A stretch of DNA of 32,593 nucleotides from Frankia torreyi (GTDB lineage: Bacteria > Actinomycetota > Actinomycetes > Frankiales > Frankiaceae): positions 11,145-43,737 of the forward strand of contig NZ_JYFN01000025.1 of assembly GCF_000948395.1 (NCBI RefSeq). Direction: 5' to 3'. This document shows positions 1 through 32,593 of the stretch, piece by piece. Position 1 is the stretch's first letter; every line of letters starts with the position of its first letter. The notes under the pieces are model-generated. The model made no database searches, was not told the origin of the DNA, and saw only the letters and a list, made by a program, of their open reading frames with translations. Both the position numbers and the translations under genes were made by a program.

Positions 1-1
1 C

Positions 2-802
2 GACACGGACGTTGACGCGGAGGCGTCGAGGCTGACGATCTGCCGGCAGATCGTCGAGTCGCAGGGCCGCCTAGGCGTGTGGCCACCCAAGACGAAGTCG
101 GGAAAGCGGCCACTCGATATCGATCCGATGATGCTCGAATCAATCACGGCACGCCAGCTCGAGCGCGATGCCGAGCGCGACGCGGTCGGACCGGCATGGA
201 ACAACGGCATCCTGCCTAACCAGCGCGGGGAATTGGTACAGCTCGTCGGACTGATCTTCACCCGCCTCGACGGGAGGCACCTCTCGCCGGCGTACGTCAC
301 GAGCCATATGCAGGTGATTGCCCGTCGGGTGGGGCTGTGCTGCCAACTCGTGCGCCCGGCCAAACGGGGCGCAAAGACGCTGACGGTCGGCAAGCGGTAC
401 CGGGCGCCAGAAGGTGTATGGACGGTTTACCGGGATCGGGAGCCGTGCGGGCAGGTGACGGTGATCGGCTGCACCCGACGTCGCGGCTCCGGCGCGGTGC
501 TACACCTCGCAGAGGCGCTGCCGATCGACCTGGAGACCGGCACGGAGCTCGGCGAGAAGCTGCTGTCCCGCAAACGTCTTCATGATCTTCGGCACGGGAG
601 CGCGAGCATCCAGATCGCCGAGGGCGTGGACATCACCCTCGTGTCCAAGCGGCTCGGCCATGCCTCCCCTGCGATCACCGGCCGCCTGTACGCGCACCTG
701 CTGCGCTCGGCCGGAAGAGAGGTTGCTCAAACCACGGCGAGCGCCATCCCGCGTCGTGCAGTGCGGGCGGCGCGCCCACACGACGCCCACAACGATCAAT
801 AG
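2..802 (+). CDS. Tyrosine-type site-specific integrase, C-terminal part (5' end outside window)
   Basis: The frame is open from base 2, so the gene continues off the left edge; the GTG at 77 is internal. The visible part is the C-terminal half of the catalytic domain of a phage-integrase-type recombinase. Counting from base 77, it has the second-arginine box HDLRHG (Arg172), then LGHAS (His195) and GRLYAHLL with the presumed nucleophile Tyr205. The first-arginine region lies upstream and is not seen. The reaction is integration or excision of a mobile element by strand exchange at an att site. The gene ends 58 bp before the 3' end of a tRNA-Lys gene, the classic arrangement of an element integrated in a tRNA. 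About 78 residues (roughly 88-165, bases 338-571) sit between the VTSHM helix and HDLRHG, where most relatives have a short linker. Base composition looks less GC-rich than in the genes to the right, which suits acquired DNA. Confidence 0.9.
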   Translation, partial: DTDVDAEASRLTICRQIVESQGRLGVWPPKTKSGKRPLDIDPMMLESITARQLERDAERDAVGPAWNNGILPNQRGELVQLVGLIFTRLDGRHLSPAYVTSHMQVIARRVGLCCQLVRPAKRGAKTLTVGKRYRAPEGVWTVYRDREPCGQVTVIGCTRRRGSGAVLHLAEALPIDLETGTELGEKLLSRKRLHDLRHGSASIQIAEGVDITLVSKRLGHASPAITGRLYAHLLRSAGREVAQTTASAIPRRAVRAARPHDAHNDQ

Positions 803-859
803 TCATGATCCGCGTGTGTGGGACCTACTAACCATGCAGCTAACACGCCTGTCACGGGG

Positions 860-890
860 TGGGCCGTCAGGGACTCGAACCCTGAACTCG
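860..890. other. Presumed attachment site (tRNA-Lys 3' end)
   Basis: This is the 3' part of the tRNA gene, including the T-arm, next to the integrase. Integrases of this kind usually recombine within the tRNA 3' end and leave the tRNA intact. The position is inferred from that arrangement. The partner att copy would be to the left, outside the window, so the core cannot be defined here. Confidence 0.5.
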
Positions 891-932
891 CCGGTTAAAA
901 GCCGGCTGCTCTGCCAATTGAGCTAACGGCCC
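860..932 (-). tRNA. tRNA-Lys (anticodon UUU)
   Basis: The minus strand folds as a full cloverleaf. The acceptor stem is GGGCCGT paired with ACGGCCC, followed by discriminator A at 860. The D-arm contains AGCTCAATTGGCAGAGC. The anticodon stem CCGGC/GCCGG flanks the loop TTTTTAA region with anticodon TTT. The T-arm is CAGGGTTCGAGTCCCTG. No CCA is encoded. The 5' end is at 932. The gene is the likely target of the integrase at its 3' side. Confidence 0.96.
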
Positions 933-1151
933 CGCGGGGCGATCCTACCCGGGTGGGGTGTGGTCCTCGAAGCCGCCGGCCATGGGGGAGCCGGGCCGAG
1001 GCGCCATCCTGGTGCGACGCGGGTCACAGTGCGCCGGACCGTCGCTTCCGTCGATGATGGCGATCTACGACCTCACCTCCTGCTTTCCGGACGCGACACG
1101 CCACCCGGGACGAGTCGGGGGACGAGCATCCGCGAGCGTCGAGGAGCCCAC

Positions 1152-2000
1152 GTGAGCGACATCAGCCCGGCCGCCCAGTCCGAACCGAACGCCGCGAGTG
1201 CGGGGCGCACGATCGTCTTCATCCACGGGCTGTGGCTGACGTCGGCGAGCTGGCAGCCGTGGATCGACCGGTTCGCCGCCCGCGGGCACACCGGTCTCGC
1301 CCCGGAATGGCCGGGGATGGATCGAGACCTCGAGGCGTTGCGGAACGAGCCGACCGCCGACAACCACGTCGGCCTGGTCGAGGTGACGAACAGCTACGCG
1401 AAGGCCGTCGAGGCCCTGCCGGAGGCGCCGATCCTCGTCGGGCACTCGTTCGGCGGCCTGATCGTCCAGCTCCTGCTCGACCGTGGCCTCGGGGCGGCCG
1501 GGGTGGCGATCTCGCCGGCGCCGGTGAAGGGCGTGCTGCGGCTGCCGCTGGCCACGCTGCGCTCGTCGGCTCCGGTGCTGACGAAGCCGGCGACCCGCGG
1601 CCGGGTGGTCGGGCTGACCGCGGACCAGTGGTTCTACGCGTTCGCGAACACGGTCAGCCGGGCCGAGTCGGACGAGCTGTACGCGCGGCTGCAGGCGCCC
1701 ACCCCGGGCCGGCCGCTGTGGCAGGCCGCGTTCGCGAACGTCAACCCGAAGGCGCCGAGCAAGGTCGACTTCACCAAGGCCGACCGGGCGCCGCTGCTGG
1801 TCCTCGGCAACGGCGCCGACCACACCGTCCCGGCGTCGGTGAGCCGGGAGGCGTACACCCGCCAGCGCAAGTCGGGGGCGATCACGGCGTACCACGAGTT
1901 CCCGGGCCGCCCGCATCTGACGGCCAGCGTGGCCGGCTGGGAGGAGGTCGCCGACCTCGCCCTCGCCTGGGCGCTGACCCCCCGCTCCGGCGAGGTCTGA
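1152..2000 (+). CDS. Alpha/beta hydrolase family protein
   Basis: This 282-residue protein has the alpha/beta hydrolase fold. An oxyanion-type HGLW (about residues 25-28) precedes the nucleophile elbow GHSFGG with Ser99. Likely acid and base are Asp223 in GADHTVP and His255 in GRPHLT. No signal peptide or membrane segment is seen, so it is probably cytoplasmic; the substrate cannot be inferred. The reading frame stays open upstream to 960, but the GTG at 1152 is preferred. It has a GAGGAG-like ribosome binding site just upstream, and the residues before it are Arg-rich and unlike this family. The gene ends only 15 bp from the end of the convergent P450 gene, with no obvious terminator between them. 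Confidence 0.9.
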   Translation: MSDISPAAQSEPNAASAGRTIVFIHGLWLTSASWQPWIDRFAARGHTGLAPEWPGMDRDLEALRNEPTADNHVGLVEVTNSYAKAVEALPEAPILVGHSFGGLIVQLLLDRGLGAAGVAISPAPVKGVLRLPLATLRSSAPVLTKPATRGRVVGLTADQWFYAFANTVSRAESDELYARLQAPTPGRPLWQAAFANVNPKAPSKVDFTKADRAPLLVLGNGADHTVPASVSREAYTRQRKSGAITAYHEFPGRPHLTASVAGWEEVADLALAWALTPRSGEV

Positions 2001-2015
2001 GCTCGGCTCGGCGGG

Positions 2016-3302
2016 TCAGGACGGCGAGAAGTGCACCGGAAGGGCGGACAGGCCGCGCATCCACGGTGACGGACGCCAGACCAGCGCGTCGGGAGAGACG
2101 GCGAGGACGGCGTCGGGCAGCCGGTCGAGCAGCACCTCGACGGCGCCCCGCACGATCGTCTCGGCGATCTCCTGCGCGGGATACGGGCAGCGGTGCTCAC
2201 CGTGGCCGAAGGACATGTGGGCGTGGTTGCCGCCGGGTCCCTCGAAGGAGTCCGGCCGCACCTGCGGGTCGCCGTTCGCCGCCGCGCAGCTCAGCACGAG
2301 CATGTCACCGGCCTGGATGTGCTGGCCGGCGAGCTGGGTGCTGCGGACCGCCCAGCGGCCGGACATGTTCTGCAGCGGCGTGTCCTCCCACAGCACCTCG
2401 TTGAGTGCCTGCCCGACGCTGCGCCGGCCCCCGGAAAGGGTGACGGCGAAGCGGCTGTCGGTGAGCATCAGCCGCAGCGTGTTGCCGATCCAGTCGGTGA
2501 TCGGCTGCTGGCCGATTCCGACGATCAGCAACAGGTCCCACGACGCCTCCTCGTCGGTCAGCTTCCCGGGATGGCCGAGCATCGCGGACGGGAGGTCCGG
2601 CCGGGGGCGTGCCCGTCGGTCGGCCAGCAGCGCGTTGATGATGGCGACGAACCGGGAGTGGCCGGCGACCGCCTCCGGCCCGGAGCCGTCCGTGGCCGCG
2701 TTCATCGCCGCGAGCAGCTCGGGCAGGCCGGTCTCGGGGATGCCGATCATGCGGCCGATCAGCAGCATCGGCATCGACTGGGCGTACTCGGCGATGAGGT
2801 CCGCCTCGCCGCGCCCGGCGAAACCGTCGATCAGCTCGTCGCAGGTCCGTTCGCACAGCGCCCGCAGCTCGAACAGGTCCACGTCGCCGAGCACGTCGTT
2901 CATGATCGCGGAGCGGCGCTCGAACTCGGCGCCCTCCAGGTGCATCGTGTACGGCTGGTAGCCGACGACGGGGAGCAGCGGCCAGTCCGGCGGGACGCGG
3001 TCCCAGGCGTTCCAGCGGCGCGGGTCGCGACCGTACAGCTCCGGGTTGGTCGTCACGTAGTGCAATTCCCGGTAGCCGAGGACCAGCCAGGCGGGGATGT
3101 CGCCGTCGAGCAGGATCGGCGCGACGGGGCCGTGGACGCGCCGCATCTCCCGGTACATCTGCGCCGGATTGTGCTGGAATCGCGGGCCGTACAACCGGAC
3201 CGCCCCGGGGTGGTCCGGGAAGTCCGGGGCCGGCACCGCGAGCTCGGTGGCGGCCGGCGCCGCAGCCCAGTTGTCGACGCGGTCGTGGGACGGAGGTGTC
3301 AC
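2016..3302 (-). CDS. cvnE: Cytochrome P450 of a conservon (CYP157-like, no ExxR motif)
   Basis: This 428-residue cytochrome P450 starts at a GTG that shares GTGA with the stop of the upstream GTPase gene, so the two are probably translationally coupled. The heme-binding loop FGHGEHRCPYP is intact, with thiolate ligand Cys372. The K-helix position where P450s carry ExxR reads ALNEVLWEDTP, giving E302-V-L-W305 instead of an arginine. The I-helix reads VGIGQQPITDW and lacks the usual (A/G)Gx(D/E)T oxygen-activation motif. Loss of ExxR is known from the CYP157 family of Streptomyces, which also occurs in conservons, so this is family-typical and not decay. The rest of the protein is full length. 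Redox partner and substrate are unknown. A role in the conservon complex, catalytic or sensory, is inferred from the operon. Confidence 0.93.
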   Translation of the reverse strand: MTPPSHDRVDNWAAAPAATELAVPAPDFPDHPGAVRLYGPRFQHNPAQMYREMRRVHGPVAPILLDGDIPAWLVLGYRELHYVTTNPELYGRDPRRWNAWDRVPPDWPLLPVVGYQPYTMHLEGAEFERRSAIMNDVLGDVDLFELRALCERTCDELIDGFAGRGEADLIAEYAQSMPMLLIGRMIGIPETGLPELLAAMNAATDGSGPEAVAGHSRFVAIINALLADRRARPRPDLPSAMLGHPGKLTDEEASWDLLLIVGIGQQPITDWIGNTLRLMLTDSRFAVTLSGGRRSVGQALNEVLWEDTPLQNMSGRWAVRSTQLAGQHIQAGDMLVLSCAAANGDPQVRPDSFEGPGGNHAHMSFGHGEHRCPYPAQEIAETIVRGAVEVLLDRLPDAVLAVSPDALVWRPSPWMRGLSALPVHFSPS

Positions 3303-3925
3303 GGCGAGGTCTCCCGGGCGGTGGACAGTGCGTACAGGTGGTTGACCAGTGCGATCAGCACCGACTTGCTCGACGCGCGGTGCCGGGCATCGCAGTCGAT
3401 GAGCGGGACGTCGTCGGACAGAGACAACGCCTCGCGCAACTGCGGCAGCGTGTGCTCCGGCTCGCCGAAGTTGTTCCGCGCGACGATGAACGGCATCCCG
3501 TGGTGTTCCAGCCGGTCGATCGCGTACCAGGAGTCCGCCACCCGGCGGGTGTCGACCAGGACGACCGCGCCGAGCGTCCCCGCGAACAGCCGGTCCCACA
3601 GGAACCAGAACCGCTCCTGCCCGGGGGCGCCGAACAGGTAGAGCACCATCCGCTCGTTGAGGCTGATCCGGCCGAAGTCGAAGGCCACGGTGGTCGTGGT
3701 CTTCTCCCGCACGCCGCCCGTGTCATCGATGCCGATGCCGGCGCCCGTCATCGTCTCCTCGGTGCTCAGCGGGCGGATCTCGCTGACCGCGCGGACCATC
3801 GTGGTCTTGCCGACGCCGAACCCCCCGACGATCACGATCTTCAGGGCGTCGTTGACCGTGCTCGCCAGCGGGGCGCGGGAGCGCGGTGGGGCCTGGACGG
3901 CGACCTCAGAGCTTCTTGAGTCCAA
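3299..3925 (-). CDS. cvnD: Conservon small GTPase CvnD (MglA/Ras-like ATP/GTP-binding protein)
   Basis: This 208-residue protein carries Walker A GGFGVGKT (residues 34-41), a switch region with a run of threonines (REKTTTTVAFDFG) and the G3-type motif LFGAPGQERF (about 98-106). A Gly stands where Ras proteins have Asp, as is common in MglA-like GTPases. The expected NKxD-type G4 motif is not clear: the place reads VARNNFGEPEH. In conservons this protein works at the membrane with the sensor-kinase-like CvnA, CvnB and CvnC, in a way compared to G-protein-coupled signalling. The only plausible start is TTG at 3925, which lies inside the end of cvnC with a 20-bp overlap. The stop overlaps the P450 start by 4 bp. 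The N-terminal 25 residues are a poorly conserved-looking extension. Confidence 0.94.
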   Translation of the reverse strand: MDSRSSEVAVQAPPRSRAPLASTVNDALKIVIVGGFGVGKTTMVRAVSEIRPLSTEETMTGAGIGIDDTGGVREKTTTTVAFDFGRISLNERMVLYLFGAPGQERFWFLWDRLFAGTLGAVVLVDTRRVADSWYAIDRLEHHGMPFIVARNNFGEPEHTLPQLREALSLSDDVPLIDCDARHRASSKSVLIALVNHLYALSTARETSP

Positions 3926-4265
3926 CGAGCACCTGCTTCAGGATCTCGGGATGGGGCAACGGCGTCCTGACGACGGAGGCCGAGGGATGGCGCGCCGCGA
4001 TCCGGCCGGTATCCAGCAGGTCGCAGAGCAGGATCTTCACCACGCTCACCGGCAGCTTCAGCTCGGCGGCGAGCTCCACGACGGCGACCGGTGTCCGGCA
4101 CATCCGCAGGATCGCGGCGTGCTCGGACTGCATGCCTGGCGCCGGGTCGCTTTCGCTGACGATCAGCGTGACGAGGTCGAAGGCGTTCTCGTCGGCGCGG
4201 CTGCGCCCGCCGGTGACGGTGTAGAGCCGGTCGGGGTTCTCCCCGTCGATGGCCTCGCGGATCAC
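3906..4265 (-). CDS. cvnC: Conservon DUF742 protein CvnC
   Basis: This 119-residue DUF742 protein has the winged-helix-like core of the family: a segment MCRTPVAVVELAAELKLP, then VVKILLCDLLDTGRIA (about residues 55-95). It ends in the family's typical tail, ILKQVLVGLKKL. The N-terminal part, DRLYTVTGGRSRAD, is also characteristic. Its role is as a soluble partner in the conservon complex; no enzymatic activity is known. The GTG start at 4265 overlaps the stop of cvnB as GTGA, and its 3' end overlaps cvnD by 20 bp. The whole set therefore looks like one translationally coupled mRNA. Confidence 0.94.
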   Translation of the reverse strand: MIREAIDGENPDRLYTVTGGRSRADENAFDLVTLIVSESDPAPGMQSEHAAILRMCRTPVAVVELAAELKLPVSVVKILLCDLLDTGRIAARHPSASVVRTPLPHPEILKQVLVGLKKL

Positions 4266-4681
4266 GAGGCCGCGAACCCGGGGGCGGCCTCGCGCGGCGG
4301 GGCGCTGAGGTAGTCGCCGATCTGCTCGACCAGCTCGTTCATGTTGTGCCCGATCACGCCGGCGTCGGCATCGTCGGTCGCCACGACGGCGAGGTGAGCG
4401 CCCTGGCCGGCCTCGATGATGAACAGCAGCCCGCCGTGGAACTCGGTCATGGACTGCCGCACGCCTCCGCTGCCATCCCCGAACTCCACCGACGCACCGT
4501 GCGAGAGGCTCTGGATACCGGAGGCGATGGCGGCGAGCTGGTCCGCCTGATCCACGCTGAGCCCGGAACTGCGGCAGAGCTTGAGCCCGTCCTTGGAGAG
4601 CACCAGGGCGTGTCGGGTTCCCGGAGTCCGCTCCAACAGGTTCTCCAGCAGCCAGTCGAGGTCACGGGTTCTCGTGTTCAT
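4262..4681 (-). CDS. cvnB: Conservon roadblock/LC7-domain protein CvnB
   Basis: This 139-residue roadblock/LC7 protein begins MNTRTRDLDWLLENLLER and continues with GTRHALVLSKDGL. These are the usual first helix and strand of conservon roadblock proteins. The central strands (GGLLFIIEAGQGAHLAVV) and the final helix (MNELVEQIGDYL) complete the fold. Roadblock proteins of this type partner small GTPases, as MglB does for MglA, so a regulatory or GTPase-activating role toward CvnD is likely by analogy. The frame is open further upstream, but the ATG at 4681 is chosen because GGAGACAAGC precedes it. The Arg/Pro-rich residues upstream belong to cvnA in another frame. It lies 28 bp after cvnA. Confidence 0.95.
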   Translation of the reverse strand: MNTRTRDLDWLLENLLERTPGTRHALVLSKDGLKLCRSSGLSVDQADQLAAIASGIQSLSHGASVEFGDGSGGVRQSMTEFHGGLLFIIEAGQGAHLAVVATDDADAGVIGHNMNELVEQIGDYLSAPPREAAPGFAAS

Positions 4682-4709
4682 GCTTGTCTCCGGCCGTGCG
4701 TAGGAGCGA

Positions 4710-6812
4710 TCAGGAGTTGCCGTTCCGCCTGGTGGGGTGGCCGCTGGGGATGGACCCGTCGGCGTCGGTCCCGCCCCGCGTCTGGAACCACGTGCCCGTG
4801 TCCGGACTGCTGGCGGTGCCCCCGGCATCGGGGTGCGGTTCCGGCGGTTCCGGCAGCATGGTCGGTCCGGTCAGCATGGTCGGTCCGGTCAGCGCGGTCG
4901 GTCCGGTCAGCGCGGTCGGTCCGGTCAGTGATGGCGGCAGCAGGGGCAGCGCGGGCGGTTCGGCTGGTGACGGCGGCGGGGGTGGCGCCGCCGGTTCCGT
5001 GCGTGACGGTGACAGCGGTGGCAGCGGTGGCAACGGCGGGCGACCCGCGTCGGGCCGGTCGGTCACGTCGGAGGTGCTCGAGGCGTCCGCGTCGGTCCGC
5101 CCGCCGCGGGTCGCGCGGCGGAAGGCGCCGAAGCGGGCACCGGCGTCGGCGGGCGGGGAGGTGCGCGCCGGCGCGGGCGGGACCGGCAGCCGGCCCACCG
5201 CGTTCGCCATGGTCTCCCCGCGACGCCGTTTCGGCAGCGCCTCGCGGGGCGCCGGCGGCGCGGCCGGCTCGCCGGGAACATCGGCGCGCGCAACCGGCCC
5301 CGTCGGGCTGTCCAGGATGGGGGTGCCGGGCGCGGCGGGTCGCCCCGCCGCGGCACCGCCCGCGAAGTCGGTGCCTGCCAACTCGGTGCCCGCCAACTCT
5401 GTTCCCGCCAACTCTGTGCCGTTGAAGCCGGTGCCGTTGAAGCCGGTGCCGTCGAAGCCGGTGCCGTCGAAGCCGGTGCCGTCGAAGCCGGGCTCGGCCG
5501 AGACGGGGCGCTCGAGCATGCCGATCGCGCCCCGAGACGCCGCCCCGGCGTCTGCGCGCCTCGCCGTGCCCGGGGCGCCCGCGGTCGCCTCGACGATCCC
5601 GCCCACCGGCAGCCCGGTTGCGGCGGGGTTCGGCCGTGGCTGGGTGACGAGCCGGCGGGGGATCATCACCACGACGCCGGTGCCGCCGCGCGAGGACGGC
5701 CGGAACGACACCGTCAGACCGTGCTTGCGGGCAAGCACGCCGACGACGGCCAGGCCCAGGCGGGTGCCGGACAGCGTGGTCAGATCCAGCGGCTCCGCCG
5801 AGACCGCGGCCTCGGCGCGGCGCAGCGCGGCGGGTCCCATGACCAGGCCGCCGTCCTCGATCGTCACGACGATGCCGGCCTGGACCTCCTCCACGTAGAC
5901 ATGCACCTCCTCGGACGGAGGCGAGAAGCTGGTCGCGTTGTCCATCAGCTCGGCGAGGGCGTGCATGACGCCCTCCGCGGCGTAGCCGGCGACCGCGACC
6001 GTGCTCGTCGAGTGCAGGCGGACCCGCTGGTAGGCGCTGATCCGGCCGACCGCGCCGCGCAGGATGCTCTCCATCACGATCGGCTTGGTCCATCGCCGCC
6101 CGGTGCGGGCACCGGTCAGCACCGCGATGCTGTCCGCCAGTCGGCCCGCCTGCGCGGTCGCGTGGTCCAGACGGAGCAGGTCGCCGAAGACCTCCTCGTC
6201 GTGGCGCTCCTCCATCTCGCGCAGGTCCGCGAGCATGCTCGTCGCCAGGGCCTGCACCCGGCCGGCCGCGTTGGCGCAGGCGGACATCGCGGCGGCGCGC
6301 ATCCGCTCGCCGCGGCCGATCTCCGTCGCCAGCGCTCGCAGGATGCGCCGATGTGTCTCGCGCGCCTCGCGGTTTCCGTCGCCAATCTCCGGGTCCGCGG
6401 CGCCGATCTCACCGATCTCGGCGATCTCGGCGAGCGCGGCCTCGGGCGAGGCGCCATCACGCAGCCGCTTCACCACCGCGGGCAGGACCTGGTCGGCGAG
6501 CTGGGCGGCGCGGGTGTTCTGCGTCTGGACCTGCAGCTGCGCGCCGGCGAGCCGGTTCTCCAGGTCGGTGACCTGGCTGCGTAACCGGCGGACGGCCCGA
6601 CCTCGGCCGAGCGCGAGCGCGACGGTGAGCAGCACGACGGCGGTGGCCACCACCGCGGACACGATCACCGGCGGCCGGTCCGGGCCGGCGGTCGCGACGT
6701 TCGCCCACACGCCCGCGCCGACGACGGCCAGGACGGCGATCAGCAGGACGACAGGCGTCTGATCGGTCAGGGCGCGGGGACCACGGCGGGTGGGCAAGGC
6801 ATGTGTCGGCAT
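4710..6812 (-). CDS. cvnA: Conservon sensor-kinase-like membrane protein CvnA
   Basis: This 700-residue protein has two N-terminal membrane helices (about 20-38 and 48-68) with only a short loop between them, so no large extracellular sensor domain. A coiled linker follows. Next is a pseudo-H-box LLRLDHATAQAGRLADSI (about 212-229), then an ATPase domain with N-box ELMDNATSFSPP (288-299), a divergent G1 box IEDGGLVMG (318-326) and GLAVVGVLARKHG (353-365). The last 310 residues are Pro/Ala/Gly-rich and probably unfolded. They contain two arrays of short repeats: pentapeptides GTGFD/GTGFN/GTELA at 442-484, and TGPTAL/TGPTML near the end. CvnA anchors the conservon complex at the membrane, and kinase activity is uncertain. 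It is the first gene of the operon, with 758 bp without a gene in front of it. Confidence 0.94.
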   Translation of the reverse strand: MPTHALPTRRGPRALTDQTPVVLLIAVLAVVGAGVWANVATAGPDRPPVIVSAVVATAVVLLTVALALGRGRAVRRLRSQVTDLENRLAGAQLQVQTQNTRAAQLADQVLPAVVKRLRDGASPEAALAEIAEIGEIGAADPEIGDGNREARETHRRILRALATEIGRGERMRAAAMSACANAAGRVQALATSMLADLREMEERHDEEVFGDLLRLDHATAQAGRLADSIAVLTGARTGRRWTKPIVMESILRGAVGRISAYQRVRLHSTSTVAVAGYAAEGVMHALAELMDNATSFSPPSEEVHVYVEEVQAGIVVTIEDGGLVMGPAALRRAEAAVSAEPLDLTTLSGTRLGLAVVGVLARKHGLTVSFRPSSRGGTGVVVMIPRRLVTQPRPNPAATGLPVGGIVEATAGAPGTARRADAGAASRGAIGMLERPVSAEPGFDGTGFDGTGFDGTGFNGTGFNGTELAGTELAGTELAGTDFAGGAAAGRPAAPGTPILDSPTGPVARADVPGEPAAPPAPREALPKRRRGETMANAVGRLPVPPAPARTSPPADAGARFGAFRRATRGGRTDADASSTSDVTDRPDAGRPPLPPLPPLSPSRTEPAAPPPPPSPAEPPALPLLPPSLTGPTALTGPTALTGPTMLTGPTMLPEPPEPHPDAGGTASSPDTGTWFQTRGGTDADGSIPSGHPTRRNGNS
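4855..4926. repeat. 18-bp tandem repeat, 4 copies, inside cvnA
   Basis: Four 18-bp units lie end to end (4855, 4873, 4891, 4909). They share GTCGGTCCGGTCAGC and differ only in ATG versus GCG. On the coding strand they encode LTGPTA or LTGPTM in the disordered C-terminal tail. The length is a multiple of three, so copy number can vary without a frameshift. Confidence 0.95.
5361..5489. repeat. 15-bp tandem repeat array inside cvnA
   Basis: About eight 15-bp units encode pentapeptides of the form GT-x-x-x: GFDGT, GFNGT and ELAGT (residues about 442-484 of CvnA). The units fall into three blocks, which suggests stepwise local duplication. The array follows the ATPase domain. Confidence 0.92.
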
Positions 6813-6965
6813 GAGGCGGTCCTCGTCAGCGGCTGGTGGCTAGCACGCGGGGACGGTCCGGGCGGCCGCCGAGGGCGCGCCGTGGGCCGTGGGTGCGTTC
6901 GGGGTGGGACGTGCGTCGACCCAGGTATGTGACTGCCACGGTTTCGACCCCCCGGTCTCGCCTTG

Positions 6966-7031
6966 TCGCCGGTCCCGCCTGTGGATCTCGCCGGTCCCGC
7001 CTGTGGACCTCGCCGATCCGGCCTGTGGACG
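6966..7031. repeat. Three 22-bp direct repeats upstream of cvnA
   Basis: Units start at 6966, 6988 and 7010. Each contains TCGCCGGTCCCGCCTGTGGA or a two-to-three-base variant of it. The spacing of 22 bp is close to two helical turns, so the copies face the same side of the DNA. The last unit ends about 220 bp before the cvnA start. A regulator-binding role is possible but not shown. Confidence 0.8.
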
Positions 7032-7174
7032 AGGCGCCCAGGCCGCCGCCGGCGGCGGCCGGCCCGGGTCGGTGGCGATGTCGGACAGCCTAGGCACGCA
7101 TTCACGGCTCGCCGACGGTCAGCAACCAGCATTGAGCGGGACGATCGACCCCTAGTGGCAGGGATGGGGCACTG

Positions 7175-7221
7175 TTGTCCCCGAATGGTCCCCGGAGCTG
7201 CGCGGAACCATCCGGGGACAA
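7175..7221. repeat. Long inverted repeat in the cvnA-rpsR gap
   Basis: The 15-base arm TTGTCCCCGAATGGT (7175-7189) matches the reverse complement of ACCATCCGGGGACAA (7207-7221) at 14 of 15 positions, and the single mismatch can form G-U in RNA. The loop is 17 nt. It lies about 350 bp beyond the rpsR stop and 360 bp before cvnA. It could be a terminator, a regulator site or a mobile-element remnant. Confidence 0.8.
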
Positions 7222-7506
7222 GGGATCGGTTCCGCTAGAGGCGGCGGTCCTGCCTATGCGCGAATGGCCTAGATTCCCGGCCGCCTTGCCGGAATGCCCC
7301 GTTTGCCCGGCTCATTGGTGATGATTTGATGGCATCTGGTCGATATGGGGGCGCCGCGGCACCGTCTCGCGGATTCCCCGCCTAGCGGTGACGTGATGGT
7401 GCGGCTGCCGGCGTGGACCGAGCCAGGGACGGACTGTTGGCACTTTCGGGCCATCGGGAGAACCTGGAAGGCTCGCTGTCGGCGACGGGCGCGGCCTGGT
7501 CCAGCG

Positions 7507-7570
7507 CAGCCCGGCCTGGCGCGGTGCAGCTCCGGCCTGGCGTAGTGCAGCCCGGCGCGGTGCGGCGTGC
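7507..7570. repeat. Degenerate 20-21 bp direct repeats next to the rpsR stop
   Basis: Three imperfect units begin with CAGC at 7507, 7527 and 7548. They share the pattern CAGCCCGGCCTGGCGCGGTG with small changes. They end at the rpsR stop codon on the opposite strand. No stem-loop typical of a terminator is evident. Confidence 0.65.
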
Positions 7571-7825
7571 TCAGCGGCCCCGGGCCGCGGCGGGGCCAGG
7601 GTAGGGCAACAGCGCCATCTCCCGGGCGTTCTTGATCGCCCGGGTCACCTCCCGATGCTGGCGGGGGGTCAGCCCGGTGATCCGCCGCGCCCGGATCTTG
7701 CCCCGGTCCGAGATGAACTGGCGCAGCAGGGCGATGTCCTTGTAATCGACGTAGGTGATCCCGCGTTCGCGGAGAATGTTCGGCTTCTTACGCTGTCCCG
7801 GCTGCGGGGCGCGACGCGTGGGCAT
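7571..7825 (-). CDS. rpsR: 30S ribosomal protein S18, cysteine-free paralogue
   Basis: This 84-residue S18 family protein has the conserved core [19 protein letters not shown], followed by [30 protein letters not shown]18 is part of the small ribosomal subunit platform and binds S6. Its N-terminal half has no cysteine ([16 protein letters not shown]), where the zinc-type form has cysteine pairs. Actinobacteria often carry such zinc-independent paralogues under Zur control, replacing the zinc forms in zinc shortage. It stands alone, without rpmB, rpmG or rpsN beside it, and without the rpsF-ssb-rplI neighbours of the main copy. This supports the paralogue reading. The ATG at 7825 has AGGAGG 7 bases upstream. 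I found no convincing Zur box in the 252 bp ahead of it. Confidence 0.95.
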
Positions 7826-7936
7826 GGGATGACCTCCTGTCGACCATCGGCGTCATCTCGGTTATCTCACGGAGCGCGCCGTGATGGTCGGGCGACGACG
7901 ATCCGCGCTCGGTCGCCATGGCGGCGCCACCCACCC

Positions 7937-7954
7937 CGGTTTGGCGGCAAACCG
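7937..7954. promoter_or_regulatory. Inverted repeat between divergent rpsR and DUF4394 gene
   Basis: CGGTTTG and CAAACCG form perfect 7-bp arms around GCGG. The site is 112 bp upstream of rpsR and 124 bp upstream of the divergent secreted-protein gene. It could be an operator or an RNA hairpin in a leader. It does not resemble the AT-rich palindromes bound by Zur. Confidence 0.4.
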
Positions 7955-8077
7955 CCGATCCTGCACATCGTTGATTTCAGGTAACTCTAAGCATCTACTT
8001 CGGCCGGGTGGTGGTCACGTGGGGTGACGGGGATCGCGGCCTTCCGCCTCACATCAACCGTTCGGAAGGAGACTCTC

Positions 8078-9010
8078 GTGAGTAGAAGCCATTCTTCGGC
8101 ACGCGCGGCGGCACTCACCGCCGCGCTGGCCGCCGGAATCGTCGCCGCCATCCCGGGCCTGGCCGGGGTGGCGAGCGCCGCTCCCGCAGCCCCGGGTGCT
8201 GCGGGTGCCGCGGCCGTTTCACAGCGCCCGGCACTGTTCGGCGGCCTGCGGGCGGTCGGGCTGACCACAACGGGTTACCTGGTCCGCTTCGACGTCAACG
8301 CGCCCTCCCGGCTGGTGCGGATCGGTCGGGTCACCGGCCTCGTCGGCGGCGACACGAGCCTCATCGGGATCGACTACCGGGTGCAGAACAGCCGGCTCTA
8401 CGGTGTCGGCAACCTCGGCGGCATCTATGTGATCAACACGTCCAACGCGGTCGCGATCCGCGTGTCGCACCTGACGGTGGCGCTCAGCGGCACCGCCTTC
8501 GATGTCGACTTCGACCCGGCGGCCAACCGACTGCACATCATCAGCAACACCGGCCAGAACCTGCGGCACAACCTCGACGACTCGATCGGTACCCCGCCGA
8601 TCGGCACCACGGTCGTCGACACGCCGCTGAAGTACCCGCCGGCGGTCATCGCGGCGAACGGTCTGACCGGCGCCGCCTACACCAACAACGACCTGGACCC
8701 CGCGACGTCGACCACCCTGTTCACCATCAACACCACCCTCGGGCAGGTGGATGTCGACTCGCCGGCCAACTCCGGCCAGCTCGTCCCGACGGGGCGGTTC
8801 GGCGTGCCCGTCGGCGGCAACGCCGGCTTCGACATCTACACCCGACGGTCGAACGGCCGGGCAGTCAGCAACCGGGCCTTCGCGACCCTGCTGGTCGGGA
8901 CCACCTACCGGCTGGCCGAGATCGATCCGCTGACCGGGCGGATCCGCGCCCACGGCTCGTTCCCGAGCAACGCCCAGGTCGCCGACATCGCGATCCCGCC
9001 GAACCAGTAG
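8078..9010 (+). CDS. Secreted DUF4394-domain protein
   Basis: This 310-residue protein starts with a clear Sec signal peptide: Arg-containing n-region, hydrophobic stretch LTAALAAGIVAAIPGLAG, and probable cleavage after VASA (about residue 34). An Ala/Gly linker follows. The rest is the DUF4394 domain with beta-propeller-like repeats, for example GTAFDVDFDPAANRLHIISN and GAAYTNNDLDPATSTTLF. It ends VADIAIPP. DUF4394 proteins are extracellular and of unknown biochemical function. The GTG at 8078 is chosen because GGAAGGA sits 7 bases upstream and because it begins the signal peptide; the frame opens earlier, at 8024. It is divergent from rpsR and convergent with tex, with a strong terminator between. 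Confidence 0.92.
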   Translation: MSRSHSSARAAALTAALAAGIVAAIPGLAGVASAAPAAPGAAGAAAVSQRPALFGGLRAVGLTTTGYLVRFDVNAPSRLVRIGRVTGLVGGDTSLIGIDYRVQNSRLYGVGNLGGIYVINTSNAVAIRVSHLTVALSGTAFDVDFDPAANRLHIISNTGQNLRHNLDDSIGTPPIGTTVVDTPLKYPPAVIAANGLTGAAYTNNDLDPATSTTLFTINTTLGQVDVDSPANSGQLVPTGRFGVPVGGNAGFDIYTRRSNGRAVSNRAFATLLVGTTYRLAEIDPLTGRIRAHGSFPSNAQVADIAIPPNQ

Positions 9011-9046
9011 AGGGCCGAGCCAGCCGGAACTGCCGCCAGACTCGCG

Positions 9047-9082
9047 GCGGGTCGGGATGGTGCCCACACCGTCCCGACCCGC
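9047..9082. terminator. Bidirectional terminator hairpin between DUF4394 gene and tex
   Basis: Arms GCGGGTCGGGA (9047-9057) and TCCCGACCCGC (9072-9082) are perfect complements. The loop adds GGTG/CACC pairs, so only one mismatch interrupts a 16-bp stem. It sits 36 bp after one stop and 55 bp after the other. No U-tract follows, as is usual in this group. Confidence 0.85.
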
Positions 9083-9137
9083 CCGCGGGGTCCTGCCGAC
9101 CGCCGCGCCCGCGCCCGCGGGCGCGCCCCAGGCCGGG

Positions 9138-11852
9138 TCAGCTCCGCTTGCGGTCGGAGCCGTCGAGGGTGATCCGGTCGCCGGTGACGATCCCGGCCCG
9201 CCGCAGCGCGTCGGCGATGGCCCCGTCCGGCGCACCGCCGCGCCCGCCCCGGCCACCGCCCGCACCGCCGCCGCCCCGGCCACCGCCCGCGCCGCCGCCG
9301 GAACCCACGCCGCCGGAGCCCCCCGTCCCGCCGCGGCCACCGCCGCGCGTGCCGGGACCCCGACCGGCCGATCCGTCGCGGCCGCCGCCCCGGCCACGGC
9401 CACCGACGCCGTCGCGGCGCTCACCGCCGGCCTCGCCGCGCCGCGCGCCCCCCCGACCCCGGCCACCGACGCCGTCGCGGCGCTCACCGCCGGCCTCGCC
9501 GCGCCGCGCGCCCTCCCGACCCGTGCCGCCGCCGCCGGGAGCCCGCCGCTCGCTACCGCCGCTACCGCCGCTACCGCCGCTACCGCCGCTACCGTCGCCG
9601 CCGCGGCGCCCCGAACCGCGCCCGCCGCCGCCCGCCGGCGCCCCGACCTCGTCGTCCAGGCGCAGCGTCAGCGAGATCCGCTTACGCGGGATGTCGACGT
9701 CGAGAACCTTCACCGTGACGATGTCGCCGGGCTTGGCGACCTCCCGCGGGTCGCTGACGAAGTTCTTCGACATCGCCGAGACATGCACCAGGCCGTCCTG
9801 GTGCACCCCGATGTCGACGAAGGCGCCGAAGGCGGCCACGTTGGTGACGGTGCCCTCCAGCGTCATCCCGGGCACCAGGTCCGCGAGGGTCTCGATCCCC
9901 TCCGTGAACGCCGCCGTGCGGAACGCCGGCCGCGGGTCGCGTCCCGGCTTCTCCAGCTCGGCGAGGATGTCGGTCACCGTCGGCAGCCCGACGGCGTCGT
10001 CGACGAACTCGGTCGGCTTCAGTGACCGCAGCACGGCACCGTTGCCGATGAGCGTGCTCAGCTCGCTGCCGGTGGCCGCGAGGATCCGCCGGACCACCGG
10101 GTAGGACTCGGGGTGCACGCTGGAGCCGTCCAACGGGTCGTCCCCGCCGCGGATGCGCAGGAAGCCGGCGCACTGCTCGAACGCCTTCGGGCCGAGCCGG
10201 GGCACCTCCCGCAGCGCCTCGCGGGTGCGGAACGGGCCGTTGGCGTCGCGGTGGCGGACCAGGTTCTCGGCGAGGCCCGCGCCGATTCCCGACACCCGGG
10301 TCAGTAGCGGCGCCGACGCGGTGTTGACGTCCACCCCCACGGCGTTCACGCAGTCCTCCACCACGGCGTCGAGGGACGACGACAACCGCGTCTCGGACAG
10401 GTCGTGCTGGTACTGGCCCACCCCGATCGACTTCGGATCGATCTTGACGAGCTCGGCGAGCGGGTCCTGCAGGCGGCGGGCTATCGAGACCGCGCCCCGC
10501 AGCGAGACGTCCATCCCGGGCAGCTCGGCCGCTGCATAGGCGGACGCCGAGTACACCGACGCCCCCGCCTCGGAGACGGTCACCTTCGTCAGGGACAGCT
10601 CCGGATGCCGGCGGATGAGGTCGTCGGCCAGCTTGTCGGTCTCCCGAGAGGCCGTCCCGTTCCCGATCGAGATCAGGTCGACGCGGTGCTCGGCGGCCAG
10701 GCGGGCCAGGGTGGCGATCGACTCGTCCCAGCGCCGGGCCGGGACGTGCGGATGGATGGTGTCGGTGGCGACCACCTTGCCGGTCGCGTCGACCACGGCG
10801 ACCTTCACGCCCGTGCGGTAACCCGGGTCCAGGCCCATCGTCGCCCGGCTGCCGGCCGGCGCCGCGAGCAGCAGGTCGCGCAGGTTGGCCGCGAACACGC
10901 GCACGGCGGTGTCCTCCGCCGCCGTCCACAGCCGCATCCGCAGGTCCACGCCGAGGTGCACGATGATGCGGGTGCGCCAGGCCCAGCGGACGGTGTCGAC
11001 GAGCCAGCGGTCCGCCGGCCGGCCCGCGTCGGAGATCCCGAAGGTCTCGGCGATCCGCAGCTCGTAGCTCGTCGGCCCGGGTGCGGGCAGGGCGCCCGGC
11101 TCGGCCGGGGTGTCGGGCTCCAGGGTGAGGTCGAGGATCTCCTCCTTCTCGCCCCGGAACGCGGCCAGGATGCGGTGCGAGGGCAGCGAGGTGAACGGCT
11201 CGGAGAAGTCGAAGTAGTCGGCGAACTTCGCGCCGGCCTCCTGTTTGCCCTCCCGTACCCGGGAGACGAGCACGCCACGGGACCACATCTGCTCCCGCAG
11301 CGCGCCGATGAGATCGGCGTCCTCGGCGAACCGCTCGACGAGGATCGCCCGCGCGCCCTCCAGCGCGGCCCCGGCGTCCGCCACCCCCTTCTCCGGGTCG
11401 ACGTAGCCACTCGCCGTGCCGTGCGGGTCGAGGGCAGGGTCGCCCAGCAGGGCCAGGGCCAGTGGCTCCAGGCCGGCCTCCCGGGCGATCTGCGCCTTCG
11501 TCCGCCGCTTGGGCTTGTACGGCAGGTAGATGTCCTCCAGCCGGGCCTTGGAGTCCGCCGCCAGGATCTGCGCCTCAAGGGCCTCGTCGAGCTTGCCCTG
11601 GGCGCGGATGGACTCCAGCACCGCCGTGCGCCGCTCCTCCAGCTCCCGCAGGTAGCGCAGCCGCTCCTCCAGGGTGCGTAGCTGGGTGTCGTCGAGGGTG
11701 CCCGTCGCCTCCTTGCGGTAGCGGGCGATGAAGGGCACGGTGGCGCCCCCGTCGAGCAGGTCGACCGCCGCCGTCACCTGCCCCTGGCGCACGCCGAGCT
11801 CGTCGGCGATCCGCTGATGGATGGACCGCTGTGGGACAGATGTCGTCGTCAC
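9138..11852 (-). CDS. tex: Tex family RNA-binding transcription accessory protein
   Basis: This 904-residue Tex protein has the N-terminal helical domain ([37 protein letters not shown]). The YqgF/RNase H-like domain follows ([17 protein letters not shown], and [15 protein letters not shown]), then the helix-hairpin-helix region ([29 protein letters not shown]). An S1 RNA-binding domain comes last ([20 protein letters not shown], about 660-732). Tex binds nucleic acid and influences transcription and stress tolerance. Unusually, about 135 residues of Gly/Arg/Ser-rich sequence (about 740-873) follow the S1 domain, before a short conserved-looking end, [22 protein letters not shown]-like tails bind RNA. 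Most Tex proteins are about 750-800 residues, so this tail accounts for the extra length. The start is GTG at 11852. Confidence 0.95.
9398..9512. repeat. 63-bp tandem duplication inside tex
   Basis: Two nearly identical copies begin at 9398 and 9461. They encode a 21-residue block ([20 protein letters not shown] and one more residue) twice in the Gly/Arg-rich tail. The near-identity of the DNA, including third codon positions, points to a recent duplication. Confidence 0.92.
9552..9596. repeat. 9-bp tandem repeat, 5 copies, inside tex
   Basis: GCTACCGCC is repeated four times, followed by GCTACCGTC. On the coding strand this encodes [12 protein letters not shown] in the flexible tail of Tex. 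Confidence 0.93.
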
Positions 11853-12286
11853 AATGCCTGATCCGCCTTCTCGTCCTCGTCGCTGCTGTGCGCGTCAGCG
11901 CGGTGCCGGGCCGTCCGGCCGATCCGCGCTGACTGCGAGACTACGGGCGATCACCCGCCGCTTTCCGCCCGGGCGGCCATCCGGGCTGATGCGCCGGCCG
12001 CCGCCCGTGGGCCGCGGTGCGGCGATCGGCCCGGGCCGCCGTCCGCCGAGGGCATCCTCCGTGGTCGTGGCTGGTCCGGTGTGATCCGGTGTGATCCGTC
12101 CCGTTCGATTCCGTTGCTGGGCATATCCCATTGGTGCGACATGACCTATGATGTGCGCGTGCGCACAGGGGGTGGGGCCGCGGGTGCGGGAGACTGTTAT
12201 TCTCCGCATTCCGGACGTGGTCCGGCTGGATACGGCACGTCCATGCCGGGGCCGTCCGCCGCCGGATTGCGACGCAGGGCGGCGGA
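11853..12286. other. Gene-free divergent promoter region, tex / MEDS gene (434 bp)
   Basis: No supported gene. It separates two divergently transcribed genes and must hold both promoters, though none can be assigned. The only structure noted is an exact 10-bp direct repeat, CCGGTGTGAT, at 12076 and 12086, one helical turn apart. The stretch 12095-12205 is less GC-rich than its surroundings. Confidence 0.6.
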
Positions 12287-13516
12287 GTGACTCGGGAGAG
12301 TACTCCGGGCCCCGTTCGCGGCCCGGCCCTGAGCCCGACCGGCGTCGGCGGCATTCGCCACGAGGCTTTCCTGTACCGGGGTGACGTCGGTTTCCTCAGT
12401 GCGACCAGGGATTTCATCCTCGCCGGCCTCGCGGCGGACGAGGACGTTCTCGTCGCGGTGACGCCCTCGCGGATGGCGCTTCTTCGGGCCGTGCTCGGCC
12501 GGGCCGCGAGGCGAGTCACATTTCTTGACCTGACGGAGGTCGGCCGGAATCCGGCGCGCATCATCCCCGCCTGGCAGGAATTCCTCGACCTCGGGATCGA
12601 ACGGGGCCGGACGGTCCGCGGGATCGGCGAGCCGCTGTGGTCCGGGCGCCCCGTTCCCGAGCAACGGGAATGCATGCTCCACGAGGCCCTGCTCAACGAG
12701 GCCTTCGCCGCCCCGCCGGCCTGGCGGCTGCGCTGCCCCTACGAGGTGACCGCGCTCGATTCGGTGACCGTCGACGAGGTGTGGCAGACCCATCCGGTGG
12801 TGGTGGACGGCGGGCTCGGCCGCATCAGCGCGCGCTACCGGCCGCCGGCCGGACCGGCCGCGTCGGTGACGGCCGCGGCTGCCGCCGTCGCCGTCGCGGT
12901 GGCCGAGGCCGGAGCCGCTTCGGCCACGGCCGCCGCCGTGGTGGCCGAGGCCGGTGTCACGTCTGCCAGCGCCACCTCTGTCGCCGCCGCCGCTGCTGTC
13001 GCCGCCGCGGCGGTGGCCGACGCTACCGTGGCCGTTGCGACGGGCGTTGCCTCCGGCCCAGGCGAGGGGGCCGATCTGCCGGCCCGGCCAGGCACGGCTA
13101 CCCGATGGGATCTGCTTGCCGAGCCGCTACCGGACCTCGGTCCGCCGCGGGCCGAGGTTGCGTTCGGCCCGGCTGACCTCGGTCTGGTCCGCGCGGCGGC
13201 CACCCGCGCGGCCCTCGCGGACGGGCTGGGGGAGGACCGAGCCGGCGATCTCGAACTCGCCGTGCACGAGGTCGCGACGAACAGCATCCGCCACGGCGGC
13301 GGGCGAGGAGCCGCGCGTTTCTGGATTTTCGCCGGCTGCCTGATCTGCGAGGTCACCGACTCCGGTCAGCTCGCCGACCGGCTCGCCGGGCGACGGCGTC
13401 CGGACCTCGACCTCAGTGGCGGGCGCGGGCTCTGGCTTGTCAACCAGCTCTGCGATCTCGTGCAGCTCCGTTCGGGGAGCGCCGGCACGACCGTGCGGAT
13501 GTTCATGTACGTCTGA
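12287..13516 (+). CDS. MEDS-domain / RsbW-type ATPase regulatory protein
   Basis: This 409-residue protein joins two modules. Residues about 22-185 form a MEDS (DcmR-type sensory) domain (RHEAFLYRGDVGFLSATRDF, IGEPLWSGRP, HEALLNEAF). Residues about 290-409 form a HATPase_c domain of the RsbW anti-sigma type, with N-box ELAVHEVATNSIRHGG (323-338), EVTDSG (355-360) and GGRGLWLVNQLCD (378-390). Between them lies a stretch of about 65 residues made almost only of Ala, Val, Thr, Ser and Glu (about 190-255, bases 12854-13051). It is possibly a long helix or low-complexity linker. The architecture is common in actinobacteria and is thought to regulate sigma factors through partner switching. No sigma factor or anti-anti-sigma gene is adjacent. 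The GTG start has only a weak GGCGGA upstream. Confidence 0.88.
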   Translation: MTRESTPGPVRGPALSPTGVGGIRHEAFLYRGDVGFLSATRDFILAGLAADEDVLVAVTPSRMALLRAVLGRAARRVTFLDLTEVGRNPARIIPAWQEFLDLGIERGRTVRGIGEPLWSGRPVPEQRECMLHEALLNEAFAAPPAWRLRCPYEVTALDSVTVDEVWQTHPVVVDGGLGRISARYRPPAGPAASVTAAAAAVAVAVAEAGAASATAAAVVAEAGVTSASATSVAAAAAVAAAAVADATVAVATGVASGPGEGADLPARPGTATRWDLLAEPLPDLGPPRAEVAFGPADLGLVRAAATRAALADGLGEDRAGDLELAVHEVATNSIRHGGGRGAARFWIFAGCLICEVTDSGQLADRLAGRRRPDLDLSGGRGLWLVNQLCDLVQLRSGSAGTTVRMFMYV

Positions 13517-13562
13517 CCGGTCGCGGCGCTGGCGCGCACGCCCGGTGGGGGAGGAGACTGCG

Positions 13563-14351
13563 GTGACGTCAGCGGAGCGGACCCGGGTCGGGCGCGGAGC
13601 CTGGCCCACGGACGGCCGGGGCGGGACCATCGCCCCGGCGGAGGGCGGATCCGCCGCCGGGCCGGGCCGGTGCTACGGCGTCGGCGCGGGCGAGGCCCCA
13701 CCCGCCGGCAGCACCGACGCGGACATCCTCGCCGTTCGCGCCGGGGTCACCGCGCTCAGCCGGGCGCTGAACTGGCACGGCGGGCCGGGCACCCCGGTGC
13801 CGACCGACGGCCGCTTCACCGCCGCCACCAGGGCGGCCGTCATCGCCTTCCAGGAAAAGCTGCAGCCCGTGATCAACCGTGACATGTACCTGCCGGCGGT
13901 CGAGCACAGCCTGGCGGGATTCGTCAACAAGGAGACGTCCTACGCGTTGTTCATGCCGATCGCGGACCGTTACGCGTTGAAGTACACGGTCCCCCGCGGA
14001 CTCCTGCGCGGTATCACCACCATCGAGAGCAACTGGGATCCCGGCGCGGTCGGCTACTGGACCAACTCGGATTTCGGGCTCTGCCAGTGGAACACCACGC
14101 TTCCGGAGATCACCACCGCCCGGGCGCTTGATCCCTTCTGGGCGCTCGACTCCACCGCCCGGGCGATGCGAGAACGCTTTGATTCCGACCGCTGGGGCCA
14201 TAACTGGCTGTACGTCATTGCCGCGCACAATGTCCCGACCTGGGCCGCGCAGTGGGCCCAGGGCGAACTATCCGCCACCGATCCGGCCGACAAACCAAAA
14301 CTCGACCGGATGAACGGCTACGTCAGCAACGTCCTCGCCCGCGTCTGGTGA
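13563..14351 (+). CDS. Peptidoglycan-binding, lysozyme/transglycosylase-like protein
   Basis: This 262-residue protein has a peptidoglycan-binding-like part at about 55-100 (ALNWHGGPGTPVPTDGRFTA, RAAVIAFQEKL). A lysozyme-like domain follows, with RGLLRGITTIESNWDPGAVG, where Glu155 is the likely catalytic acid, and SDFGLCQWN. It ends with LYVIAAHNVPTWAAQWAQGE. The expected activity is cleavage of cell-wall glycan. No signal peptide or membrane helix is visible; the N-terminal 50 residues are Gly/Ala/Pro-rich, so any export route is unclear. The GTG at 13563 is chosen because GGGGAGGAGA precedes it; the frame itself is open upstream into the previous gene. It follows the MEDS gene by 46 bp on the same strand, so the two may be co-transcribed. 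Confidence 0.82.
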   Translation: MTSAERTRVGRGAWPTDGRGGTIAPAEGGSAAGPGRCYGVGAGEAPPAGSTDADILAVRAGVTALSRALNWHGGPGTPVPTDGRFTAATRAAVIAFQEKLQPVINRDMYLPAVEHSLAGFVNKETSYALFMPIADRYALKYTVPRGLLRGITTIESNWDPGAVGYWTNSDFGLCQWNTTLPEITTARALDPFWALDSTARAMRERFDSDRWGHNWLYVIAAHNVPTWAAQWAQGELSATDPADKPKLDRMNGYVSNVLARVW

Positions 14352-14391
14352 CGGCGGTGGCCGGCCCGGTGCCGAGGGGACGCGGCGGGGG

Positions 14392-14835
14392 TCAGTCCGG
14401 AAGGGCCGTGACCTTGTCCAGGACCGCGGTGTTCAGCCGGCGGATGCCGATCGGGGCGAAGGTGCGTTCGAAGAAGCCGCCGACCCCGCCGGCGCCGTCC
14501 CACGTGGTGGTCGCCGTGACCGTGCTCTGCCGCTCGCCGGCGCCGGGCGTCACCTGCCACTGGGTCTGCAGCGAGGAGTTCTGGTCCGCCTCGACGAGGG
14601 TGGTCGGATCCGGCGCGGACACCGTCGCGTCGACCTGGCGGACCCGCTTGCGGGTGGCCTGCAGCCGGTAGGCGATCCGGCTGCCCGCGCCGATGCCACC
14701 CGCCAGCACCCGGTACTCCGAGACGTTCTCCGGCCAGGACCGGGCGCGGGTGCCCTGGTAGTCGGCGAGCTTCGCGACGACCTGCTCGGGCGTGCCGGGC
14801 ACGGCCCGCTGGACCACGACCTTGATCTGTCCCAC
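14392..14835 (-). CDS. SRPBCC family protein (polyketide cyclase/dehydrase-like)
   Basis: This 147-residue protein has the SRPBCC/START-like helix-grip fold. It begins VGQIKVVVQRAVPGTPEQVVAKLADY, of which the first strand and helix are typical, and ends RRLNTAVLDKVTALPD with the long C-terminal helix. Such proteins bind hydrophobic ligands; no specific ligand can be inferred. The GTG start at 14835 is preferred over the ATG at 14868 because GGGAGG lies 7-8 bases before it. It converges on the transglycosylase-like gene with a 40-bp gap and no obvious terminator. Confidence 0.86.
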   Translation of the reverse strand: MGQIKVVVQRAVPGTPEQVVAKLADYQGTRARSWPENVSEYRVLAGGIGAGSRIAYRLQATRKRVRQVDATVSAPDPTTLVEADQNSSLQTQWQVTPGAGERQSTVTATTTWDGAGGVGGFFERTFAPIGIRRLNTAVLDKVTALPD

Positions 14836-15150
14836 CGCTGTTCCTCCCTCGCTGCCGGGCATCCGCACCGGTCAGATTCGCACGCCGGCCGCGGACGCCG
14901 CAGCAGGGCCGCCCAAGCACCGATCCGGGATGGCCGGATCGATTACCCAGAGTTACATTGCGAGAGACGCTGGCGGCGGCCCCGAGACTGGCCGCGGCCA
15001 CGGGGGCGCCGATGAGGGGGTAGGCCGATTTCTCGCGTATGGCCAGGTTGTCCGCGTGCCTTCGGAGATCTCCTCGTCTTCTGCACGGGCGCGGACAGCC
15101 GCGCGGTAGGTCCGCAGGACCGGCACCGTTTCGTCACCGCCGGTGCACTC

Positions 15151-16290
15151 ATGCTGCTGACCGCTGGGCTCGCCACCTACGCAGGGGCCACCGTCGCCGG
15201 GATGGGCCTGCACCGCTCGGCCCTCGGCGCGCTCCCGTTCGGCCTGTTCTACGCAACGGTGATCTTTTTCCTCGACCGATCGGTGCTGCTGTCCGCCCGC
15301 CCGTACCGCTACGGTCCGGACGGGTCCGTCCGGGTGGGCCGGGCCGGGCCGGCCACCGTCATGCGGATCTTCATCGCCGTCTGCGCCGCGGTGCTCGTCG
15401 GGGAGACGCTGCTACTGAGGATCTTCGCGCCGTCGATCGCGCCGCGGGTCACCCAGATCCGGCAGGAGGATCTCGGCCGGGTGCTGCGCGGCTGGGATGC
15501 CAACCAGCTCGGCGAGCAGCGGGTCCTGCGCGACGACCTCGCCGCCCGCCAGCATGCGTTGGACGGCGCCCACGCCCTCGTCACCGGCAAGACCGCCGAG
15601 GTGAACTGCCAGCTCACCGGGGGCGACGGCTGTCTGAGCGGCGAGGGGCCGGTGTACCGGATCAAGCTCGGCGAGCTCGGCGCCGCGACCACGGCGGTGA
15701 CCACCGCGACCGGCCAGCGCGATGCCGCCCAGGCCCGCCTGGATGCCTTCGACCAGTCCCGCGACACCCGTCGCGCGCACTTCCGTGACCAGCAGACCGC
15801 CACCGTCGACGCCGCCGACGACCTGCTGATCCGGGAGAAGGCGTTCTGGCGGCTGACGGCCGCCGACCGCTCCGTGCTGCTCTGGCGGACGGTGCTGACC
15901 CTGTTGCTGCTCGGCATCGACCTCGGTCCGCTGATGTTCAAGCGGACGCTGGAGCAGACGGAGCTGCGGCGCCGGGAGCGGCTCGTCCAGTGGCAGGGGG
16001 AGACCACCGACGAGGTCGACGCCCTGCAGATCGGCCAGACCGCGCGTCGCCGCGGAGAGCTCGCCCAGGCCCTCGCCGAGGGCGCCGCCGATCGTTACGG
16101 CCAGTACGTGCGGCGCCGGGACGAGATCGGCACCTCGCTGCGGGTCGCCGCCGATCTCGCCGACGCGGACGTCGGCCGCGAGCAGATCCGCATCGACCGG
16201 GACAGCCGGATCCGCGACCTGCGCGTGCGGTACCGCGTGCCGGACCCGGCGCCGGCGCCGGACCCCGCCGACCGCTCCGCGCCGTCCTGA
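15151..16290 (+). CDS. DUF4407 membrane protein, N-terminus disturbed
   Basis: This 379-residue DUF4407 protein has membrane helices near the start (LLTAGLATYAGATVAGMGL), at ALGALPFGLFYATVIFFLD, at MRIFIAVCAAVLVGETLLL, and later at LLWRTVLTLLLLGIDLGPL. A long, charged, coiled region lies between the third and fourth. Function is unknown. The frame reads sensibly upstream of the ATG at 15151: from about 15061 it encodes FGDLLVFCTGADSRAVGPQD then RHRFVTAGAL, which matches the conserved N-terminus of the family. However, no ATG, GTG or TTG exists in this frame back to the stop at 15013. A good ATG occurs in another frame at 15039. The true start is therefore either frameshifted (a real mutation or a sequence error) or non-canonical. 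Confidence 0.82.
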   Translation: MLLTAGLATYAGATVAGMGLHRSALGALPFGLFYATVIFFLDRSVLLSARPYRYGPDGSVRVGRAGPATVMRIFIAVCAAVLVGETLLLRIFAPSIAPRVTQIRQEDLGRVLRGWDANQLGEQRVLRDDLAARQHALDGAHALVTGKTAEVNCQLTGGDGCLSGEGPVYRIKLGELGAATTAVTTATGQRDAAQARLDAFDQSRDTRRAHFRDQQTATVDAADDLLIREKAFWRLTAADRSVLLWRTVLTLLLLGIDLGPLMFKRTLEQTELRRRERLVQWQGETTDEVDALQIGQTARRRGELAQALAEGAADRYGQYVRRRDEIGTSLRVAADLADADVGREQIRIDRDSRIRDLRVRYRVPDPAPAPDPADRSAPS

Positions 16291-16344
16291 ACCGCCGCGC
16301 CGTCCTGAACCGCCGCGCCGTCCTGAACCGCCGCGCCGTCCTGG
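16281..16344. repeat. 18-bp tandem repeat across the DUF4407 stop codon
   Basis: The unit GCCGTCCTGAACCGCCGC starts at 16281, 16299 and 16317, and a partial fourth copy starts at 16335. The TGA of the first copy is the stop codon of the DUF4407 gene. The later copies lie in the 3' untranslated region. Confidence 0.95.
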
Positions 16345-16381
16345 GCAGGACCCAGCCGTCCTGACCGCCCGGGGCATGGCA

Positions 16382-16423
16382 ACGCCCGGGCACGTGGGGT
16401 CAGTCCCGCACGTGCCCGGGCGT
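16382..16423. terminator. Strong bidirectional terminator hairpin
   Basis: ACGCCCGGGCACGTG (16382-16396) and CACGTGCCCGGGCGT (16409-16423) are perfect 15-bp complementary arms with a 12-nt loop that can itself pair GGG with CCC. It lies between the convergent DUF4407 and DUF3618 genes. Confidence 0.93.
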
Positions 16424-16452
16424 CCGGTGGCCGGATCTCCCGGCGAGGGTCG

Positions 16453-16986
16453 TCAGTCGAGCGTCTCCGTGCCCTGGCGCCGGTGGCGCAGCACGATCAG
16501 CAGCAACGCGAGCAGCGCAGCCGTAGCCGCGGCGGTGGAGCCGGTGGCTCTGGGGTTCGCGGCGGCCTTCTGCCGGCCGGCGTTGACCGCCCCGCCCGCG
16601 GTGTCGCGCACCTGGCTCACCTTCGCCGCGACCTGCGGGTGGGAGTCGAGCTGGCGGTGGACCGTCTGACTGGCGGAGCCGGCGGTGTCTCTGGCCCGCT
16701 GTGCGGTCGCCGCGACCTGCGGGTGCGCGTCGAGCTGGCGGCGCACCGTGGCCTTGGCCTGGTCCGCGGTCTGGCGGGCCTTTTCGGTGGCGGTACCCGT
16801 CGTCGCGGCCACCTTCGGCCGCACCGACTCGGTCGCCGAGCTCACTCGGCGCCGGAGGTCCTGCGCCGTGCGCCCGGCCACCTTCTGCGGGCTGACGCGG
16901 TCGGAAAGCTCGTCGAGATCGTCGCCGAGCCGGGCCCGGGTCGCCTCGATGTCGGACCGGATCTCATCCGGACTCGTGCTGGTCAC
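16453..16986 (-). CDS. DUF3618 membrane-anchored protein
   Basis: This 177-residue protein begins with the DUF3618 motif DEIRSDIEATRARLGDDLDE (residues 7-26). It continues as a long Ala/Gln/Arg-rich helical stretch and ends with one membrane helix (AAATAALLALLLIVL, about 152-166) and a basic tail. Residues 81-108 and 109-136 are two copies of a 28-residue unit (RQLDAHPQVAA, then RARDTAG or QVRDTAG); the matching 84-bp DNA repeat is visible. DUF3618 genes typically sit beside holin-like and YihY genes in actinobacteria, as here. A role at the cell envelope is likely, but its nature is unknown. It lies 70 bp after the holin-like gene. Confidence 0.92.
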   Translation of the reverse strand: MTSTSPDEIRSDIEATRARLGDDLDELSDRVSPQKVAGRTAQDLRRRVSSATESVRPKVAATTGTATEKARQTADQAKATVRRQLDAHPQVAATAQRARDTAGSASQTVHRQLDSHPQVAAKVSQVRDTAGGAVNAGRQKAAANPRATGSTAAATAALLALLLIVLRHRRQGTETLD

Positions 16987-17056
16987 TGCCCACCTGGCCT
17001 TTCAGTCGGTATCTGCGCTGGTGAAGTCCGAGCCGTGCACGGGGAGAAGGAGGGGC

Positions 17057-17647
17057 TTACCTGCGTCGGCTCTGCGCCCACTGGACGTCCTCGCGCAGCG
17101 TCTCCACGGTCTGCGTCGGGGCCGGGTGGACCCTGCGAACGGTGGAGCGACCCTTCAGCGCCAGCACCGCGGCGACGGCGCCGAGCACGACGGTGACGAT
17201 GAGAGCCGCCCAGCCCAGCGCCATCACCTCCCCGAGCCCGAACATGACGGCAAGCAGGGCGAACAGCAGCGCGAAGTACCCGGCGCCGCCGGCGCCGGCG
17301 AACATGCCGGCCCCCTTGCCGGCCTTCTTCGCCTCCTCGCGGACCTCCGCCTTCGCGAGGGCGACTTCCTGTCGGAACAGGGTGGAGATGTCCGTGACGA
17401 CCTCGGAGACGAGCTGCCCGGTCGAACCGCGGCCCCCGGAGTGTCCCTCCCCGTCCTGGCGCGCGGTCGGCTGTCCGGCGCGGCTGCTGGTCGTGGGCGG
17501 GGCGGTCGTGGGCGGGGCGGCCGGGGTGCGCAGCACCTGGGTCGACTCGTCCGGCGCGGCCATGTCGACACCGCCCCGGTACGCGGTAATATCATTCGGG
17601 TACGGATCGGCAGTGACGTCCGGCTGTTGACGGTATGTGCTCGTCAT
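17057..17647 (-). CDS. Phage-holin-like membrane protein (actinobacterial holin-X type)
   Basis: This 196-residue protein has a Pro/Thr-rich disordered N-terminus (1-75). The conserved block GQLVSEVVTDISTLFRQEVA, then LAKAEVREEAKKAGKGAGMF (about 77-116), leads into two membrane helices (about 118-138 and 142-165). This is the Phage_holin_3_6 family, which is chromosomal in actinobacteria and not evidence of prophage here. The ATG at 17647 has GAGGAGAACCC in front. It forms a run with yihY upstream (92-bp gap) and DUF3618 downstream (70-bp gap). This recurring trio suggests a shared envelope-related function, which remains undefined. Confidence 0.9.
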   Translation of the reverse strand: MTSTYRQQPDVTADPYPNDITAYRGGVDMAAPDESTQVLRTPAAPPTTAPPTTSSRAGQPTARQDGEGHSGGRGSTGQLVSEVVTDISTLFRQEVALAKAEVREEAKKAGKGAGMFAGAGGAGYFALLFALLAVMFGLGEVMALGWAALIVTVVLGAVAAVLALKGRSTVRRVHPAPTQTVETLREDVQWAQSRRR

Positions 17648-17739
17648 GGGTTCTCCTCGCGGGTTCTCCTGGTGGGGCGTCCGCGTGGCGGCACCCGTGG
17701 AACATCGTGTGGTCTGCGGAATTCCCCACCTTGGGCCGC

Positions 17740-18849
17740 TTAACCGCGCCTCTCGTGAGGCCTGAAACGAATACCCGTCCTGATCCGTTCGGCCGCGCCC
17801 GCAGGGCGGTCGTCGGCGGTCTCCCCATCCCGATCGGCCTCATCATCGGATTCCGGTCGGTCCCAGGGGCGGCGCACGCCGACGGGGGAGGCCTCCGGAT
17901 AGGTCTCGGGCGCGGTGGCGCCGGTCGCCTCGCGGGCCGCCTCGGCGTTGAGCAGCGCGCCGATGAGCACGACCGTGACGGCGTAGTACAGCCACAGCAT
18001 GAGGATGACCACGCCGCCGAGCGCGCCGTAGGTCTTGTTGTAGTGGCCGAAGGCGCGCACGTAGAACGAGAACGCCACCGAGGCGACGATCAGCGCCACG
18101 GTCGCGACCACGGCCCCGATCGACGCCCACCGCCAGTTCGCCGGGGTGTGGGCCGGCCCGAAGCGGTAGAGCGTGGCGACCGCGGCCATCACGATCAGCG
18201 CCAGCACGAGCCACTGCACCACCGTGAGCACCACCCGGACCGTCCCGTCCGCCACATGGTGGGACAGCAGGGAGCCGCCGGCGGTGATGCCGCCGACGAC
18301 CAGCACCGCGACGACCACCCCGCCGAGGCTCATCGCGACCGCGAGCGCCCGCAGCCGGACCGGCCCCCGCGTCTCCTCCTGTTCGAAGGCCACGGTCACG
18401 GCCTTGATCAGGTTCTGCGTGCCGGAGGAGACCGCCCAGAGCACCCCCGCGAGGCTCAGTAGCAGGCCCAGACCGAGCCCGGAGTGGTTCGTCGAGACGA
18501 TGCCGTTCAGCCAGTCCCGCAGCACCGTGCTCGTCGACGGCGACAGCGAGTCGGACAGGTGGGCGATCTGGTCGCTCACCGTCTGGGGGCTGGCGACCAG
18601 GCCGTAGACGGTGAGCACCGCGATGGCGGCCGGAAAGATCGACAGGATCGCCCAGAACGCCACGCCGCTGGCGATCAGCGGGATCGACAGGATGCCGAGC
18701 TGTGACTTCACCCTTTTCGCGACGGAGAGCCAGCCTCGCGCCGGAACGGACGTCGGGCCGTGCTCGGGCGGATCGACCTCCCGCACCGGCCGACTGGTCC
18801 GGCGCCCGCGGTCGTCGTGGCGGTGCCCGAGGAGGGCGGACGGATTCAT
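17740..18849 (-). CDS. YihY/BrkB family inner-membrane protein
   Basis: This 369-residue YihY/virulence-factor BrkB protein has the signature GVAFWAILSIFPAAIAVLTV in the first helix. Several further helices follow, for example LGLGLLLSLAGVLWAVSSGT, the repeated V/L-rich segments near 190-250, and the family block RAFGHYNKTYGALGGVVILM followed by LWLYYAV. The C-terminal 60 residues are charged and disordered. The ATG at 18849 is preferred over the GTG at 18861, because GGAGAT would otherwise fall inside the coding region and serves well as a ribosome binding site for 18849. The family was once annotated as ribonuclease BN in error; its function is not established. Confidence 0.92.
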   Translation of the reverse strand: MNPSALLGHRHDDRGRRTSRPVREVDPPEHGPTSVPARGWLSVAKRVKSQLGILSIPLIASGVAFWAILSIFPAAIAVLTVYGLVASPQTVSDQIAHLSDSLSPSTSTVLRDWLNGIVSTNHSGLGLGLLLSLAGVLWAVSSGTQNLIKAVTVAFEQEETRGPVRLRALAVAMSLGGVVVAVLVVGGITAGGSLLSHHVADGTVRVVLTVVQWLVLALIVMAAVATLYRFGPAHTPANWRWASIGAVVATVALIVASVAFSFYVRAFGHYNKTYGALGGVVILMLWLYYAVTVVLIGALLNAEAAREATGATAPETYPEASPVGVRRPWDRPESDDEADRDGETADDRPAGAAERIRTGIRFRPHERRG

Positions 18850-18974
18850 GACGATCTCCACTGCCGTCGTGACATGACGGCAGATGTACCCGTCCGACCC
18901 TGGTCAACCCACCTTGCGGGCCGGCCCCCGGGCGCCCGCCCCGGCGGGGTCCTCGGTCGGTGCGCTCCCGGGGT

Positions 18975-19859
18975 TCAGTCGGTGCGTTCCTGGGGGGAGG
19001 AGTGCTCCCAGTCGGCCAGGATGGTGCGGATGCCCGTGACCAGCAACAGCGGCCGGTCGAGCATCACGTGGTGACCGGCGAGCGGGATCTCGATCACCGG
19101 CGCCACCCGGCCGAGCAGGTTGTACATCTGCACCCCGATGTCCGGCGTCAGCAGGCCGTACTCGGCCCGGAACAGTGCGACCCGGCAGTGCACCTTGCGC
19201 AGCACCTCCGGGGAGGGCGTGCGGTTGCCGAACACCTTCGGGTCGAACTTCCATGTCCAGCCGCCCTGCACCGAGCCGATCGACCCACGGGCGATGTGGT
19301 CGATGATGAACGGCAGCGAGCTCGGCTGGTCCGGAACCGTGCGGAACCGGGCGAGGGCGTCGGTCGCGGTGGGGTAGACCCGCAGTGGCCCGAAGGCGGT
19401 CCGGTCGCGGGCGGCCCGCTCCTCCGGAGTGAACTCCTGGACGGGGGAGTCGACGACGACGATGCCGGCGACCCGGTCCGGGTACTCGGCGGCGGTCATG
19501 ATCGTGACCCAGCCGCCCATGCTGTGGCCGATGATGATCGGCGGCGAGGTGATTCCGGCGTGGTCGATGACGCCGATGACCTCCGCCGCCCACGTGTTCA
19601 GCGTGTAGTCCTCGCGCCGGTCGCTGTCGCCGTGGCCGGACAGGTCCAGGGCGACGACCCGGTACTCGCTGGGGATCAGGGGGGCGATGTGGTCCCACCA
19701 CCCCGCGTGGGCGGCGCCGCCGTGAACCAGGACGATCGCCGGCCGCCCGGCCGCACCCCAGCAGCGGTAGCTGATGGTGGCGCCGGCGACCTTGGTCTCG
19801 TGCCGCTGCGGTCGGCTGTCAAGGGCGGCCTCGAACCAGGCCGGTGCTTCGTCTTCCAT
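18975..19859 (-). CDS. Alpha/beta hydrolase
   Basis: This 294-residue hydrolase has the strand and oxyanion segment IVLVHGGAAHAGWWDHIAP, then ALDLSGHGDSDRR and the nucleophile elbow GHSMGGW with Ser113. His263 or His264 in LAGHHVMLDRP is the likely base; the acid is probably near RAEYGLLTPD. There is no signal peptide. The frame is open for 93 more codons upstream, but those are Arg/Pro-rich and unlike the family, so the ATG at 19859 is chosen; its ribosome binding site is weak. The substrate is unknown. It lies on the same strand as yihY, 125 bp upstream of it, and may or may not be co-transcribed. Confidence 0.9.
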   Translation of the reverse strand: MEDEAPAWFEAALDSRPQRHETKVAGATISYRCWGAAGRPAIVLVHGGAAHAGWWDHIAPLIPSEYRVVALDLSGHGDSDRREDYTLNTWAAEVIGVIDHAGITSPPIIIGHSMGGWVTIMTAAEYPDRVAGIVVVDSPVQEFTPEERAARDRTAFGPLRVYPTATDALARFRTVPDQPSSLPFIIDHIARGSIGSVQGGWTWKFDPKVFGNRTPSPEVLRKVHCRVALFRAEYGLLTPDIGVQMYNLLGRVAPVIEIPLAGHHVMLDRPLLLVTGIRTILADWEHSSPQERTD

Positions 19860-20265
19860 CCCAGGTCTCTGCCGTTCGGGTCGTGGGGCGGGTGGCTCCG
19901 GTCGCCGGCCGGGCGGCCTGCGACGTGTCCCACCCTGATACAACACCGCTTGCCCGGAGTTCCGGCCCTTCCGGGGCAGGTTGTCGGATTGACGATGTGT
20001 CACCTGGCACGCTGCGACGGAGTTGTGACGCGCACGTGACCTCCCGGGGAGCGGCGTGGACCGGCAGTGATCGGTCGACGGCCGGTCAGGCGTGGCCAAG
20101 GCCGGTGATGTGCCCGGCCAGCACGAGGGTGCGCACACCGTCGGGCCAGCGCAGCGTCACGCCCGTTCCGGGTAGCAGGAGGCCGCGTCTGGCCGAGGTC
20201 GCGGGCCCGGTCGGATGCTGGCGTTCGCCGGCATCGGGCGCATCCGGTCGGTCGGCACATATCGG
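19860..20265. other. Gene-free region (406 bp)
   Basis: It lies between the start of the hydrolase and the end of the MSMEG_0572-family gene, both on the minus strand. I see no supported gene, RNA or clear hairpin. It should hold the hydrolase promoter. The open frames here are Arg/Pro-rich shadows. Confidence 0.55.
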
Positions 20266-20775
20266 TCAGAACATGAAGGTGGAGTTGATGATCGCGCCAC
20301 GCCGTGTGTACTCGATGACGCAGTCCTGGATGTCCAGCGGATGCGCGGGTATCACCCCGTCGATGACGTCCTCCTCGCGCAGGCCGTGCAGCGACAGTCC
20401 GAACCGGCAGACGTAGACCTTTCCGCCCTCTTTGATGAACGTCTCGATCTGGTGATTGATGTTGTGCTCACCCGGAAACGCGGAATCGCCGGTGTGCGGA
20501 AACCCCCGGGTCGCCATCGTGTTCATCGCGCCGGGCCCGTAGAAATAGAGCACGGACTCGAATCCTTTACGCAGGGCGCGGGTGGCCTGCAGTATCGCGA
20601 CGAAGCTGACCGACGACTCGTGCGCGATCCCGTGGATGAGGGTGAGGTAGCACTCGCCGTCGCGGGCCTGGTAGTCTGGGAAGATCTTGGTTGATCCATA
20701 CAGGTTGCTACCCGGTGGAAGCGCCGGATGGGGAACCTCGTTGAGGCTCTGCCGATCGTTCTCCGTCAGCTCCAT
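20266..20775 (-). CDS. MSMEG_0572/Sll0783 family nitrogen-starvation response protein
   Basis: This 169-residue protein has features recognised from the MSMEG_0572/Sll0783 family: LTLIHGIAHESSVSFVAILQ, ATRALRKGFESVLYFYGPGA, GEHNINHQIETFIKEGGKVY, and an end reading IEYTRRGAIINSTFMF. The fold is DsrE-like. The cyanobacterial member Sll0783 is induced by nitrogen starvation and affects polyhydroxybutyrate accumulation. Other members sit in Nit1C nitrilase clusters with a nitrilase, a radical SAM protein and an acetyltransferase. None of those partners is in this window, so the gene is isolated. The ATG at 20775 has a GAGGAG-type site upstream. Base composition is clearly lower in GC (about 52-65% per line of sequence) than its neighbours. 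That fits either transfer or strong protein conservation. Confidence 0.88.
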   Translation of the reverse strand: MELTENDRQSLNEVPHPALPPGSNLYGSTKIFPDYQARDGECYLTLIHGIAHESSVSFVAILQATRALRKGFESVLYFYGPGAMNTMATRGFPHTGDSAFPGEHNINHQIETFIKEGGKVYVCRFGLSLHGLREEDVIDGVIPAHPLDIQDCVIEYTRRGAIINSTFMF

Positions 20776-21247
20776 GAACGCTCCTCGATCGGGACCGGGA
20801 CGTGACCACGCGGATCGCCTGTCGTCGGTCTAGCCGGAGCGCCGCCGGTCGTCGTCGACGACAAAACGCGGGACGGTACCGGCGGTCGGCACGTTCCGCG
20901 GAGATCCCCTCGATGCACGGGTTGCAGTCAAGCACCTCGCCGATTCCCGTGTGCGACGAACACGACGATCCGCGACGAAGCCCGCGCTTTCTGGTCCCGG
21001 TCTGGCCGCGGCGGACCAGGCGGCATTGCCCGTCGCCCTGATTGACTCTTTCTTTGCGACGATTGACCGGACTGGGGTGTTTTGCGCACCACCTGTCGGC
21101 ACCAGGCCGAACCGGCGATGGTTCGCCGATTTTCGGGCGATTCGTGCCTTTGTGGCGGTCGAGGCCCGCCAGCCGGCGCCGTTGCGCCGCGGACCGCGGA
21201 CCGCGGATCGCCCAGCAGCGCAACAGCGGACCGGGGATGCTGGTGGG
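20776..21247. other. Gene-free divergent region (472 bp)
   Basis: It separates the divergent MSMEG_0572-family and metallophosphoesterase genes and should contain both promoters. Parts (about 20860-21170) are less GC-rich than average. I could not assign promoter boxes with confidence and saw no strong hairpin. Confidence 0.55.
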
Positions 21248-22177
21248 ATGCGATATGCCGTGCTTGCCGACCTCCATGGCCGGCCGGGGGCGCTGCGGCG
21301 GATTCTCGCCGCTGCCGCGGCGGCGGGCGCCGACGAGATCGTCTGCCTCGGTGACTACCTGGAGGCGAAGGTCCCGCGCCGCTTGCACGATCCCTCGCGG
21401 TTCTGGCCGCTGGAGCGGGTCGTCGACCCCGATCCGGCGCTGTGGGCGCGCCTCGCCGGCATCCGCCGGGTGCTGGGCAACCAGGAGCTGCGCATCCACG
21501 AGCTGCTGCGGCCCGAGCAGGTACCCGCCGACCTCGCCGCGCTGCTCGACGCGCCCGAGCGGGATCGTCTGCACGGCCTCGTGGGTCTGCACGGCCATCA
21601 GATCCGTTGGTCGACCGGCCGCGCCCAGCCCGCCGACGGCCCGGGCGAGCCGGTCGGGACGGCAGCCCACGGCGTCATGGACGGACGGGACCTGCTCGTG
21701 CCGGTCGCCGCCGACGTCCCCCGGGTGCCGGTCGTGGTGGTGGGGCACACCCACCAGGAGGCCATGTTCGAAATCGTCTGGTCGGACACCGCCCCCGACG
21801 GCGATGCGGCGGATGGCCCGGAGGCGGGGCTGGTGGGGCTGGCGGCAGTCGTGCGGGCGCTGCCTCCCATCGAGCCCGGTCGGCCGGTCTCGGTGCCTCA
21901 ACCGGTCCCGGTGCCTCAACTGGTCCCGGTGCCTCAACTGGTCCCGGTGTTCCGGCCGGACCGCGGGGGCGGCCTCGCGGTCGTCGGCCCGGCAAGCGGA
22001 CCATCACCCGTCCCCGGTCCGGGCGGCGCGGGTCCGGCCGGCACGGATTCCGCCGGTGTGGGTCCGGCCGGCGCTGCCACGCTGGTGGTCAACGTCGGGC
22101 CCGCCCGGGGCAAGCCGTCTCACTGGATGTTGTACGACACGGACCGTGGCGAGATCAGCTTCCAGCGGGCGGTTTGA
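21248..22177 (+). CDS. Metallophosphoesterase family protein
   Basis: This 309-residue protein has the calcineurin-like metal-binding series: ADLHG (residues 7-11), CLGDYLEA, VLGNQEL (Gln where GNHE has His) and VVGHTHQEAMF. The order and spacing fit a di-metal phosphoesterase. The segment after GHTH is unusual: about 90 residues of Pro/Val/Gly/Ala-rich sequence, including three VPQ-repeats, before the closing strand NVGPARGKPSHWMLYD. The ATG at 21248 begins the first strand, MRYAVLADLHG. The frame is open upstream, but that sequence is not family-like. The substrate cannot be inferred. The replacement of His in the GNHE box may affect activity. Confidence 0.88.
   Translation: MRYAVLADLHGRPGALRRILAAAAAAGADEIVCLGDYLEAKVPRRLHDPSRFWPLERVVDPDPALWARLAGIRRVLGNQELRIHELLRPEQVPADLAALLDAPERDRLHGLVGLHGHQIRWSTGRAQPADGPGEPVGTAAHGVMDGRDLLVPVAADVPRVPVVVVGHTHQEAMFEIVWSDTAPDGDAADGPEAGLVGLAAVVRALPPIEPGRPVSVPQPVPVPQLVPVPQLVPVFRPDRGGGLAVVGPASGPSPVPGPGGAGPAGTDSAGVGPAGAATLVVNVGPARGKPSHWMLYDTDRGEISFQRAV
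21891..21944. repeat. 18-bp tandem repeat, 3 copies, inside the metallophosphoesterase gene
   Basis: Units start at 21891, 21909 and 21927 (CGGTGCCTCAACYGGTCC). They encode repeats of VPQPVP/VPQLVP in the Pro-rich insert. Confidence 0.94.
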
Positions 22178-22286
22178 TAGCTAATCGTCCATTGTCAAGC
22201 ACGTTGGGGCGTCGGAGGGCAAGAGTCGGATGTTAGAGACTTTGGTCCTGTCGCGTCCGACAGATGGGGGTCGTACACTTTCCCTT

Positions 22287-22351
22287 AGTCCCGGTGAAGT
22301 TCTGCACCTGCGTTCCCCCCGTACGCCAGGTGAGGTGGCTTCACCGGGACT
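22287..22351. ncRNA. Large nested hairpin; possible structured RNA or terminator
   Basis: The outer arms AGTCCCGGTGAAG (22287-22299) and CTTCACCGGGACT (22339-22351) are perfect 13-bp complements. Inside, CACCTG (22305-22310) pairs with CAGGTG (22327-22332), extended by CGT/ACG across a one-base bulge, and the apex contains CCCCCC. It lies 110 bp past the metallophosphoesterase stop. It could end that transcript or be a small RNA; the strand cannot be decided. Confidence 0.45.
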
Positions 22352-22370
22352 TCTTGCGTGCGAGTGTGTG

Positions 22371-22418
22371 CGGAGCGTTCCCAACTCGGAGCGTTCCCAG
22401 GCCGGAGCGTTCGCCTCT
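22371..22418. repeat. 16-bp tandem repeat, 3 copies
   Basis: Units start at 22371, 22387 and 22403, each beginning CGGAGCGTTC. The first two continue CCA and the third diverges. It directly follows the large hairpin. Confidence 0.85.
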
Positions 22419-23255
22419 GTCGGCGGTCGCGGGATGGCGCCGTGTCGCCGCCCACCCCCGCGGGGTGAATCCTGGCCCCCAGGTCCACGCGCCGACGCCC
22501 CCGTCCACGTCCGGCGACCACCGTCGGCGCGATCTCCCGGTGGTCGGCTGGCGCGCTGCCCGCCCCGCCGATCAGCCTCTCCCGGCGGATGTCCCCGATC
22601 GGGCGATCCCCGTCTCGCGGAGTGACACGTCACCGCGCCGGTCTGGCCAGGGGCCCCCGGTGAGTCAGGCCCGCCCCGCTCGCGACCGGTGGCGAGAGGG
22701 TGACTGACTGCCACAACGGGTATCGGAGGCGCGACGATGCCCCGTGCGCCCGGCGGCGTTCCGGACCGTCGGCAGGGAGGGAGGGGGGCACCCACGACCG
22801 ATCACCGTCCGTCCTGGAGTGCGTGTCGTCGGCGATGTGGATGAACGACCCGACGGACGGCGTCGCTTTGCCGACAGGTTCGGCTACGTTCGGATAGATG
22901 TGAGATGTTTCGTAGATAACCAGTGTGGGCCGTAGCTGCGCCGTCGACCGGGGTCGATAGCCTGTTTTGGGCATGTACTGACAAAGCTGGGCGTTACATC
23001 CGGACGAGTTGGAGGGGGCGCGGTCGCGTCGGCGGGAGGCCGGCGTAATCCGGGGCCGTGGGGTCGCGAGGGTCGCGGCCGCCAGGGGAGTTCCGCATCA
23101 CGGCGATGCCGTCTCGCGGATGCCCGCGGACCCGACATTGCGGCTGGGCCGCGGTGCCGGGCGACCGGGGTCCGCGCATCGGCGTGTCACCGCGATACGG
23201 GGCATCCGGAGCAGTGCCCGCTCACACGGATAACTCGGAAGGCAGGGGTGTACAG

Positions 23256-24386
23256 GTGCATGTCCCCGCGGCGCGCATCGTCTTCTCACCGGAGGATCGC
23301 GCGGAGATCGCGTCGGCCACGATCGAGATCCTTTCCACCGGCGCGATGACCTTGGGTGCTCATACCGACGAATTCGAGGCGGCATTCGCCGCCGCTCACC
23401 GGGCCCCGTTCGCGGTGGCCGTGAGCAGCGGCACAGCCGCACTAGAGATCATTCTCCGAAGTCTGGACGTTCAGGGCGCGGACGTCGTCGTTCCCACCAA
23501 CACATTCGCCGCGACGGCCTTCGCGGTACTCCGGGCCGGGGCCACCCCGGTCTTCGCGGATGTGAGTCCGGACACCTTCGCGTTGACCGTCCGTGACGTC
23601 GAGGCGGTCGTGACTCCCAACACCCGGGCCGTGGTGCTGGTGCACATCGGCGGACTGATCGCGCCGGATGTCGCCGAGCTGGCGGCGTTCTGCGCCGACC
23701 GGGGCCTCGCGCTCGTCGAGGACGCGGCGCACGCCCACGGCTGCCGCCACGGTGAGGGATACGCCGGCTCCTTCGGGGTGGCGGGCGCGTTCTCGTTCTA
23801 TCCCACCAAGCTGATCACCAGTGGCGAAGGCGGGATGATCGTCACCGCCGACCCGGCCATCCACGAGGCCGCGCTGATCTACCGCGACCAGGGCAAGGCG
23901 GGCTTCCTCGGCAACACCCACATCAAGCAGGGCTACGCCTGGCGTCTCAGCGAGATGCACGCCGTCGCCGGCAAGGTGCATCTGCGCCACCTCGACGAGT
24001 TCCTGACGACCCGTGCCGCCGTGGCCGCCCGCTACGATGCCGCCCTCGACGCCCTCGACGGCGCCGGCCGCCTGCGGGTGCCCGCGGGCGACGTCTGCAA
24101 CTACTACAAGTACATCGTGCTGCCCCGACCCGGCATCGACCGGGCGCGGCTGAAGAAGGAGCTCAAGGAGCGCTACGGGGTCTCGCTCAGCGGTGAGGTC
24201 TACGAGGCGCCGCTGCACCAGCAGCCCGTGTTCAGCGACTACGCGGGCCGCTCGCTGCCGGTCGCGGAGGACCTGTGCGCCCGGCACGTGTGCCTGCCGA
24301 TCCATTCCGACATGACCGACGCGGAGGCTGACCACGTGGTCACCTCCTTCGCCGCCGCGCTGGCGAGCCTGGACCTGGACGGGTGA
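23256..24386 (+). CDS. DegT/DnrJ/EryC1/StrS family sugar aminotransferase
   Basis: This 376-residue PLP-dependent enzyme shows the fold-type I layout: SSGTAALEI (58-66) for phosphate binding, VPTNTFAATA, LALVEDAAHAHG with the PLP-pyridine Asp156, and the Schiff-base lysine in FSFYPTKLITSGEGGM (Lys185). The family usually transaminates keto-sugars bound to a nucleotide; some relatives act as dehydratases, but those carry His in place of the Lys. The GTG at 23256 is chosen because AGGGGT precedes it and family similarity begins there; the frame is open upstream with unrelated sequence. Its stop overlaps the next start (GTGA), so the two genes are translationally coupled. The product is probably an amino-sugar precursor for the following glycosyltransferase. 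Confidence 0.92.
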   Translation: MHVPAARIVFSPEDRAEIASATIEILSTGAMTLGAHTDEFEAAFAAAHRAPFAVAVSSGTAALEIILRSLDVQGADVVVPTNTFAATAFAVLRAGATPVFADVSPDTFALTVRDVEAVVTPNTRAVVLVHIGGLIAPDVAELAAFCADRGLALVEDAAHAHGCRHGEGYAGSFGVAGAFSFYPTKLITSGEGGMIVTADPAIHEAALIYRDQGKAGFLGNTHIKQGYAWRLSEMHAVAGKVHLRHLDEFLTTRAAVAARYDAALDALDGAGRLRVPAGDVCNYYKYIVLPRPGIDRARLKKELKERYGVSLSGEVYEAPLHQQPVFSDYAGRSLPVAEDLCARHVCLPIHSDMTDAEADHVVTSFAAALASLDLDG

Positions 24387-25372
24387 GCGTGAGCATGAAG
24401 ATTGCCGTTACCGGAGGCTCGGGGTTCATCGGCAGCCACGTCGTGGACCGGCTCCTCGACGCCGGCCACGACGTCCTCTCCCTCGACGTCGACTCTCGCC
24501 CGAGCGACCCGCGGGCGACCAGCCGGCAGGTCGACGTGCTCGATCTGCCGGGGCTGACCGCGGCGCTGGCCGGGGTCGAGGCGGTGTTCCACGTCGCCGG
24601 GATGTCCAATGTGGACTTCGCCTACGCCGACCCGGCGCGCACGGTGCGTCTCAACGTCGAGGGCACCGGCAACGTCTGCGAGGCGGCCCGGCAGGCCGGC
24701 GTCGGGCGGGTGCTGTTCGCCAGCACCGTGTGGGTCTACGGCGCGGTCGGGGAACGGGCGGATCCGGCGCCGCTCACCGAGGACGCCGAGATCACCCTCG
24801 GGCGCGCCGGCCACGTCTACACCTCGACGAAGCTCGCCGCCGAGCTGCTGCTGCACAGCTACCAGCAGACCTACGGGCTGCCCTTCACGATCCTGCGCTA
24901 CGGCATCCCCTACGGCCCCGGCATGCGCGACGAGCTGGTGCTGGCCCGGTTCGTCCGCAAGGCGCTCGACGGCGAGTCGCTCACCGTCGCCGGCGACGGG
25001 CAGCAGTTCCGCAACTACGTGTTCGTCCGCGACCTCGCCGATGCCCACGTGCTGGCGCTGCGGCCCGAGGCGGAGAACGCCACCATCGCCCTGGAGGGCG
25101 CCGAGGCGGTCAGTGTGCTGGAGATGGCGCAGGCGGTGTGCCGCCACTTCCCCGGCACGGCGATCGAGCACGTGCCGGCCCGGCCGGGCGACTTCCGGGG
25201 CCGGGAGGTGTCGGCGCAGCGGGCGCTGGAGCTGCTGGGCTGGCGACCGACCACCCCGTTCACGGACGGGGTACGGCAGTACATCGAGTGGTACCTGGCA
25301 AACCGACGGCCCCCGGCGCAGGCCGTCCAGCCCGTCGACGACCTAGACGTCTCCGCGGCGTCCTCGGAGTAA
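24383..25372 (+). CDS. NAD-dependent epimerase/dehydratase (extended SDR)
   Basis: This 329-residue extended short-chain dehydrogenase has the NAD-binding motif TGGSGFIGSHVVDRLL at the N-terminus, HVAGMSNV, then FASTVWVYG and the catalytic YTSTK (Tyr-x-x-x-Lys). Later come the sugar-nucleotide segments RYGIPYGPGMRDEL, AGDGQQFRNYVFVRDLADAH and LGWRPTTPF. It most likely epimerises or dehydrates a nucleotide sugar. The GTG at 24383 overlaps the DegT stop by 4 bp. An ATG at 24395 is an alternative start, four codons in, right before KIAVTGG. It ends 2 bp before the glycosyltransferase start. Confidence 0.93.
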   Translation: MSVSMKIAVTGGSGFIGSHVVDRLLDAGHDVLSLDVDSRPSDPRATSRQVDVLDLPGLTAALAGVEAVFHVAGMSNVDFAYADPARTVRLNVEGTGNVCEAARQAGVGRVLFASTVWVYGAVGERADPAPLTEDAEITLGRAGHVYTSTKLAAELLLHSYQQTYGLPFTILRYGIPYGPGMRDELVLARFVRKALDGESLTVAGDGQQFRNYVFVRDLADAHVLALRPEAENATIALEGAEAVSVLEMAQAVCRHFPGTAIEHVPARPGDFRGREVSAQRALELLGWRPTTPFTDGVRQYIEWYLANRRPPAQAVQPVDDLDVSAASSE

Positions 25373-25374
25373 CC

Positions 25375-26718
25375 ATGGCGCAGATCGGCGGTATCACGGT
25401 GAGCGGACCATCCGACAACGGCGATCCGGCGGCGACCGTCGCCCCCCCGACCCGACCCTCCACGGAGGGTCGGCCGGCGGGGGTGGCCTCGGCGGTCGGG
25501 CGTCCCGGCGACGACAAGGCGCCCGACCGCGGCGGACCGGTGATCAACGGCCTCGCGGTGGAGGAGGCCGCGGCCGCGGCCCTGCTCGCCGGGGCTGGGG
25601 CACGACAGCCGGCGACTCGTCGCGGATCGGCGCTGCTGCTGTCCGGCTCGCTGGGCATGGGGCACGACGTCATGGCCGAGGCGTGCGGGGCGTCGCTGGC
25701 GCGGCGCGGGTTCACCGCCCGGACCGCCGACAGCCTGCGCATGCTCGGCGGGCGCAACGGCTCCCGTGGGGAGAAGGTCTTCCGCGGGATGATCGCCGTG
25801 CCGGGCCTCTACGACGCCGTGCACTTCTCCCAGATGCGCACCGGCGGCCGGTTGGCCCTGGCGATCGAGCGGGCGTCGAGCCGCTACGTCGTCCCGGCGC
25901 TGCGCCAGGAGCTCACCGAGCAGCCGACCGATCTCGTCATCTCCATCTTCGCCACCGGCGCCGCGGCGACCAGCCGGGTCAAGCCGGAGTTCCCCGGCCT
26001 GGTCACCGCGGTGTTCTCCACCGACTGTTGCGTGCACCGGCTGTGGGTGCACGACAACACCGACCTGTACCTGGTCACCTCGCAGACTGCCGCTCGCTAC
26101 GTGCGGCGGTTCGCGCCGGGTGCGCTCGTCTCGGTCGTGCCCACCCCCGTGCGCGAGCCGTTCTACGACCCGCCCACCCAGGAGGAGGCGCGCGCGGCGC
26201 TCGGCATCCCGGCCGACGCCCCGTGTGTGCTGCTGATGTCCGGCTCCTGGGGGCTCGGGCCGCTGGTCGAGGGTGCCGCGGCGATGGCCGCGGCGGGGAT
26301 CTACGTGCTCGCGGTGGCCGGGCGGAACAAGCCGCTGGCGGCGCGGCTGACCGCCCTGGCCGAGCGGCAGCACAAGGTCATCCCGTTCGGCTTCACCGAC
26401 CGCATCCCGGCGCTGATGGCCGCCAGCGACCTGGTCGTCACCTCCTCCGGGGACACCTGCAGCGAGGCGCGGGTGATCGGCCGGGACCTGCTGCTCATCG
26501 ACGTCGTGCCGGGGCACGGCCGGGACAACCTGCAGAAGGAGCTTGAACGCGGGCATGCCGAGGTCACCAACACCGACCCGGTGTCGCTGACCCGCTCCGC
26601 GCTCGCCTGCCTCGACCGGGTCAAGCCCCCCTCGGACCGGGTGGCGATCGGGCCGCAGGCGTGGGAGCAGGCGTTCGGCTCGGCGCTGGCGCAGATCGGC
26701 TTCGGTGCCCACTGGTGA
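25375..26718 (+). CDS. MGDG-synthase-like glycosyltransferase (GT28 type)
   Basis: This 447-residue protein has an Ala/Pro/Gly-rich leader (about 1-83). The N-terminal acceptor domain follows, with SGSLGMGHDVMAEACGASLA (90-109), the hallmark of MGDG synthase and diacylglycerol glucosyltransferase N-domains. The C-terminal donor domain has CVLLMSGSWGLGPL, VIPFGFTDRIPALMAASDLV and VVTSSGDTCSEARVIGRDLL. The activity expected is transfer of a nucleotide-activated sugar to a lipid or similar acceptor. The ATG at 25375 is preceded by GGAG and begins 2 bp after the epimerase stop, so the three genes form one operon. The sugar is probably the one made by the two upstream enzymes; the acceptor is unknown. 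Confidence 0.9.
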   Translation: MAQIGGITVSGPSDNGDPAATVAPPTRPSTEGRPAGVASAVGRPGDDKAPDRGGPVINGLAVEEAAAAALLAGAGARQPATRRGSALLLSGSLGMGHDVMAEACGASLARRGFTARTADSLRMLGGRNGSRGEKVFRGMIAVPGLYDAVHFSQMRTGGRLALAIERASSRYVVPALRQELTEQPTDLVISIFATGAAATSRVKPEFPGLVTAVFSTDCCVHRLWVHDNTDLYLVTSQTAARYVRRFAPGALVSVVPTPVREPFYDPPTQEEARAALGIPADAPCVLLMSGSWGLGPLVEGAAAMAAAGIYVLAVAGRNKPLAARLTALAERQHKVIPFGFTDRIPALMAASDLVVTSSGDTCSEARVIGRDLLLIDVVPGHGRDNLQKELERGHAEVTNTDPVSLTRSALACLDRVKPPSDRVAIGPQAWEQAFGSALAQIGFGAHW

Positions 26719-26736
26719 TTCGGTGCCCACTGGTGA
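26701..26736. repeat. Exact 18-bp duplication across the glycosyltransferase stop codon
   Basis: TTCGGTGCCCACTGGTGA occurs twice in tandem (26701-26718, 26719-26736). The first copy contains the stop codon, and the second lies just outside the gene and repeats the stop. Confidence 0.97.
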
Positions 26737-26973
26737 GACGCGTCGGCGGTGGGACGCAGCGGCGTCGGGCGGGCGCGCGTCCGGCCCGGGACGTTCCACG
26801 CGGCCCCCGGTGTTGACTCGGTCAGAGGTTGTCATCTCGGGTGTGGGCCCGGAGTGGCGGGGGACGAGTGAGGCGGCCAGCGCATGGGCAGGGGCAGGGT
26901 CAGGGGGATCCCGGCATGAACGGCGGGATCCGGACGCGAACGACGGCACGCCCGTGACCAGGATGGCGCGCGT

Positions 26974-28167
26974 ATGAGCAAGGCGTTGGCGCTCGGCCTG
27001 CCCACCGCGATGGTGTCGGCCGCGCTGTACGGGGTCGCGCCGCTGGTGCAGGCGCGGGCCGCCCGGCGCGAGGAGGAGAGTTCCGGCCTGGGGCTGGGAC
27101 TGCTGGCCCGGCTGGTGCTGCGCCCGTTGTGGCTGCTCGGGCTCGCCGTCGAGGCGGCCTCGTTCCTGCTGGAGGTCTACGCCCTCTCGGTCGCGCCGGT
27201 GGCGATGGTCGCCCCGGTGATGGCCCTCGATATGATCATCTTCACGTTACTGGCCCAGCGGGTGCTCGGTGAACGGATCAGCCTGACGGGCTGGCTGGGC
27301 GTCGGCTCGATGGTCGCCGGGGTCGGCCTGCTCGCCTACGCCTTCGCGCGCCGTGCCGAGGTCGGCAGCGCGGCCAGCACGGACGTCCTGCTGGCCTTCC
27401 TCGTCCTCGGCCTGATCTTCGCGCTGGTGTGCGCGTTCCTTGCGAACGTCGCCGCCGCCCGGAACATGATCGCCGGCGCGGCGTTCGGATTCGGCGCGGC
27501 CGCCGGCGTCTGCTATGCGATCGCCACCCTCGCGACCCGTCAGATCGGCCTGGCGGTCAACGATCGCCGCGAGGGCCAGTCCGCGCTGGCCGACCTGCTC
27601 ACCACCCCGACGCCGTACGTCCTCGTGCTGTTCTCCGTGCTGGCGCTCGGTCTGCAGCAGCGCGGGCTGCAGGGCCGGGCGGCGGTGATCGCCTTCCCCG
27701 TGACCAGCGGGGTGTCCGCCTTCCTGCCGGTCACCCTGGGGCTGACGCTGTTCGGCGAGCCGGCCCCGGACGGCGCCCATCGGGTGGCGTTCATCGTCGC
27801 GATGGTGATGGTGGCCGCCGGCATCGCCGCCCTCGGGCGCGACCGGATGGCGGCCAACCGTTCCGTGGACGAGCTGGAGGGCGCCGCGGCGCGCCCCGAC
27901 GGGCCGGATCCAGGCCGCCCGGATCGGGCCCGGCCGGATTCGAAGCGGGCTGATTCCGACCGGCTGGACCCGGAGCGGCTGGACCCGGAGCGGGTGGACC
28001 TGGAACGCGTGGACCTGGAACGCGTGGACCTGGAACGGGTCGATCCGAGGCGCTCCGAGCGGGTGGACTCCGACCTCGGGCGGCGTTCTCGCCACGGCGA
28101 CGACCCGTGGAAGCCACCGGGCCGGGGAGACGGCGGGCCTGGCGCCGCGCTGCGGGAACTCGGCTGA
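26974..28167 (+). CDS. DMT/EamA-like multi-pass permease with repeat tail
   Basis: This 397-residue protein has about nine to ten membrane helices in the first 290 residues (ALGLPTAMVSAALYGVAPLV, SVAPVAMVAPVMALDMIIFT, VLLAFLVLGLIFALVCAFLA, AFIVAMVMVAAGIAAL). The pattern fits the drug/metabolite-transporter superfamily. The last 100 residues are charged and disordered, with six pentapeptides LDPER/VDLER (330-359). The ATG at 26974 has AGGA about 9 bases upstream. It lies 255 bp after the glycosyltransferase on the same strand, so it may belong with the sugar operon, for example as an exporter or flippase, but the gap leaves this open. Confidence 0.87.
   Translation: MSKALALGLPTAMVSAALYGVAPLVQARAARREEESSGLGLGLLARLVLRPLWLLGLAVEAASFLLEVYALSVAPVAMVAPVMALDMIIFTLLAQRVLGERISLTGWLGVGSMVAGVGLLAYAFARRAEVGSAASTDVLLAFLVLGLIFALVCAFLANVAAARNMIAGAAFGFGAAAGVCYAIATLATRQIGLAVNDRREGQSALADLLTTPTPYVLVLFSVLALGLQQRGLQGRAAVIAFPVTSGVSAFLPVTLGLTLFGEPAPDGAHRVAFIVAMVMVAAGIAALGRDRMAANRSVDELEGAAARPDGPDPGRPDRARPDSKRADSDRLDPERLDPERVDLERVDLERVDLERVDPRRSERVDSDLGRRSRHGDDPWKPPGRGDGGPGAALRELG
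27961..28050. repeat. 15-bp tandem repeat, 6 copies, inside the permease gene
   Basis: Six 15-bp units of the form CGGCTGGACCCGGAG or CGGGTGGACCTGGAA encode LDPER or VDLER in the cytosolic-looking tail. Confidence 0.93.
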
Positions 28168-28296
28168 CCCGCAGGGGCGCCTGGCCGGGGCGACGAACTG
28201 TCACCAACGGCGCGGACCGGCACGGTCGTTAACGCTGATGGCATGAGCCTAAACTTATAGTGACGCCGCATGTGCTTTCGGTGAGATAGTCGAGGT

Positions 28297-28341
28297 GGCC
28301 GGCCGCCCGGGTTCACCCCCCGATCGCCCGGGCGCCCGGCC
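28297..28341. terminator. Terminator hairpin between permease and Nudix genes
   Basis: GGCCGGCCGCCCGGG (28297-28311) pairs with CCCGGGCGCCCGGCC (28327-28341) at 14 of 15 positions, with a 15-nt loop. It lies between two convergent genes. Confidence 0.85.
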
Positions 28342-28370
28342 GTCTCCCGCCCGCGGCAACCTATGCCCGC

Positions 28371-29153
28371 TCAGGGTAGCCGCGGGACGGGCCGGAGCAT
28401 CGCGGGATGCAGCACCGTGGCGTCGCCCCGGCGGTACAGCTCCGCGGGCCGGCCGCCGTCCCGGGTCGTGAAGCGCCCGGTCGGGACGAGGAAGTCCGCG
28501 GTCCCGGTCACCTTGCGGTGGAAGTTGCGGGGGTCCAGCCGCGAGCTCCAGACCAGCTCGTAGATCCGGCGCAGCTCCGCCACCGTGAACTCGCCTTCGC
28601 AGAAGGCCGTCGCCACCGCGCTGTACTCGATCTTCGCTCGGGCGCGTTCCAGCCCGTCCGCGAGGATCGCCGCATGGTCGAAGGCCAGCCCGGACCCGCC
28701 GCCAGCGGTCGAGACCGGCTCCCATCGGCTCGCGGCGGCGTCCGTGCCGGCGATCGGCGTGCGCGACTGTGGCGCGAGCGCCAGGAACGCCACCGTGACG
28801 ACCCGCCCGCGGGGATCGCGATCCGGCGCGCCGTAGGTCGCGAGCTGTTCGAGATGCGCCGGCGGGTGGCGTAGCCCGGTCTCCTCGGCGAGCTCCCGCA
28901 CGGCCGCCTCGGCCAGATCCTCCCCCGGCCGGACGAAGCCGCCCGGCAGGGCCCAGCGGTCCCGGTAGGGCTCGATCCCGCGGCGCACCAGCAGCACCTG
29001 GAGCTGCTCCTCGCGGACTGTCAGCAGGACCAGATCGACGCTGAGCGCGACCGGCACGACGTCCGGCGGCAGCCTGCCCGCTGCGCCGCCGCCGTTGGCG
29101 TGGGCGGTCGTGGCGGCGGATGACTCCAGTGGGGACGGCATGCGGGGAACCAT
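28371..29153 (-). CDS. NrtR-like Nudix-domain regulator/hydrolase
   Basis: This 260-residue protein has an intact Nudix box, G72-x5-E78-x7-REL-x-EE-x-GL94, within WALPGGFVRPGEDLAEAAVR. A C-terminal winged-helix-like part follows at about 175-235 (AFCEGEFTVAELRRIYELVW, DPRNFHRKVTGTADFLVPTG). This is the architecture of NrtR, a regulator of NAD metabolism whose Nudix domain binds ADP-ribose or related ligands. Because the catalytic box is complete, it may also hydrolyse such ligands. No convincing ribosome binding site precedes the ATG at 29153 or the one at 29141; the mRNA may be leaderless. It is divergent from the SPFH/NAD-kinase-like pair, and two matching palindromes fill the gap. That suggests it represses itself and the pair. 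Confidence 0.9.
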   Translation of the reverse strand: MVPRMPSPLESSAATTAHANGGGAAGRLPPDVVPVALSVDLVLLTVREEQLQVLLVRRGIEPYRDRWALPGGFVRPGEDLAEAAVRELAEETGLRHPPAHLEQLATYGAPDRDPRGRVVTVAFLALAPQSRTPIAGTDAAASRWEPVSTAGGGSGLAFDHAAILADGLERARAKIEYSAVATAFCEGEFTVAELRRIYELVWSSRLDPRNFHRKVTGTADFLVPTGRFTTRDGGRPAELYRRGDATVLHPAMLRPVPRLP

Positions 29154-29154
29154 A

Positions 29155-29171
29155 CTCGTCAGGTTGACGAG
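29155..29171. promoter_or_regulatory. Putative NrtR-like operator, copy 1
   Basis: Perfect palindrome CTCGTCA-GGT-TGACGAG. It begins 1 bp upstream of the Nudix gene's ATG. Its core TCGTCAGGTTGACGA (29156-29170) matches copy 2 at 13 of 15 positions. Confidence 0.7.
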
Positions 29172-29185
29172 AACTGCGATCCCGG

Positions 29186-29208
29186 TTTATCGTCATGTCG
29201 ACGATAAA
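29186..29208. promoter_or_regulatory. Putative NrtR-like operator, copy 2
   Basis: Perfect 9-bp arms TTTATCGTC and GACGATAAA with a 5-bp spacer; the core is TCGTCATGTCGACGA (29190-29204). The centre is 34 bp from that of copy 1. It directly abuts the ribosome binding site of the SPFH gene, so binding here would block that operon. Confidence 0.72.
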
Positions 29209-29222
29209 GAGAGGACCTTCTC

Positions 29223-30263
29223 ATGGCGGACATCAGCCGGGCGCCGTTCCTGTGCCACCTGCGGGGCACCCCCACCGCGTACATCCGCCACCAGCGCGGC
29301 ACGGCCGTCGCCCACGAGGGTGTCGGCCTGGTCTTCTGGTATCGGCCGCGCACTGCGGTGATCAGTGAGGTGCCGGTCGACGACCGGGAGCTCGCGGTGC
29401 TCTTCCACGCGCGGACCGCCGACTTCCAGGACGTCGCGGTGCAGGCCACCGTCACCTACCGGATCGCCGACCCGGTGCTGGCCGCCACCCGCCTCGACTT
29501 CGGTATCGACCCCGAGCTCGGCACCTGGCGGGAGAAGCCCCTCGACCAGCTCGCCGGGATGATCAATGAGTCTGCCCAGCAGTACGCCTCGGACCTGCTC
29601 GCGCGCACGTCGCTCACCACCGCCCTCGCCGAGGGGGTGCCGGTCATCCGGGCGCGGGTGACCGACGGCCTGCGCGCAGATGCCCGCCTGGTCCAGACGG
29701 GGGTGAGTGTGGTCGGGGTGCGGGTGGTCGCCGTCCGCCCGTCGCCGGACGTGGAGAAGGCGCTGCGCACGCCCACCCGCGAACAGATCCAGACCGAGGC
29801 CGACCGGGCCACCTACGGCCGCCGCGCGCTCGCAGTCGAGCAGGAGCGGCGCATCGCCGAGAACGAGCTGCAGAGCAAGATCGAGCTGGCCGTGCGAGAG
29901 GAGCGGCTCGTGACCCAGGAGGGCGCCAACGAGCAGCGCCGGATGACCGAGCAGGCGGCGGCGGCGCGCATCGCCGCCGCAGCGGAGGCGGAGCGGGCCG
30001 AGACGGCCGCCCGCTCGCAGGCCGAGCGGGTTCGGGTGGAGGCGGCGGCGCGGGCCGAGGCCGTGCGTCTGGTCGGGCAGGCTGAGGCCGACGCCGAGGC
30101 GGCCCGGGTCGCCGCGGTCACCGGTCTGGACACCTCGGCGGTGGTCGCGTTGGCGGTGCGGGACCTGGCTGACCATCTGCCCGCGATCGGGGCGCTCACC
30201 ATCACCCCCGACGTGGTCACCGAGGCGGTCGCCCGGTTCGCCCGCGCCGGCACCCCTCGGTGA
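29223..30263 (+). CDS. SPFH/Band 7 domain protein
   Basis: This 346-residue protein has an SPFH domain at about 25-185: [20 protein letters not shown], then [20 protein letters not shown], and [21 protein letters not shown] long Ala/Glu/Arg-rich coiled coil follows at about 195-285. No membrane helix is seen, unlike most stomatin-type proteins, so it may be a soluble or peripherally attached scaffold. AGAGAGGA lies 7-8 bases before the ATG. Its stop overlaps the start of the NAD-kinase-like gene as GTGA. The pair should therefore be made together and possibly interact. Confidence 0.92.
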
Positions 30264-31183
30264 GCCTCGCCCCGCGCGCGGTGCTCGTGCACCGACGCAC
30301 CGAGTACGCCGAATTGCTGGACCGGCACGGCACCCGCGGCCAGGCCGCGTTCTTCCTGGCCACCCGCGGGCGGGAGCTGGCCGAGGTGCAGGCCGCCCAC
30401 GATGCCGCCGAGGCGGCCCGTCGGTCGGTCGCCGCGGCGATCCCGCCGCACTGGCGTCGCGGCGAGGTGGAGCGGTCCGACCTCGACCGGTTCCTGTTCG
30501 CTCCGGATGACGTGGTCGTCTGCGTCGGACAGGACGGGCTCGTCGCGAACGTCGCGAAGTACCTCGACGGCCAGCTCGTCCTGGGGATCAACGTCGAACC
30601 GACCCGCACGCCGGGTGTCCTGGTCCGGCACGCCCCGGGAGAGGCCGCCGCCCTGCTGCGCGCCGTCGAGGGATCGCCTGCGGACCCCGCCCGGGGGCTT
30701 GGTCGCCTGCTGCGCGAACTGACCATGGTCGAGGCCCGCTCCGACGACGGCCAGCGCCTCGTCGCGCTCAACGAGGTCTACGCCGGCCACCCCGGCCACC
30801 AGACCGCCCGGTACCGGTTGCGGGTTCCCGGCGGGGGCGCCCCGGTGACCGAGCGGCAGGCGTCATCCGGGCTGCTCGTCGGCACCGGCACCGGTGCGAC
30901 GGGCTGGTGCCGCTCGGTGTGGGCGCAGCGGCGCAGCGAGCTTTCGCTCCCGGCGCCGACCGCCGGCGCGCTGGTCTGGTTCGTCCGCGAGGCATGGCCG
31001 TCACCGGCCACGGGCACCACCTGCACCGAGGGCCGCCTCGCCGGGCCGGCGCGGCTGGAGATCCTGGTGGAGGCCGATCGGATGGTCGTGTTCGGCGACG
31101 GCATCGAGACGGACACGATCGAGCTGTCCTGGGGGCAGCAGCTCACCGTCGGCGTGGCCGATCGTCGCCTACGCCTCGCCTAG
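30260..31183 (+). CDS. NAD kinase-like protein (ATP-NAD/diacylglycerol kinase superfamily)
   Basis: This 307-residue protein carries degenerate NAD-kinase motifs in the right order: [20 protein letters not shown] (the GGDGT region, residues 86-104, with Gln in place of the second Gly and Leu for Thr), [11 protein letters not shown] (109-119), ALNEVYAG (169-176, the NE motif) and [11 protein letters not shown] (206-216, like TPTGSTA). An extra N-terminal part of about 80 residues precedes the fold. It may phosphorylate NAD or bind NAD without catalysis; the altered GGDGT leaves this open. The GTG start overlaps the SPFH stop. The link to an NrtR-like regulator supports an NAD-related role. Confidence 0.87.
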
Positions 31184-31186
31184 CAC

Positions 31187-31250
31187 GCACCTCGACGACG
31201 GTGCACCTCGACGACGGTGCACCTCGACGACGGTGCACCTCGACGACGGT
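31187..31250. repeat. 16-bp tandem repeat, 4 exact copies, after the NAD-kinase-like gene
   Basis: GCACCTCGACGACGGT is repeated four times without change, beginning 4 bp after the stop codon. Each unit junction can form a small stem GCACC/GGTGC. The period is not a multiple of three, so the array would be incompatible with variable coding. Confidence 0.97.
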
Positions 31251-31284
31251 GCGCCCCGACTGTCAGCCGCGGCGGCGAGCCCGG

Positions 31285-31319
31285 CGGCCTGGCCGGGAGG
31301 TCCAGGGGCGGCCAGGCCG
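31285..31319. terminator. Probable terminator between NAD-kinase-like gene and small ORF
   Basis: CGGCCTGGCC (31285-31294) and GGCCAGGCCG (31310-31319) are perfect 10-bp arms with a 15-nt loop, placed between convergent genes. Confidence 0.65.
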
Positions 31320-31387
31320 GCGGACTGCGCCGGTCGCGGACGGGCCGGCCGGCGGACGACGCCGCCCGCCGGGCCTGGGCCGGCCCA

Positions 31388-31546
31388 TCACACGCCGAAG
31401 CGTTCGAGAGCCTTGCGTACCCGGAGGTTCGCCTGCGCAAAGGTGATCTTCCCGTCCACGTACGCCGACAGTGCCGCGCGCCGAACACGTTCGACGCGCT
31501 GATCTTTCATCGGGGTGTTGAGCAGGTTGGTCGTGGCGGTGGCCAC
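31388..31546 (-). CDS. Small hypothetical protein (52 aa)
   Basis: The GTG at 31546 has GGGAGG about 8 bases upstream. The 52-residue product ends DQRVERVRRAALSAYVDGK then ITFAQANLRVRKALERFGV, a basic, amphipathic, mostly helical sequence. The frame is open upstream to an ATG at 31609, but that part lacks a ribosome binding site and reads poorly. I do not recognise a family. The shape (two helices around a YVDGKIT turn) is seen in small DNA-binding and antitoxin-like proteins, but this is only a resemblance. It is not in an obvious operon. Confidence 0.55.
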   Translation of the reverse strand: MATATTNLLNTPMKDQRVERVRRAALSAYVDGKITFAQANLRVRKALERFGV

Positions 31547-32403
31547 GGCAATCACCTCCCAGTGGCAGGGGAACAGGATGGTGCTACGCGTATGGATCTC
31601 GGAAGCCATGCCCGCAACCAGGGATCCGTCGGGGAAGCCGAATGCCCGGCGGATCCTGAGGTGGACCGACCGTGATCAGGCGTGAGGGAGTGCCCGGGGT
31701 GCGGGCGGGATGCGCCGTCCTCAGCTAGGACGGCGACGGGATGGCGGCTCCGCCGGCCACCGAGCCTGCCCGAGGCCCCCCCGCCGGCGGGCGACAACAC
31801 GCGGCAGTGAGGACTGAGGCCGTACGCGCGGCCTGGTGGCCGCCGGGGTCGAGCGCCGCCAGCGACGCGGCCACCCGGACCGTGGCGTCGCGGTGCTGTA
31901 CGCGGGTAGCCGTACCGTCAAATATGATCACAACGACTGCCCTCCTCCGCGTTGGGCGGGCATTCGCAGCCCGCGTGGCCCGTCCAGTGGGCGAAGGTGG
32001 CCGAGCGTCGTCCCATGCCGCCACGGCGCCGGGAGCGTCCGGTCCGCCTGCCCACCCTGCGCGATGGACGCCGCGGACGTCGTGCCCCGGAAATGCCACG
32101 ACCACAACGGGACGAACACTTGAACAACGAGGACCGACTGAACATCTACAAGAGTGCGCGACCGGGGGGCGTTGCGCAAGAGCCAACCGGCATGTCGAGC
32201 GGCCGCCACCGCGCCGTCATGACAGGAACCTCGACCCGGTCGGGGTGGGAACGTCGACGTTGATCGGATCGTTCCGCCCCCTCCATCGGCGGCCGTTCCC
32301 GGCCCAGCGATCCCCCACCGGCCCGGGCGCATCCGGTGGAGGCGTCCGGGCCGGACCTGGCGCTGTCGGGCGCGGGGGGAGCGCAGGCTCGGACCAGGGC
32401 GGG
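31547..32403. other. Gene-free region (857 bp)
   Basis: Open frames on both strands are Arg/Pro-rich or lack ribosome binding sites, and none is recognised. The stretch 31910-31945 and parts of 32100-32160 are less GC-rich. It may contain decayed coding DNA, but nothing can be named. Confidence 0.5.
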
Positions 32404-32593
32404 TCAGGCCTGGCGGACCCGGGTTCGGTCGAACTCGCCGTCCCGCGCGCCGGCCAGGAAGGCGTCCCACTCGGCCGCGGAGAAGGCGAGCACGGGACCG
32501 CTGGGGTTCTTCGAGTCACGCACCACGATGCCCTCGCCCAGGGGAGCGACCTCCACGCACATGCCCCCCGCTCCGTTGCTGTAGCTGCTCTTG
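32404..32593 (-). CDS. DUF397 protein, 5' end outside window
   Basis: The minus strand is open from the right edge to a TGA at 32404-32406. The translated part begins KSSYSNGAGGMCVEVAPLGE, continues with IVVRDSKNPSGPVLAFSAAE, and ends WDAFLAGARDGEFDRTRV then RQA. This is the DUF397 consensus (KSSYS, CVEVA, VRDSK, W-x-x-F). Only the first few residues, normally ending in WRKSS, are missing. DUF397 proteins are small regulators typical of Streptomyces and relatives, usually paired with an XRE-type helix-turn-helix gene. Such a partner would be expected just to the right. Confidence 0.95.
   Translation of the reverse strand, partial: KSSYSNGAGGMCVEVAPLGEGIVVRDSKNPSGPVLAFSAAEWDAFLAGARDGEFDRTRVRQA

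Follow-up and report, generated by a model that had tools for sequence, protein, structure and literature searches.

Predicted twin operators of an NrtR-type Nudix regulator upstream of an SPFH and NAD-kinase-like operon in Frankia and other actinobacteria

Two near-identical palindromes lie where a Nudix gene and an SPFH gene diverge (leftward and rightward, respectively) in a stretch of 32,593 nucleotides from Frankia torreyi (hereafter the window). Sequence comparison makes it very likely that these are twin operators of an NrtR-type repressor, encoded by the adjacent Nudix gene, that would control its own gene and the SPFH operon. Four comparative lines carry this reading, namely conservation, overlap with promoter elements, migration of the motif together with the regulator gene, and a link to NAD genes in Streptomyces; from them we infer that the protein binds as a dimer, that it represses and which effector it senses. 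A repressor dimer on operator 1 would cover the -35 element of the SPFH and NAD-kinase-like operon and adjoin the -10 element of the repressor's own leaderless gene, and a dimer on operator 2 would cover the -10 element of the SPFH operon together with its start site, so that occupancy of both would shut the two transcription units together. ADP-ribose or another NAD-derived nucleotide, acting at the Nudix domain, would probably release the repressor. An anonymous Nudix gene of many actinobacteria would in this way gain a predicted role as an NAD-sensing repressor, along with a defined operator and promoter geometry, and the uncharacterised SPFH/NAD-kinase-like operon would gain its first regulatory context.

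The palindromes and the divergent promoter

Site 1 (TCGTCAGGTTGACGA, 29156-29170, centre 29163) and site 2 (TCGTCATGTCGACGA, 29190-29204, centre 29197) have the same base at 13 of 15 positions, and each lies within a longer perfect palindrome (Table 1). The original prediction is confirmed on these points and on the distance of 34 bp between the centres. It had also placed each palindrome in contact with a gene start, which does not hold: site 2 ends 14 nt upstream of the SPFH ATG, and site 1 is about 13 nt from the Nudix start if this is at 29141, as is probable, and not at 29153. TCGTC-N5-GACGA occurs twice in the window, both times at these sites (0.12 expected). When the 7.6 Mb genome was ranked with a motif model built from 54 sites, the two palindromes took the first two places. 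The third-ranked site (L001, 14.6 bits) is within a response-regulator gene and was rejected as a further target, as were two other single matches (L002 and L005), neither of which the motif model reports at E 10. The predicted operator of the Nudix orthologue group can be defined as TATCGTC-N5-GACGATA.

Table 1. Features of the Nudix/SPFH locus, in window coordinates.
Feature	Coordinates	Strand	Remarks
NrtR-type Nudix regulator, 256 aa	28371..29141	-	Nudix domain, intact catalytic box and NrtR winged helix
-10 hexamer TATGGT, Nudix gene	29149..29154	-	7 nt before ATG at 29141
Operator 1 (predicted)	29155..29171	.	Perfect palindrome CTCGTCA-GGT-TGACGAG; 18.3 bits, second best in genome
-35 hexamer TTGACG, SPFH operon promoter	29164..29169	+	Within operator 1; promoter scan, 74/76 loci
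Operator 2 (predicted)	29186..29208	.	Inverted repeat TTTATCGTC-ATGTC-GACGATAAA; 22.5 bits, best in genome
-10 hexamer TATCGT, SPFH operon promoter	29188..29193	+	Within operator 2; promoter scan, 74/76 loci
SPFH/Band 7 protein, first operon gene	29223..30263	+	Pfam Band_7; operator pair upstream in 68/80 homologues
NAD-kinase-fold protein, second operon gene	30260..31183	+	Start overlaps SPFH stop

A generic promoter scan over 500 bp returned TTGACG-18-TATCGT as its sole pair. In 74 of 76 loci TAnnnT follows TTGAC at a spacing of 17 or 18, and other distances in the range 10-29 are almost never seen. When 80 loci are compared, site 1 is nearly always extended to TTGACGA and site 2 starts with TATCGTC; these extra conserved bases are not alike between the two sites, and fit the -35 and -10 hexamers, respectively. 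Operator 2 probably also overlaps the point at which SPFH transcription begins, and operator 1 directly adjoins the -10 element of the Nudix promoter on the opposite strand. The simplest account of the 34-bp spacing is that the operators are built onto the -35 and -10 elements. The original prediction recognised the pair and its spacing, but missed this overlap, which explains the spacing.

As TTGACG and TATCGT, 17-18 bp apart, are part of the repeats, these could be conserved only as promoter elements and not as sites for a regulator. This is extremely improbable, since the matching other halves (TCGTC before the -35 and GACGA after the -10) are nearly invariant and would be left unexplained, and since pncB and the unlinked Nudix gene of other genomes are each preceded by a lone full palindrome (see below). 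Furthermore, three named Streptomyces loci have site 2 shifted about 10 bp downstream while the promoter spacing is constant. The same shift is seen in G057 and G227, and in all of these loci the -35/-10 spacing is preserved by means of another TATCGT. Three Catenulispora loci have lost the second site and retain a TACCGT -10 element. Chance was rejected together with pure promoter conservation, on the flanking halves and the unlinked copies.

Operators that lie over the -35, -10 and start region are in the classic position for repression, and the NrtR relatives tested so far are mostly repressors (PMC6800001). It is thus very improbable that the Nudix protein is instead an activator bound at the -35 element, and repression is the preferred reading for both transcription units. 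On the Nudix side, 70 of 76 orthologues have TAnnnT ahead of an in-frame start at a distance of 5-9 nt, which in 65 of these is 6-7 nt. This distance suggests that the Nudix mRNA is probably leaderless and starts at 29141, and not at the 29153 of the longer open reading frame.

Conservation and co-migration with the regulator gene

The original prediction expected the palindromes to be conserved upstream of orthologues, and this is found within the family, across actinobacteria and before unlinked Nudix genes. Both palindromes, exactly 34 bp apart, are present at each of the family's 17 close Nudix orthologues that adjoin an SPFH gene, and they are absent from all 13 Nudix paralogues without an SPFH neighbour. 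In an unbiased search for palindrome pairs across 396 genomes of the phylum, 10 gave matches, seven of them directly upstream of SPFH; six of these seven belong to one genus of another family, taken as Streptomyces, a label that for some scanned genomes comes from named loci. A protein-based scan then covered 80 named SPFH loci, from Frankia, Streptomyces, Kitasatospora, Mycobacterium/Mycolicibacterium, Kribbella, Nocardioides, Micromonosporaceae, Catenulispora and others. The site pair is present upstream in 68 of these (48 with two perfect sites and 20 with a near-perfect pair), while seven loci have one site and five have none. The near-perfect pairs carry 1-2 mismatches, and two of the 20 are paralogue-like in site 2. 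Of the 68 paired loci, 53 have a spacing of 34 bp and nine one of 33 bp. Two distant Nudix-SPFH pairs (L047 and L048, Nudix about 40% identical) have a palindrome of approximately GGGC-N5-GCCC with the same 5-nt centre, suggesting that regulator and operator changed together.

The motif also follows the regulator gene when this is located elsewhere. SPFH and the Nudix gene are not neighbours in Streptomyces, where the best match to the latter is at another position (67-69% identity over the matched part). In 7/7 genomes one copy of TTATCGTC-N5-GACGACTATGATC immediately precedes the ATG of this unlinked orthologue, and further Streptomyces genomes likewise have a single motif copy in the promoter of the unlinked orthologue. 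In the Kitasatospora, Catenulispora and Plantactinospora genomes examined, the unlinked orthologue has one site just before its own -10 element, and in two Phytohabitans the motif precedes it with 1-2 mismatches. Three searched genomes without the motif at SPFH (two Hamadaea and one Frankia MAG) lack the orthologue and have paralogues only. One Streptosporangiaceae genome (L295) is an exception, in that operators are present at SPFH and were not seen in front of the regulator gene. The unlinked genes are taken as orthologues on the grounds of best match, the recognition residues and the operator they share; in the gene tree, orthologues are not cleanly split from three paralogues (support 0.0) and deep support is weak, and the tree carries no weight in the argument. 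Together, conservation, co-migration and promoter overlap support the proposal that the palindromes are operators of an NrtR-type autoregulator.

Nudix paralogues are present in these genomes, including one near pncB in this Frankia genome, and the palindromes could be operators of such another regulator, with the adjoining Nudix gene merely a target. In some Streptomyces, site 2 is altered to a paralogue-like GTC-N5-GAC, which suggests that paralogues may bind there. As an account of the palindromes in general this is improbable, since the motif goes with whether and where this orthologue is found and not with the paralogues, the Streptomyces paralogues have their own half-site TATAGTC, and the recognition residues of the paralogues are not the same. 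The adjacent Nudix protein is thus retained as the predicted regulator. The alteration itself is seen upstream of SPFH in seven Streptomyces loci (L139, L160, L164, L165, L171, L179 and L189), where site 1 keeps TCGTC or nearly so and site 2 reads TAGAGTC, TATAGTC or TATGGTC followed by N5-GAC, like the site before a Nudix paralogue of the same genome. These seven may represent capture of one operator by a paralogue.

The Nudix regulator and its relatives

The Nudix gene encodes a full-length NrtR homologue, in line with the NrtR-like autoregulator that had been suggested. Its product matches PF00293 (NUDIX, 76.9 bits) and PF21906 (NrtR_WHD, 46.8 bits), both over the cut-off, and aligns over nearly its full length to NrtR of Shewanella oneidensis (3gz5, residues 22-224, E 5.6e-31). 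Every orthologue scored, whether linked or unlinked, has an intact Nudix box (GX5EX7REXXEEXG); relatives in Phytohabitans and Streptosporangiaceae are without an intact box. A PADLOC match to the defence family PDC-S07 (Nudix domain, E 3.2e-06, 51 residues) was set aside as a generic Nudix match. Against the NCBIfam equivalog NF050029 (ADPR-responsive NtrR repressor) the protein scores 128.9 bits, below the threshold of 400 bits; it is related to that family and is not that equivalog.

In the winged helix, R205, H208 and T212 show little or no variation among 67 orthologues, and are mostly P, R and L in paralogues. The segment D203-P-R205-N206-F-H208-R209 aligns with the mycobacterial-type segment that matches D167-x-T169-N170-x-x-R173 of NrtR from Mycobacterium smegmatis (MsNrtR), in which D167, T169, N170 and R173 are required for DNA binding (PMC6800001). 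Several paralogue promoters carry TATAGTC-N5-GACTATA (core TAGTC-N5-GACTA). The correlation of recognition residues with operator between paralogues and orthologues is consistent with a change of specificity, and the paralogues, with their TAGTC sites and three differing winged-helix positions, would provide a natural test of such a change in this family.

Among characterised relatives, MsNrtR (MSMEG_3198) shares the combination of Nudix domain and winged helix, a divergent promoter with a palindrome, and an association with NAD metabolism; it is an autorepressor that is released by ADP-ribose (PMC6800001). However, its operator is GTTTTCGA-N7-TCGAAAAC, unlike the TCGTC-N5-GACGA found here, it controls nadABC, and its Nudix box is degenerate (PMC6800001), whereas that of the window protein is intact. 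Mycobacterial genomes with the present orthologue also hold a separate MSMEG_3198-type gene, 36-39% identical to the window protein, which adjoins nadA with the published operator in those same genomes. Identity with the mycobacterial NrtR was rejected on this coexistence and the different operator. The distinction from the characterised mycobacterial NrtR had been missed in the original prediction.

The recognition segment of the S. oneidensis protein (3gz5, 3gz6) is also unlike that of the window protein. AraR of Bacteroides thetaiotaomicron (5bs6, E 2.9e-25) is likewise an NrtR-family repressor, but it senses L-arabinose, controls a sugar regulon and has an impaired Nudix box (PMC4666351). 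NdnR of Corynebacterium glutamicum, likened here by description, is as in the present case an NrtR-family regulator of an actinobacterium, and NAD+, in place of ADP-ribose, is its reported effector (PMC6800001; PMC4666351). NrtR motifs vary widely (PMC4666351), and a new operator would thus be an expected kind of novelty; the motif itself may have an earlier mention in Streptomyces. Taken broadly, the NrtR family includes the window protein, which has a predicted operator and recognition residues of its own and, unusually, an intact Nudix box.

NAD genes and the predicted regulon

The second gene of the SPFH operon encodes an NAD-kinase-like protein. It has a profile match to human NAD kinase 2 (E 1.1e-13), and its AlphaFold model (pLDDT 88.8) matches NAD kinases in Foldseek (7r4l, E 6.1e-18). 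The GGDG motif is GQDG or GPDG, and NE and GTGTGATGW are conserved. The predicted NAD-kinase fold supports an NAD-related effector. No described SPFH/Nudix or SPFH/NAD-kinase operon in actinobacteria was found in the literature searched.

Sites at NAD genes, also anticipated by the original prediction, are found in Streptomyces but not at nadA and pncB of this Frankia genome. The motif is upstream of Streptomyces nadA and pncB in 7/7 genomes, usually as 2-3 palindromes before nadA, some with an altered outer base, and as one palindrome before pncB. The Frankia nadA and pncB promoters are without the motif, and both genes were rejected as further targets; the NAD effector is for this reason derived from the family and from the NAD-kinase-like target. 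The predicted regulon thus varies by lineage, being the SPFH and NAD-kinase-like operon only in Frankia, with nadA and pncB added in Streptomyces. GTC-N5-GAC sites of another type are found in Frankia nadA promoters. These are TTAGAGTC-N5-GACCATT-like (L240, L241, L242 and L244-L246), doubled in L244 and L245, and are probably operators of a Nudix paralogue.

A wider scheme can be drawn only tentatively, and is on balance doubtful. In it, the NrtR-type repressors of one clade would have retained a working ADP-ribose hydrolase and would thereby destroy their own inducer. Across actinobacteria they may gate a module at the membrane that makes NADP, formed by an SPFH scaffold and an NAD-kinase-like enzyme, and in some Streptomyces paralogues whose recognition residues have shifted may be starting to capture one of the two operators.

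Additional sites are seen in individual Streptomyces genomes. Two strong ones of about 18 bits, situated upstream of genes, are 6 kb apart in one genome (L227 and L228; G057 C1:439068 and 445507). In three Streptomyces genomes (L223, L224 and L225), ATATCGTC-N5-GACGATAT-like sites are beside mutually similar proteins (VRLVPQDPEWL..., VTVRLLPQDPEWL...), which are a possible further target. Two tandem repeats are also present in the window. The first has a 15-bp unit in 5.3 copies (27961-28040) and encodes (VDLER)n within the tail at the C-terminus of a DMT/NIPA-like membrane protein; the second, just 3' of the stop of the NAD-kinase-like gene (31187-31260), has the 16-bp unit GCACCTCGACGACGGT in 4.6 copies.
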